This document shows positions 1 through 64,000 of a stretch of DNA of 64,000 nucleotides, one piece after another. This stretch comes from Chitinophagales bacterium (GTDB taxonomy: Bacteria > Bacteroidota > Bacteroidia > Chitinophagales > Chitinophagaceae), in assembly GCA_013297995.1 (NCBI GenBank), contig JAAFJB010000005.1:1-64000 (forward strand). The letters are read 5' to 3'. Made by a program: the position numbers and the translations under genes. Under the pieces are notes generated by a model. It was given only the letters and a program-made list of their open reading frames with translations. It searched no databases and was not told where the DNA came from. Positions within the stretch are counted from its first letter, which is position 1. Every line of letters begins with the position of its first letter.

Positions 1-1
1 T

Positions 2-343
2 GAACGCATTGAATGGCTAGAGCAGATTAAAAAGCGATATAATATTTATTTATTCAGTAATACCAACCAAATTCACTACGACGCTTTTATGGCAGATTTT
101 GGTAAAACCTTTGCTGGCAAAGATTTCAACAGCTATTTTATTAAAGCCTACTATTCTCAAACTTTGGGGTTGAGAAAACCATCGGTAGCCTCTTACTTGG
201 CAATAATTCAAGAGCAGGGTTTAATTCCTGCTGAAACCTTGTTCATAGACGATACCATCAAAAATATAAAAGGGGCTAAAGAAGCGGGACTCCAAACAAT
301 ACATTTGGTAGCACCTAATACGGTACTGGATTTGAAGCTTTAA
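2..343 (+). CDS. HAD-family hydrolase, C-terminal part (5' end outside window)
   Basis: Frame open from base 2 (ERIEWLEQIKKRYNIYLFSNTNQIHYDAF...); FSNT and GLRKPS...FIDDTIKNIKGAKEAGLQTIH match HAD motifs. Confidence 0.85.
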   Translation, partial: ERIEWLEQIKKRYNIYLFSNTNQIHYDAFMADFGKTFAGKDFNSYFIKAYYSQTLGLRKPSVASYLAIIQEQGLIPAETLFIDDTIKNIKGAKEAGLQTIHLVAPNTVLDLKL

Positions 344-356
344 CTGTTTAAAATGG

Positions 357-632
357 CTACTTCACTTCTTCAAATTCAATATAATCGTCTTTTTTCACAG
401 TCGTATTACCACTGCTGCGTTGCTTAGATTGGAGTGGTGGCTCTTGTGAACGATTCTGTGTTTCTTGTTGAAAAGCTTGATTTTGCTGCATTTCAGTCAT
501 CTTTCGTTTGAGCTGGCCAGCAGTTTTTGATATAGGGATTACCAATTCAAAAATAAATCGATACGCTAAGTATATAAATAAGCACCAAAATAAAATCTTA
601 AACATAAGGTTACAAAAATACCAAGAAAGCAA
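357..632 (-). CDS. DUF4834-like small membrane protein (start may be the internal Met MFKILF)
   Basis: Short protein with N-terminal hydrophobic helix and polar tail; located next to rimP. Confidence 0.6.
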   Translation of the reverse strand: MLSWYFCNLMFKILFWCLFIYLAYRFIFELVIPISKTAGQLKRKMTEMQQNQAFQQETQNRSQEPPLQSKQRSSGNTTVKKDDYIEFEEVK

Positions 633-677
633 ATATTACACTGTTAAAACCGCCTAAAATTAGTTGAATGGTAAAAA

Positions 678-710
678 TTTGGTCTATATACCTCACTTAT
701 CCTATATTTG
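678..710 (+). promoter_or_regulatory. Bacteroidetes-type promoter for rimP-nusA-infB
   Basis: TTTG at 678-681, about 21 bp, then TATATTTG (TAnnTTTG) at 703-710. Confidence 0.6.
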
Positions 711-730
711 CAGCATAAAGAGTTAATTAT

Positions 731-764
731 GAAGGGAACGAATTTCGTTCCCTTCTCCTTTTTT
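731..764 (+). promoter_or_regulatory. Terminator-like hairpin in the rimP leader
   Basis: GAAGGGAACGAA-T-TTCGTTCCCTTC perfect inverted repeat (731-755) followed by TCCTTTTTT; rimP ATG at 768. Confidence 0.6.
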
Positions 765-767
765 AAT

Positions 768-1238
768 ATGGCAACAGACAATAATATAGAAAAGATAGAG
801 CAGTTTTTAATAGAACTTCTGGCAGAAGATCCCGCTTACTTTATTGTATCTGTTCAGGTAAAGCCTACCCATAATATTAAGGTTTTCTTAGATGGAGATG
901 TGGGGTTACCCATTGAAAGATGTGTATATTTCAACCGCAAGCTTTACAAATATATTGAGGAAAGTGCTTGGTATCCTGAAGGAGATTTTTCGCTGGAAGT
1001 ATCATCTCCGGGTATCGATGAACCGCTAAAATTAACCCGCCAGTACCTTAAAAATATTGGTAGATCCGTACAAGTTGAATTATTAAGTGAAGGAATAAAA
1101 GAAGGCATATTAGAAAATTCAACAGAGCAAGAAATAACCTTGAAATGTACCAGCGGTAAAGGGAAAAAAGCAGTTACCGAAATAGTGGTAATTCCATATA
1201 ATACTATCAAATCAACCATTGTACAAATTAAATTTTAG
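768..1238 (+). CDS. rimP: Ribosome maturation factor RimP
   Basis: MATDNNIEKIEQFL..., EVSSPGIDEPL motif; directly upstream of nusA. Confidence 0.9.
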   Translation: MATDNNIEKIEQFLIELLAEDPAYFIVSVQVKPTHNIKVFLDGDVGLPIERCVYFNRKLYKYIEESAWYPEGDFSLEVSSPGIDEPLKLTRQYLKNIGRSVQVELLSEGIKEGILENSTEQEITLKCTSGKGKKAVTEIVVIPYNTIKSTIVQIKF

Positions 1239-1256
1239 CAGAAAAAAAACAGCGTT

Positions 1257-2507
1257 ATGGCAAGTATTAACTTAATAGAGGCGTTTCAAGAATTTAAAGA
1301 TGCGGAGAATATAGATCGTCCTACCATGATGAAAGTGGTAGAAGACGTTTTTAAAACCTTGTTGCGTAAAAAATATGGCGCCGATGATAATTTCGATGTA
1401 ATTGTGAATGCCGAAAAAGGAGATTTGGAAATTATTCGTAGGCGTATGATTGTGGAAGATGGTGAAGTAATGGATCCATTGGCAGAAATAGCTTACACAG
1501 ATGCAGCTAAGATTGAACCCGATTTTGAAGTGGGTGAAGAATTGTACCAAGAAGTAGATATCCTAGATTTTGGTCGACGTGCAATTTTAGCCGCAAAGCA
1601 AACCCTGGCAAGCCGTATCAGCGATTTGAAGAAGAATGTATTGATAAAAAAATACGGCGATAGAATTGGTGATATTATCAACGCAGAAGTGTACCAGGTT
1701 TGGAAAAAAGAAGTTTTATTGCTAGATGAAGAGGGCAATGAATTGATTCTTCCAAAGTCAGAGCAAATTCCACAAGATTATTTTAAAAAAGGGGAAAATA
1801 TACGTTCAGTAGTTGCTCGGGTGGATATGAAAAATAATACACCAGTAATTATTTTATCGAGAACCAGCCCCCTCTTCCTTGCCAAATTATTGGAAATTGA
1901 AGTGCCCGAAATTTTTGACGGACTGATTGCGATTAAAAAAATTGTGCGTGATCCAGGCGATCGTGCAAAAGTAGCGGTGGAGTCTTACGATGATCGTATT
2001 GATCCTGTTGGGGCTTGCGTAGGAATGAAGGGAAGTCGCATCCATGGAATTGTAAGGGAATTGAAGAATGAGAATATTGATGTAATTAATTTTACCGTAA
2101 ATACCCAGTTACTAATTCAGCGTTCACTAACGCCTGCAAAAATTAGTTATATGGAGCTGGATAATGACAAAAAGCAAGCCAATGTATACCTCAAAGCTGA
2201 TCAGGTTTCATTGGCTATTGGTAGACGTGGTGTGAATATAAAACTGGCTTGTGAGCTTACTGGATATGAGATTGATGTTTATAGAGAAGATGAAGAAGTA
2301 AGTGCAGAATTTGATATTGATATGGATGAATTCAGCGATGAAATTGAAACTTGGATTATTGATGAATTCAAAAAAATTGGATGTGATACAGGTCGCAGTA
2401 TTCTTAAATTAACAGTAGATGAGTTGGAAAGAAGAACAGATTTGGAGCGCGAAACCATAGAAGAAGTGAGAAAAGTACTAGAAGAAGAATTCCAAAGAGA
2501 GGAATAA
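1257..2507 (+). CDS. nusA: Transcription termination/antitermination protein NusA
   Basis: NusA N-terminal, S1 and KH regions (VGACVGMKGSRIHGIVRELKNENIDVI; AIGRRGVNIKLACELTG). Confidence 0.97.
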   Translation: MASINLIEAFQEFKDAENIDRPTMMKVVEDVFKTLLRKKYGADDNFDVIVNAEKGDLEIIRRRMIVEDGEVMDPLAEIAYTDAAKIEPDFEVGEELYQEVDILDFGRRAILAAKQTLASRISDLKKNVLIKKYGDRIGDIINAEVYQVWKKEVLLLDEEGNELILPKSEQIPQDYFKKGENIRSVVARVDMKNNTPVIILSRTSPLFLAKLLEIEVPEIFDGLIAIKKIVRDPGDRAKVAVESYDDRIDPVGACVGMKGSRIHGIVRELKNENIDVINFTVNTQLLIQRSLTPAKISYMELDNDKKQANVYLKADQVSLAIGRRGVNIKLACELTGYEIDVYREDEEVSAEFDIDMDEFSDEIETWIIDEFKKIGCDTGRSILKLTVDELERRTDLERETIEEVRKVLEEEFQREE

Positions 2508-2588
2508 GCAGCAGATAACACTGTATATTTGTCTATGGATCAATGTATAGCCCATGGAAATAAAAATACCGGGACTTAAAAACAAAGA

Positions 2589-5500
2589 ATGTCAGAACTG
2601 AAATTACCGAGACTGTTAGCAGCCGCCAAAGAATTCAACGTTGGTCAGGATACCCTGATTGAATTTTTGGTGAAAAAAGGATTTAACCGAGACGACCTGA
2701 AGCCTACTGCAAAGCTACAGGAAGATCATTATCGTGCCCTACAGGCAGAGTTCCAAGGCGATAAAGTAGCCAAGAATAAAGCAGATCAAGTAGAAATACC
2801 CAAGGGTGGCCAAGGCGAAGCAAAGAAAAAAAGAGATGAGGAAGAAATCACTTTTAGAAAAGAAGAAAAAAAGCCTGCGCCAGTACCTGCTATTAAAGAA
2901 GAAGAACCGGTTGTAGAACAGCCTATTATTGAAATACCTGTACCCGCAATAGAAACCATTGTAGAAATTGCAGTTGATCAACCCGAACCTATTATTGTTG
3001 TACCCATTCCTGAAGAAATACCAGTAGTAACAGCGCCACTTACAGTTGTAGAAACATCGAATATAGAACCCCCAGAATTAGAAGGACCCAAGGTGATTCA
3101 TAAGATAGACTTATCTACAATTGACTCATCTACGCGACCTAAGAAAATAGTAAAAAAAGAAGAGCCAAAAATAGTTGCACCAGTGGTTGCTTCCCCAGTT
3201 CAGGAAAAAAAGGTTGAATTGACTGCGGTTCTACCAGTTGCCCCTTTACCAGAAATAGAAAAATCAACTATTGTTGCGGAATCACCGGTTGTTGAATTGC
3301 CCCCAACAATTGAAAACATACGTGCAGAAAAATTAGAAGGACCTAAAATTTTGGGTAAAATAGAACTTCCCATTAATAGTGATACCCGCCCTAAGCCGAT
3401 GGCTAGGGAAGAAAAACGTAAGCGTAAACGAATTCCAGTTGATAAAAAAGGCGATAACAATACTCCTACACCACCTGTTGCAAAAGACGCAGAAGGAAGG
3501 CCATTAACGGGTCCAAATAGACCCATCGTTGCTGCAAGAAATAATGGTGGCGGGGGCGGAGGTGGATTTAATAGAGGAGCACAGGGTGGTGGCGGATTCA
3601 ATCGGGGTGGCCAAGGTGGCGGCGGAAATAGGGGCGGTGGAAATAGAAATGATCGGAACGCGCCTCGTACAGAAGACAAAGAGATTGATCAAAAAGCCAT
3701 CCAGGAAAAAATTCGTGAAACGCAGGCCAAGCTTGCTGGAACGGGTGGACGTGGTAAAAGCTTGAAAGCAAAATATAGAAGGGCTAAGCGAGATGAAGCT
3801 GCCGAGTCAATGGGTGATGATATGATGGAAGACAACAAATTACAAGTAACAGAATTTGTTACGGTAAGTGAGTTGGCTAATTTAATGGACGTGAGCTTTG
3901 CAGACGTGATAGGCAAGTGTATGAATTTGGGTATCATGGTATCTATTAACCAACGGTTAGATGCAGAAGTAATTGAATTGGTATCTAGTGAATTTGGTTT
4001 TGAAGTAGAATTTATAGGGCTTGAAGAGATAGATGATATAGAAGAAGACGAAGATGAGGACGAAGAGGGAGAGCAAGAAGAGAGAGCACCCATAGTTACC
4101 ATCATGGGTCACGTAGATCATGGTAAAACATCTTTACTGGATTATATCCGCAGTGCCAATGTAGTGGCGGGCGAAGCAGGAGGTATTACCCAGCATATTG
4201 GGGCTTATGAAGTTACACTGCCAAGCGGCAAAGCCATTACTTTCTTAGATACACCTGGTCACGAAGCATTTACCGCAATGCGTGCTAGAGGTGCTAAAGT
4301 AACCGATATTGCCATTATTGTGGTAGCGGCGGATGATGCTGTAATGCCGCAAACAAAAGAGGCAATTAGCCACGCACAAGCTGCCGGTGTTCCTATGATT
4401 TTTGCGGTGAATAAAATTGATAAAGATGGTGCCAATCCGCAAAAAATATATGAACAGCTCTCTCAAATGAATATTTTGGTGGAAGCTTGGGGGGGTAAAT
4501 TCCAAAACCAAGAATTATCTGCCAAACAGGGTTTGAATGTAGATATGTTATTGGAGAAGGTTTTGTTAGAAGCAGAAATATTAGATCTGAAAGCAAATGC
4601 AAAAAGAGAAGCTACTGGAACTATTATTGAAGCGTCGCTTGACAAAGGCCGAGGCTATGTAGCAACTATTTTAGTACAGAATGGAACTTTGCGTCAAGGT
4701 GATTTAATTGTATCGGGCCAGTATTATGGACGAGTGAAAGCCATGTTTAATGAACGCAATCAACGAATTGAACAAGCACCACCATCAACACCTGTAGTAT
4801 TGCTTGGATTGAATGGTGCCCCACAAGCGGGAGAGAAATTCAAAGTATTTACCGATGAAGCCGAAGCCAAAGAAGTAGCTACCAAGCGCGCGCAAATTAT
4901 GCGTGAGCAAGGGCTTCGAGCAAGAAAACATATTACACTTGATGAAATTGGTCGCCGTTTGGCATTGGGTAATTTTAAAGAGTTAAATATTATTATTAAA
5001 GGTGATGTGGATGGTTCTGTAGAAGCATTAAGTGATTCATTACAGAAGTTGAGCACAGCAGAAATTGCTATTAGAGTAGTTCTGAAAGGGGTGGGCCAAA
5101 TTTCTGAAAGTGACGTACTACTTGCCACCGCCTCCGATGCCATCATTATAGGTTTTAATGTTCGGCCTTCAATGCAAGCCAATAAATTGGCCGAAACTGA
5201 AGGAGTTGAAATCAAGCTCTACTCTATTATTTACCAAGCTATTGATGAAATCAAAAGCGCCATGGAGGGAATGCTGGAACCTAAATATCAGGAAAAAATT
5301 ATTGCCAACGTGGAAATACGTGAGGTATATAAATTCGATAAAGCTACTGTTGCTGGATGTTTTGTTTTGGATGGTAAATTGGCAAGAAACAGCAAAATTA
5401 GAATCATTAGAGATGGTATTGTGGAATATCCAAAAGGAGAAGGCCAAAGTGCAGAACTGGGCAGCTTGAAACGTTTCAAAGACGATGTGAAAGAAGTTAC

Positions 5501-5603
5501 TTCTAGTATGGAATGTGGATTAACCATTAAGAACTATGATAATATTAAAGTAGGTGATATTGTGGAAGCATTTGAAGAAGAAGAAGTAAAGCGAACTTTA
5601 TAA
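2589..5603 (+). CDS. infB: Translation initiation factor IF-2
   Basis: [44 protein letters not shown]; long low-complexity N-terminal region. Confidence 0.98.
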
Positions 5604-5638
5604 GCTTTAACCTCCTATTAACCCCTCTTTGATTATTT

Positions 5639-7051
5639 TTGAATTATATGAAGCAGATGAGTAAGCTTATAATTTTTGGAGCAATTATTTTTGTAGGAAC
5701 AATAGCTAGTAGCTACGCCCAATCAAAGAAAGTGGTAGCAGATAAAATTGTGGGTCAAGTAGGAGATAAAATCATCCTAAGATCTGAAATCATAAATGCT
5801 ATTGCAGATGCAAAGAGACAATCGCAAGGGCAAGAGAATGTGGTGCTTCCAACTGAATGTCAAATTTTAGAATCTCAGTTAATACGAAAAGCGCTGTTAC
5901 TTCAAGCCCAAAAAGATTCTTTGGAAGTGAGTGAGACGGAAATAGAAGCTGATTTAGACAATCGAATTCGCCAAACCATTCAGCAGTATGGTTCAAAAGA
6001 CATATTAGAAGAGATTGCAGGCAAAACCATTTATCAACTCAAAGATGATTTCCGGGAAGCATTTAGGGAACAGAAATTGGCGGAACAAATGCAGCGTAAG
6101 ATTGTAGACAATATTAAAATTACGCCTACAGAAGTAAAGCTATTCTATAATAAGGTAGCTGGAGACAGCCTTGCATTTTATGAAAGTGAAATAGAAGTTA
6201 GCCAAATTGTAATCATTCCCAAAGCCAATAAAGACGTAGAAGAGTACGTATCAAAGCAGCTTTACGATTACAAAAAACAAGCGGAAGCTCAGGGGCCTAA
6301 AAAATTTGAGCAGTTAGCCAAAAATTATTCAGAAGATCCAGTTGTGAAAGAAAATGGGGGTCAGTACACATTGAATAGAAACGATAAATTTTGGGATCCT
6401 GCTTTTTTAGCTGGGGCTTTCCGCTTAAAAGAAGGGCAGATTTCTCCCGTAATTAAATCAAAATTTGGCCTTCATATTATTATGATGATCAGCCGCTCAG
6501 GTGATGAAGCCATTGTAAGACATATTCTGCGTATTCCCCCTATTACCGATGATGAAATAAAGGAAACGGTAGAAAAGTTAGATACCATTCGCAATCAAAT
6601 AAAAGCTGGGAAGATGAGTTTTGCTGAAGCAGTAAGCAAGCACAGCGATGATGAGGGTAGTAAATTTAGTGCAGGAGCAATGGTTGGTAGAGATGGATCT
6701 ACTTTTATTGCAATGGATGCGCTAGATAGGGAAATGATAAAGCCCATTAGTGAAATGAAAGTGGGTGATATTTCTAATCCACAAGTATATTCCGATGAAC
6801 GCCAACGAAAAATGGTTCGAATAATATATTACAAAACAAAAAAAGAACCCCATCGTGAGAATTTGAGAGATGATTATAACAAAGTATCTCAAAGAGCTTT
6901 GGAAGAAAAAAAGTCGAATCTACTAGAAAAGTGGTTTAAAGAACATATTCCCAATTATTATGTGTTAATTGACAAAGAATATGCTACTTGTGCCGACTTA
7001 GGCCAGTGGCGTGAAGCCGCTGAGAAAGCAGCTAAAGGAAGGGTAAATTAG
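5639..7051 (+). CDS. surA: Periplasmic peptidylprolyl isomerase, SurA-like (start may be 5648 or 5657)
   Basis: Signal peptide; two parvulin-type regions (EVSQIVIIPK...; VRHILRIPPITDDE). Confidence 0.85.
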   Translation: MNYMKQMSKLIIFGAIIFVGTIASSYAQSKKVVADKIVGQVGDKIILRSEIINAIADAKRQSQGQENVVLPTECQILESQLIRKALLLQAQKDSLEVSETEIEADLDNRIRQTIQQYGSKDILEEIAGKTIYQLKDDFREAFREQKLAEQMQRKIVDNIKITPTEVKLFYNKVAGDSLAFYESEIEVSQIVIIPKANKDVEEYVSKQLYDYKKQAEAQGPKKFEQLAKNYSEDPVVKENGGQYTLNRNDKFWDPAFLAGAFRLKEGQISPVIKSKFGLHIIMMISRSGDEAIVRHILRIPPITDDEIKETVEKLDTIRNQIKAGKMSFAEAVSKHSDDEGSKFSAGAMVGRDGSTFIAMDALDREMIKPISEMKVGDISNPQVYSDERQRKMVRIIYYKTKKEPHRENLRDDYNKVSQRALEEKKSNLLEKWFKEHIPNYYVLIDKEYATCADLGQWREAAEKAAKGRVN

Positions 7052-7060
7052 TCTAGTCAT

Positions 7061-7765
7061 ATGAAAACTGTATTACACAAGGCAAATACAAGAGGCCACA
7101 ACAGCTTTGCGTGGCTGAATGCATATCACAGCTTTAGCTTTGGTGAATATTATAATCCCGACCGAATGGGGTTTGGTAAGCTTAGAGTGCTAAATGATGA
7201 TACAATTAGTGCTGGAATGGGTTTTGGCAAGCATCCGCATAATAATATGGAGATTGTAACCATTCCCTTGAATGGTGCGTTACACCACAAAGATTCTACA
7301 GGAAGAGACGAAATTATTCGTGCGCATGATGTGCAAATTATGAGCGCAGGTAGTGGAATTGCGCATAGTGAATTTAATGCTAATAAAGACCAGGAAGTAA
7401 AATTATTGCAGATTTGGGTTTTGCCTAAAGAACAAAATATTGAACCTCGTTATCAGCAAAAATCGTTTAAGCCAGCAGATCGGCTTAACCAAGTACTTAC
7501 CGTAGTGGCACCTGATGATGACCAGGCTGTTTGGATTAACCAAGATGCATGGTTCTCTTTAGCCAATTTGTTAGAGGGAACAGAAAAAAAATATACAATC
7601 CGCCAAAAGGGCAATGGTGTTTATGCATTTATTATTAGCGGAAATGCAAGCATTAATGGAATAGCGCTTACAGAAAGAGACGCATTGGGTATATGGGAAT
7701 CAGAATTTCTAGCAATTAAAGCCGATGGTAATACAGAAATCTTACTAATAGACATTCCTATTTGA
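7061..7765 (+). CDS. Pirin family protein
   Basis: NSFAWLNAYHSFSFGEYYNPDRMGFGKLRVLNDD...GFGKHPHNNMEIVT typical of pirin/YhaK. Confidence 0.93.
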   Translation: MKTVLHKANTRGHNSFAWLNAYHSFSFGEYYNPDRMGFGKLRVLNDDTISAGMGFGKHPHNNMEIVTIPLNGALHHKDSTGRDEIIRAHDVQIMSAGSGIAHSEFNANKDQEVKLLQIWVLPKEQNIEPRYQQKSFKPADRLNQVLTVVAPDDDQAVWINQDAWFSLANLLEGTEKKYTIRQKGNGVYAFIISGNASINGIALTERDALGIWESEFLAIKADGNTEILLIDIPI

Positions 7766-7795
7766 ACCGAATTGCGCTTTTTATGTTAATAGGAT

Positions 7796-8341
7796 ATGCA
7801 AATAGAAATTGTATTCGGTAGCCCTAGAAACAATAGTATCACGTTTAGATTGGCACTACACCTAAAGAAATATCTTCTTCAAACCACCCAACACCAGGTT
7901 GGAATAATTGATGTGCGTGAGTGGAATTTACCTTTATTACAAAATGTATTTTCATCAGTAGAAAATACTCCTGATGCATTCAAGCCATTAGCGCAACGAA
8001 TCTTTGCTGCTGACGCTTTCATTTTCGTAACCCCAGAGTATAATGGTAGTTATTCCCCTGCATTACAAAATCTGATGGATCATTTTCCCAAACAAGCACA
8101 CAAAGCTTTTGGTGTAGTAACGGCATCCACAGGTGCATTGGGTGGAATCCGCTCCTCCCAGCAGTTACTTTTATTAATACCCGGTTTATTTGGAATAGCT
8201 TCTCCCTATATGCTTATCACGCCATTTGTAGATAAGAAGTTTGATGCAGAAGGGAATTTATTAGATGATGGGTTTAAAAAATCGGTGGACAGCTTTCTGA
8301 GCGAATTTCTATGGCTAGCCAATAGTTTACAGCCTAAATAA
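7796..8341 (+). CDS. NADPH-dependent FMN reductase family protein
   Basis: GSPRNNSITFRLALHL and PEYNGSYSPALQNLMDH motifs. Confidence 0.9.
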   Translation: MQIEIVFGSPRNNSITFRLALHLKKYLLQTTQHQVGIIDVREWNLPLLQNVFSSVENTPDAFKPLAQRIFAADAFIFVTPEYNGSYSPALQNLMDHFPKQAHKAFGVVTASTGALGGIRSSQQLLLLIPGLFGIASPYMLITPFVDKKFDAEGNLLDDGFKKSVDSFLSEFLWLANSLQPK

Positions 8342-8411
8342 ACCCCGTAGATAATTAACTTTTAAAAAAGGACAATGGAGTTGTAACTTCGCCCTTCTTT
8401 TAATAAGTATT

Positions 8412-10259
8412 ATGAGCGATGAAATAAAGCACGAATGTGGCCTTGCCTTTATTCGTTTAAGAAAACCATTCTCTTACTACCTGCAACAGCATGGATCGGT
8501 AACCTATGGCCTTAATAAGCTGTATCTCTTAATGGAGAAACAACATAATCGCGGTCAAGATGGGGCGGGATTGGCTACTGTAAAACTCAATACAGAGCCT
8601 GGATACCCCTTTTTACATCGTATGCGTAGTAGTGCTCCCCAGCCAATTGCAGATTTATTTTTTAAGATAGGACAAGAAGTTCAGGAACTAGAAAAATACC
8701 AGCCCGATATTAAGCAACATCCTGGATTAATGAAAGGGCACTTGCCATTCTTAGGCGAATTATTATTGGGTCATCTACGCTATGGTACCCAGGGTAAAAA
8801 CAACGTAGAGTTCTGTCACCCTTTTATCAAACGCGACCTGATGCCTGGGAAAAATTTGGCACTAGCGGGAAATTTTAATTTGGTAAATACGGATGAACTT
8901 TTCGAAGCCATCCATAAAGTGCCGGGTGATTTTCAAAAGCAGAGTGATTTGGCAGCTATGCTGGAAGTGCTGCACTATTTTCTTACCCAAGAAGATGCAT
9001 TGAATCCCAATGGGGCCGATGTAGCAGCCTTGTTGAAAAAAGCAACGCCATTATTTGATGGGGGTTATACCATTGGCGGATTGTTGGGCAATGGGCATAG
9101 TTTTGTAATGCGTGATGCGCATGGCATTAGACCCGCTTACTATTATATTAATGAGGAAGTAATTGTGGCTGCCAGTGAGCGCGCTGCCATACGTACTACT
9201 TTTAATGTGGGAGAGAATGAAGTACTAGAATTAATGCCAGGTAATGCCTTGTTGGTAGACGATGCAGGTAACTATCGGATAGAAAAAATATTGGCACCTA
9301 AAGAGCGCAGGGCTTGTAGTTTTGAGCGAATTTATTTCTCCCGGGGTAGTGATGAAAAAATTTACAGAGAAAGAATTGCACTCGGCCACCACCTGAGTAA
9401 AACAGTATTAGAAAGCATCAGTTACGATTTAAAAAATACCATTTTCTCCTATATTCCAAATACTGCGGAAGTTGCATTTTATGGATTGGTAAAAGGAATG
9501 GAAGAGTATTTAAATAAAATTAAGGTAGAACGGATATTGAGTTGGGGTAATAATTTTACACCAGAGAAATTAGAGGAGATGGTAACGCGTAAAATTCGTC
9601 AAGAGAAAATAGCCATCAAAGACGTGAAGTTGCGAACATTTATAACGGAAGACAGTAACCGCAATGAAATGGTGCAGCACGTGTATGATATTACGTATGG
9701 TACAGTCCGTAAGAATGAAGATACTTTGGTGGTGATAGATGATAGCATTGTTCGGGGTACTACGTTAAAAGAAAGTATAGTTAGAATGTTATCGCGCTTG
9801 CTTCCTAAAAAAATTATTGTAGTTTCATCTGCTCCTCAGATTCGTTATCCAGACTGTTATGGAATTGATATGAGTAAGCTGGGAGATTTTATTGCCTTCA
9901 GGGCAGCAGTAGCATTGTTGAAAGAAAGGGGAATGGAGCAGGTACTTACAGATATTCGGGATCAGATTATAATGTTAGAAAGCAATAACCAGTTGCATTC
10001 AGAAAACCTAGTAAAGCATATTTACAGGCCATTTACAACATTGGAGATATCCGATAAAATAGCACAGCTAATTACACCGCCTGGCGTAACACTTCCAGTA
10101 GAAGTAATTTACCAAACCATTGAAGACTTGCACGATTGCTGTCCTACTAATACAGGCGACTGGTATTTTACAGGTAATTATCCCACACCTGGTGGAAACA
10201 AAGTAGTGAACAAAGCTTTCTTAAATTATATGGAAGGGAGGAATGTACGGGGCTATTAA
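8412..10259 (+). CDS. Amidophosphoribosyltransferase-like protein (PurF family, long form)
   Basis: N-terminal ECG for the Ntn nucleophile, QHNRGQDGAGLA, PRTase loop VVIDDSIVRGTT. Confidence 0.85.
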   Translation: MSDEIKHECGLAFIRLRKPFSYYLQQHGSVTYGLNKLYLLMEKQHNRGQDGAGLATVKLNTEPGYPFLHRMRSSAPQPIADLFFKIGQEVQELEKYQPDIKQHPGLMKGHLPFLGELLLGHLRYGTQGKNNVEFCHPFIKRDLMPGKNLALAGNFNLVNTDELFEAIHKVPGDFQKQSDLAAMLEVLHYFLTQEDALNPNGADVAALLKKATPLFDGGYTIGGLLGNGHSFVMRDAHGIRPAYYYINEEVIVAASERAAIRTTFNVGENEVLELMPGNALLVDDAGNYRIEKILAPKERRACSFERIYFSRGSDEKIYRERIALGHHLSKTVLESISYDLKNTIFSYIPNTAEVAFYGLVKGMEEYLNKIKVERILSWGNNFTPEKLEEMVTRKIRQEKIAIKDVKLRTFITEDSNRNEMVQHVYDITYGTVRKNEDTLVVIDDSIVRGTTLKESIVRMLSRLLPKKIIVVSSAPQIRYPDCYGIDMSKLGDFIAFRAAVALLKERGMEQVLTDIRDQIIMLESNNQLHSENLVKHIYRPFTTLEISDKIAQLITPPGVTLPVEVIYQTIEDLHDCCPTNTGDWYFTGNYPTPGGNKVVNKAFLNYMEGRNVRGY

Positions 10260-10276
10260 GTTCTTATAAAGAATGG

Positions 10277-10510
10277 CTAATTGCCTTTATTAGCTGTATC
10301 ATACTCCCCTTGAAGTGCGTATTTGCCAAATACCAATAATCCACCCACCACTATGGGCAGCAGTATAAAGCAGATGATGGCACCAAATACAAAGTCGTCT
10401 TGTTTGCCACTACTTAGTTTTGGAATACCCAGAATGGTGATACCAAAATAGCCTACTGCAACACCCAATGCAAGCCATATAATTCCCAATAATTTTTTAA
10501 TTAAGTTCAT
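10277..10510 (-). CDS. Small two-TM membrane protein, unknown
   Basis: 77 aa, two hydrophobic helices, 9-bp gap to the MFS gene on the same strand. Confidence 0.6.
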   Translation of the reverse strand: MNLIKKLLGIIWLALGVAVGYFGITILGIPKLSSGKQDDFVFGAIICFILLPIVVGGLLVFGKYALQGEYDTANKGN

Positions 10511-10519
10511 GCTATTTTT

Positions 10520-12037
10520 TTAATCGGTTATTTCTTTATCCTTACCATTTATATAAATTACGCCAATTACCAAACATACGGCTGCCACTGCAATAGGATA
10601 CCATAGTCCTTCTAAATACCATTGCGCATCACCATTGCTTTTTGCGTTACTGGCAAGGTAGGTAGCTACCGCAGGTAATAATCCTCCAAAAACCCCATTC
10701 CCAATATGATAGGGCAAACTCATAGAAGTATAGCGAATTTTAGTAGGGAACATTTCTACCAAAAAAGCAGCTATAGGCCCGTATACCATTGTAACAAATA
10801 AAACCTGTACAAAAACCAGCCAAATCAAGCTGTTCCTATCGCTTTTATTAATGTTAATGGTATTTTTTGTGCTGGTTAATTGGGTGTTGAGATCTACCTT
10901 TTTTACTTCTGTATAAAGAGTTCCATCTGTATAATTTTTGGTGGTAGTGAAAATAGAATCAGCCTGCTGGTTTTGTTCTATTTTCAATATTGCTTGGGTT
11001 TTACTACTGCCAAGTATTTCAGTTTTATTGCCTACAAGTGTGGTTTGGTACATTTTTTCATAAATGGGTCGGTAGGAAATAATAGCAATCAACATGCCTG
11101 CCATCATGATCCATTTGCGCCCTATTTTATCACTGAGCCAACCGAATACCAGAAAAAAAGGAGTACCTAATATAAGGGCAATAAACATGAGGCTGTCCAC
11201 CTGCTCTTTATTAATATTCATTGTTTTTTCAAGGAAACTCATGGCATAAAACTGGCCCGTATACCAGATCACACCCTGGCCCATAACTGCCCCAAATAAA
11301 GCCAATAACACAAATTTAAAATTCAGCTTATTGCCAAAACTTTCTTTAAGGGGATTGGTAGAAGTCTTTCCTTCTGCCTTTGCCTTGGCGAATACGGGCG
11401 ACTCGTGCATATTCTTACGAATTAAGTAAGAAACCAGTACCATTAAAATAGAAACCCAAAAAGGAACCCGCCATCCCCAACGCTCAAAATCTTCTACTGA
11501 CAGTGCAGCCCTTGTTCCCATAATTACCAATAAAGACACGAAGAGACCAACCGTTGCGGTGGTTTGTATCCAAGAAGTCATAAAACCCCGCTGGTTATTT
11601 GGAGCGTGTTCTGCCACGTAAGTCGCGGCTCCTCCGTATTCCCCACCCAGTGCAAGACCCTGTAATAAACGAAGCAACAAAACCAGTACAGGTGCCATAA
11701 AGCCAATGGATTCATAAGAAGGGATGCAGCCTATTAAAAAAGTAGCACCGCCCATTAGTACAAGGGTAACCATGAATGTGTATTTGCGACCAATTAAATC
11801 GCCCAACCTGCCAAAGAATAAAGCCCCAAAAGGCCTCACTACAAAGCCAGCAGCAAAAGTGGCCAAGGTACTTAGAAAGGCTGCAGTGGGGTTTTCTTGC
11901 GGAAAAAATTTGGTGGATATAATGGTAGCTAGACTTCCAAAAATGTAGAAATCATACCATTCAATCATGGTTCCAACCGACGATGCGCCAATAATAGAAA
12001 TGAGAGACGACTTTTTTGCTGTTGTCATAAGTGGCAA
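10520..12037 (-). CDS. MFS transporter, metabolite:H+ symporter (ProP-like) subfamily
   Basis: GTMIEWYDFYIFGSLA, FGRLGDLIGRKYT, GGEYGGAATYVAEHAP. Confidence 0.92.
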   Translation of the reverse strand: MPLMTTAKKSSLISIIGASSVGTMIEWYDFYIFGSLATIISTKFFPQENPTAAFLSTLATFAAGFVVRPFGALFFGRLGDLIGRKYTFMVTLVLMGGATFLIGCIPSYESIGFMAPVLVLLLRLLQGLALGGEYGGAATYVAEHAPNNQRGFMTSWIQTTATVGLFVSLLVIMGTRAALSVEDFERWGWRVPFWVSILMVLVSYLIRKNMHESPVFAKAKAEGKTSTNPLKESFGNKLNFKFVLLALFGAVMGQGVIWYTGQFYAMSFLEKTMNINKEQVDSLMFIALILGTPFFLVFGWLSDKIGRKWIMMAGMLIAIISYRPIYEKMYQTTLVGNKTEILGSSKTQAILKIEQNQQADSIFTTTKNYTDGTLYTEVKKVDLNTQLTSTKNTININKSDRNSLIWLVFVQVLFVTMVYGPIAAFLVEMFPTKIRYTSMSLPYHIGNGVFGGLLPAVATYLASNAKSNGDAQWYLEGLWYPIAVAAVCLVIGVIYINGKDKEITD

Positions 12038-12134
12038 TCAAAATGAGTTTTTATAAATAATTGCCATCAATTTAAGAATAAATATCAGAATACTCATTTT
12101 ATATACTTTATTTTAGTAGCCGTAAACAACGGTT

Positions 12135-14057
12135 ATGGTATATCCCTATCAAATTCAATCATTAAGCGACTATAAAAAAGCGTATCAACAAAGTGTAGAA
12201 GATCCCGAAAATTTCTGGGCTTCCGTTGCCAATCATTTTACTTGGCATAAGAAGTGGGATAAAGTGCTGGACTGGAATTTTACCGATCCTAAAATAGAAT
12301 GGTTTCAAGGGGCAACCTTGAATATTACCGAGAATTGCCTCGATCGTCATCTTGAAAAAAATGGCAATAGCCCTGCCATTATTTGGGAACCCAATGATCC
12401 AAATGAAAAGCCAAGGATACTTACGTACAGTAAGCTGCACGAGAAAGTTTGTCAGTTTGCCCAAGTGCTATTGAATAATGGGGTAAAAAAAGGCGACCGA
12501 GTTTGTATTTATATGGGTATGATACCGGAGCTGGCCATAGCTGTATTGGGCTGTGCCAGAATAGGGGCCATACATTCTGTAATTTTTGGCGGCTTTAGCG
12601 CACAGAGTATAGCAGATAGGGTAGAAGATGCGCAGAGTGAGTTTATCATCACTTGCGATGGGGCGTATAGGGGTGCAAAAGATATTCCGTTGAAAAATGT
12701 AATTGACGATGCGCTGATTGGCAATAAAACGGTAAAAAAAGTAATTGTATATACGCGTACACGCACGCCCATATCTATGTTGAAAGGAAGAGATATTTGG
12801 TGGGAAGATGAGATGCGACATGTAGAGGAGATGGGTATTCATACTATACCAGCCGTAGAAATGAATGCCAACGACCCACTATTTATTTTATATACTTCTG
12901 GAAGTACGGGCAAGCCCAAAGGGGTAGTACATGCTTGTGCAGGCTATATGGTGTATACTAATTATACGTTTGTAAATGTTTTTAATTATCAGCCGGCACA
13001 AATACATTTTTGTACCGCAGATATAGGATGGATTACAGGTCACTCCTATATAGTGTACGGTCCATTAAGCGCAGGTGCCAGTTCTGTAATGTTTGAAGGA
13101 GTTCCAACCTGGCCCAATGCCGGAAGATTCTGGGATATAGTAGACAAGTACCAAGTAAATATTTTGTACACGGCGCCAACGGCTATTCGATCATTAATGG
13201 GATATGGATTGTGGCCCTTGCAAGGCAAAAATCTTAGTTCTTTAAAAGTGCTTGGAACGGTGGGCGAACCCATTAACGAAGAAGCTTGGAATTGGTACAA
13301 TGAACAGGTAGGTAAAAATAAATGTCCCATTGTAGATACTTGGTGGCAAACAGAAACCGGTGGTTGTTTAATTAGCAATATAGCTGGTATTACCCCGTCA
13401 AAACCGGGCTGGGCAACCCTTCCATTGCCAGGAGTGCAGCCCGTTTTGGTAGATGATAAGGGAAATGAAATTATTGAAATGGAAGAGGGTGTTTACAAGG
13501 GAAACCTCTGTATAAAATTCCCTTGGCCATCTTTACTCACCACCACTTATGGAGATCATGAAAGATGCCGTACCAATTATTTTGCAACCTATCCCAATTT
13601 ATATTTCACAGGAGATGGTGCGCTTAAGGATGAACAAGGCTTTTATCGCATTACCGGAAGGGTAGATGATGTGTTGAATGTGAGTGGACATAGAATTGGC
13701 ACCGCAGAAGTAGAGAATGCTATTAATATGCATGCAGGTGTAATTGAAAGTGCTGTAGTAGGATACCCGCACGATGTGAAAGGACAGGGCATTTATGCTT
13801 TTATCATTCACAATAATACTGAAAGTGATGAATCACTTACTAGAAAAGATATAATACAAACCGTTAGTCGCGTAATTGGCCCTATTGCGAAGCCTGATAA
13901 AATTCAGTTTGTGAATGGCTTACCTAAAACGCGCAGTGGAAAAATCATGCGCAGAATACTGCGAAAAATTGCAGAAGGTGAAACTGAAAATTTGGGTGAT
14001 ATCACTACCTTATTAGATCCGGGTGTGGTAGAAGAAATTAAGAAGGGATATATTTAG
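12135..14057 (+). CDS. acs: Acetyl-CoA synthetase
   Basis: YTSGSTGKPKGVVH, WWQTETGG, TRSGKIMRRILRKIA; about 640 aa. Confidence 0.97.
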   Translation: MVYPYQIQSLSDYKKAYQQSVEDPENFWASVANHFTWHKKWDKVLDWNFTDPKIEWFQGATLNITENCLDRHLEKNGNSPAIIWEPNDPNEKPRILTYSKLHEKVCQFAQVLLNNGVKKGDRVCIYMGMIPELAIAVLGCARIGAIHSVIFGGFSAQSIADRVEDAQSEFIITCDGAYRGAKDIPLKNVIDDALIGNKTVKKVIVYTRTRTPISMLKGRDIWWEDEMRHVEEMGIHTIPAVEMNANDPLFILYTSGSTGKPKGVVHACAGYMVYTNYTFVNVFNYQPAQIHFCTADIGWITGHSYIVYGPLSAGASSVMFEGVPTWPNAGRFWDIVDKYQVNILYTAPTAIRSLMGYGLWPLQGKNLSSLKVLGTVGEPINEEAWNWYNEQVGKNKCPIVDTWWQTETGGCLISNIAGITPSKPGWATLPLPGVQPVLVDDKGNEIIEMEEGVYKGNLCIKFPWPSLLTTTYGDHERCRTNYFATYPNLYFTGDGALKDEQGFYRITGRVDDVLNVSGHRIGTAEVENAINMHAGVIESAVVGYPHDVKGQGIYAFIIHNNTESDESLTRKDIIQTVSRVIGPIAKPDKIQFVNGLPKTRSGKIMRRILRKIAEGETENLGDITTLLDPGVVEEIKKGYI

Positions 14058-14089
14058 TGATCCTTGTGCAGCAGCTGTAAAAGCATTTT

Positions 14090-15016
14090 TTATAAGGGAT
14101 AATAAATAGGTACCCGATCTAGTAATTCTTGTTGCGATAAATGGGTAACAATGGCGCCATTTACTTGTAGAATTTCTGCTGATAAAGTATGAGCCAATTT
14201 CATACAGGCTGCATCATTCATCCCCAAGCTTTTGCCCAGTAAGAATCCCGATAAAGATCCATCACCTGCTCCGGTACAATCCACCACTTCAATATCTGGG
14301 GCGTGAAGGGTAATAGAATGCTGTTTATTAAATAAGGCAGAACCTTGCTTGCCGTTGTGCATCCAAATATATTGAACGCCTTGGTGTATTAACTCATCTA
14401 CTTGTAGCTGGGTTAAAAAAGCTTTATCGCTGCAAAGTACGGGCAGCTCATCTTCGTTGGGAGTGATAAGGTAAAGTCCGTTTAAATCCAACGCTTTCAG
14501 CTTCATAGCAGGTGGCACAGAAACGGGTTCAATAATAAAGGGAATACCCGTTTGCTTACTAAAATGGAGTAACCATTGTAGGCTTTCAATGCTGGTATTG
14601 GCATCGGCAAGTAAATAAGAGGCAGTTTTTAAAAGGTCTATTTGCTGTTCTAGGTAAAGCGGTGTAATTAGCTCAACGGCTGAGTTAGAGAGGAAGGCAG
14701 TAAAGAGAGAGCCGTCATTATTTAGGATACCTGAATACCTTCCTGAGAGTCCTTCTCTGGTAATAGACGCATCTAATAAAACACCTGCTTTGGTGCACAC
14801 TTGTTTCAGCCAATCTCCATCACTATCATTTCCAAAAACACTAATCAGTTGAACGGGAATATCCAATAAAGCCAACTGGTGTGCAATATTATGGGCCACA
14901 CCACCAGCCGTTTTGGTAATGGACGCGTCAACAGCCGTAGCTAAAATAATGGGATTACTGGCATGAATCAGTTCATCAACCAAAATAGCTCCGATGCAAA
15001 TAATAGGTTTTAACAT
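14090..15016 (-). CDS. PfkB-family carbohydrate kinase
   Basis: GGVAHNIAHQLALL, VVDCTGAGDGSLSGFL signature. Confidence 0.9.
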   Translation of the reverse strand: MLKPIICIGAILVDELIHASNPIILATAVDASITKTAGGVAHNIAHQLALLDIPVQLISVFGNDSDGDWLKQVCTKAGVLLDASITREGLSGRYSGILNNDGSLFTAFLSNSAVELITPLYLEQQIDLLKTASYLLADANTSIESLQWLLHFSKQTGIPFIIEPVSVPPAMKLKALDLNGLYLITPNEDELPVLCSDKAFLTQLQVDELIHQGVQYIWMHNGKQGSALFNKQHSITLHAPDIEVVDCTGAGDGSLSGFLLGKSLGMNDAACMKLAHTLSAEILQVNGAIVTHLSQQELLDRVPIYYPL

Positions 15017-15078
15017 GGCGCAAATGTAAGCAGGTGTTTACAATTTGAGTATCTGCAGCGCAATTCTTTCTAGTAGCT

Positions 15079-16253
15079 TTGTATAAAAATAATTTGAACC
15101 TAAAGTTGCTGTGTTTTATCCCGCACTTTTTAACGTGGATAACCATTACTGCACAATCAACCATTCAAACAGAAGTGTTGGTGGTAGGGGGTAGTGCCAG
15201 TGGTATAGCGGCTGGTATACAAAGTGCAAGAATAGGTGTAAGTACCATAATTGCAGAACCAACTACTTGGCTAGGTGGTATGATTACTGCAGCAGGTGTA
15301 TCGGCATTTGATGGCAATCACAATATGCCTTCTGGAATATTTGGTGAATTTAGAAGTAAGCTGTATAGAGTTTACGGCGGTGCTAATAAAGTAGCTACAG
15401 GATGGGTTAGCAACACACAGTTTGAACCCCATATTGGGGATAGCATTTTTAAAAGCATGGCAGCCGCCGAAACGCGACTAAAGATTTTGTATCAATTGCA
15501 GTTTCAGCAAGTGATACAAAAAAATGGGGTAATTACAGGTGCTCAATTTATGAATAAAGTGGATGGTAAAATAATTAGCATCAAAGCGAAACAAGTAATT
15601 GATGCTACTGAACTGGGCGACCTATAGTAAATGGTACTACCCGATTACAAGCCATTGCTTTATTGATTGGTGAGGCAGCCGGAACACTAGCGGCATTAGC
15701 TGTTCAGCAAAAAGTTGATGCTGCTTCCGTGCCAGTAAGAAAGCTACAGTCTGCTTTACTAAAAAACAATGCGTATATCATGCCTTATTTTGATATACCA
15801 CTTACGCATCCTCATTTTGCTGCTGTACAAAGAATTGGGGCCACTGGTATTTTAAAGGGACAAGGTATTCCTCATCACTGGGCCAATAAAACCCTTTTCC
15901 ATCCTGATTCACTGGTGCAAACTAAATTACTGGTAGAGAGTGTATCTCCATTTATTGGGAACTATGCAGTGCGGAACGAAAAATATTTTTATCAACAAGA
16001 TGCAGTTGCTCTTCTGCAACAGTTCATCACTGCTTACCCAGCTATTTTAGTGGATTTAAAATGGAAAAATAGCAATGAAAATTCTTTAATAGAGCTAATA
16101 CAAGTTTTGTGGCCTCAATGGAAAATAGGTGAATATGATGCATTAAAACCACTAACGCGGCTGCAACTGGCTGTACTATTAGATTCAATCATCCATCCAT
16201 TTACTTTGATGGATGTAGATTATAGTGGTAATTTTATACAACCAAAACGCTAA
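15079..16253 (+). pseudogene. FAD-dependent oxidoreductase (FAD_oxidored type), internal deletion plus frame change
   Basis: N-terminal Rossmann part (TEVLVVGGSASGIAAGIQSARIG...VIDATELGDL*) joined out of frame to the C-terminal part (VNGTTRLQAIALLIGEAAGTLAALAVQQ...). Confidence 0.8.
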
Positions 16254-16408
16254 TTATAAATGGAATCGAACCACATTGTTTAATCAAGCAAAAATCTTAT
16301 TTATTGAACCTTCATTTAAATAATTCTAATTATAAAACTAAAATGTAATGCTAACTTGGCTAGAGTAAGCACTAAATTTTAAAAAAAAACTGCCTTAATA
16401 ATTAACGA

Positions 16409-17491
16409 ATGAGAAAAATAATCATAATTACATATCTCTTTTTTGCAGGACAAGTTGGAATTGGACAAAAAACTCAATTAATTGCTGATAGCCTGTTTTT
16501 TGGACTAAATGGCATTAAGGAAAAATACCCAACAGTAGGGCTTAGTGTAGGTATTTTTTACAACAACAAAACTTTATTTTATCAGTTCGGAGATAAGTAT
16601 AAAGGCTTCAATTCTCCCATAGATAAGTACACTATTTTTGAAATAGGTTCTGTAACAAAAACACTTACAGGGTTACTTTTAAGTATTGAAATAGCAAATA
16701 GTCAAATTGGCAAATCTGATTATATAGATTCATACTTTAAATTAAATGCACTTAGCAATAATATTCTAGGTAAAATAAAAATTACCGATTTGGCCAGCCA
16801 TCAATCTGGATTACCTAATTTATCAAATGACAATTACTTTAAGAAGTTGCTGCAAAAAGATGCCACTAATCCTTTTAGGTTTGTTGATACAAATTATTTA
16901 TTACATGTTTTAAGTCAAACAGACACATTAGTGAATTTTAAAAAATATCAATACAACAATTATGCTTTCTCTCTTTTAGGGTATATTCTTTCAAGAAAAA
17001 ATCATTGTACCTATAACTACTTATTACAAAAATCAATTTTACTTCCTTTAAGTATGACCCATACCTCATTAAATAAAGCCAGAACAAAAAATATAGCTGG
17101 CTTATATGATGAAGATGGCAAACCTCAAAATAATATTATTTTAAATGATGTTAATCCAGCTGGAGGGTTGCTTTCAAATGCAGTTGATATGATAAAATAT
17201 TTAAAACTTCAACTTGGTTGTTCAAAAGTAAATTTACAAAAAGCAGTACAAATTTCTCAAGAAACATACTACTCAGACGATAAACATACGGTAGGATTGG
17301 GATGGGACATAAGGAATGGATATTTACAAAAAGACGGAGACAGTTTTGGGAATTCTTGTCTTTTGCTTTGCGATAGAAAAAATCAAATTGGAATTGTAGT
17401 TTTATCTAATCATCAGAATGCAGATATTGTAAATTATGCAGTAGATTATATTTATAAAAAACTACTTAATAAAAAGAAAAACAGTAACTAA
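16409..17491 (+). CDS. Serine hydrolase, beta-lactamase/class C-like family
   Basis: EIGSVTKTLTGLLL (SxxK), YNNYAFSLLG (YxN), signal peptide. Confidence 0.88.
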   Translation: MRKIIIITYLFFAGQVGIGQKTQLIADSLFFGLNGIKEKYPTVGLSVGIFYNNKTLFYQFGDKYKGFNSPIDKYTIFEIGSVTKTLTGLLLSIEIANSQIGKSDYIDSYFKLNALSNNILGKIKITDLASHQSGLPNLSNDNYFKKLLQKDATNPFRFVDTNYLLHVLSQTDTLVNFKKYQYNNYAFSLLGYILSRKNHCTYNYLLQKSILLPLSMTHTSLNKARTKNIAGLYDEDGKPQNNIILNDVNPAGGLLSNAVDMIKYLKLQLGCSKVNLQKAVQISQETYYSDDKHTVGLGWDIRNGYLQKDGDSFGNSCLLLCDRKNQIGIVVLSNHQNADIVNYAVDYIYKKLLNKKKNSN

Positions 17492-17787
17492 CTTATTTTT
17501 GAAATAAAGAATTATCGCCTAAAAAAGTATACTAGCACAATAGTTTAGGTATATATGTTAAAGATACAGTTTGGGAAGTGTTTAGTAGAATGTCATCAGA
17601 TGCAAAAATATTCACTACTTTAGCAAATAATGCAAGTGGAGTGGGAATTGTATTAATGCTAAAGATTCAACATTAATGTTAATTATCGTTGGTATTTAAT
17701 TAAGTACCGATTTTATTAGTATAGATTTTTAAATCTGGAAATATACAAATCTAAATCAATAAACTTGATAAACAGTAATACTAGATT

Positions 17788-18474
17788 ATGACATTTGATT
17801 TTAAAATAGTATTATCTAGACTCTATATACTAATTTGTGTTGCTTGGGTTCCATGTATATTTATTTTCTCGTCAATTTCTTCAAAATATTTTAATGATGG
17901 ATATATTACTCCATATGTTTTGATCATTGGTTTTTTATGTTTTATTATTTTTAATAAGCCAATCATAAACCTTCTTTTCACAAAAAAGATTAGTATAACA
18001 CTTTCTGACGATAGGAAAATAAAAATTAATAGTTTAAAAAATATACAATTTGATTTCAATGAAATTATTGCCTACAGAATTTTATTTACAGAACCTAAAT
18101 ATTATTATGTAGAAATAGTAACTCAAAAAAAAAAATATAGGTACACAATTATAGGAGACGAGAGCTCAATTAGTTTTTTAGACACTTTTCATAATATAAT
18201 AATTGCTCTTAATCATAGTAATGAAATTAAAATCAAATTAAATCCGCCTATTGGACTTTCTAAGTGGTATAAAAGATCATTGAAAATATCAGCATTTTTA
18301 CTTTGTATATCATTTTTTTTGCACCTTTATTTTAGCCCTAAAAGTAGTATCGGTACATTTTTAATAGCTGTAAGTACGGTAGCATCAGCATATAGCAATA
18401 ATATCACTGGACTACAATTTTATAACCATTTGAATGCAGGTAATATGATAAGCACCTTTAAAAAAAGAAGATGA
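17788..18474 (+). CDS. Hypothetical membrane protein
   Basis: 228-aa ORF with several hydrophobic helices; no family recognised. Confidence 0.55.
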   Translation: MTFDFKIVLSRLYILICVAWVPCIFIFSSISSKYFNDGYITPYVLIIGFLCFIIFNKPIINLLFTKKISITLSDDRKIKINSLKNIQFDFNEIIAYRILFTEPKYYYVEIVTQKKKYRYTIIGDESSISFLDTFHNIIIALNHSNEIKIKLNPPIGLSKWYKRSLKISAFLLCISFFLHLYFSPKSSIGTFLIAVSTVASAYSNNITGLQFYNHLNAGNMISTFKKRR

Positions 18475-18747
18475 TAAATATTTAAACCTTCTCATTCCCT
18501 CTGTATCAGCAAATATATTAGCTAAGAACAGTTACGTTCAATTATTTAATCGCAATCATTTAGAAAACCTCATCAATACAAACAATTTAACAATACAGGA
18601 AATTAATAAAATTGAATCTTTACGAATGATAAGAGTATTACAATCGAAAATATAAAAACAGGGCAGATTCGTTAATAACTTAAATACTGTATTTTTAATA
18701 AATATTTTGTTTAAAATCGTTGAAAACGCTCCATAACCTAAGAAAAA

Positions 18748-19536
18748 ATGAAGTACTTGTTTTTATTTTCGATCATCCTAATTACAAATAATGCTGTTGC
18801 TCAATCTTCTAAAGGAGAACTTTATGCCTATACAAAAGACTGGAGTCCCGCAAAAAATTTAGTAGCTGCTACCTATATCATGCACCAGTTAACAGAAGAT
18901 GACACCACTTTTATAAAGCGATACTACCAAAAAAATGGTCCTCTTATTTTTTGTGAAACTTATTTTGACAAGGAGTGTACTGTACCAAATGGTTTCTTTG
19001 CTTGGTATAATTTTAAAGGAGAGTTGGATAGTACTGGTTATTGTTACCGAGGTAAAAAAGATGGATTATGGAAATATGGTTTTGATAAAAAAAACAGGCC
19101 TTTTATTGTTGAAGAATTTGCAAAAGGTAAATTAGTAAAACGAATGAATTATCAAGTAATGAAAATATTTTTTCCCAATGGAATGGAAGAAATCTTAGAT
19201 ACAAGTTCCAGTAAAAATAACACTACTAAACTTCCTGAATTTGAAAATGGTGGAATAAAGGGCTGGGGTAATTATTTGAGCAATAACCTTAAAACGCCCG
19301 AGCGATTTATAAGTATAGTTGGCCCTAGAACAGTTTCATCTGCTTTTGTAGCATTTCAAATTAATACTGAAGGCAAAATTAAAGACCTATTGTTTCATCA
19401 TTCTTTGGAATGGTCGGCCGATTTGGAAATTATTCGTGTGCTTAGAGCCAGTCCACGCTGGATTCCAGCAGAAATAGATGGAAATTTGGTACAATATACA
19501 TACGGCCAGAAAATTAGTTTGAATGTTGGCGATTAA
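18748..19536 (+). CDS. Secreted protein with TonB C-terminal-like domain
   Basis: Signal peptide; PEFENGGIKGWGNYLSNNLKTPE...AFQINTEGKIKDL...LRASPRWIPAEIDGNLV resembles TonB_C. Confidence 0.7.
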   Translation: MKYLFLFSIILITNNAVAQSSKGELYAYTKDWSPAKNLVAATYIMHQLTEDDTTFIKRYYQKNGPLIFCETYFDKECTVPNGFFAWYNFKGELDSTGYCYRGKKDGLWKYGFDKKNRPFIVEEFAKGKLVKRMNYQVMKIFFPNGMEEILDTSSSKNNTTKLPEFENGGIKGWGNYLSNNLKTPERFISIVGPRTVSSAFVAFQINTEGKIKDLLFHHSLEWSADLEIIRVLRASPRWIPAEIDGNLVQYTYGQKISLNVGD

Positions 19537-19609
19537 GAAAATATACTAAAATAGCAGCAACCAATGATTCCCTGTTGTATTTTTGTGGTTTACCCAACAG
19601 CAGCAATCT

Positions 19610-20653
19610 ATGTTAACTGAATCAATAGTAAAACCCGCTCTCACTGCCAAAGACTTTGCTACCGACCAAGAAGTTCGTTGGTGCCCTGGCTGTGGCGACT
19701 ACTCTATTCTTGCACAAGTTCAAAAAATAATGCCCACAATTGGTGTGCCCAAAGAAAATATTGTAATCATCAGCGGAATCGGCTGTAGCAGTCGCTTCCC
19801 CTATTATATGAATACCTATGGTATGCATAGTATTCATGGCAGAGCAACGGCCGTTGCGAGTGGACTAAAAGCTACCCGACCCGAATTGAGTGTTTGGATT
19901 GTTACTGGTGATGGTGATGGTTTGAGCATTGGCGGTAACCATACCATTCACTTATTGCGTAGAAATTTTGATGTAAATATCCTGCTCTTTAATAACCAAA
20001 TTTATGGATTAACTAAGGGCCAGTATTCCCCCACTTCTGAAAAGCAAAAAATTACCAAGAGCACCCCCTTTGGCAGTATAGATCATCCCTTCAATCCCTT
20101 GGCATTGGCGATGGGCGCAGATGCCAGTTTTATTGGTCGCACTATGGATAGAGACCCTAAGCATTTGCAAACCATGCTTACCCGTTCTCACCAACACAAA
20201 GGAGCTTCCTTCCTAGAAATTTATCAGAACTGTAATATTTTTAATGATGGTGCTTTTGAAATCTTTACAGAAAAATCTTCCAAAGCAGATCAGGTAGTTT
20301 TTCTAGAACAAGGTAAGCCATTGCTTTTTGGCGCCAATCAAGATAAAGGAATCAGATTAAACGGTTTAAAACCAGAAGTAGTAACCATTGGTGAAGCTGG
20401 TATTACAATTGATGATTTGTGGGTACACGATGAGACCGATTTTTATAAAGCCCAGATATTGATTCGTATGTTTGATAATCCCAATCAAACAGAGAACCAT
20501 TTCCCCCGCCCCTTTGGTGTGTTTTATGAAACAGAACGAGCTTGTTATGAAGATATGATGGCCATGCAAATTGAGGAAACCATTGCCAGTAAAGGAAAAG
20601 GCGACCTTGATAAATTGCTCCGGGGTAAAGAAGTATGGGAAATTAAATTATAG
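19610..20653 (+). CDS. korB: 2-oxoacid:ferredoxin oxidoreductase beta subunit
   Basis: RWCPGCGDYSILAQVQK, TPP-binding VTGDGDGLSIGGNHTIHLLRRN. Confidence 0.93.
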   Translation: MLTESIVKPALTAKDFATDQEVRWCPGCGDYSILAQVQKIMPTIGVPKENIVIISGIGCSSRFPYYMNTYGMHSIHGRATAVASGLKATRPELSVWIVTGDGDGLSIGGNHTIHLLRRNFDVNILLFNNQIYGLTKGQYSPTSEKQKITKSTPFGSIDHPFNPLALAMGADASFIGRTMDRDPKHLQTMLTRSHQHKGASFLEIYQNCNIFNDGAFEIFTEKSSKADQVVFLEQGKPLLFGANQDKGIRLNGLKPEVVTIGEAGITIDDLWVHDETDFYKAQILIRMFDNPNQTENHFPRPFGVFYETERACYEDMMAMQIEETIASKGKGDLDKLLRGKEVWEIKL

Positions 20654-21301
20654 TTTATCTAGCTTGTTTTTCATGGCAAATAATACAAGCCCCATTCTGT
20701 TAGCAGATCCTGTTTTTTTAAAAAGTTGATCGCGGTAACCATCAATCGTTCGTGGACTAATATGCATGGCAGCAGCAATCTGCTTTAAGCTCATATCGGT
20801 ACAGAGGTAACGAAGAAACTCTTTCTCCCTTTCTAGCATTGCCAGCGCTATATTGTACTCATGTTCAGGCTCTTCAAATCCATTTTTTATGGTATAAACT
20901 AAGTTTGCAAATAATAACCGATTAAAATAAATGCCTTTTGAAAACAGTGCCTCTAATCCCGCACTTAACTCATCTAAAATACTGTCTTTTGTTATAAAAC
21001 CCCTTACCCCATATTGCAACATATTAACTACGGTTCTCTCGTCGCTTAACATGCTAAGCACCATGATTTTTATTTGTGGATAATGATGATTGATCCATTT
21101 AGCGGTTTCAAATCCATTCATATTGGGCATCATAACATCTAAAATAACCAAATGGGGCAAGTTAAGGGGATCTAATAATTCTATAAAATGTTTGCCATTA
21201 TCGGCTTCAAATAATAGGGTGTACCCACTCAAATGATGAATGATTTCTGATAATCCAGTTCTTACCAGAATATGATCGTCAACCAAAACAATTTTTTTCA
21301 T
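20648..21301 (-). CDS. NarL/LuxR-family response regulator
   Basis: Receiver VLVDDHILVRTGL...VILDVMMPNMNG; C-terminal HTH LKQIAAAMHISPRTIDGYRDQLFKK. Confidence 0.93.
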   Translation of the reverse strand: MKKIVLVDDHILVRTGLSEIIHHLSGYTLLFEADNGKHFIELLDPLNLPHLVILDVMMPNMNGFETAKWINHHYPQIKIMVLSMLSDERTVVNMLQYGVRGFITKDSILDELSAGLEALFSKGIYFNRLLFANLVYTIKNGFEEPEHEYNIALAMLEREKEFLRYLCTDMSLKQIAAAMHISPRTIDGYRDQLFKKTGSANRMGLVLFAMKNKLDKL

Positions 21302-21514
21302 ATCAATTCATAATTAATATGCCACTATGAAGTACGGATATTTTTCTGAAATAGTACCCGTATTTATACGCTATTATACCCCGTTAAAACACGGTACAAA
21401 AAAGGGTATTTTCTAGCTTGTCTCTATTATTAGCCCTATTTAATTTTATGATGTGATAAAATAGAATGTGACTGTTTTGTTTTATTACCTATTAATTAAC
21501 CAGGGGTTACAAAC

Positions 21515-21547
21515 AAGGAAGGCAGTGCAAGGCTGCCTTCTTTTTTT
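21515..21547 (+). terminator. Intrinsic-terminator-like hairpin immediately upstream of sua5
   Basis: GAAGGCAG-TGCAAGG-CTGCCTTC followed by T7. Confidence 0.65.
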
Positions 21548-21561
21548 AACTATCTTTAAAT

Positions 21562-22173
21562 ATGTTATTGCATATTCATCCCGATAACCCCAATTCTCGC
21601 CATATTAAAACAGTGGTAGATTGCCTTTTATCCGGTGGGATTATTATTTACCCTACCGATACTATTTATGGGCTAGGATGTGATATTTTTCAACCCAAAG
21701 CCGTTGAACGCATTGCAAGAATTAAACAAATTGATCCCTCCAAAGCACAGCTGAGCTTTATTTGCAACGATTTAAGCAACCTCAGCAAATACTGTAAAGC
21801 AACGGATACGCCGCTTTACAGACTTTTAAAACATTATTTACCCGGCCCCTATACTTTTATTTTACCTGCCAGCAAACTGGTGCCTAAAATTTTGCAAAAT
21901 AAAAAAAGTACCATCGGCCTCAGAATTCCAGCCAATAATATAGCCAGCACCATTGTGGCTGAATTGGGTCACCCCATTCTTTCTGCATCCCTTCCAGGTG
22001 ATATGGTTGAAGAATATACCGACCCTGATATTATGTACGAGAACTTTAAAAACCAAGTGGATATTGTAATTCACGGAGGTAATGGAGGGATGATTCCTTC
22101 TACAGTGGTTGACTGTACCAAAGAACCCTATGAACTCATTCGATTGGGTGCTGGTGAATGGGAAACTGGTTAA
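21562..22173 (+). CDS. L-threonylcarbamoyladenylate synthase (Sua5/YciO/YrdC family)
   Basis: GGIIIYPTDTIYGLGCDIF, IGLRIPANNIA, TVVDCT. Confidence 0.93.
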   Translation: MLLHIHPDNPNSRHIKTVVDCLLSGGIIIYPTDTIYGLGCDIFQPKAVERIARIKQIDPSKAQLSFICNDLSNLSKYCKATDTPLYRLLKHYLPGPYTFILPASKLVPKILQNKKSTIGLRIPANNIASTIVAELGHPILSASLPGDMVEEYTDPDIMYENFKNQVDIVIHGGNGGMIPSTVVDCTKEPYELIRLGAGEWETG

Positions 22174-22769
22174 AATTGCATGGTTATTTGCTGGGGCACT
22201 ATATTAAAGCTACGCCGATGATGTATGCAGAGTCCGTTTGCTTCAATAGCCATCCTATGTTCTAATGTTCCATACCCTTTATTCCTATTCCAACCATATT
22301 GCGGAAACTGGGCATGAATTTTTTCCATATAAGCATCGCGATAGGTTTTTGCCAAAATACTTGCTGCTGCAATGGAAGCGTATTTACCATCTCCTTTTAC
22401 AATACATAAATGAGGAATTTTTTTATAGGCAGGAAACCGATTGCCATCAATTAATAAATAGCCTGGGCTTGTTTTTAACTGGTCTATTGCCAAGTGCATG
22501 GCTTTAAAACTGGCTTTTAATATATTAATTCGGTCTATCTCTTCGGCTTCTACACTCGCAACTGACCAAGCAATGGATTGTGCTTCTATTATTTCGCGAA
22601 GAATGATCCGCTGTTTTTCTCCAACCTGCTTACTATCATTCAGCAATGGATGTTTAAAATTATTAGGCAGAATAACCGCTGCTGCAAAAACAGGCCCTGC
22701 ATAACAACCCCTGCCCGCTTCATCGGTTCCGGCTTCAATCCACTTTTCTTGATAAAAGGAGGGTAACAT
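22170..22769 (-). CDS. rnhB: Ribonuclease HII
   Basis: EAGTDEAGRGCYAGPVFAAAVIL; LLNDSKQVGEKQR; ASILAKTYRDAYM. Confidence 0.96.
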   Translation of the reverse strand: MLPSFYQEKWIEAGTDEAGRGCYAGPVFAAAVILPNNFKHPLLNDSKQVGEKQRIILREIIEAQSIAWSVASVEAEEIDRINILKASFKAMHLAIDQLKTSPGYLLIDGNRFPAYKKIPHLCIVKGDGKYASIAAASILAKTYRDAYMEKIHAQFPQYGWNRNKGYGTLEHRMAIEANGLCIHHRRSFNIVPQQITMQF

Positions 22770-22862
22770 TTGGTAAAAATCCGTTTTCTAAACAAAACCA
22801 TCAAATTCATTTATCAAAATGGCTGTTTCGGTTGTTGTAACTTTGTACAATTAGCAAAATAT

Positions 22863-23924
22863 ATGGAGACTATCAATCGTTCTGACAAAAAAATAGCTAT
22901 TTGGTTATTGGTGGGTGTGGCAATGACCGTGATTCAATTTGCTCTCGGGGGAATTACCCGGTTAACGGGCAGCGGACTGTCTATTACCGAATGGGATATT
23001 ATTACGGGTAGCTTGCCGCCTTTAAATGAAACGGCTTGGCTGGCTGCTTTTAATAAATACAAATTAACTCCGCAGTTTCAACTGCTCAACTTTGAATTTA
23101 CCCTCTCCGATTTTAAATTTATTTTTTTCTGGGAATGGTTTCACCGCTTATGGGCCCGATTAATTGGTGTAGTATTCGCTGTTGGATTTATTTGGTTTTT
23201 AAGGAATAAATCTTTTAAAAAAGCAATGGTAAAACCATTGCTGATATTATTTTTATTGGGCGCATTACAAGGATTGGTGGGCTGGATTATGGTTGCCAGC
23301 GGCTTAACAGGTGATGCGGTTTATGTGAAACCAACGCGATTGGCTCTACACTTTATTTTAGCACTTGGTTTATTGAGTTATACGTTTTGGTTTGCCCTAA
23401 AACTATGGATTCCAAAAAAAGAAATCTTGGTTGATGCCACCATTAAAAAAGCTAATCTATGGCTGATTGGCCTACTGGTTTTGCAATTATTCTATGGGGC
23501 GTTGATGGCGGGTCATAAAGCAGCAAATGCAGCAGCAACCTGGCCTACCATCAATGGGGAGTGGGTTCCAACACATTTGTTTAGTCACCAACCCTTACTC
23601 CTCAATTTTATTGACAATACCATTCTCATTCACTTTATTCATCGTGGGTTGGCCTATATATTATTCATTGCAATAATGGTTTGGTCGCTGGCGCTGATTA
23701 ATAAAAGCCATTCCCCTTTTTTTAAGAAAATAAATAAAATACCTATTATCCTCACTTTTTTACAAGTCATACTGGGCATTGCTAGTGTATTAACCAGCAG
23801 TGGAATTATTGCAGGCAAATGGGGTGTTTTTGAGTGGATGGCTCAGTTGCATCAGCTTACTGGGATGCTTTTATTACTGTCGTTGCTGCTAATTTTATTT
23901 TTAGTGCGTGGTAAAAATGCGTAA
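22863..23924 (+). CDS. ctaA: Heme A synthase, COX15/CtaA family
   Basis: GGITRLTGSGLSITEWDIITGSLPP; multiple TM helices; TAACTTTG -7 box just upstream. Confidence 0.93.
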   Translation: METINRSDKKIAIWLLVGVAMTVIQFALGGITRLTGSGLSITEWDIITGSLPPLNETAWLAAFNKYKLTPQFQLLNFEFTLSDFKFIFFWEWFHRLWARLIGVVFAVGFIWFLRNKSFKKAMVKPLLILFLLGALQGLVGWIMVASGLTGDAVYVKPTRLALHFILALGLLSYTFWFALKLWIPKKEILVDATIKKANLWLIGLLVLQLFYGALMAGHKAANAAATWPTINGEWVPTHLFSHQPLLLNFIDNTILIHFIHRGLAYILFIAIMVWSLALINKSHSPFFKKINKIPIILTFLQVILGIASVLTSSGIIAGKWGVFEWMAQLHQLTGMLLLLSLLLILFLVRGKNA

Positions 23925-23975
23925 GTTTATCCTTTACCATGCAACAGGCTGATGCATTAAACGGTCTTTACTTAT

Positions 23976-26201
23976 ATGAAGAAATATGCTATCGGAATTT
24001 GGTACTCACTACCTGTGCAATTATTTCTGTTGCACTTTCGCAGGTACCAGATTTTTTTGTTGTGCTGGTATATTCTTTTTTCCACGGTAGGTGGTGGCTT
24101 CATGAAAACTTTCGGGGCGTATTCTTTGTTTTTAGCACCCGAATATTTTGGGGAAGTATCTGCCTTAAGTACGGCAATTGTTGGCTTTACAACGGGTGTA
24201 TTCATCATGAGCTGGAATATCACCACTTTTATTTTGTACAGTAAACACCTACAATTTTTAGCTACTACGGCACAGCCCTTTTTAAAATACTGTATCAATA
24301 ATGCCATCATACCCATTATTTTTCTGCTTTTTTATTTGGTTAAAGCCTATCAATATGCTACCAGTCAAGAACTTTTTACCAATATTGGGGTGATTTTTTT
24401 AGCATTGGGATATACAGGTGGGTTGGCACTCTCACTGGCAGTGGCATTTCTTTATTTTTTTGGTGCTGATAAAACCATTTACTATACACTATCAACTTCC
24501 ATGCAAAGTGCTAATGCAACTTATGCAAGCTTTGCTGCTGGCAATACTTTACCCAATCCTAGAAATGAGTTTAGGGTGGATTGGTTTTTAAGTGCTTTTT
24601 TTCGTTTGCGCAAGCCAAGAGATGTTCGTCATTACAATCTAGGATTTTTAGAAGCAGTATTCCAACGCCACCATATAGCCGCCGTAATTGCCATTACCAT
24701 TGCCTTTATTTTTTTGATTTTAACTGGGTATATTTCAGATACTAGGCTTTTTCAGCTTCCTGCGGCAGCCAGTATTGTTCTATTTTTTGCAATTGTAATT
24801 GCGGTGGCTGGCGCATTATCCATCCTCTTAAAATCTTGGAGTATTCCACTGCTTATTGGCGCTTACTTACTGGCCAATTATTTGTACCAACAAGAAATTA
24901 TTGATCCAAGAAATAAAGCGTATGGACTGGATTATATGAATAAGTTGGAGCGGCCTGTTTACGATAGAAATAATTTGCAAGCCTTGGCCAATGATGCTGC
25001 CATTCAGCAAGATAAAAACGATTTTTTGGCTATTTTAAATAAGTGGAAGTTGCGGCAGAAAGAAGCACTCCCTATTATGTATATTATTAATACCAGTGGA
25101 GGTGGAACCCGAAGTGCAACTTTCACCATGCATACTTTGCAACAGTTAGATAAGTTAATGGATGGTAAATTGATGGAGAAAACCATGCTTATTAATGGTG
25201 CGTCTGGTGGCATGCTTGGAGCTGCTTATTTTAGGGAACTCTACTTTGAAAAAATAAACGGCAAGCCAATTGATTTACAAAATCCGGTATACACTGAAAA
25301 TATTTCAAAAGATTTATTAAGCCCTATTTTTTCTTCTTTTTTAACCAGAGATATCATTGGTCCAGTACAAAAATTTAAAACCAATGGATTTGAATATATA
25401 AAAGACAGGGGCTATGCTTTTGAACAAAAATTAGCAGAAAATACTAGTGGAATTTTGAATAAAAAATTAAGCGATTATGCGGTGGCGGAGGCCAATGCAC
25501 AAATTCCTACTCTTTTCTTTAATTCAGTAATTACCCGTGATGCAAGAAAAATGATTATTGCCACTCACCCAGTAAGGTTCTTAATGCGTCCATTAACCAA
25601 TGGCCTGAACTTAAAACCATTTGATCCAGATGCCATTGATTTTAACTCTTTCTTTAAGTTACAAAAAAGCAATGATATAAATATTTTATCTGCCCTTAGA
25701 ATGAATGCTACTTTTCCATATGTATTACCCAATGTATGGTTACCAAGTAACCCAATTATTGATGTGATGGATGCTGGTTTGAGGGATAATTATGGACAGG
25801 AATCTGCCCTTAGATTTATTGAAGTGTTTAAAGAATGGTTGCAGAAAAATACCAAAAAATTGGTTTTGATTCAAATAAGAGATAGAAGTTTAAGCGATTG
25901 GGAAAAGCCCTTAGAAAGTAATTCACTAATTGGCTTTCTAACCAAACCCTTTTTAATTCTTCAAAACAACTGGTTTAAAATGCAAGATTATTACCAGCAT
26001 GATCAGCTTGAATATCTCTATAAAAGCTATGGAACTAATTTTTATAAAATTGCTTTTCAATATATTCCGTCTAAGTCTGAAGCACCCGCCAGCTTAAGTT
26101 TTCACCTTACTGCTGCTGAGAAAAAAAGTATTGCAATGGCTTTAAACAATCCTTTGAATAAGGCTGAGTTTAAACGATTGAAAGGCATTGTACAGCAGTA
26201 A
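23976..26201 (+). CDS. Membrane-anchored patatin-like phospholipase family protein
   Basis: N-terminal TM helices; SGGGTRSA oxyanion motif, GASGG (GxSxG), DAGLRDNYG (Asp dyad motif). Confidence 0.75.
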   Translation: MKKYAIGIWYSLPVQLFLLHFRRYQIFLLCWYILFSTVGGGFMKTFGAYSLFLAPEYFGEVSALSTAIVGFTTGVFIMSWNITTFILYSKHLQFLATTAQPFLKYCINNAIIPIIFLLFYLVKAYQYATSQELFTNIGVIFLALGYTGGLALSLAVAFLYFFGADKTIYYTLSTSMQSANATYASFAAGNTLPNPRNEFRVDWFLSAFFRLRKPRDVRHYNLGFLEAVFQRHHIAAVIAITIAFIFLILTGYISDTRLFQLPAAASIVLFFAIVIAVAGALSILLKSWSIPLLIGAYLLANYLYQQEIIDPRNKAYGLDYMNKLERPVYDRNNLQALANDAAIQQDKNDFLAILNKWKLRQKEALPIMYIINTSGGGTRSATFTMHTLQQLDKLMDGKLMEKTMLINGASGGMLGAAYFRELYFEKINGKPIDLQNPVYTENISKDLLSPIFSSFLTRDIIGPVQKFKTNGFEYIKDRGYAFEQKLAENTSGILNKKLSDYAVAEANAQIPTLFFNSVITRDARKMIIATHPVRFLMRPLTNGLNLKPFDPDAIDFNSFFKLQKSNDINILSALRMNATFPYVLPNVWLPSNPIIDVMDAGLRDNYGQESALRFIEVFKEWLQKNTKKLVLIQIRDRSLSDWEKPLESNSLIGFLTKPFLILQNNWFKMQDYYQHDQLEYLYKSYGTNFYKIAFQYIPSKSEAPASLSFHLTAAEKKSIAMALNNPLNKAEFKRLKGIVQQ

Positions 26202-26227
26202 ATTAAGTTGGTAGCAGTAGAATAATA

Positions 26228-27127
26228 TTAAGGTCTGATTAACAGAAACGCATCTTTAAGAATATGTATATTCAATTCCTCCGTTGTTTCTTTTGGTTCA
26301 CCATCAATATGCAAAGGGGCTAATTTTGGATTTTTAATGGTGAGTGATGGTGTTTGAAAGTAGAGAATATTTTTATTGCTCATATCTTCTACTAACTGCT
26401 GTAATTTATTATTTCCACGCATTTGTCGCAGTATGGCAAAGGGTAATTTGGCTTTGTTCATTTTTTGTACAATTACAATATCCAACATTCCATCTGAAAG
26501 ACTTGCTTGCGGTGCAATGGTAGCATTGTTTCCAAATTGGTTGCTGTTGGCAATGCTGATGAAAAAAGCATCGGTAAAAAAAGAAAATTGTTCTAGTATC
26601 ACTTCAAATTGATAAGGATTTGCTTTAAAAAACTGAATGATACTTTGTTGTGTATAAGCCAATAAACCACGGATGCTTTTTTGTGCAAAATCATGCGCAA
26701 CCTGTGCATCAAAACCAACTCCACTCAACATGCAAGAATAAGCCCCATTAATAGTAAAAGCATCAACAGCACTGGCCTTTCCTTCAAAAATTAATGCCAG
26801 CGCAGCTTTTAGCTTAGTAGGAATATTCGCAGCTCTTGCCAGCCCATTGCCCGAGCCAACAGGGATGATACCAAAACGCACTCCCGTACTTCTGAGTGAA
26901 TCGGTTACCTGATTCACAGTGCCATCCCCACCCATCATTACAATATCGGTATATTTTTCTTCTTGAATTAGCTCTTTCAACGCTTCATAATCTCCTGCTG
27001 CATTGGTATGCATTACTTTAAAAGGAATTTGCTGAAATGCAGTCTCCCGCTCCACCAATTCACGGATTCGCTCTTTTTTTGAAGTTCCCGAAATGGGATT
27101 AATTAGATAAATGATTTTTCTTTCCAT
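26228..27127 (-). CDS. Diacylglycerol kinase/lipid kinase family (YegS-like)
   Basis: YLINPISGTSKKE, MMGGDGTVNQV, GIIPVGSGNGLARA. Confidence 0.95.
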   Translation of the reverse strand: MERKIIYLINPISGTSKKERIRELVERETAFQQIPFKVMHTNAAGDYEALKELIQEEKYTDIVMMGGDGTVNQVTDSLRSTGVRFGIIPVGSGNGLARAANIPTKLKAALALIFEGKASAVDAFTINGAYSCMLSGVGFDAQVAHDFAQKSIRGLLAYTQQSIIQFFKANPYQFEVILEQFSFFTDAFFISIANSNQFGNNATIAPQASLSDGMLDIVIVQKMNKAKLPFAILRQMRGNNKLQQLVEDMSNKNILYFQTPSLTIKNPKLAPLHIDGEPKETTEELNIHILKDAFLLIRP

Positions 27128-27147
27128 AATTCACCCCCCATTTCTTG

Positions 27148-28203
27148 CTACCATTTTATTAATGCACTCGCCCAAGTAAAGCCACTTCCAAAAGCTGCGA
27201 GACAAACCAAATCGCCTTCTTTTACCTTCCCTTTTTCCCATGCTTCACATAGCGCAATAGGAACAGAGGCAGCAGTGGTATTTCCGTATTGTTGAATATT
27301 ATTGTAAACCTGATCATTACTCAATCCCAATTTCTGTTGCACAAACTGACTAATTCTAAGGTTTGCCTGATGCGGAATAAGCATATTAATATCACTTGGA
27401 AGCAAATTGTTTTTGTGCAAAGCTTCCATAATTACTTCTGGAAATTTTACGACTGCTTTTTTAAAAACCGACTGCCCATCCATATAAGGATATAGCTGTG
27501 CTTTCTCAATCATTTGGTGGCTCATAAACATATCACCAATAGCTTCATCGCTAAAATCTGCATAATTTTTTGCTGCCCAATAATTGGCATGCGTTCCAGG
27601 ATTGTACATGGCCAATAATTCTGCTGATTCGCCATCACTGTGTAAATGGGTACTTAAAATACCCTGATTTTCTTTTTCGGTGGGCTGCAAAACCACCGCA
27701 CCTGCACCATCCCCAAATATTACCGAAATATTTCTACCGCGGGTACTAAAGTCCAGCCCAAATGAATGTTTCTCACTACCCACTACAAGTATATTTTTAT
27801 ACATACCCGTTTTAATAAACTGATCGGCAACACTAATGGCATATAAAAAACCACTGCATTGGTTGCGAATATCCAAAGCACCAATCTCTTTCATTTTCAT
27901 GGCGCGTTGAAGTAGTACGCCACATCCTGGAAAATAATAGTCGGGCGATAAGGTAGCAAATACAATAAAATCTATTTCATCGGCAGTAGTTCCCGCTCTT
28001 TCAATGGCAATTTTAGACGCTTCTACTGCCATAGTAGTTGTGGTTTCTTCGGTTCTATGTGCATAGCGTCGTTCTTGAATACCTGTTCGTTCTTGTATCC
28101 ATTCATCACTGGTATCCATATATTGCATGAGATCATTATTTGTTACAATATTGGGCGGTGTATACATACCAATTCCTGCAATTTTACTTAAAGGCATACG
28201 CAA
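27148..28203 (-). CDS. fabH: 3-oxoacyl-ACP synthase III
   Basis: IRNQCSGFLYA, IPHQANLRI, YGNTTAASVP Cys-His-Asn motifs. Confidence 0.93.
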   Translation of the reverse strand: MRMPLSKIAGIGMYTPPNIVTNNDLMQYMDTSDEWIQERTGIQERRYAHRTEETTTTMAVEASKIAIERAGTTADEIDFIVFATLSPDYYFPGCGVLLQRAMKMKEIGALDIRNQCSGFLYAISVADQFIKTGMYKNILVVGSEKHSFGLDFSTRGRNISVIFGDGAGAVVLQPTEKENQGILSTHLHSDGESAELLAMYNPGTHANYWAAKNYADFSDEAIGDMFMSHQMIEKAQLYPYMDGQSVFKKAVVKFPEVIMEALHKNNLLPSDINMLIPHQANLRISQFVQQKLGLSNDQVYNNIQQYGNTTAASVPIALCEAWEKGKVKEGDLVCLAAFGSGFTWASALIKW

Positions 28204-28254
28204 GCATATTTATGAATAAAGATAATGAATGATTGTGTTTGAATGGGCATTCCT

Positions 28255-29259
28255 CTAATTAATAACCCGTTGATCTAACCCGTATATATTTTTTATAAAA
28301 AGAAGGGTTTGTTTTGTAACAGATTCAATGTCTTTTGAAAGAATTGGGCTAGCAATTACGTGGTTACCCACGGTAGGTATGGCTAATATTTTCTTTTTTG
28401 TATGAGGGGTTTTTATTGTAGCTAACATTTCTTTCATGGCACTAACTTTAACAACTCGATCCTGCTCCAATTCATTTTTGTAATAGTGTAAAACAAGCAC
28501 AGGTTGTGTTATTTTTTCAAAATATTCTTTGGTCATGGTTGTTTCCAATAGTTCCTCTAATTGTATGGTTGCTTCTAAGCGATAATGATGATTCCAGTAA
28601 TTGTTGTAGAGTGGAATATTTTTTTGGGTTGTAATATAATCAGACTGTTTTACCAAACGTGCTATTTGAAGCCCCCATGGGTTATTAAGCAACCAAGCGT
28701 TGGGATCATTAATGGCAATATTGGGTGAATATAAAACCAATCCGGCTATTTCTGGATAAGTAGCTGCCAGTTGAAGGGCAAGTGTGCCTCCGGTTGATGT
28801 GCCCATCAAAATAACTGAGTCGCCCAGTTGCTTACCAATAGCATACGCAGTTTTGGCAGATTCCCATAAGCTGGTTGCCGTCATCTTTACCAAACTTTCT
28901 GTTGTATCAATTCCATGTTCCGATAATCGGGATAAATATAAATTGCAGCCAAAGGTTTTTGCTACCGATCGGTGAACGGGATTGCCTTCTTCTTGACTAG
29001 CACTGAATCCATGTAAATACACCAATGCATATTTTGTTTTTTGTTTGAGTGAATCATTGGCCCAGACTATTCTGGCTTCATTGTTGGGTTTTATTTTGTG
29101 ACTGGCTTCACCTGCTGCAATTAATTTTTCTAGACTATTTAAGTCGCCCGTAACCGAAGGTAATTCCGTTGAATAGTTGGGTGCATCTGGAGTAGGGCCA
29201 ACCAAGTAAACTACTACTAAAACCATAAGTAGGGCAAGAACCGTTTTTAAAAAGCGCAT
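28255..29259 (-). CDS. Alpha/beta hydrolase
   Basis: YLHGFSASQEE, LMGTSTGGTLALQLA (GxSxG), N-terminal signal/anchor. Confidence 0.85.
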   Translation of the reverse strand: MRFLKTVLALLMVLVVVYLVGPTPDAPNYSTELPSVTGDLNSLEKLIAAGEASHKIKPNNEARIVWANDSLKQKTKYALVYLHGFSASQEEGNPVHRSVAKTFGCNLYLSRLSEHGIDTTESLVKMTATSLWESAKTAYAIGKQLGDSVILMGTSTGGTLALQLAATYPEIAGLVLYSPNIAINDPNAWLLNNPWGLQIARLVKQSDYITTQKNIPLYNNYWNHHYRLEATIQLEELLETTMTKEYFEKITQPVLVLHYYKNELEQDRVVKVSAMKEMLATIKTPHTKKKILAIPTVGNHVIASPILSKDIESVTKQTLLFIKNIYGLDQRVIN

Positions 29260-29292
29260 ATGGATTGTTTTAAAATGCTAGATATATTGTGT

Positions 29293-30699
29293 TTATTTTC
29301 TTCTGTCCCAAGTATAGGTCCCTCTTAACCTATTATCAGCGTCCCAGATGCTTATTTTTATCAGCTCAAAAGGAATTCCATTTTTTGAAATAGTAGATTT
29401 TCCGTTTACAATTTTATAAGTAGCAAATCTTTTGTTATTGTCCATATTTTCTAAAACAATATTACCAGAAGCGTATGCCGATAACTGTTCAAAAAACAAT
29501 CCGGTATTTATTTCTTTTATACTGAATTTCCACAATGGGGGAGCGGCACTGGCTGGCGTATAACCCCAAGCTTCTTGCACAATCAGAGGAATTTTTCCAT
29601 TGGTCATAAAAGAAAAATTTCCATCCCATTCCCACCAAGCATAATTTATTTTATGTTGCTCCAATGCCAGTCTAATTCTTTTTAGGTGCTTGCTTCTACT
29701 TTCAATATTCCCTGCTCTATATGAACCAAATTCACCACAATATACGGGTACATTGTAGAGACTTCTCCAGATAGCTGCTTTTTTAAGGTCTTTATAAACG
29801 GTTGTGGTGTCTTTCCATTGGGGGTAAGTGTATAATTTATTTTCACCCCAAGTGCCTTTGGCGCCTGGTGCAAGCGTAGGAAGCACTTCTTCAGCACCTT
29901 CTGCTTCAAAAGGAATGCCGATGGTACTAGCTGGCCCACCCAGCCAAGGAGTACCTTGGTGGGTGAATATTAAGGGTTCATAATAGTGAATAGTATAAAT
30001 AATATTATCGTCTTGTATGGGCTTGCTTCTAAGTAAAGAACTAAGATTGTTGTAATCGGCTCCACCCAAAAAAATAGTATGATTAGGGCAGTGCTTTCTA
30101 ATTATTTTAACCACTTTTTCTGCAATCTGCCACCACAAAGCATCATCAATATTATGGGGTTCATTAAATGGCTCCAAAAAAATTCTTTCTGGGTGAGTAC
30201 TAGAAAAATACTGGGCAATTTGATCCCACAGTGCAAAAAATCGGGTAGTATCTTGTTGAATTTTTTGGGTTCTAAGATTCCCGTGTTGGTAATCAATAAT
30301 CAAATTCATATTCAGCTCACCCGTCCATTTAATCATGGAGTCAATTACTTTAAAATAATTCATTGAATCAATGGTAAAGGGAGCTATCCGATCTTCCCAT
30401 CTGTCGAAGCAAATGGGTAGCCGTACTGTTTTAACTCCAGCACTCATTCTTTGCAAATCGTTTTTTCTTCTAGCCAATAAGGAATAATCGAGGTAATCCA
30501 TTTGTTTTTTTTGTTCGGACCCTCGCCAATATTGTTCAAGCCAAGATATATTCATGCCCTTGCCTAAAAGAGCGGCTCTTTTAAAGGCAATATTTTGACT
30601 AAAACCAGTAGCCGTAAAAATGCAGCAAACAAAAATGCAGCCCATCCATTTATTAAAATCAACGGGTATAAAAGGGAGGAAAAATAAAGGTTTTTTCAT
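29293..30699 (-). CDS. Glycoside hydrolase family 5-like (cellulase family)
   Basis: IFLEPFNEPHNID (NEP), VYCGEFGSYR, signal peptide. Confidence 0.87.
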   Translation of the reverse strand: MKKPLFFLPFIPVDFNKWMGCIFVCCIFTATGFSQNIAFKRAALLGKGMNISWLEQYWRGSEQKKQMDYLDYSLLARRKNDLQRMSAGVKTVRLPICFDRWEDRIAPFTIDSMNYFKVIDSMIKWTGELNMNLIIDYQHGNLRTQKIQQDTTRFFALWDQIAQYFSSTHPERIFLEPFNEPHNIDDALWWQIAEKVVKIIRKHCPNHTIFLGGADYNNLSSLLRSKPIQDDNIIYTIHYYEPLIFTHQGTPWLGGPASTIGIPFEAEGAEEVLPTLAPGAKGTWGENKLYTYPQWKDTTTVYKDLKKAAIWRSLYNVPVYCGEFGSYRAGNIESRSKHLKRIRLALEQHKINYAWWEWDGNFSFMTNGKIPLIVQEAWGYTPASAAPPLWKFSIKEINTGLFFEQLSAYASGNIVLENMDNNKRFATYKIVNGKSTISKNGIPFELIKISIWDADNRLRGTYTWDRRK

Positions 30700-30795
30700 C
30701 TGATTTTTCTGCGTTCTATGCTATAATAATCACTAAAAGTACTGCTTAAACAGCTATTCTCACAAAGGCTTAATAGAATATTGATTTTGATTTAC

Positions 30796-30825
30796 TTGTT
30801 GCCCTGCGGTAAAATCGTACCTTTG
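30796..30825 (+). promoter_or_regulatory. Bacteroidetes-type promoter for typA
   Basis: TTG (30796-30798), 19 bp, TACCTTTG (30818-30825); matches TTG-N19-TAnnTTTG. Confidence 0.65.
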
Positions 30826-30885
30826 CCGCTCAAATAAACAGTAGAATTCACTTAACTGATTGATACTGAGCACAAATATACAATA

Positions 30886-32700
30886 ATGGAAATAAGAAAC
30901 ATTGCCATCATCGCGCACGTTGACCATGGCAAAACAACTTTGGTAGACCGAATTTTGGGTGCAACCAAAGTATTCAGAGACAACCAGGATGCTGGAGAGT
31001 TAATTATGGATAGTAATGATCTTGAAAAAGAACGAGGCATTACCATCTTCAGCAAGAATGCTGCTGTAACTTACAAAGACTATAAAATTAATGTGATAGA
31101 TACACCTGGTCACAGTGATTTTGGTGGTGAAGTAGAGCGAGTATTGAAAATGGCCGATGGTGTAATTCTACTAGTAGATGCATTTGAAGGGCCGATGCCT
31201 CAAACCCGTTTTGTGCTGCAAAAAGCATTACACCTGAATTTACGTCCCATTGTGGTTATTAATAAAGTAGATAAGCCCAATTGCAGACCCGATGAAGTAC
31301 ATGATGCTGTATTTGAATTGTTCTTTAACCTAGATGCTACCGAAGAGCAGTTGGATTTCCCTACTTTTTATGGCAGCGGAAAAAATGGTTGGTTCAATGA
31401 TAGCCTAACGCAAACCGAAGATATTTTTCCTTTAATGGATGGTATTATTAAGTATGTGCCAGCACCTAAAGTGAACGAAGGTCCATTGCAGTTGCAAATT
31501 ACTTCACTAGATTATTCTTCTTTTTTAGGAAGGATTGCTGTAGGAAAAGTAACCAGGGGGTCTATTAAGGAAAGCCAATCCATTGCCTTGGTACAAGCGG
31601 ATGGTTCCATAAAGAAAAGCCGTGTAAAAGAATTGTATGTTTTTGAAGGAATGGGAAAGCGTCGCGTAGCTGAAGTACATTCTGGAGATCTATGTGCGGT
31701 AGTAGGATTGGAAGATTTTAATATTGGGGATACCATTGCAGATACCGAAAATCCAGAAGGATTGCCCGTAATAAGTGTGGATGAACCTACTATGAGCATG
31801 ACGTTCAGCATTAACAATTCTCCTTTCTTTGGTAAGGATGGAAAATTTGTTACCTCACGCCACCTGCGTGATCGCTTGATGAAAGAAACAGAGAAAAACC
31901 TCGCATTAAGGGTAGAAGATACTGATAGTGCAGATAGTTTTTTAGTATTTGGAAGGGGTATTCTTCATTTGGGCATTTTGGTGGAAACCATGCGCAGAGA
32001 AGGCTATGAACTTACGGTAGGTAATCCTCAAGTTTTGGTGAAATATATTGATGGTAAGAAACACGAACCTTATGAAAATCTGGTGGTTGATGTACCAGCA
32101 GATTATAGTGGTAAAGTTATTGATTTGGTTACCCAGCGAAAAGGTGAGATGCAGATTATGGAGAGCAAGGGTGAGATGCAACACTTGGAATTTGAAATTC
32201 CTTCAAGAGGCTTGATAGGACTGCGTTCACAGATGTTAACCAATACCGCTGGAGAAGCGGTTATGGCGCACCGATTTATTGATTACAAACCTTGGAAAGG
32301 CCCTATTCCCGGAAGAAGCAATGGTGTATTAATTGCTAAGTTTCAAGGTACTACTACTGCTTATTCTATTGATAAATTACAGGATAGGGGAAGCTTTTTT
32401 GTAGACCCAGGAGATGAGGTTTATTTGGGACAAATTATTGCTGAGAATATTAAACCGGGCGATTTGAATGTGAATGCCATTGAGATGAAAAAACTCACCA
32501 ATCACCGTGCAAGTGGAAGTGATGACGCGGTTAGAATTACCCCTAAACTTCAGTTTACACTTGAAGAGTGTATGGAGTATATTCAACAAGATGAGTGTAT
32601 TGAGGTAACGCCTAAAAATATCAGGATGCGTAAAACCATCTTAGATGAGAATGAAAGAATCAAAGCTTCAAAAAGTATGAAATCTGAAGCAGCAGGATAA
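30886..32700 (+). CDS. typA: Translational GTPase TypA/BipA
   Basis: IRNIAIIAHVDHGKTTLVDRIL, NDLEKERGITIFSKN, about 604 aa. Confidence 0.97.
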   Translation: MEIRNIAIIAHVDHGKTTLVDRILGATKVFRDNQDAGELIMDSNDLEKERGITIFSKNAAVTYKDYKINVIDTPGHSDFGGEVERVLKMADGVILLVDAFEGPMPQTRFVLQKALHLNLRPIVVINKVDKPNCRPDEVHDAVFELFFNLDATEEQLDFPTFYGSGKNGWFNDSLTQTEDIFPLMDGIIKYVPAPKVNEGPLQLQITSLDYSSFLGRIAVGKVTRGSIKESQSIALVQADGSIKKSRVKELYVFEGMGKRRVAEVHSGDLCAVVGLEDFNIGDTIADTENPEGLPVISVDEPTMSMTFSINNSPFFGKDGKFVTSRHLRDRLMKETEKNLALRVEDTDSADSFLVFGRGILHLGILVETMRREGYELTVGNPQVLVKYIDGKKHEPYENLVVDVPADYSGKVIDLVTQRKGEMQIMESKGEMQHLEFEIPSRGLIGLRSQMLTNTAGEAVMAHRFIDYKPWKGPIPGRSNGVLIAKFQGTTTAYSIDKLQDRGSFFVDPGDEVYLGQIIAENIKPGDLNVNAIEMKKLTNHRASGSDDAVRITPKLQFTLEECMEYIQQDECIEVTPKNIRMRKTILDENERIKASKSMKSEAAG

Positions 32701-32721
32701 TTCATTCCAGCTAATAAATTT

Positions 32722-32760
32722 AAATCGCCTACTGATGGTATATCGGTAGGCGATTTTTTA
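32722..32760. terminator. Probable bidirectional intrinsic terminator between convergent typA and obg
   Basis: AAATCGCCTAC ... GTAGGCGATTT 11-bp perfect stem with T/A tracts on both sides. Confidence 0.8.
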
Positions 32761-32808
32761 TTTGTAAAAAGTGTGTTGGTTATTTTAATTTTAGTATTAA
32801 CTGCCTAT

Positions 32809-33813
32809 TTATACAATAGGCTTATTTAAACTATCCCATAGTAGGTCTTTTAACTCCATTAAACCTTTATTGGTAACAGAAGAAATAAATAAATGAGGAA
32901 TATGGGGGGGCAATTCTTTGGCTATGGCTTCTTTTAGTTCATCATCTAACATATCACTTTTACTCACAGCAATGATAAAATCTTTCTGCAACATTTCAGG
33001 ATTATACTGTTCCAGTTCATTGCGTAAAATTTCAAATTCTTTTTTATGATCATTGCTATCTGCGGGAATTAAAAAAAGTAAAACCGAATTACGCTCTATA
33101 TGTCTTAGAAAGCGATGCCCCAAGCCCTTGCCTTCAGCTGCGCCTTCAATAATACCCGGTAAATCGGCAATGCAGAAAGATTTTTGCTCACGGTATTCCA
33201 CCATACCCAACTGGGGTATAAGGGTGGTAAAAGCGTAATTGGCTATTTTGGGTTTTGCGGCGGTGATCACCGATAATAAAGTAGACTTACCCGCATTGGG
33301 AAAACCCACCAAACCCACGTCTGCCAATACTTTAAGCTCAATATTTTTCCATCCTTCTATACCTGCTTCACCGGGTTGTGCGTGTTCAGGAACCTGATTG
33401 GTTGGCGTAGCAAAATTGCTATTACCAAGCCCACCCCTACCACCACGCATCCAAATATATTCTTGACCTTCTTCTAAAATTTCTGCTTCTTTAGCACCCG
33501 TTTCTTCATCTCTAGCTATAGTACCAAGCGGTACATCTATAAAAATATCTTTACCGTCTCTACCCGTACAATTGTCTTTGCTACCATTCTCGCCATTTTC
33601 AGCCAATACGTTTTTAAAATAACGAAGATGGAGTAGGGTCCATAAATTACTGTTGCCACGCAAAATAATATGGCCGCCTCTGCCCCCATCGCCCCCATCG
33701 GGACCGCCCATGGCAGTTAGCTTATTGCGCATAAAATGCTTTACACCGGCACCACCGTGACCGCTTCTGGCAAAGATTCTGATATAGTCTATAAAATTAT
33801 TACGTTCTGACAC
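32809..33813 (-). CDS. obg: GTPase Obg/CgtA (GTG start, [11 protein letters not shown]...)
   Basis: [58 protein letters not shown]. Confidence 0.95.
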
Positions 33814-33842
33814 TTTGCAAATATACAACATTGCAATTTGGT

Positions 33843-34436
33843 CTATTCTTTAACCGTATTCCAAGTGCTGTAAAGCAGTTCTTGCGGGGGTAAATCAGTT
33901 GGAATTTCACGCAAAGGTTCTGTCTGCATCCAATATTTTTTCATTTCCTCAGGTAAAGTTTGGTAAAGCGCAGTGCCTTTAGATTTCCACGCAATCATTT
34001 CATTGCTTACCTCTTTTATTTTTTTTGCTGGGTTACCAGCCAATAGAGTTCTTGGTTCAAACACTTCGCCTGCTTTTACAAAACTTAAGGCACCAACAAT
34101 ACACTCATCTCCCAAAATCACATTGTCCATAATAACACTATTCATGCCTATCAAACAATTGCGCCCAATAGTAGCACCATGAATCACAGCTCCGTGTCCG
34201 ATATGGGCATTTTCTTTTAATAAAACAGTTGTACCCGGAAACATATGAATGGTGCAATTTTCTTGCACATTACAACCGTCTTCAATAATGATGGCACCCC
34301 AATCGCCTCGCAGGGCTGCACCTGGACCGATGTACACATTTTTACCAATTATTACATTTCCTGTGATGGCAGCTTGCGGATGAATAAATGCAGACTCGTG
34401 TATTACAGGCGTAAATCCTTTGAAAGCGTATATCAT
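33843..34436 (-). CDS. Gamma-carbonic-anhydrase-like/PaaY-like hexapeptide transferase
   Basis: Left-handed beta-helix hexapeptide repeats ([37 protein letters not shown]); adjacent to paa genes. Confidence 0.85.
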
Positions 34437-34445
34437 ACAACTGAA

Positions 34446-34856
34446 TTAATGAACCACTGGTTTGCCAGTTCTAAAACAAGTGCCTTTGAAGAGCGCCACT
34501 GTTTCTGCCAATTGGTTGGTAATGGTAATTTGATAAAGGCCTGTACTTCTTCCATTATGAATTTCAATGGCTTCTGCGGTTAACAGATCACCTACTTTAA
34601 CGGGTTTTAAAAAGTTGATGGAAGTGTCTAGCGCCACCGATAAATTATTTCGGTTATTACAAGCAAAGGCAAAAGCACTATCGGCCATGGAGAAAGTAAT
34701 ACCACCGTGTACAATTCCCAATCCGTTAATCATTTGGCTGCGGATGATCATTTTTATTTTACTGTAACCATTGCGCAGTTCCAGCACTTCTATTCCCATC
34801 CACTGAGAGAATAAGTCTTCTTTCATCATATGAGCTACTACTAATTCTGGGGTCAT
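34446..34856 (-). CDS. paaI: PaaI-type hydroxyphenylacetyl-CoA thioesterase
   Basis: Hotdog fold motif MINGLGIVHGGITFSMADSAFAFACN; in paa cluster. Confidence 0.88.
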   Translation of the reverse strand: MTPELVVAHMMKEDLFSQWMGIEVLELRNGYSKIKMIIRSQMINGLGIVHGGITFSMADSAFAFACNNRNNLSVALDTSINFLKPVKVGDLLTAEAIEIHNGRSTGLYQITITNQLAETVALFKGTCFRTGKPVVH

Positions 34857-34864
34857 TTTTTATT

Positions 34865-35641
34865 TTATTTTCCTTGATAAATAGGGATTCTTTTTTCTAA
34901 AAAAGCTTGAACACCTTCTTTAAAATCTTTGGTGGCAGCGGCTTGCTGCTGAAGTGTGTCTTCCAGCGCAAGCTGTTGGGTAATAGTATTGGTGGCAGAA
35001 GCATTCAAAGCCTGTTTAATAAAGCCGAGTGCTTTGGTAGGCATTCCCGCAAGTGTGGCCGCAATTTTTTTACTTTCCGCCTCAAAATTATTTTCATCAA
35101 ATACTTTGTACAGCATACCCATTTGTAGTGCTTCTGAAGCAGCTACTTTGTCACCGAGCATCATGAGTGCGGATGCACGTTGAAATCCAATTAAACGAGG
35201 GAGTGTAAAACTGCCACCACTATCGGGTATTAATCCTATTTTAGAAAAAGCTTGAATAAAATTAGCAGAAGCTGTGCTCACTACCACATCACCAGCAAAA
35301 GCAATATTAGCACCCGCACCAGCAGCTACACCATTTATTGCAATCACTACTGGTTTAGGTAAATTCCTTATACGCTCAATAATTGGATTATAATGTTCAC
35401 TCAATATTTTTTGCATACCGGGACCATTTGGGTCGGCCACTTCAGCCAAATCTTGTCCCGCACAAAAGCCCTTACCAGCTCCTGTTAAATAAATGCAGCG
35501 AATGCTTTCATCGGCGGCACAATCGTCCAGTGTTTTTTGTAAGAGCAGCGCCATTTCTCTGTTGAATGCATTCAGTTTATCGGGGCGATTTAATGTGATA
35601 TAAGCAATGCCAGCTTCAATTTTGAGTAGTATGGGTAACAT
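34865..35641 (-). CDS. paaG: Enoyl-CoA hydratase/isomerase, PaaG-like
   Basis: Crotonase motifs TGAGKGFCAGQDL, INGVAAGAGANIAFAGD; in paa cluster. Confidence 0.87.
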   Translation of the reverse strand: MLPILLKIEAGIAYITLNRPDKLNAFNREMALLLQKTLDDCAADESIRCIYLTGAGKGFCAGQDLAEVADPNGPGMQKILSEHYNPIIERIRNLPKPVVIAINGVAAGAGANIAFAGDVVVSTASANFIQAFSKIGLIPDSGGSFTLPRLIGFQRASALMMLGDKVAASEALQMGMLYKVFDENNFEAESKKIAATLAGMPTKALGFIKQALNASATNTITQQLALEDTLQQQAAATKDFKEGVQAFLEKRIPIYQGK

Positions 35642-35665
35642 GATTTTAAATTTATTATAGTGGGT

Positions 35666-36151
35666 TTAATGGCATTTAAAATAATCAAAAGGTTCCAAAC
35701 AATCTTGGCACTTGAATAAGGCTTTACAGGAAGTACTGCCAAATTGTGATATCAATAAGGTATGGGTTGAATTGCATTGTGGGCAAGGCACTATAATATC
35801 TTCTAAAAAAGCACCCTCAAAACTTTTTCCAATAGGTGGTGCAATGCCATAGGCTTTTAATTGTTGTTTACCGTTTTCAGAGATCCAGTCGGTAGTCCAT
35901 ACCGGCGCAAGTATTTGTTTAATGATGGGCAATTCAAAACCAGCGTTCAACAAACTCATTCTTACCTGCATGCTGATGATGTCCATTGCAGGGCATCCGC
36001 TGTAAGTGGGGGTGATGGAGATGATTGGCTGCTGGTGATTGAATTCAACGGAGCGAACAATACCTAGGTCCACAATTGACAGTACTGGAATTTCTGGATC
36101 CATTATAGCCGCTAAAATATTCCAGACTTTATCGTTAAATGTTGCTTCCAT
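35666..36151 (-). CDS. paaD: Phenylacetyl-CoA epoxidase subunit PaaD
   Basis: DUF59-like MDPEIPVLSIVDLGIVRSV; C-terminal CPQCNSTHTLL...CKALFKCQDC zinc motif. Confidence 0.93.
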   Translation of the reverse strand: MEATFNDKVWNILAAIMDPEIPVLSIVDLGIVRSVEFNHQQPIISITPTYSGCPAMDIISMQVRMSLLNAGFELPIIKQILAPVWTTDWISENGKQQLKAYGIAPPIGKSFEGAFLEDIIVPCPQCNSTHTLLISQFGSTSCKALFKCQDCLEPFDYFKCH

Positions 36152-36154
36152 ATA

Positions 36155-36919
36155 TTACCATTCACAATTGGGATATGCTCGTTGTAGCAACTGCATTTCG
36201 GTTAAAATAATTGGTAAGTGTTCGGTATGAAATCCTTGGGTACCACCCTTGTGTTGTATTGATTTTTCTGGGAGAGGCAAGCCTGCTTCTTCAAAAACAT
36301 TTTTTATTTTTTCATTCCAATCAATTTGAATTTGGGCAAGTATATTCTTTGCAGGTTGAAGGAAATTGTTTTCTTGAAAGAGTTCTTGGGTATAAGGCCA
36401 AAGGGCATTGATGGCTGTATTCATACGTTGGTAGCTTTCGGTTGTTCCATCACCTAGGCGAATTACCCAATCGCTACTCCAACGTAAATGATAGGTAACT
36501 TCTTTGAGCGACTTTTCTGCAATGGCTGCAATTTGCGCATCTTCGTGCTGTATTAATTGCTGGTAAAGAAAATATTGGTAGCTGCTGAAAAAAAATATCC
36601 TAAGGGTAGTAAAAGCCCAATCTCCATTGGGTAATTCGGTGATCAGGTGATTTTTAAAATCATTGGCATCACGGAGATAAGCAAGTGTATCTTCTGTTGC
36701 TGGAAGGTTAAAAACAGAGGATTCTGGTGGTAATTCATTGAGGCGTAAAGCAGCGTACTGGTAGAAATTTCGTGCTTGACCTATATAATCGAGGGCAATA
36801 TTAGAGATGGCAATATCTTGTTCCAATACGGGACCATGGGCGCACCATTCACTGCTGCGGTGTCCAATGATGAGTGCATTATCTGCGAGGTGAAGTAAAA
36901 ATTCAATTTTATTCAACAT
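36155..36919 (-). CDS. paaC: Phenylacetyl-CoA epoxidase subunit PaaC (start MLNKIEFLLHLADNALI)
   Basis: LADNALIIGHRSSEWCAHGPVLEQDIAISNIALDYIGQARNFYQYA. Confidence 0.93.
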   Translation of the reverse strand: MLNKIEFLLHLADNALIIGHRSSEWCAHGPVLEQDIAISNIALDYIGQARNFYQYAALRLNELPPESSVFNLPATEDTLAYLRDANDFKNHLITELPNGDWAFTTLRIFFFSSYQYFLYQQLIQHEDAQIAAIAEKSLKEVTYHLRWSSDWVIRLGDGTTESYQRMNTAINALWPYTQELFQENNFLQPAKNILAQIQIDWNEKIKNVFEEAGLPLPEKSIQHKGGTQGFHTEHLPIILTEMQLLQRAYPNCEW

Positions 36920-36935
36920 AAATTTTTGTGTTCCG

Positions 36936-37238
36936 TTACATATATTCAACCTCATTAGGAAGGTCGTAAAAAGTGGGATGCCTATATGCTTTGTCGTTGG
37001 CCGGATCATATAAAGAGCCTGCTTCATCGGGATTGCTGGCATGAATATTTTTACTTTCCACCGCCCAAATGCTAATGCCTTCCATTCTTCTGGTGTACAC
37101 ATCACGTGCATTTTCAATGGCCATAGCAGCATCAGCAGCGTGAAGGCTGCCTACATGTTTGTGATCGAGGCCTTGTTTACTGCGGACAAAAATCTCCCAT
37201 AATGGCCATTCTATTTTAGAATTTGAGTGGGTGGACAT
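36936..37238 (-). CDS. paaB: Phenylacetyl-CoA epoxidase subunit PaaB
   Basis: WPLWEIFVRSKQGLDHKHVGSLHAADAAMAIENARDVYTRR. Confidence 0.95.
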   Translation of the reverse strand: MSTHSNSKIEWPLWEIFVRSKQGLDHKHVGSLHAADAAMAIENARDVYTRRMEGISIWAVESKNIHASNPDEAGSLYDPANDKAYRHPTFYDLPNEVEYM

Positions 37239-37239
37239 G

Positions 37240-37333
37240 GTTATTGAGTTATTAAGTTATTGGGTTGATTAAGTTATTGGGTTATTGGGTTATTGGGTTG
37301 ATTGGTTGATTGAGTTATTAAGTTATTGGGTTA
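37240..37333. repeat. Degenerate octamer tandem repeat (consensus GTTATTGG on + strand) between paaB and paaA
   Basis: About 11 consecutive units of GTTATTGG/GTTATTAA/GTTATTGA/GTTGATT(G/A)(A); no C on the + strand. Confidence 0.85.
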
Positions 37334-38257
37334 GGCTGCCTTATTTTTTGCAGCATAAGCAGTAGCTGCATCACGAACCCATTCGCCATCGGTCCAAGCT
37401 TTTTTTCTCGCCTCTAGTCTTTCTTTATTGCAGGGCCCATTGCCCTGAATAACCTGCCAGAATTCATCCCAATTAATTTCACCAAAATCATAATGTTTTC
37501 TGGTTTCATTCCATTTCAAATCCTTATCGGGCAATGTAAAGCCAAGCACTTTAACTTGCTCAGCACAAACATCAATAAATTTTTGGCGCAGCTCATCATT
37601 GCTGAAACGTTTAATTTTCCATTTCATGCTTTGGATGCTGTTGGGGCTCTCATCATCTTTAGGGCCAAACATCATAATGCTGGGCCACCACCACCTATTA
37701 ATGGCATCTTGTGCCATTTTGCGTTGGGCTTCACTGCCTTTGCCCAGTGTATATAATATGTCAAAACCCTGACGTTGGTGAAAACTTTCTTCTTTACAAA
37801 CCCTTACCATGGCGCGGGCATAAGGCCCATAGCTGCTCCTACAAAGTGGAACCTGATTCATGATGGCAGCACCATCTACCAACCAACCAATAACGCCCAT
37901 ATCAGCCCAGCTAAGGGTGGGATAATTGAATATAGAAGAATATTTGGCTTTGCCAGTATGCAGTTGATGGTACATTTCATCGCGACTGATGCCAAGCGTT
38001 TCAGCGGCACTGTAGAGGTAGAGACCGTGGCCGGCTTCGTCCTGCACTTTAGCCAATAAGATGGCTTTTCTCCGGAGAGAAGGGGCGCGCGTGATCCAGT
38101 TGCCTTCGGGCAGCATGCCAATGATTTCGCTGTGGGCGTGCTGGCTAATTTGTCTAATTAGGGTCTGCCTATATTTTTCGGGCATCCAGTCTTTCGGTTC
38201 AATGCGGATTTCTTTGTCCACTTTATTCTGAAAAAGAACATCTTGCTGGTTTTGCAT
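37331..38257 (-). CDS. paaA: Phenylacetyl-CoA epoxidase subunit PaaA
   Basis: [56 protein letters not shown]. Confidence 0.97.
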
Positions 38258-38373
38258 GACTGAAATTTTGGTAAAATTACATTAAATACTAACATCTGTT
38301 AGCAATACTTGTTTAATTGGAAAGGGTAGTTTGGTAGCAGATATTTATATGAGATTATGGTTATAGTAAAATA

Positions 38374-38967
38374 TCAGATATAAATTAATAAGTTTTCTTT
38401 TATGCCCAATTTGCGTTTCATATCGCTGGTATTGTAGCCGCCAAATATGACCCAGTCGTCTTTGTTTCTAATACGGGCAAAGATCGAAACATCAACCCCT
38501 CTTTTGTATATGTTTTTAGACAATTCGGTTTTGGTGGCTGCTAATTTTTTCACGAGCTTGTAAACGCTCTATTAGCTGTATGCGTTCTTCTAGTAACTCC
38601 TGTTTTCGGGTTTGAATAGCAAAATAACGTTGGGCAAAAGCAATTTGGTTTTTTTAGGGTCGCCATTTTGAGTTATTAGATAACAAATATAGCGAGTGAG
38701 CATCAAGTCTTCTTGTTCCCTTTCTGCACCAGACCCAATTTTGACCATTTTGGTGACGTCAACGAAATGGTCAGAAGCTGCCTCTCCATTGGTTTCGCAA
38801 CTTTCTTTTGCGTTATTAATAGCGTTTAAAAAATTACGCCAATCAACATATCCTAAAAAATTTTGCAACTCACGCGCCAACCAATATTCTACTCCATCTT
38901 GCTCGTAGGAGTATTCTTCGAAACGCTTATTTAACTTTATGTTGCTTCGACTCAAGATATTGTACAA
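38374..38967 (-). pseudogene. dinD: DinD-like (DNA-damage-inducible protein D) pseudogene
   Basis: VEYWLARELQNFLGYVDWRNF...TRYICYLITQNGDPKK, then in other frames NQIAFAQRYFAIQTRKQELLEERIQLIERLQAREK and KLAATKTELSKNIYKRGVDVSIFARIRNKDDWVIFGGYNTSDMKRKLGI. Confidence 0.85.
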
Positions 38968-39033
38968 TCAAGTAGATTTTAAGAATATAAAACTCATTGA
39001 ACGTTCAAATGGAGGAGATAAGGTTTTTAGCCC

Positions 39034-39612
39034 TCATTTAGCATAGAAAAAACTATTACGAATAAAAAATTGATTAGTCTCATCATATTTTACTTCTTTT
39101 ACTATGCTCATTGCATTTGAAGTCACGGAAATAGTTGTTCTTATGGTAGAAGGCTTCTCATTGTCTTCGTCTTTGGTTTCAAAAACTGCAATTTGAAGTG
39201 TGTTTACTTTGGCCAAGTTACCTTCTTGCAAGCCAGCACTACCAGCTACAGAACTCTGTTTTGTAGTGTAGGAAATTAACTTGAAAGGTCGTTTATAGCC
39301 GCTTTGCATAAACCCCGCCCCGTTATCAACAATATAGGCTGTGTCTTGTGATTTTGCTCTCTGCTTCGTTTTTCCATCGGGCTCTACATAGAAAAACTGT
39401 TTAATCAAATATTTGTCTGTTATATTGCTTTTGAGCCAAACATCCATCACTACTTGCGTAGCATCATCTTGATAATCGGTATAGGTTAGTTTACCAGTCC
39501 AATCTCCTTGCATAGCCTGTAGAAAATTACTGGGCAATTTTGGCTCAACTTGTGCGAAGCTATTAACAACGTTAATTACACTTACGATAACTAGAAATAT
39601 ATACTTTTTCAT
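39034..39612 (-). CDS. Secreted hypothetical protein
   Basis: Signal peptide MKKYIFLVIVSVINVVNSFAQ; 192 aa. Confidence 0.65.
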   Translation of the reverse strand: MKKYIFLVIVSVINVVNSFAQVEPKLPSNFLQAMQGDWTGKLTYTDYQDDATQVVMDVWLKSNITDKYLIKQFFYVEPDGKTKQRAKSQDTAYIVDNGAGFMQSGYKRPFKLISYTTKQSSVAGSAGLQEGNLAKVNTLQIAVFETKDEDNEKPSTIRTTISVTSNAMSIVKEVKYDETNQFFIRNSFFYAK

Positions 39613-39625
39613 TTTTTAAAATTTA

Positions 39626-41086
39626 TTATTTGAAATAATTTAATACGGGATCGATATTTTTATAAATAGTTTGTTGGGTTGGTTTAATGAGGATATCTGG
39701 AACTACACCCTCATCTTTTACATCTTTTGTATAGAAATAAATAAGGGGGATATCTATCTCAATTTTTGAGTTGGGCATTGTAAAAAAGAACATTTCCGAC
39801 CCGTTCAATCCTCGTTTTGTCCCCCCGGTTGTTTCGCCAATAATGGTTCCTAGCTTGTTGTACTGAAAAGTCCAAGCTAACCCAAAAGTGGCCGAACTAC
39901 AGGTTGCATCAACCAATAAATAGATTTTCCCTTTAAATGCAAGCTGGTTTGGCATAATTGGCACAACTGGTGCTTGCTGCTTTTTTTGATATAAACCAAT
40001 GTCGTTTACGAAAAACTCTGTAGGGTTTTTAGGCATTTTAAAAGAACGATCCCAACTGGAAAGTAAAGGCTTAAGGCTATCGGGTATAGTTAAATAGCGG
40101 TAGCAGTTAACCGATGCACGCTCGTTCATTAAAGGCTTGGTTGTAATCATCGACAAAATATAGTCTCTGATTTCCCCACTACCCCCCTCGTTCCCCCTCA
40201 AATCGATCACAAGATTTTTTATATTAGCATTGTCATTCAGTACCTTAAAGCAGCTATCAATATAATTCTTCCATTTAAAATCGCTGTTCCAAAAAGCAAA
40301 TGTGCCAAATTTCAAGTAGCCGGTATGTTGGTTTAGCATTGTAGATACCCAAGTAGCTTCGTCTTCTTGAACTTTACCAAAAGCTTTTTCATATCTAGCA
40401 ATACGTTGTTGTTGAGTAATATATGGCAAAGAATAAATTAGTTTGGCTTTTGAAGCGGGCTTGATTGCAATCTCAAAATTTTCATTGCTTGAAGGAAAAA
40501 GCAAAGGAAAATAACTGTCGAATAAACTGGCTCCATAACTATCGCCTGCAGTAATACCAATATTGCTTAATTTTTTATGCACCGCATTATTGCCATCGGC
40601 CCGGCTTACGGTAAGCAATTTTTCAATAATCTCTCCACTTGAGCGCTTGTTTATGGAAACTATCTCATCGCCCGCCTTTATCGCCGATTGATCGGAAATA
40701 TTGTGGGTAATAATGATTTTGCCATCAACAATTTGAAAAAAGAATGGCAATACCATGTTGCCGATAAGTAATGACTTAATACTATCGCTCAAATTAAGCG
40801 GATTCGGAAACGTGTGGCCGCATTTTATCTTATTCACAAACTTGGAAACTTCCAAGTAAAACTGTTTCAACGACAGTGGTGTTGAACAGGCATTTTTTAG
40901 TGCCGTTACATGGGTCTCAAATTCGGGTTTGGTGTTGAATTTGTATAGCCCAGGGTGTAAATTATAAAGTGCAGACTCTAATAATTTAATGTCTTTCCCC
41001 ATTTGCAGCACAGAAAGCTGACCATTTTGTTGCGCTCTACCGTGGACTGCTCCTAAAATGCAAATCAGTACAAGTAATCTTTTCAT
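39626..41086 (-). CDS. S41-family peptidase (tail-specific protease-like), secreted
   Basis: NLVIDLRGNEGGSGEIRDYIL; KIYLLVDATCSSATFGLAWTFQYNKLGTIIGETTGG. Confidence 0.88.
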   Translation of the reverse strand: MKRLLVLICILGAVHGRAQQNGQLSVLQMGKDIKLLESALYNLHPGLYKFNTKPEFETHVTALKNACSTPLSLKQFYLEVSKFVNKIKCGHTFPNPLNLSDSIKSLLIGNMVLPFFFQIVDGKIIITHNISDQSAIKAGDEIVSINKRSSGEIIEKLLTVSRADGNNAVHKKLSNIGITAGDSYGASLFDSYFPLLFPSSNENFEIAIKPASKAKLIYSLPYITQQQRIARYEKAFGKVQEDEATWVSTMLNQHTGYLKFGTFAFWNSDFKWKNYIDSCFKVLNDNANIKNLVIDLRGNEGGSGEIRDYILSMITTKPLMNERASVNCYRYLTIPDSLKPLLSSWDRSFKMPKNPTEFFVNDIGLYQKKQQAPVVPIMPNQLAFKGKIYLLVDATCSSATFGLAWTFQYNKLGTIIGETTGGTKRGLNGSEMFFFTMPNSKIEIDIPLIYFYTKDVKDEGVVPDILIKPTQQTIYKNIDPVLNYFK

Positions 41087-41218
41087 GTTTTTAATATTTG
41101 ATACAAAACTGAACAAATAGGGTTTCTTTACCGCCTCATATCATAATATGATACATAAAACCAAAAATAGTTATGATTTGAGCCCTCTATAAACGATAAA
41201 TTATATTTTGAGACCTTG

Positions 41219-41797
41219 TTAGACGATCACATTGGCGGCATAATTATCGATAAGAAACTCATAGGCATCGCCAAAGAGGTCAATTTGGTTCTAGTAAAAC
41301 TCTCCAAAATTTAATTCTTCCACACCTTTCAAAACGGATGATAAACGGCTGTTTTTTCCTTCAAGAGTATTACCCAATCGGGTACTTGTTGTATCAAAAT
41401 CGGCAAACAATCCTTTTATATCTGATTCGGATGGGTAGCCATTTGCTGAACTTTCAATAGCATCAAAAATGGCTTTTAAGTCTGTATTTAGATTTGGGTT
41501 TGTATTGGCAGTTTTGGCAACATTTACAAAAAGTTGACTTGGATAAATAAAATATCCTTTCGTTTTAATGGCATCATCTCTTATTTCGGGTGTTATTACG
41601 CCATCCAATAATTTTGTATAGTTAATGCTTTCATCACCACCTTCAATATAATTAGTAAAGTTTTCACTAATAAAGCAATAGAACAGCGTTCCTAATACAA
41701 ACTGTTTAAAATCCCATCCATCAACAGAGCCACGAACATCGTTGGCTATTCTCCATATTTTAGCTTGTAATTCTGCTCTTTGTACTGTGCTTGTCAT
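41219..41797 (-). pseudogene. hsdM: Type I restriction-modification HsdM, N-terminal remnant with in-frame stop and 3' loss
   Basis: HsdM_N sequence to NFGEFY, TAG at 41291-41293, then same-frame NQIDLFGDAYEFLIDNYAANV; catalytic region absent. Confidence 0.88.
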
Positions 41798-42053
41798 TTT
41801 TATCTTTTAATGAGTCTTCTAGTTTCTCTTTTTTCTTCTAATACGGATTTATTTCTATGCATATTTGTTTATAATGAATTCTCTTAGATAGATTTTATAA
41901 TTTACCATTTATTTATTCAAGCTATAAAATGCATGAATTGGTAATAGTCAGTATTGTTTGTGGGTTGGCATAAAATTGAACCAAAGGTAAATCACCAGCC
42001 AAAAATGAAGTGGAAAAGTGTACAGATCCAACTTTTTTTAATAAATTCATTAT

Positions 42054-43103
42054 GTGAAAAAAATAAATACCCTTTCATCTGCTCGTATTCGCCAACAATT
42101 AAAATACGATTTAATTGGTAAAGATTCTTATCGTGGCATCACTCTGAGTTATGCTTATTTGGCCAACCAAACTGGTCACTTTGCTTTGGCTTTTGCGCCC
42201 GCAGCGGGCTTGTTCATCATATTAAAAAACCATACTACTCTTGCTGATCCCGGATTATGGTCGGGCCTTATTTTTACACTGCTTTGGGTGGGCTTTGAAC
42301 TGTATAATATTTCAGTGCAATTAAAAGAAGCTAAGCAATCTAAGCAACCCTATATTTTTAAACCCGACTATAAAAATATTATTACCGATACTTTAATTGA
42401 TATGGGTTATTTTGCCCTAGGTGGATTAACATTTGCTGCGGGTGCCACTTCCTTATATGCCCATTGGTTTTTTATACTGCCCATTTTGCTTTTCTTTTTT
42501 TTATTGTATATCAGCCGCTCTTGGTATATCACTAAAATTTGCCAGCAAACGGCTTTTTACCCATATCAGTTAAGGCTAAGTCAATGGAAGCACGCTATTA
42601 GTGAATCTGATAAAAAAATAGTAGAACAATACCTTAAAGCAGATAATAAAGGCCATCATATATTGCTGTTTGGACCGCAACAAAGCGGTAAAACGGGATT
42701 GGCGGTTGCAGTAACCAATGAACATTCCATTCATAGAAAAAAATGTTTGTACCTCACGGGAACCAAACTATTTGCGCAGCTATACGATGCTAACGAAGTA
42801 CTTTTTGCAGAAGATGCATTTGCTTTATGTACTTGGCGAACAGCCGATTTTCTGGTTATTGACGATATCAACCCTGGTGATCCTATTTGGGATGAAACCA
42901 TTACAGCCGATTTATTTTTAAAACATTTAAATGCCAGGCCAGAAAATGCAATGGCATTACAGCAAAGAAATATTATTTGGGTATTGGGTAATAATACTGA
43001 AAGTGATTTAAAAAAAGACTGGACTAAACTTTTAAAATCCATATCCATTAAACCTGAAAATATTCATGCCATTCAACTGGGTAACTCTATTAGGGTAAAA
43101 TAA
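42054..43103 (+). CDS. Membrane protein with C-terminal P-loop NTPase domain, unknown (GTG start)
   Basis: About four hydrophobic helices, then Walker A GPQQSGKTG and Walker B-like DFLVIDDI. Confidence 0.65.
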   Translation: MKKINTLSSARIRQQLKYDLIGKDSYRGITLSYAYLANQTGHFALAFAPAAGLFIILKNHTTLADPGLWSGLIFTLLWVGFELYNISVQLKEAKQSKQPYIFKPDYKNIITDTLIDMGYFALGGLTFAAGATSLYAHWFFILPILLFFFLLYISRSWYITKICQQTAFYPYQLRLSQWKHAISESDKKIVEQYLKADNKGHHILLFGPQQSGKTGLAVAVTNEHSIHRKKCLYLTGTKLFAQLYDANEVLFAEDAFALCTWRTADFLVIDDINPGDPIWDETITADLFLKHLNARPENAMALQQRNIIWVLGNNTESDLKKDWTKLLKSISIKPENIHAIQLGNSIRVK

Positions 43104-43827
43104 AGTTTTCATAAGCAAAACTAATTAGTTGGGGCAGACTATTTACTTCAAACCTTCTATATAAAGGATGAATACGTTTTTCAACAGCCGATTGCGAAAC
43201 CCCATTTTTGTCGGCAATTTCTTTAAATGAAAGTCCACTTGCAATGTATGAGATGGTTTCTTTTTCTTTTTCTGAAATAGCTATATGTTTAAACAAAGCC
43301 TTATTCAAAGCTTCTTCAAATTCTTCTCTGTCTGGCCCATGCGATGAATACCGAATTACTTTACCAAATCTTAATCCCCTATTAATTTGAAATCTTCCAA
43401 TAGCTTCTTTAACGCTGCCATTGCTTTCTACACTGTATACACCCAATTTTACCATCATGGGTATAAGGCTCCCATTTTTATGGATTTTATTAATTTCCAT
43501 CGTAATAAAATACTCCAGCAATTGATGGTTTCTGCTGAGGATGAATTTTACGGCATTGTCGTTTAAATCATAAGCAAAGGGGGCATGTAAAGGATCGGTT
43601 TGTTTTACAATAGTGTGTAAGTCAATATATTGATCTTCATAGCCCAAGGTTTCTTCCCAACCAGCCGCATAAATAAGTCTGTTTTCATGAAAAGAATATA
43701 TGTAAACAGCTTCTTCGGGAAAGCGATTGATGGTTTTACTAAAATTAGTATACTCCTCACTAAAAATATCAATGGGTACTTTGGTGACTAGTTTTGGGGT
43801 ATTATACTCGGTTTGTTTATCTTCCAT
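43090..43827 (-). CDS. LuxR-type transcriptional regulator with PAS-like sensor region
   Basis: Start MEDKQTEYN; C-terminal HTH ISEKEKETISYIASGLSFKEIADKNGVSQSAVEKRIHPLYRRFEV. Confidence 0.85.
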   Translation of the reverse strand: MEDKQTEYNTPKLVTKVPIDIFSEEYTNFSKTINRFPEEAVYIYSFHENRLIYAAGWEETLGYEDQYIDLHTIVKQTDPLHAPFAYDLNDNAVKFILSRNHQLLEYFITMEINKIHKNGSLIPMMVKLGVYSVESNGSVKEAIGRFQINRGLRFGKVIRYSSHGPDREEFEEALNKALFKHIAISEKEKETISYIASGLSFKEIADKNGVSQSAVEKRIHPLYRRFEVNSLPQLISFAYENFILP

Positions 43828-43857
43828 ATCAAAAAAATGTAAAAACATTAAACACGT

Positions 43858-43875
43858 ACTGTGTAAAGACACAGT
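43858..43875. promoter_or_regulatory. Candidate operator (inverted repeat)
   Basis: ACTGTGT-AAAG-ACACAGT, perfect 7-4-7, upstream of the LuxR gene and touching the -33 element of the candidate sRNA promoter. Confidence 0.5.
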
Positions 43876-43905
43876 TGACTGGTGTTAATATTAAAGTTAG
43901 TTTTG
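43875..43905 (+). promoter_or_regulatory. Bacteroidetes-type promoter driving a candidate ncRNA
   Basis: TTG (43875-43877), 20 bp, TAGTTTTG (43898-43905). Confidence 0.6.
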
Positions 43906-43910
43906 ATTTT

Positions 43911-44066
43911 TATAAAAAACGAATAAATAGTAAAAAATCTAATTTATTCTTCAGTTTTACAATCCAATTTCTGAAAAACCGACTCTCTCTCTCTCTATTT
44001 TATTCAATAACTATCGGGGGGTAGTTATTCATTGGGTCGCATTTCGCAAGAAATGCGACTTTTTTT
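43911..44066 (+). ncRNA. Candidate small RNA, about 155 nt
   Basis: Consensus promoter upstream; stem-loops at 43921-43949, 44006-44029 and 44036-44059; T7 at 44060-44066; no plausible ORF. Confidence 0.55.
44036..44066 (+). terminator. Strong intrinsic terminator of the candidate sRNA
   Basis: GTCGCATTTC-GCAA-GAAATGCGAC followed by T7. Confidence 0.85.
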
Positions 44067-45144
44067 ATACCCTATAACAAAAGGCATTAATATTCATCCC
44101 AGCACCCACAGAGGCAAACATCACAATATCTCCAGGTAAAACTTCGTGATCTGGTATCATTCCTTTACTAACCAGATTGTACAATGTTGGAATAGTAGCC
44201 ACTGAGCTATTACCCAGCTTATGTATGCTCATGGGCATGATATGGGGAGGAATTTCTTTTAGGCCATATAGTTTGAACAATGCTTTAATAAAGCCCTCAT
44301 CCATTTTTTCATTGGCTTGATGGAGAAAAAATTTTTTTACTTCGCTTACATGAATTCCGCTTTTATCTAAACAGGCTTTCATAGCCAAGGGCACGTTTTT
44401 AAGCGCATATTCATATACTTTTCTACCCTTCATTTTAATGAAACGAACAGAAGGGTCTGCATTCGGCAAATAGGATTTACCCATAGAAATATAGTGAAGT
44501 TCATCGGTACAGTGACTTTGCATGCTTGAAGCAATAATTCCGCTGCTGTTCTCATTGCCTGGTACCGCCTCAAGTACGGTAGCACCAGCTCCGTCGCTAA
44601 AAATCATGCTATCACGGTCGTATTGATCAATTACCCTACTAAGGGTTTCAGTACCAATTACCAATACTTTTTTGGCCAATCCTGCTTTAATAAAAGCATC
44701 TGCTTGGGTTACCCCTAAAATCCATCCCGGGCATCCAAACAATACATCATATGCCACACAATTTGGGTTTTTAATTGCCAATGCATGTTTTATATGTGAT
44801 CCCAGAGAGGGTACAGCATCAGACTGGATGGTATTTTTATATACATTCCCAAAATTTTGGGCTACGATAATTTGGTCGAGGCTTTCAGGATCTATTCCCG
44901 CATTTTTAATGGCAATTTTTGCAGCAAGGGCACCCATATCTGCCGCTGTTAAATCATTACTGGCATAGCACCTTTCTACAATACCAGTTATGTCTTTAAA
45001 CTTTTCTATTATTTCAAGAGAAGGGGTAGTAATAGGCTGTTCATCTTCGGTATAAAAAACCTGCCCTTTAAAATCTGTATTGAGTTTGGTTTGAGTGGGA
45101 ATATAACATCCAGACCCTGTTATAACGGTTCTTATTAATTGCAT
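44065..45144 (-). CDS. Ketoacyl-ACP synthase III family protein (second KAS III-like gene in window)
   Basis: VLFGCPGWILG, LHQANEKM, KLGNSSVATIP. Confidence 0.88.
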   Translation of the reverse strand: MQLIRTVITGSGCYIPTQTKLNTDFKGQVFYTEDEQPITTPSLEIIEKFKDITGIVERCYASNDLTAADMGALAAKIAIKNAGIDPESLDQIIVAQNFGNVYKNTIQSDAVPSLGSHIKHALAIKNPNCVAYDVLFGCPGWILGVTQADAFIKAGLAKKVLVIGTETLSRVIDQYDRDSMIFSDGAGATVLEAVPGNENSSGIIASSMQSHCTDELHYISMGKSYLPNADPSVRFIKMKGRKVYEYALKNVPLAMKACLDKSGIHVSEVKKFFLHQANEKMDEGFIKALFKLYGLKEIPPHIMPMSIHKLGNSSVATIPTLYNLVSKGMIPDHEVLPGDIVMFASVGAGMNINAFCYRV

Positions 45145-45175
45145 CCTATCCTATTTGGCTCTCTCAAAATTAGGT

Positions 45176-45213
45176 AATATTAAAAGGGATTGCATGCAAT
45201 CCCTTTTAATATT
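45176..45213. terminator. 38-bp perfect palindrome, probably the terminator after manC
   Basis: AATATTAAAAGGGATTGCA|TGCAATCCCTTTTAATATT downstream of the manC stop. Confidence 0.7.
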
Positions 45214-45241
45214 TTATTCAACCCTTTATTTATGTTGAAAA

Positions 45242-46324
45242 TTATAAGTATTGGTCGCCTTTATTCCGTTTTACCTCGGCTACATATTCCTTAATGGCTT
45301 GTTCTTTTTCTTTTTTACAGATCAACAATACATCTTTGGTATCTACCACAATACAATCATCCAAGCCCTGTAACACTATCAGCTTATCATGAGGGGCAGA
45401 AACCATACATTTAGTAGCATCAATTACAATTACATTATCAGATGTAACCGCATTGCCGAGGTAATCTTTTTCTAGGTTATCATAAGCACTGTTCCAGGTG
45501 CCTAAATCACTCCACCCAAAAGATGAGGGAATTACATATACATTGTCTGCTTTTTCCATAATGGCAAAATCAATTGACACATTGGTACAAAGCGGATAAA
45601 TTCTATTAATGGCTTCCTTTTCGGTTGGGGTATTGAAATGGGCTTTCTCAGCATCAAAAAGCTCATACATTTCAGGTTGAAATTCTTCAAATGCCTTCAT
45701 TACATTTTTTACCTGCCAAACAAATATGCCGGCATTCCATAAGAAGTCTCCGCTGGCTAAAAATGTTTTGGCAAGCTCTAGGTTTGGCTTTTCGGTAAAG
45801 GTTTTCACCTGATAAATGCCATCAGCCACTTGCATGGGCTCATGCTGAATATAACCATAACCTGTATTGGGATGCGTTGGTTTTATGCCCAGTGTAACGA
45901 GCGACTTAATATGTGCTACAAAGTCCAGCGCTTGGTTGGTAATTTTTCTAAAGTTTTCATTGTCCAAAATCATATGATCACTTGGCGCTACAATTAGGGA
46001 AGCTTCAGGATCTTTCTGCAATAACTTATAAGAAATATAGGCCACACAGGGTGCTGTGTTTTTTCTGCTGGGTTCGGCCAGAATATTAGCAGGATCTAAT
46101 TCTGGTAATTGTTCTTTTACAATCGCTACATATTCATCAGAGGTTACTATATAAATATTTTCGTTTGGAATAAAGGCTGCATACCGCTCGTACGTCCATC
46201 GAATCAAAGATTTCCCTGTGTTTAGAATGTCTAGAAATTGTTTGGGGTAAGATGCACGGCTTTTAGGCCAAAAACGGCTTCCGATTCCGCCCGCCATAAT
46301 AGCTACATAGTGGTGTTTATTCAT
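45242..46324 (-). CDS. manC: Mannose-1-phosphate guanylyltransferase
   Basis: AIMAGGIGSRFWPKSRASYPKQFLDI; FTEKPNLELAKTFLASGDFLWNAGIF. Confidence 0.95.
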   Translation of the reverse strand: MNKHHYVAIMAGGIGSRFWPKSRASYPKQFLDILNTGKSLIRWTYERYAAFIPNENIYIVTSDEYVAIVKEQLPELDPANILAEPSRKNTAPCVAYISYKLLQKDPEASLIVAPSDHMILDNENFRKITNQALDFVAHIKSLVTLGIKPTHPNTGYGYIQHEPMQVADGIYQVKTFTEKPNLELAKTFLASGDFLWNAGIFVWQVKNVMKAFEEFQPEMYELFDAEKAHFNTPTEKEAINRIYPLCTNVSIDFAIMEKADNVYVIPSSFGWSDLGTWNSAYDNLEKDYLGNAVTSDNVIVIDATKCMVSAPHDKLIVLQGLDDCIVVDTKDVLLICKKEKEQAIKEYVAEVKRNKGDQYL

Positions 46325-46376
46325 CGTTAGAATAGTTTTTACAGGTTGGTAATAAGGGTAAAAAAGTAAAAGTTGC

Positions 46377-46428
46377 TTAGGTTAGTTGGTTTGGAATAGC
46401 CGCAGGGCTTACCTATTTGGTAACCTAA
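46377..46428 (-). promoter_or_regulatory. Possible structured RNA element in the kdsD-manC intergenic region
   Basis: Outer TTAGGTTA/TAACCTAA 8-bp stem enclosing AGCC-GCAG-GGCT hairpin. Confidence 0.35.
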
Positions 46429-46476
46429 ACATCTTAACAATTCTAAAACGATGCAGAAGCTATTTTATTGCCTCAA

Positions 46477-47448
46477 TTACACGATTCCTTCTCGTACCAA
46501 ATCGTGTAAATGTAGTATTCCGATATATACGTTATTATGGGCAACAACAAGTTGACTAATATTATGCTTTCTAAGTATTTCTAGGGCTTCAACCGCCAAA
46601 GCCTCTGGATTAACGGTAATAGGATGATCCGATAAAATATCTTTGGCAGTAATAGCGGTAATATCAGTTGATTTTTCAAGCATTCTTCTCAGATCTCCAT
46701 CTGTAATAATGCCTTTTACCATATTATTTTCATCAACAACTGCGGTAACGCCCAACCTTTTTTTAGTAATTTCTACAATCACAGCTCTTAATGAAGCGTT
46801 GGGCAATACAGCGGGTTTTTCGTTGCTGGCTATAAGCATATCAACCCTGAGATAGAGCCGTTTGCCTAAGTTGCCCCCTGGATGAAAACGGGCAAAGTCT
46901 CCAGCTTTAAATCCATTCAATTCCATCAAACATATGGCTACAACATCTCCCATTACCATTTGAGCAGTTGTGCTGCTTGTGGGTGCCAGATTATGAGGGC
47001 AAGCTTCTCTTTGAACGGTTGTATTAAGTATGAAATTAGCGTGTGTTGCTAAATAGCTATCGGTAGATCCAACCATAGCAATTAATATATTGCCAAAGTT
47101 TTTAATAAGAGGAACCAATACTTTTATTTCAGCACTTTCACCGCTTTTACTGATTAACAAAATAATATCTTGGGCTGTTATCATTCCCAAATCACCATGT
47201 ATGGCATCGGCTGCATGCATAAACAAAGCAGGAGTACCAGTAGAGTTAAGGGTGGCTACCATTTTTTTTCCAACAATGGCACTTTTGCCGATTCCACTTA
47301 CAACTACCCTACCTTGGGCAAGATGAATGGTTTGAATAACCTGTTCAAAAGACTCGTCTATATATGAGGCAAGAGTGCTTACAGACTCACACTCAATTTG
47401 TATCGTTTGTAGTGCTGTGTTTTGTATGGATGGTGTCATGCTGAGCAA
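46477..47448 (-). CDS. kdsD: Arabinose-5-phosphate isomerase (KpsF/GutQ family)
   Basis: SIS domain RVVVSGIGKSAIVGKKMVATLNSTGTPALFMHAADAIHGDLG plus CBS pair. Confidence 0.94.
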   Translation of the reverse strand: MLSMTPSIQNTALQTIQIECESVSTLASYIDESFEQVIQTIHLAQGRVVVSGIGKSAIVGKKMVATLNSTGTPALFMHAADAIHGDLGMITAQDIILLISKSGESAEIKVLVPLIKNFGNILIAMVGSTDSYLATHANFILNTTVQREACPHNLAPTSSTTAQMVMGDVVAICLMELNGFKAGDFARFHPGGNLGKRLYLRVDMLIASNEKPAVLPNASLRAVIVEITKKRLGVTAVVDENNMVKGIITDGDLRRMLEKSTDITAITAKDILSDHPITVNPEALAVEALEILRKHNISQLVVAHNNVYIGILHLHDLVREGIV

Positions 47449-47627
47449 AGATAAACTTTAACAGCTTAAGGAAGGTATTCACGTTTTAGTTCGTTAACTT
47501 CGCTCCCCTTTGGCATTTTTTTGGTATTTTAATAGAATTTTACCAAAATTTCATGCGATTTGCAATAAATTAACTAAATTATACCAAGCATAGAATGTTC
47601 TTAGCTATAGAAAAATGATTCTCTCCA

Positions 47628-49901
47628 ATGGCAACTAATACAAATAAAGCAGTGGCAAAAAAAGCCACCCCCCAAAAATCTACTCAATCAAAGGCTAACT
47701 TTTCGCATTCCTATCCTATACATAGTGCTTTGGATACGTACTTTGGATTTAAAGAATTTAAAGGAACCCAAGAAAAAACCATCAATAGTCTCCTAGATGG
47801 GAAAGATACTTTTGTAATTATGCCAACAGGCGGTGGCAAAAGCCTCTGTTACCAATTACCTGCACTTATTATGGAGGGTTGTGCCATAGTAGTATCTCCA
47901 CTAATAGCATTGATGAAAAATCAGGTAGATCTAGTAAGGGGATACAGCGAAAATGATGAAGTAGCTCATTTTCTAAATTCTTCGCTCAACAAAGGCCAAA
48001 TTAAGGCGGTAAAAGACGATTTAAATGCTGGTAAAACCAAGCTCCTTTATGTGGCTCCTGAAACACTTACCAAGCAAGAAAATCTGGAATATTTTAGCGA
48101 CTTAAAAATCTCTTTTTTTGCTGTTGATGAAGCGCATTGTATTTCAGAATGGGGGCACGATTTTAGGCCAGAATATAGGCGATTAAGGGAGATGATGGAT
48201 ATCATCAACCCAGACATTCCTGTGATAGCATTAACAGCTACTGCTACTCCTAAAGTGCAGAGTGATATTGTTAAAAATCTTGGATTAAGAAATGCTAATG
48301 TGTTTATCTCTTCTTTCAATAGAGATAATCTGTTTTATGAAATTCAGCCTAAAATTCAAAAAGAGCAAACTGTAAAAAGTATTGTAAAATTCATTAGTCA
48401 GCACAAAGGAAAAAGTGGTATCATTTATACCCTTAACCGAAAAACTACCGAAGAGCTTGCTGAATTATTAGTAGCCAATAAAATTAAGGCGGTTGCGTAT
48501 CACGCAGGATTAGATCAAAAACTTAGAGCCGATAGACAGGATCAATTTTTAAATGAAGATGTGCAAGTAATTGTTGCTACCATTGCCTTTGGTATGGGCA
48601 TTGATAAGCCCGATATTCGGTTTGTAATTCATTTTAACATTCCCAAATCTATTGAAAACTATTACCAAGAAACAGGTCGCGCTGGTAGAGATGGATTAGA
48701 GGGTATCTGTGTGCTTTACTATTCTCATAAAGACGTTTCTAAATTAGAGCACTTGATGCGCGATAAGCCCTTAAGCGAAAGAGAAGTAGGTGCTCAACTG
48801 ATAGATGAAATGGTGGCTTACTCAGAAAGTGCCGTTTGCAGAAGAAAAATTTTATTGCATTATTTTGGGGAAGATACGGAATTAGAAAACTGTGGACTAT
48901 GTGATAATTGCAAAAATCCAAAAGAGAAGTTTGAGGCAAAAACAGAAGTTGTAAAAGTATTGAAAGTAGTAAATGCCTTGGACGGAAGATTTATAACTGA
49001 TTATGTTGTGAATATTCTTTTAGGAAAGCTTACCCCGCAAAACACCATGTTTAAGCACGATGCTTCACCTGTTTTTGGAATTGGTAAAGACCAAGAGCCG
49101 CATTTGTGGAATAGTTTAATTCGCCAATTACTACTAGAGAATTATTTGCACAAAGATATTGAAGAATATGGCCTTATAAAAGTAACACCCAAAGGAGACA
49201 AGTTTTTAAAGAAACCCAGCTCTTTTAAAATGGTGTTGAATAACTTGTTTGAAGATGCTCATGCTGATGATGATGAAGGTGAATCTGCCTCTCAAACGGG
49301 TGCTGCAACAGATGAGCAGCTATTTAGTATGCTAAAAGAACTTCGCCAAAAGGAAGCTAAGAAAAAAAGCTTACCCCCTTTTGTTATTTTCTTAGAAAAT
49401 TCTTTGCAAGACATGGCTACCCTATATCCCACCACCTTAGAAGAAATGGAAAAGTGCCAAGGTGTAAGTAAGGGTAAATCTATAAAATACGGAAAACCAT
49501 TTGTAGAGTTAATTGCTGTATATGTGAAAGAAAATAATATTGAGAAGCCCGACGATTTTGTAATGCGAAGTGTTGCAAATACTGCTAGTAATAAAATATA
49601 TATTATTCAAAACGTGGATAAAAAAATTCCACTAGAAACCATCGCTCGCAATAAAAGTTTACAACTAGATGAGCTTTTAGAAGAAATGGAAACCATTGCA
49701 GCCAGCGGTACTCGGCTTAATTTAGACTACGCCATTGATGAATGGTTAGATGATGAAGATCAAGAGGAAATAATTGAATATTTTAAAAACTGCGAGACTT
49801 CTTCCTTAGAAATTGCTAAAGAAGAATTGGCAGAGTATGACTATACCCTAGAACAATTAAAAATTATGAGAATTAAGTTTCTTAGTGTGTACGGGAACTA
49901 A
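47628..49901 (+). CDS. recQ: ATP-dependent DNA helicase RecQ
   Basis: MPTGGGKSLCYQLPA, DEAHCISEWGHDFRPEY, QETGRAGRDG; RQC-like and C-terminal HRDC-like regions. Confidence 0.97.
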   Translation: MATNTNKAVAKKATPQKSTQSKANFSHSYPIHSALDTYFGFKEFKGTQEKTINSLLDGKDTFVIMPTGGGKSLCYQLPALIMEGCAIVVSPLIALMKNQVDLVRGYSENDEVAHFLNSSLNKGQIKAVKDDLNAGKTKLLYVAPETLTKQENLEYFSDLKISFFAVDEAHCISEWGHDFRPEYRRLREMMDIINPDIPVIALTATATPKVQSDIVKNLGLRNANVFISSFNRDNLFYEIQPKIQKEQTVKSIVKFISQHKGKSGIIYTLNRKTTEELAELLVANKIKAVAYHAGLDQKLRADRQDQFLNEDVQVIVATIAFGMGIDKPDIRFVIHFNIPKSIENYYQETGRAGRDGLEGICVLYYSHKDVSKLEHLMRDKPLSEREVGAQLIDEMVAYSESAVCRRKILLHYFGEDTELENCGLCDNCKNPKEKFEAKTEVVKVLKVVNALDGRFITDYVVNILLGKLTPQNTMFKHDASPVFGIGKDQEPHLWNSLIRQLLLENYLHKDIEEYGLIKVTPKGDKFLKKPSSFKMVLNNLFEDAHADDDEGESASQTGAATDEQLFSMLKELRQKEAKKKSLPPFVIFLENSLQDMATLYPTTLEEMEKCQGVSKGKSIKYGKPFVELIAVYVKENNIEKPDDFVMRSVANTASNKIYIIQNVDKKIPLETIARNKSLQLDELLEEMETIAASGTRLNLDYAIDEWLDDEDQEEIIEYFKNCETSSLEIAKEELAEYDYTLEQLKIMRIKFLSVYGN

Positions 49902-49937
49902 ACAGCTAATTGAAGAAACAGACCTAGCATTTATTGT

Positions 49938-50987
49938 TTAGTATGGTTCCTGCTTTTGCAAAAAAGCCTTTTTCCGCAAGGCCATATTTTCTCTGATATT
50001 GAGATAATAAAGGTTCATATCTCCTATATGATAGTTTTTGGTAGTATACAATATATTGCCAAAAAATTTGGGCTTATTACTCCATAAAATATTTCCCTGT
50101 ACCACAGCATTGGTTACGCTTGGAATTACTTTATTGAAATTCATGAGTATCCCACCTTTGTTTAATTGCCTTGTTGCCACAGGTTTATCTGCTTCCCAAG
50201 TAATTGGATTGGTAACAATAGCGGTTTCTTTTTCTTGTATTATATGGTTGGGAGTATAGCCTGTTTTATAAGTACGCCAGCTACAAATACAGCCCGTTTG
50301 CTCAGGCTTTATACAAGCTTTTAGCTGTGTAAAATAATTGTATTCAATAGGCATACCCACTAGGTAGGCTACTATCAATTGATTGCGCAGATTGGTGGTA
50401 TCAAAAAAATCTTTCAGTAGGCGTTTGCCATGGGTACTGCCTTGACTATGAGCTGCTATTACTATTGGCTTTCCATTATTGTAATTAGATAAATAATATT
50501 CAAATGCGGTTTTAATATCACTGTAAGCTAAATTGAATGCGTTCATTGCAGCAGTGCTATCGGCTAAATTTTTAGGAAAATAGGCAGAAAATACAGCTTG
50601 CCTATATCTAGGAGCGAAAACTCTTCCCGCTTCATTAAAAATACTGGCTTGATAAAGTATGGTAGAATTATCGGTTTTGTAATTAATATCTATTTGATTG
50701 ATGGGCGCATTCCAGCCATAGGTTTTGGCCTCATCTATATAGGTGGTAGGATGGATGAAGAATATATCAACCGTAGAATCGGGTTGGTAATTGTGCTTTA
50801 GAGTTGCTGGAACACTATCTGCTGGATCTGTTTTATACGGATGTGCTGCCCAATATTGAATTTGGCTATAATTTGGAACAGGCGATTCGGTTTGCGCTGA
50901 ATAGGTCTTTTCTATTGCTTTTTGTGGATAGCCGCAAGCAGAAAATAGTATTAAAGCTAGGAAGGAAAACAAAATAAATAGTCGCAT
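49938..50987 (-). CDS. DUF3089-domain lipoprotein (alpha/beta hydrolase-like)
   Basis: Lipobox LFSACGYP; VDIFFIHPTTY, VIAAHSQGSTHGKRLL. Confidence 0.87.
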   Translation of the reverse strand: MRLFILFSFLALILFSACGYPQKAIEKTYSAQTESPVPNYSQIQYWAAHPYKTDPADSVPATLKHNYQPDSTVDIFFIHPTTYIDEAKTYGWNAPINQIDINYKTDNSTILYQASIFNEAGRVFAPRYRQAVFSAYFPKNLADSTAAMNAFNLAYSDIKTAFEYYLSNYNNGKPIVIAAHSQGSTHGKRLLKDFFDTTNLRNQLIVAYLVGMPIEYNYFTQLKACIKPEQTGCICSWRTYKTGYTPNHIIQEKETAIVTNPITWEADKPVATRQLNKGGILMNFNKVIPSVTNAVVQGNILWSNKPKFFGNILYTTKNYHIGDMNLYYLNIRENMALRKKAFLQKQEPY

Positions 50988-51065
50988 TTTTATGAATTAA
51001 AATTGAATGAAATTAGGCTAATTCATTGTGTTATTGAATTTGCTGTATTTTTGAAAAAAATTATT

Positions 51066-52010
51066 ATGGCCATACCGGTTGTTGATTTAGCCGATTTTAC
51101 CCAAGGCAATGCTACCCAAAAAGCAGCTTTTGTAACAGCTTTGGGGCAAGCTTATGAAGAAGTAGGTTTTGTTGCGGTAAAAAATCATGGGGTACCCGAT
51201 GAATTAATTGCTCATCAATATGAATATGTACAGCAGTTTTTTTCACTGCCGTTGACCAAAAAGTTAGGGTATGAAATTCCAGGTCTCGCAGGCCAGCGTG
51301 GATACACTAGTTTTGGTAGGGAACACGCTAAAGGCAGTGAAGCACCCGATTTAAAAGAGTTTTTTCAGTATGGACAAACGGTGGAAGATTCAGATCCTAT
51401 CTCATCTGAATACCCTGAAAACGTTGCCGTGAATGAAATAGCGGCTTTCAACGAAACGCTTTTTAATGCATACCGTAATTTTGAAAAAAGCGGAAAAGCT
51501 TTACTACAAGCTATTGCCCTCTATTTGGAATTAGATGAGTTTTATTTTGACCCATATATTCACAATGGCAATTCCATTCTCAGATGTATTCATTATCCGC
51601 CCATTACCACAGAACCCAAGAGTGCCATTCGTGCCGAGCAGCATGAAGACATTAATTTGATTACTTTATTGGTTGGTGCTTCGGCTGATGGATTACAAAT
51701 TCTAACCAAGCAAGGGGAATGGGTAAATGTTACTTCTTTGCCCGATCAAATTGTGGTAAATGTAGGTGATATGCTGCAACGATTAACCAATAATAAATTA
51801 AAGAGCACAACCCATCGTGTGGTGAATCCTGCTCGCGAGCTTTGGCATACCAGTAGATTCTCCATGCCTTTTTTTCTACACCCAAGAAGTGAAATGAAGC
51901 TGAATTGTTTAGAAACTTGTATTGATGAAGCCCATCCCAAAGCTTACCCCGATGCTACGGCTGGTGCTTATTTAGATGAAAGATTGAGAGAGATAGGATT
52001 GAAGAAATGA
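51066..52010 (+). CDS. Isopenicillin N synthase-like 2OG-Fe(II) oxygenase
   Basis: [32 protein letters not shown] (HxD); STTHRVVNP. Confidence 0.92.
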
Positions 52011-53263
52011 TGATTCTTAGGCATATACCTTTTTTAAGAGCGGTACTCTTGCATAGTATTACTGCCTTTGGTGGTCCTCAGGGTCATTTGGGTATGATGA
52101 TGAAAACTTTTGTGCAGCAGCGGGGCGATATAACCGAACAGGAATTGATTGAATACAATGGATTTTGTCAGCTATTACCCGGTGCTTCTTCCACACAAAC
52201 ACTCACCCTAATAGGATATAAACGGGGAGGGGTATCATTGGCCGTTCTCACACTATTAATCTGGATTTTACCAGCGTCGGTATTAATGGCAGGCTTGTCA
52301 TTTTTGTTGAATTACTTTGATCATACCCAAAACCCCGCTCATTTTTTCCGCTTTATTCAACCCATGGCCATAGGGTTTATTAGCTATTCTACCTACCGCA
52401 TTTTTGGTTTATCTGTTTACAATACCATTACAAGGGCAATATTTATTATTGCTACGCTTTCCACGTTTATGGCTTTTAAAACACCTTGGATTTTTCCCTT
52501 GCTGATACTTATTGCAGGGGTGGCTACTAATTTCAGTAGTAAAAGAATTCTTCAAAAAGGAGTGCCACCCAAACAGGTAAAATGGGGTAATTTGGTAATT
52601 TTCTTAGTGTTATTTGGCGCCACCGGTTATTTATCGGAGACCGCCACTACCCAAAATTGGAGAAACCGGAAAGTGGTTAACGTATTTGAGAACAATTATC
52701 GTTTTGGTAGCTTGGTATTTGGGGGGGGCGATGTGTTAATTCCATTGATGTACGAACAGTATAATACAAGACCACAATCAAAAAAAATTCAAGAAAATAA
52801 GCGAGACGTATTAAAAATTAAGAAAGAACATTTATTAATAGGTTCAGGAATGGTTCGGGCTATTCCCGGTCCTGTATTTTCAATTGGTGCATTCACTGGC
52901 GGAATGGTATTGAGGGATCAAGGCAAACTGATGCAGTTATTGGGCTGTATAGTAGGAACTATTGGAATTTTTCTCCCCAGTGTTTTATTGGTGCTTTTTT
53001 TCTTTCCAGTTTGGCAAAACCTAAAAAAATATGCGGTAATTTTTCGATCCTTAGAGGGCATACATGCGTCGGTAGTGGGAATTATGATGGGTTCTATTGC
53101 TTTTATGTTGAAAGACAATATATTATTTGGTTTATTTGATAGAAATTGGTTGTCGCTTTGGGATATTTTAATAGTATTTATTACTTTTTTTGTACTCAAG
53201 CTAAACCGTATTCCTGCCCCTTTTGTTGTTATTGTATGCTTATTATTGGGCGTGTTGCTATAA
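52007..53263 (+). CDS. chrA: Chromate transporter ChrA family
   Basis: [41 protein letters not shown]; second-half [11 protein letters not shown]. Confidence 0.92.
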
Positions 53264-53298
53264 TTTTACTATCTTACTTTATAGCATAATTATTTACC

Positions 53299-54042
53299 AT
53301 GGTTACCATTGCATTGTACAATTTAAAAGGTGGAGTAGGCAAAACCGCCTCAGCCATCAATCTAGCTTTTCTGGCTGCGAAAGCTGGCTATAATACCCTT
53401 GTATGGGATTTGGATCCGCAGGGATCTGCTTCTTTTTATTTGGGGGCTAGTAGTGCGGCAAAAAATGAGGCTAAAAAAATATTAAACAATGAGATAGAAT
53501 TGGCAGATGCCATACAGCATAGTGCTTATGATCATTTACACATTATTCCTGCCGATTTATCTGCGAGACACGCGGATATACTCTTAAATGATATGAAACA
53601 AAGTAAGAAAAGAATCGGCACCCTTCTTTCTTCAGTAAAAAAAGAATACGACCTTGTTTTTCTGGATTGTCCTCCGGGTATTTCTGTATTACACGATGCG
53701 GTATTTTCAGGGGTTGATTGGGTATTAATGCCCAATATTCCTACTATATTGTCCATTCGTTCTTATGAATCGGTGTTGAGCTATTTTAAAGAAAATAATT
53801 TAGATACCAGCAAACTAAAATGCTTTTTTAGTATGGTAGATCATCGGAAAAATCTGCATCATGAAGTAATTAATGATTTTTATAAAGACAAAGTATTTCT
53901 TAAAAATTATATTCCTTATTTAAGTGATGTAGAAAAAATGGGCGTGAACGAAGCTCCGCTTGAAACCTTTGCTGCCAGTAGTTATGCGGCTCAGTGTTAT
54001 AGAGATTTGTGGAAGGAAATAACAAAAACTTGCATTGATTAA
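53299..54042 (+). CDS. ParA/Soj-family ATPase, no parB nearby
   Basis: LYNLKGGVGKTASAINLAFLAAKAGYNTLVWDLDPQGSAS; VFLDCPPGIS. Confidence 0.9.
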   Translation: MVTIALYNLKGGVGKTASAINLAFLAAKAGYNTLVWDLDPQGSASFYLGASSAAKNEAKKILNNEIELADAIQHSAYDHLHIIPADLSARHADILLNDMKQSKKRIGTLLSSVKKEYDLVFLDCPPGISVLHDAVFSGVDWVLMPNIPTILSIRSYESVLSYFKENNLDTSKLKCFFSMVDHRKNLHHEVINDFYKDKVFLKNYIPYLSDVEKMGVNEAPLETFAASSYAAQCYRDLWKEITKTCID

Positions 54043-54057
54043 CACCTAATAATAAAA

Positions 54058-54789
54058 ATGAATAGAGAAGTTTTATCGTGGTACAGTCCCGCCCTTAATA
54101 AAGAAATGCCTATTGCAGCGTATGGCCATTATGGTTTTGCCATCTTATTAATTCCTACAGCGGCAGCAGATTTCTTAGAATATGAGCGTTTTCAACTGAT
54201 AGATGCATTAGCGCCCTATATTAATGCTGGAAAATGTAGGGTATTTAGTATAGATAGTATGAATAAAGAAAGTTGGATGAATAATGAAATGATTCCAGCT
54301 CATAAAGCTATTCGTCACAATCAATTCAATCAATATGTATTTGATGAAGTAGTGCCTTTTATTCGGAACAGAACAAGCCCCGAAACCATGGTTTATACTT
54401 GCGGTGCCTCCTTTGGAGCATTGCATGCCATGAATCTTTTTTTAAAACGCCCAGATATACTTAATGGAGCTATTAGTATGAGTGGTGTGTACGATCTTAC
54501 AGAATATACCAAGGGTTTCTGGGACGATCAGGTTTATTATAATAGCCCTGCCCACTATATCCCAAGCTTGGGTGATGAGTGGTATTTAAACAAAATTAAA
54601 GCAAGCCACCATATCCATATCTATACAGGTAGTGGCAATTTTGAGGATCCAGATGCTTCCAAGCGATTTGCGGGTATATTATACAATAAAAATATCTGGT
54701 ACGATCTCGACGTTTGGGGTGGGGATATTCACCACGACTGGCCTACTTGGCGCTTAATGCTACCCTATATTATTGATAAGAAGTTCTAA
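54058..54789 (+). CDS. Putative esterase (alpha/beta hydrolase)
   Basis: VYTCGASFGALHAMNLFLKRPDILNGAISMSGVYD. Confidence 0.85.
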   Translation: MNREVLSWYSPALNKEMPIAAYGHYGFAILLIPTAAADFLEYERFQLIDALAPYINAGKCRVFSIDSMNKESWMNNEMIPAHKAIRHNQFNQYVFDEVVPFIRNRTSPETMVYTCGASFGALHAMNLFLKRPDILNGAISMSGVYDLTEYTKGFWDDQVYYNSPAHYIPSLGDEWYLNKIKASHHIHIYTGSGNFEDPDASKRFAGILYNKNIWYDLDVWGGDIHHDWPTWRLMLPYIIDKKF

Positions 54790-54835
54790 GCATTTAATGG
54801 GTTGTAAACTGCAAAAAGCAAGTTAATTCCGTTGA

Positions 54836-55666
54836 TTGCCATGGAACTATGGTGGGGCTGATTTAATATTACAGATTAATTACTGGTATTTGAAAAAACA
54901 ATTATACCTTTTTATTTTTATTGGGTGCCTACTACTGCTTTTTATGTTGAATACAATCAAGGCCCAATACATTACTGTTAGTGGAACCGTGTATGATGTT
55001 TCGGCACGTAGACCCCTAGAAGCAGTAGCGGTTCAAAGTACTTCGGGAAGAGGTACCCTTACCGATTCAACCGGAAAGTATATGCTTACGGTATTGAAAA
55101 ACGATTCTATTTGGTTTTCATTAATTGGAAAGTCTACCATGAAATATTCGGTAGATACCATTAGCAATCAAGACAATTTTAATGTGATGATTCATGTTCG
55201 TGCCTATGATTTGCCTGAGGTAAAAGTGCGAAACAAATATTATAAATATGACTCTGCCATGAATAGGCAGGACTATGCCAAAGTATTTAATTTCAATAAA
55301 CCGGGCCTAAATGTGATTAGAAATAATACCTATAACCCAGGAGGTACTGCGGGGTTTGACCTAGAAAGTATCATTAATATGTTTCGGGTAAAACGAAATA
55401 GGAGCATACTCACCCTACAAAAAAGGCTTTTAGAGCAGGAAGCTGAAATGTATGTAAACAGTAGGTTTAGCAAGGCTTTCGTTAGAAAAATAACCCATCT
55501 TCAATCTCCTGAGCTAGACAGCTTTATGAAATATCACCGACCAGAATATGGAATGGTAAAGCTGTTAAACGATTTAGAGTTGGGCTATTATATAGGCAAG
55601 AGCTATGAGCAATACAAATCAGCTAGGTATAATTGGAGGGGTGCTATGTATAGGCGACGGGAGTAA
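54836..55666 (+). CDS. Carboxypeptidase-like regulatory domain protein, secreted/anchored
   Basis: ITVSGTVYDVSARRPLEAVAVQSTSGRGTLTDSTGKYMLTV; start codon uncertain. Confidence 0.75.
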   Translation: MPWNYGGADLILQINYWYLKKQLYLFIFIGCLLLLFMLNTIKAQYITVSGTVYDVSARRPLEAVAVQSTSGRGTLTDSTGKYMLTVLKNDSIWFSLIGKSTMKYSVDTISNQDNFNVMIHVRAYDLPEVKVRNKYYKYDSAMNRQDYAKVFNFNKPGLNVIRNNTYNPGGTAGFDLESIINMFRVKRNRSILTLQKRLLEQEAEMYVNSRFSKAFVRKITHLQSPELDSFMKYHRPEYGMVKLLNDLELGYYIGKSYEQYKSARYNWRGAMYRRRE

Positions 55667-55730
55667 TGCTGCCATCAACCATTCATACTTTGGTATTTAA
55701 TGGGCCAGTAATTAATTCTATCTTTATTGC

Positions 55731-56804
55731 TTGCTAAAAACTAGTCTCTTGAAAAAAATGATGCTTATTTTGGTGCTCCCCATTCTGCTCTTTTCTTGCA
55801 AGGCAAAAAGGAAGGAAGAAGCTGCGCAGAAATCCAATATACCTACTGCAACTATTGTAGATGTAATTATTGCGGGTAAATCTACTGTTAAAAATACGAT
55901 TGAGGTGAACGGTACTGTAATTCCCCGAGAAACAGTAACCATAAATTCAGAAATGAGTGGTCGTTTGGTATACTTAAACGCTCCTGATGGTGCTAAAATA
56001 TCCCAAGGTGCCATACTTGCCAAAGTGAACGACGCAGATTTACAGGCAACCAATAAAAAGACCAAAGTATTGCTTGAGATGGCGCAGAAAACCGAAGAGC
56101 GCTTGAAAAAACTATTAGCTATCAATGGCATTAATCAAGCGGATTATGATCTGGCATTGAATCAAGTGAATAGCTTCAAAGCAGATTTAGCAGTTACACA
56201 AGCACAAATAGATAAAACAGTATTGCGTGCACCTTTTTCTGGGGTATTGGGGCTGCGGCAAATTAGTGCGGGTGCCTATATTACTCCAGCCACTATTATC
56301 ACCACTTTGCAACAGGTAGATCAGGTAAAAATAGACTTCAACGTGCCTGAATTGTATACCAATCTCATTAAAATAGGGAGAAAAGTTATTGTTCAAACCA
56401 ATGAAAGCAATACCAAAAGGGTAGCCCGAATTGTGGCCACAGATCCTCAGATTAATACCACTACCCGAAATCTCCGTGTTAGGGCTTTATTAGAAGGAGC
56501 TGCCATTGCACCGGGTAGTTTTGTGAAAGTATTATTAGCAAGTGAAACCAATACACGGAATATTATGGTTCCTACCAATGCTATTATTCCAGATGCAAGG
56601 GCTAAGAAATTAATAGTTGTAAAAAATGGAGAAGGCGTATTTGTTGAAGTAGAAACGGGATTAAGGGGAACGGGACTGGCAGAAATTACCAGTGGCATTG
56701 AGGTAGGAGATAGCATTGTAGTTACAGGTGTACTCTTTGTTCGTCCCAAACAAGCCGTTAAAATTAGAAGCGTAAAACAGTTGAATGAAATGATAAAACA
56801 GTAG
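55731..56804 (+). CDS. RND efflux periplasmic adaptor (membrane fusion lipoprotein)
   Basis: Lipobox LLFSCKAK; VPRETVTINSEMSGRLVYLNAPDGAKISQGAILAKVN-type biotinyl-lipoyl region; TVLRAPFSGVLG. Confidence 0.93.
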   Translation: MLKTSLLKKMMLILVLPILLFSCKAKRKEEAAQKSNIPTATIVDVIIAGKSTVKNTIEVNGTVIPRETVTINSEMSGRLVYLNAPDGAKISQGAILAKVNDADLQATNKKTKVLLEMAQKTEERLKKLLAINGINQADYDLALNQVNSFKADLAVTQAQIDKTVLRAPFSGVLGLRQISAGAYITPATIITTLQQVDQVKIDFNVPELYTNLIKIGRKVIVQTNESNTKRVARIVATDPQINTTTRNLRVRALLEGAAIAPGSFVKVLLASETNTRNIMVPTNAIIPDARAKKLIVVKNGEGVFVEVETGLRGTGLAEITSGIEVGDSIVVTGVLFVRPKQAVKIRSVKQLNEMIKQ

Positions 56805-56814
56805 CCAATTATTC

Positions 56815-59800
56815 ATGAATATTTCCGCATTAGCTTTAAAGAGACCCATCCTTGCAACAGTAATGAATATACTGATTGTGTTGTTTGGCGTAGTAGGCTA
56901 TAGTTTTTTGGCTGTACGTGAATATCCTGCCATTGATCCACCTGTAGTAAATATAAGAACGGTTTATTCGGGTGCTAATGCCGATATTATTGAGAGCCAA
57001 ATTACCGAACCCTTAGAGAAATCAATTAATGGCATACCCGGTATTAGAAGCATTTCTTCTTCCAGTTCAAATGGTTCAAGTAATATTACGGTGGAGTTTG
57101 CTATTTCAGAAAACTTAGAAACGGCAGCCAATGATGTGCGCGACAAAGTGAGTCAGGCTGTTAGAAGCCTTCCCCAAGATATTGATGCACCACCTGTAGT
57201 AAGCAAGCTAGACGCCAATAGCGATTTTATTATTTTAGTAGGGGTACAAAGTAGTACCAAAGGATTATTAGAGCTGAGCGAGTTTGCTGAGAATGTATTG
57301 CAAGAAAGATTTCAAACCATACCCGAAGTAGGTGCGGTAAATATTTTGGGACAAAAGCGCCCTGCCATGCGCATCTGGATTGATCCAGACAAATTAAATT
57401 CCTATCGTGTTTCATTCGGTGATATTAGGGTAGCCCTGAATACAGAGAATGTTGAAATTCCCTCGGGTAAAATTTATGGAGATAATACAGAGCTTACCAT
57501 TCGTGCGTTGGGAAGATTGGTAACTGAGAAAGATTTTCGCGATTTAATTATTCGCCAAGACCCTACTGGTATTGTGCGTTTATCGGATGTGGCCAAAGTT
57601 GAAATTGGGCCAGAGAATGATGAGTTTAGTTGGCGATTGAATGGCGTAAATGCAGTTGGTATTGCCATTACTCCGCAGCCAGGTGCCAACTATATTAAAA
57701 TAGCAGATGAGTTTTATAAGCGACTAGCAGAAATTCAACAATCAGAAAAGGGAGATTTTATAATTACCCCGCTGATAGATCAAACCAAAAATGTAAGGGC
57801 ATCTATTAAAGAAGTGGAAGAGACTTTACTAATTTCATTTGCGTTGGTTGTACTGGTAATTTTCTTCTTTTTTAGAAACTGGCTGATTGCCATTCGCCCA
57901 CTTATAGATATTCCTATTTCGCTGATTGCCACTTTTTTCATCATGTACTTATGCGGCTTTTCTATAAATGTATTAACCTTATTGGGAATTGTATTGGCAA
58001 CGGGGTTGGTAGTAGATGATGGAATAGTTGTAACGGAAAATATTTTTAGAAAACTAGAGAGTGGATTGCCCATTAGAAGAGCGGCATTAGAAGGAAGTAA
58101 AGAAATTTTCTTTGCGGTTATTTCCACTTCCATTACACTTGCTGTGGTATTTCTACCAGTAATTTTTCTGGAAGGATTTGTAGGCAGTTTATTTAGAGAA
58201 TTTGGTATTGTAGTAGCTGCTGCTGTATTGGTATCTGCTTTTGTATCATTAACCATTACTCCGGTATTGAATGTGTACTTGAATAAAAAAGATGCTGGTC
58301 ACGGTAAATTTTATGAAATGACTGAACCATTTTTTAGTGGAATGGAATTGGGGTATAAAAATATGCTCGCAAAGTTTTTAAAAATCAGGTGGATGGCATG
58401 GGTAATTGTTGCTGCTTGTGTGGGCATTATTTACTTTATTGGTTCAGGGTTACAGTCGGAGTTGGCTCCTATGGAAGATCGCAGCAGCATTCGTTTTCAG
58501 ATGACGGGCCCTGAAGGTGCCAGTTATGGTTATATGGTAGAGACCAGCGATAAATTATTGAGTTATTTAACCGATTCCATACCCGAGAAAGCATTTGTAT
58601 TTGTTGCTGTTCCTGGGTTTTCTGGCAATGGCGGTGTTAATTCGGGTACTGCAAGGATAAAATTGGTAGAGCCAGATCAAAGAGACCGCAGCCAGTCAGC
58701 TATTGTTCAAGACATGACTAAAAAAATGAATCGGTTTAACAATGCCCGTATTTTTCCGGTAGAAGAGCAGACCATTTCGGTAGGGTTGGGATCGAGGGGC
58801 GCATTACCCGTTCAATATATTTTGCAGAACCTTGATTTTGAAAAAATAAAAAATATCATTCCCAAATTTTTAGAAGAAGCCAGAAAAAATAAAACTTTTC
58901 AGAATGTAGATGTGAACCTGAAATTTACCAAGCCTGAATTACAGATGACCATAGATCGGATAAAGGCAAAAGACCTTGGATTGTCAATTACAGATGTAGC
59001 AGATGTAGTTTCTAGTGCATTTAGTGGAAGGCGGTTGGCTTATTTTATTATGAATGGAAAGCAATACCAAGTTATTTCTCAGGTAGAATACAAGGATCGC
59101 CAGCAGCCGGGTGATATTGAAAAATTGTACGTAAGAAACAATCGGGGTGAAGCTATTCCCCTTAAATCGGTTGTAAAGCTTGAAGAAAGTTCCAGCTCAC
59201 CCACCCTATTTCATTTTAACCGATTTAAGGCAGCCACTATTTCTGCGTCTTTGGCAGAGGGAATGACTATTGGAGATGGTGTAAAAGCCATGAGAGCCAT
59301 TGGTGATAAGCTGTTGGATGAGAGTTTTCAAACTGCTTTAAACGGTCCCTCACGAGATTTTGAAGAAAGTGCTTCTAATACCAGTTTTGCATTTGGCTTT
59401 GCACTTATATTAATTTATTTGGTGTTAGCAGCACAATTTGAAAGTTTTAAAGATCCATTTACGATTATGCTAACCGTGCCACTTGCGTTGGCGGGTGCTT
59501 TATTAAGTTTGTGGATATTTAATCAAACCCTAAATATTTTTTCGCAGATAGGTATGATTATGTTGGTAGGATTGGTAACAAAAAACGGTATTTTAATTGT
59601 GGAGTTTGCCAATCAAAAACGGGCATTTGGGTTGCCAAAGCGTGAAGCCGTTCTAGAAGCATCTGCACAAAGGTTACGCCCAATTTTAATGACCAGTCTC
59701 GCAACTGCATTGGGTGCATTACCCATTGCATTGAGCTTGGGCGCGGCTGCTACCAGCAGAATGCCATTGGGAATTGTTATAGTAGGCGGAATTATGTTTT

Positions 59801-59889
59801 CATTATTGCTCACTCTTTTTGTAATACCTGCTGTATATACTTTTATCTCAGGAAAAAAAGCAATAAAGCAAACCGTTATAACCGAGTAA
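56815..59889 (+). CDS. RND multidrug efflux permease (AcrB/HAE1 family)
   Basis: 1024 aa; GIVLATGLVVDDGIVVTENIFR; GLVTKNGILIVEFANQ. Confidence 0.97.
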   Translation: MNISALALKRPILATVMNILIVLFGVVGYSFLAVREYPAIDPPVVNIRTVYSGANADIIESQITEPLEKSINGIPGIRSISSSSSNGSSNITVEFAISENLETAANDVRDKVSQAVRSLPQDIDAPPVVSKLDANSDFIILVGVQSSTKGLLELSEFAENVLQERFQTIPEVGAVNILGQKRPAMRIWIDPDKLNSYRVSFGDIRVALNTENVEIPSGKIYGDNTELTIRALGRLVTEKDFRDLIIRQDPTGIVRLSDVAKVEIGPENDEFSWRLNGVNAVGIAITPQPGANYIKIADEFYKRLAEIQQSEKGDFIITPLIDQTKNVRASIKEVEETLLISFALVVLVIFFFFRNWLIAIRPLIDIPISLIATFFIMYLCGFSINVLTLLGIVLATGLVVDDGIVVTENIFRKLESGLPIRRAALEGSKEIFFAVISTSITLAVVFLPVIFLEGFVGSLFREFGIVVAAAVLVSAFVSLTITPVLNVYLNKKDAGHGKFYEMTEPFFSGMELGYKNMLAKFLKIRWMAWVIVAACVGIIYFIGSGLQSELAPMEDRSSIRFQMTGPEGASYGYMVETSDKLLSYLTDSIPEKAFVFVAVPGFSGNGGVNSGTARIKLVEPDQRDRSQSAIVQDMTKKMNRFNNARIFPVEEQTISVGLGSRGALPVQYILQNLDFEKIKNIIPKFLEEARKNKTFQNVDVNLKFTKPELQMTIDRIKAKDLGLSITDVADVVSSAFSGRRLAYFIMNGKQYQVISQVEYKDRQQPGDIEKLYVRNNRGEAIPLKSVVKLEESSSSPTLFHFNRFKAATISASLAEGMTIGDGVKAMRAIGDKLLDESFQTALNGPSRDFEESASNTSFAFGFALILIYLVLAAQFESFKDPFTIMLTVPLALAGALLSLWIFNQTLNIFSQIGMIMLVGLVTKNGILIVEFANQKRAFGLPKREAVLEASAQRLRPILMTSLATALGALPIALSLGAAATSRMPLGIVIVGGIMFSLLLTLFVIPAVYTFISGKKAIKQTVITE

Positions 59890-59903
59890 CTAAAATAAAA
59901 AAT

Positions 59904-60548
59904 ATGCAAGATATTGCCGATATACGTCGCGATTATAAGTTAAAATCATTAGAAGAAACTGCAATGGCAGAAAATCCATTTGATCAATTTACCATTTGGT
60001 GGGAAGAAGCCATTGGTTCAAATATTGATGAAGTGAATGCAATGACTTTGGCTACGGTTAATAGCGAAGGAAAGCCATCAGCTAGAACTGTTTTACTAAA
60101 AGGGTACACAGGGGAGGGGTTCATTTTTTTTACCAATTATAATAGTGCAAAAGGGCAGGATATATTGGTAAACCCAAATGTGGCTTTGTTGTTTTTTTGG
60201 AAAGAATTAGAGCGACAAATAAGAATTGAGGGGATGGTAGAAAAAATTTCACCAGCGGAGAGTGATGCTTATTTTAATTCAAGACCCGTTGGGAGTCGCC
60301 TAGGTGCTTGGGCATCACCGCAAAGTGAAATAATACCCAGCAGGCAATTTTTAGAAGACAGTTTTGAACAAATTACAGCGCAGTATCCTGATGCTGCAAA
60401 ACTAGAGCGGCCATTAAATTGGGGTGGATATATAGTGAAGCCCAGTCGTTTAGAATTTTGGCAGGGAAGGAGCAGCCGTTTGCACGATAGAATTGTATAT
60501 ACGCAACATAAATCATCGGGTTGGAAAAGGGATCGATTAGCGCCCTAG
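59904..60548 (+). CDS. pdxH: Pyridoxamine 5'-phosphate oxidase
   Basis: NAMTLATVNSEGKPSARTVLLKGYTGEGFIFFTNYNSAKG; EFWQGRSSRLHDR. Confidence 0.97.
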   Translation: MQDIADIRRDYKLKSLEETAMAENPFDQFTIWWEEAIGSNIDEVNAMTLATVNSEGKPSARTVLLKGYTGEGFIFFTNYNSAKGQDILVNPNVALLFFWKELERQIRIEGMVEKISPAESDAYFNSRPVGSRLGAWASPQSEIIPSRQFLEDSFEQITAQYPDAAKLERPLNWGGYIVKPSRLEFWQGRSSRLHDRIVYTQHKSSGWKRDRLAP

Positions 60549-60561
60549 TAATCAAGGTAAT

Positions 60562-63194
60562 TTACAGGCAAAAATCTGCTGAGAGTTCATCAAAAACCAA
60601 GAGGAGAATATGTTGTAATTTCTCAAATAAGGATGAAATTTTATCTATATGCTCGTTGGTTTTTGCATAGAATTCCATACTTTCAATAGGCTCATAAGCG
60701 GCTTTAATACCGAGACTATAAATAGAGGATTTCATGCGGTGTGAATACTGATAAATTTCATTTAGGTTGAGCTCAATAACCGCTTTTTGTAGTGCTACTA
60801 AATCTAAGCGAGTATTTTTTATAAAAAGATCTGCTATTTCGGCAATAAATCCTTCGTCAACAATATCCATACTTTCCAAAGCCGTTAAATCATAGCTCTT
60901 GGCGGAAAATGATTTATTGGGTTCTTTTTTAGGATGAATAATCGGCAGTGGTTTGTGGAGGTTGAGTAGTTTTTGAATGCAATCAAAAAGCTTTTGTTCG
61001 GTGAAGGGTTTGGTAATATAGTCGTTAAATCCTGCTTCAGCAAAGCGGTCGGTCTCGTTTTTAAAAGCATTAGCGGTTAAGGCAACAATGGGAATGGCGG
61101 CTTTTCCAGTGTTGGTTAGTTTGCGAATCATTTGGGTAGCTTCATACCCATCCATTTCGGGCATATGAATGTCCATTAAAATAAGATCAAAATCTTGAAG
61201 TTTCAACTGATCAACGGCTTCTAGTCCATTCGGAACAATCACCACTTCATGACCCCATTCTTCTAGGGTTTGTTTCACAATAATTTGGTTGATTACCACG
61301 TCTTCGGCAACTAATATTTTCTTCTGTTCGGTTTGGCGAATAGGTTCGTTTTCGCAGTTAGTATTTTCAAGTAAGGAAGCATTTCCTTTTTCATAGGCAA
61401 GGGTGACTATAAAAGTAGTGCCCCCTCCAGGAATGCTTTCAACATGAATAGTGCCTCCTTGCATTTCAATTAAATTCTTAGAGATAGAGAGACCTAGGCC
61501 AGTGCCTCCAAATTTGCGACTGGTATCGGAGGATGCCTGCACAAATTCTTGAAAAATTAAGGGCAACTGATCGTTGGTGATACCAATACCAGAATCTATT
61601 ACTTTGAATTGAAAAACAGGCTTAAGATCGTTTTCAGTTATTTGTTCAGCACTAATAATGATGCTCCCTTTTTCGGTGAATTTAATTGCATTACTAATTA
61701 AATTATTCAGCACTTGACCTAATCTAAAAGGATCTCCAATAATAATGGTATTGGGTTTAAGTTGATTGTTAAAACGAATTCTTAGCCCCTTCTCTTCAAT
61801 TTTAAAAATAAAAGTTTTTAGGGTGCTATTAATTTTTTCTTCCAGATCAAATGCAATATGTTCTAATTCAATTTTACCAGATTCTATTTTGGTAAAGTCG
61901 AGTACATCATTAACAATATGAAGGAGATTATTGGCTGATTCTAAAATAAGCTTGGTATACTCTGTTTGTTTAGGGTTGAGTTTGGTTTTGTATAAGAGGC
62001 CGCCAATACCTAGAATTCCATTCATAGGAGTTCTTATTTCATGGCTAATATTGGCCATAAAGATCTCTTTTACTTTACTTGCTTTTTCGGTTAATTCTTT
62101 GGCATGAATCAATTCTTGTTCAGCTTGTACTCTTTTGGTAATATCTTGTGAAAAGCCAATGATATAAGGGGTTAGTCCAGGCTCTTCTACTTTATAATTT
62201 TGGTAGAGAAGATACAGTTTTTCATTGTTTTTATTTATAACAATAAAAACACCTTCGGCCCTGCCTTCATTTATAACTGCTGACAAATAAGTACTGTTGA
62301 ATCGTTCTTGGTTTTCTTCAGGAACAAAAGCAGCAATATTTTTTCCAATCAATTCGTGTTTTGAAAAGCCGAGTGCATCACAAATAGCAGGATTAACCGT
62401 CATTATAATACCAGTAATATCATGGGTACAAATAAGCGCTTGGCTATAATTAAAAATGTCTCGATATCTTTTTTCATTAATCTGTAATTGTTCTTCAATT
62501 TCTTTGCGAGTTTACCTTTTTTATACAGTTCATCGTTTTTAATAAGCATCCATTTATCGTTTGGATGAATAGAAAGCCACCAACTTTCTGCTATGGATTT
62601 ATTGGGCAAGCGATATTCTAGAAATTCAGATTTTTCGTGCGAAAACTCAGTAATATCTTTTGTGAAATCGTGGGTCCAAACATTGTCACCAATTTTTTCA
62701 AGTGCAAAACGCAGTCGATTATTGTATTCATTTATTTTGAGGGAATTTGCCAATTCAGCTTTTGCTTTATTGATTTCAATTTCTTTCTTTTCTAATACTA
62801 AAAGCAAATCAATTAAAGGGTTTTGAATAGCAAAATCATGAACCGATAGGTTTCTATCTTCAATTTCCTTTAAAGAAGTGAAAGAGGGTGAGCCCATAAA
62901 AATAATTTCATGGTTGTTTTCGGTAAAAATGAGTTGGCCTCTTAATTGAATGGATGGATCTGTTTTTGTATCAATCACCACTAATTCATTTAGGTGTTGC
63001 TTCATCAATTCATAGGAATCTATTGCTGTGGTTGTTTCAACAAACGAAAAATAGTTAAAAAAAGCAGCTTCATTTTTTAAGCCAATCATTTTTTGAATGG
63101 TTTTGCCATAACCACAGATATTACCCCATTCATTAATGCGAATATGAAAGGGAAATAATTGGTTGAATTGCTGATGGTTAAAGCTGATATTCAT
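60562..63194 (-). pseudogene. Hybrid sensor histidine kinase (PAS-PAS-HisKA-HATPase-REC-HPt) split by one frameshift
   Basis: ORFs 63194-62403 and 62403-60562; frame 2 upstream of the second Met reads RKEIEEQLQINEKRYRDIFNYSQALICTHDITGII continuous with MTVNPAICDALGFSKHEL. Confidence 0.8.
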
Positions 63195-63415
63195 AGTAAC
63201 CCTTATTTGGTTTTTTTGATAGGGAAATAGGGTTTAAGCGCATGATTGGGTATTGAACAAGCTGATACAATATATTAGTAAATTACAAGATACGAAATTT
63301 ATAATTTAGGTAAAAATAAAGTTAAGGAGTAGGTAGTTATATTCAGGGTAGAGCCTATGGATATAACAAATTAAAAATTCGGATTAAGCATATTTAAAAT
63401 AAGCGTTAAAATGGT

Positions 63416-64000
63416 TTACCCTACGCCAATAATTTTAGCAGTGCCGCAGTATTGCGTATGCCTAATTTCAGTTAAGCTAATGGGAGTGCCCATTTCAATG
63501 CCAGCGGTAATAATTAGGCTTTCTTGAATATTGAGGGCAGTGAATGCTTTAAGTTGAAGGTTTATTTCTTGAGCGTTTTGAGCTTGCGAAACAAGATGCC
63601 AAGGCGTATACGTATAATTAGTATGCATACTTAGGTTTAAATTGTTTGCAAAGCCCATTGTTCCAAATTCAAGGTCGCCCGCTAAGCCAATAGAAAACAC
63701 CAATCTATACATAGGTTGGGGCCAGAAAAAGCAGAGGTTAAAATGGGGAATAAGGGCTGGCATTAGCAAGGTAAAGCTGCCGTTGTTACGGTTCAACTGG
63801 GGATGAAGTGTATGCCGAATAACCGTATTAAAGCTGTTTTGTTTATTAAGTGAGAAACCATCAAGTAAGTATTTAAACTGTGATAGATAAATGGCTCTCT
63901 CGCCACGTGGATGATCTTTAGAAGGGTCTTGTAATTGAATTTTTTTACACAATGCAATCAGAGATGGAGTAAAATTAAAATCGGCCAAGTGGCCAATAGG
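63416..64000 (-). CDS. Hypothetical protein, 5' end outside window
   Basis: Frame stays open to the window end (PIGHLADFNFTPSLIALC...). Confidence 0.6.
   Translation of the reverse strand, partial: PIGHLADFNFTPSLIALCKKIQLQDPSKDHPRGERAIYLSQFKYLLDGFSLNKQNSFNTVIRHTLHPQLNRNNGSFTLLMPALIPHFNLCFFWPQPMYRLVFSIGLAGDLEFGTMGFANNLNLSMHTNYTYTPWHLVSQAQNAQEINLQLKAFTALNIQESLIITAGIEMGTPISLTEIRHTQYCGTAKIIGVG

Follow-up and report, generated by a model that had tools for sequence, protein, structure and literature searches.

The plus strand between positions 43910 and 44066 of the window, by which we mean the whole 64,000-nucleotide stretch of DNA that was analyzed, almost certainly carries an independent small RNA gene, and it is likely that this gene is under the dedicated control of a PAS-LuxR regulator encoded divergently from it. 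The genome is that of a freshwater, Sediminibacterium-like member of the Chitinophagaceae. To our knowledge, and judging by Rfam and the papers searched, the RNA is undescribed and part of a widely distributed regulator-RNA unit. The features of the locus are as follows:

43090-43827, minus strand: PAS-LuxR transcription factor with its start codon at 43827 (GerE domain, E 1e-7), the proposed activator
43858-43875, no strand: palindrome ACTGTGTAAAGACACAGT abutting the -33 TTG, a probable LuxR binding site
43875-43905, plus strand: Bacteroidetes sigma-A type promoter as read from the sequence, with TTG at 43875-43877, N20 and TAGTTTTG at 43898-43905
43910-44066, plus strand: candidate small RNA of ~157 nt
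43921-43949, plus strand: 5' A/T stem GAATAAAT/ATTTATTC, part of which is kept in the nearest relative
43950-43975, plus strand: middle hairpin with stem TTCAG/CTGAA and loop UUUUAnnAUCCAAU; other members of the window's subgroup have it with different stems
43983-43996, plus strand: (CT)7 tract, not conserved
44006-44029, plus strand: G-loop hairpin AATAACTA..TAGTTATT with a CGGGGGG loop (loop UCGGGGGG), the conserved and covarying core of the family
44036-44066, plus strand: intrinsic terminator GTCGCATTTC-GCAA-GAAATGCGAC (44036-44059) followed by T7 (44060-44066), with compensatory changes
44065-45144, minus strand: KAS III-type beta-ketoacyl synthase, the convergent neighbor, outside the conserved unit except in the nearest subgroups

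A sequence-only reading had described the TTG-N20-TAnnTTTG promoter, the A/T and G-loop stems, the (CT)7 tract and the terminator, and every one of these elements was found where it had been placed; the palindrome at 43858-43875 and the further hairpin at 43950-43975 had not been mentioned. With TTG some 19-20 nt ahead of TAnnTTTG, the -7 consensus (PMC9723704), the locus matches a Bacteroidetes sigma-A promoter, and the RNA start at 43910 is deduced from the position of the -7 element. Folding of plus-strand positions 43908-44068 gives -36.7 kcal/mol compared with -19.4 +/- 3.3 kcal/mol for dinucleotide shuffles, none of which (0 of 200) was as stable (z = -5.3). In a 3-kb scan, the terminator at 44036-44066 was the strongest on the plus strand. 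As had been claimed, it serves neither flanking gene because both luxR and the KAS III-type gene lie on the minus strand; its T run and the stop codon of the latter overlap. No tRNA was found, no Rfam family scored above the gathering threshold for the window locus or its relatives, and the 76-aa frame overlapping the candidate RNA had no match in Pfam.

Three further features of the surroundings deserve mention. A stand-alone 168-aa protein encoded at 41291-41797 consists of an HsdM N-terminal domain only. The gene at 42054-43103, convergent with luxR, encodes a protein of 349 aa in which a membrane-like N-terminal part precedes a region weakly matching an IstB-like ATPase, and a gene end resembling it adjoins luxR in three related genomes (G082, G031 and G124). 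Finally, a strong inverted repeat, AAAAGGGATTGCATGCAATCCCTTTT, lies between two minus-strand genes at 45176-45213; its position is kept in relatives and it is probably an ordinary terminator.

The layout from promoter to terminator is kept in relatives. In G011 and other genomes of the same genus, the same pair of genes flanks a shorter spacer, which retains TTG-N20-TAAGTTTG, a UCGGGGGG-loop hairpin and a T6 terminator, all on the same strand as in the window. Three architectures can be distinguished, namely RNAs of ~70 nt (G011, G070, G072, G073 and others), of ~100-190 nt (the window, G082, G081, G124 and G097) and of ~300 nt (G123, G093, G090, G104 and G064). Conserved are the G-loop hairpin, the terminator and the upstream operator, plus the middle hairpin within the window's subgroup, where its stem reads TTCAG/CTGAA, TTCTG/CAGAA or CCCCG/CGGGG around the same loop, a compensation read from the sequences. 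The window's A/T stem and (CT)7 tract lie outside the core, where the RNA evolves fast.

Compensatory base changes among relatives, which the sequence-only reading had proposed as a check, are present in both the G-loop hairpin and the terminator (11 sequences). When 22 sequences from small RNAs and 3'UTRs were aligned, 95.5% of the cells of the G-loop stem were paired and 44 were double-changed, and the covariation score was 0.72 as opposed to 0.26 +/- 0.03 for shuffled alignments and no more than 0.18 when the pairings were slid; tests of this kind may overstate significance where sequences are related. One loop base of L053 is missing from alignment A2; alignment A4 and model R2 were made with unedited sequences. 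Taken together with the conserved promoter, hairpins and terminator, these changes bear out the proposal of an independent, undescribed and apparently non-coding transcript divergent from the PAS-LuxR gene.

The G-loop hairpin also occurs elsewhere. The loop pattern TATYGGGGGRTA is commoner than its reversed control in Sediminibacterium genomes, and most of the copies outside genes are G-loop hairpins immediately ahead of terminators. Such hairpins were observed ~14-87 nt past the stop codons of three gene families in Sediminibacterium, straight before the terminators: behind a gene for a WG-repeat-like protein (L280, L289, L291, L297), behind a second conserved gene (L282, L288, L290, L295, L307-L309, L314, L237) and behind a gene for a NarL-type response regulator (L294, L231), the names WG-repeat-like and NarL-type being read from sequence. 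L315 likewise belongs to these 3'UTR copies. In the window's own genome, the covariance model finds three places: the small RNA, the NarL 3'UTR and a second 3'UTR. Outside the genus, matches to model R2 were at chance level, except for two LuxR-linked matches in a single other genus (G237, G380). Family-wide matches below ~43 bits to model R1, which comprises hairpin and terminator, were dismissed as generic terminators. In one intergenic region (L304, G116:C173), two copies of TATCGGGGGGTA face each other ~77 bp apart.

The link to the regulator is provided by the palindrome, the conserved form of which is CTGYG-N6-CRCAG. In the window's genome, the palindrome with its TTG has one exact match, the site at 43858. 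Palindrome and TTG-N20-TAnnTTTG at fixed spacing occur exactly once per genome in 22 of 147 Sediminibacterium genomes, always ~30-120 bp from an independently found luxR and with 0 control matches; most of the 147 genomes do not contain the luxR-promoter-RNA unit. Among relatives available in culture, Sediminibacterium salmoneum NBRC 103935 (L126) carries it. Across 266 other Bacteroidia genomes, a single stray match was obtained. We also inspected the upstream regions of 79 PAS-LuxR genes from Sediminibacterium, Pedobacter, Chitinophaga, Tenacibaculum, Wenyingzhuangia and Polaribacter: 73 have palindrome and promoter with two or fewer mismatches at 16 specified bases (none in 58 cases, one in 13, two in 2), and the reversed-pattern control never came closer than three. 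The LuxR protein probably binds this palindrome, whose distance to luxR varies and whose distance to the divergent promoter is constant; this points to the divergent promoter as the one regulated. In G116, a genome without luxR, the hairpins are kept, the operator was not seen and the promoter is decayed; this orphan copy of the RNA hairpins lies at L014 (G116:C47).

The regulator itself combines a PAS domain with a LuxR-type helix-turn-helix (HTH). PAS_3 was found in 12 of 15 orthologues, and the AlphaFold model (pLDDT 87) of the window's LuxR shows a PAS fold joined to a LuxR HTH. Foldseek matched this model to 3clo, 7dwm, 6ugl and 6ide, the best matches over nearly the full length being the Bacteroides PAS-LuxR protein 3clo, then VqmA of phage VP882 and that of V. 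cholerae. Their TM-scores are modest, between 0.34 and 0.50, and a different domain arrangement is the probable reason. In hhalign with the phage VqmA, 58 columns of the HTH alone were aligned; similarity over the full length is seen by fold only.

What lies behind the promoter differs between lineages. At 17 Pedobacter loci upstream of luxR (L109, L110, L116-L120, L123, L127, L133, L134, L137, L138, L144-L146, L149), the LuxR-type promoter is followed by an ORF of 31-45 aa with one hydrophobic stretch, e.g., MYLKNINKSYVTRYSILILKVIAVILFIFCFYQAAKISS. Differences in the subset compared number 174, 92 and 386 at the three codon positions, and codon pairs comprise 268 synonymous and 193 non-synonymous cases; this preponderance of third-position changes argues that the membrane microprotein is probably translated. 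No ORF of this type exists in Sediminibacterium. In the LuxR tree, the ORF-bearing Pedobacter sequences form one supported group, and G-loop loci are spread over several parts, with Flavobacteriaceae (Aquimarina) included by inspection. In Chitinophaga and Wenyingzhuangia (L143, L150, L152, L158, L165-L174), the putative divergent luxR transcripts appear to be conserved per clade; no G-loop and no element in common with the G-loop RNA was established for them. As far as can be read from these genomes, much of the Bacteroidota has kept a LuxR-linked promoter switch, with a product that varies between a structured RNA and a tiny membrane protein.

Could the hairpins be minus-strand structures, located either in the leader of the luxR mRNA or at the 3' terminus of the KAS III-type mRNA, with an incidental plus-strand promoter? 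Both neighbors are read from that strand, its fold is also stable (z = -4.0), and around 43915-43949 it offers an A/T stem followed by T6. However, the T run, the TTG-N20-TAnnTTTG motif and the G-rich loop are all oriented to the plus strand and conserved together, the G loop of the 3'UTR copies is on the sense strand, ahead of a sense terminator, and the KAS III-type gene does not adjoin the unit in other subgroups, all of which leaves this origin very improbable. We give just as little credence to a cis-antisense RNA that would control the KAS III-type gene by overlapping the 3' end of its mRNA: the overlap of the terminator T run with the stop codon in the window speaks for it, but the unit persists where the KAS III-type gene is located elsewhere (L046, L047, subgroup C and other genera).

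An even smaller probability is assigned to a protein-binding DNA palindrome or repeat element that acts without being an RNA. Operators can be inverted repeats and the hairpin does recur in its own genome, but its loop is strand-asymmetric and stands nearly always straight before a terminator, its flanks are unrelated, and its stem varies with compensation. The least probable explanation is a short mRNA for an undetected microprotein, for which the Pedobacter membrane ORF behind the same promoter and the small ORF (qtip) in the corresponding position of VP882 provide precedents. Against it, the window's RNA contains no ATG ahead of the terminator stem, some relatives are just ~70 nt long, and a conserved ORF, which the sequence-only reading had named as counter-evidence, does not exist in the Sediminibacterium RNAs.

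An independent small RNA remains the preferred reading, and most likely a ligand-sensing PAS-LuxR protein would activate this dedicated RNA, which would act through its G-loop hairpin. A small molecule would probably be bound by the PAS domain of LuxR, a LuxR dimer would sit on the palindrome, centered ~43 nt ahead of the RNA start, and would from there activate the sigma-A promoter. The presumed transcript, whose length ranges from ~70 nt in the shortest relatives through the window's 157 nt to ~300 nt in another subgroup, would end in the G-loop hairpin and the terminator and act in trans via the former. Pairing through the CU-rich linker, as originally suggested, is unsupported because the (CT)7 tract is not conserved: it is missing in the closest relative (G082, LuxR 89% identical) and in all other members examined, and we have discarded the idea. 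GA-rich ribosome-binding sites would in any case be a poor target since Shine-Dalgarno sequences are described as naturally missing in Bacteroidetes (PMC6847099). The G-loop may instead be a contact surface for an RNA-binding protein common to hairpin-bearing 3'UTRs, or it may serve as a pairing loop. Simple pairing to start regions lacks support, as the loop complement ACCCCC was not enriched before ATG over the reversed-pattern control in ten genomes; the closest loop complements in the window's genome are further copies of the hairpin. The odds between the two options are about even, and we lean slightly towards recognition by a protein because the loop-closing pairs are near-invariant and the hairpin is present in 3'UTRs.

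We also put forward, tentatively and as a possibility that we consider somewhat improbable as a whole, a phylum-wide ligand-sensing PAS-LuxR circuit in the manner of VqmA-VqmR, in which one conserved promoter would drive a small RNA or a membrane microprotein depending on the lineage and in which the Sediminibacterium RNA and the 3'UTR G-loops would form one post-transcriptional regulon, for example by competing for an RNA-binding protein. In a phylum without Shine-Dalgarno sites and with few characterized small RNAs, a PAS-LuxR protein that has its own RNA or small-ORF target across the Bacteroidota is a candidate, open to testing, for a circuit of a comparable kind based on a small molecule, and specialists could directly test both the replacement of a small RNA by a membrane microprotein downstream of the same promoter and the occurrence of the G-loop hairpin in the small RNA as well as in mRNA 3' ends.

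Among known systems, a dedicated regulator divergent from its own small RNA is familiar from SgrR-SgrS/SgrT and GcvA-GcvB of enterobacteria, and SgrS additionally encodes a small protein; these systems differ from ours in their regulator families, their dependence on Hfq and their unrelated sequences. Within the Bacteroidota, GibS and FopS of Bacteroides thetaiotaomicron have intrinsic terminators, FopS has sigma-ABfr promoters, and a sequence element is common to several loci, one member being 3'UTR-derived (PMC11697453). These features are shared with the present RNA. By description, FopS consists of a single-stranded 5' R1 seed followed by the terminator, whereas the core here is the G-loop hairpin; a transcriptional regulator of FopS is not known, whereas the adjacent PAS-LuxR is proposed here. 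Rfp18 of Flavobacterium psychrophilum, with predicted stem-loop pairing, is likewise described as a conserved structured small RNA of the same phylum, but a link to LuxR is not reported for it (PMC9723704).

The closest parallel is the quorum-sensing pair VqmA-VqmR of Vibrio, in which VqmA activates the small RNA gene vqmR from the operator GG-N6-CC (PMC8284805), with the phage homologue activating the small ORF qtip; VqmA-VqmR has been described as restricted to vibrios and VqmA as the only known receptor for DPO, the producers of which are widespread (PMC12802170). Differences are evident: the operator CTGYG-N6-CRCAG does not conform to GG-N6-CC, sequence similarity between VqmA and the present LuxR is detectable in the HTH only, the RNA has no match in Rfam, and vqmR lies upstream of vqmA in the Vibrio locus, written vqmR-vqmA (PMC10426928), whereas regulator and RNA are divergent here. 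On the other side, a regulator with a PAS domain and a LuxR-type HTH (GerE, PAS_3, AlphaFold model) adjoins a short RNA or small ORF that it activates in the VqmA systems and presumably also here, and the promoter of this target contains a palindrome. In phage VP882, a 79-aa gene, which we take to be qtip, is divergent to the regulator gene, as in our unit. The alternation between small RNA and small protein in the VqmA systems also has its counterpart in Sediminibacterium and Pedobacter. Since its operator is a different one, and homology in the PAS domain and the ligand would both need proof, we do not count the unit as a member of the VqmA family; by analogy, it may work like VqmA-VqmR.
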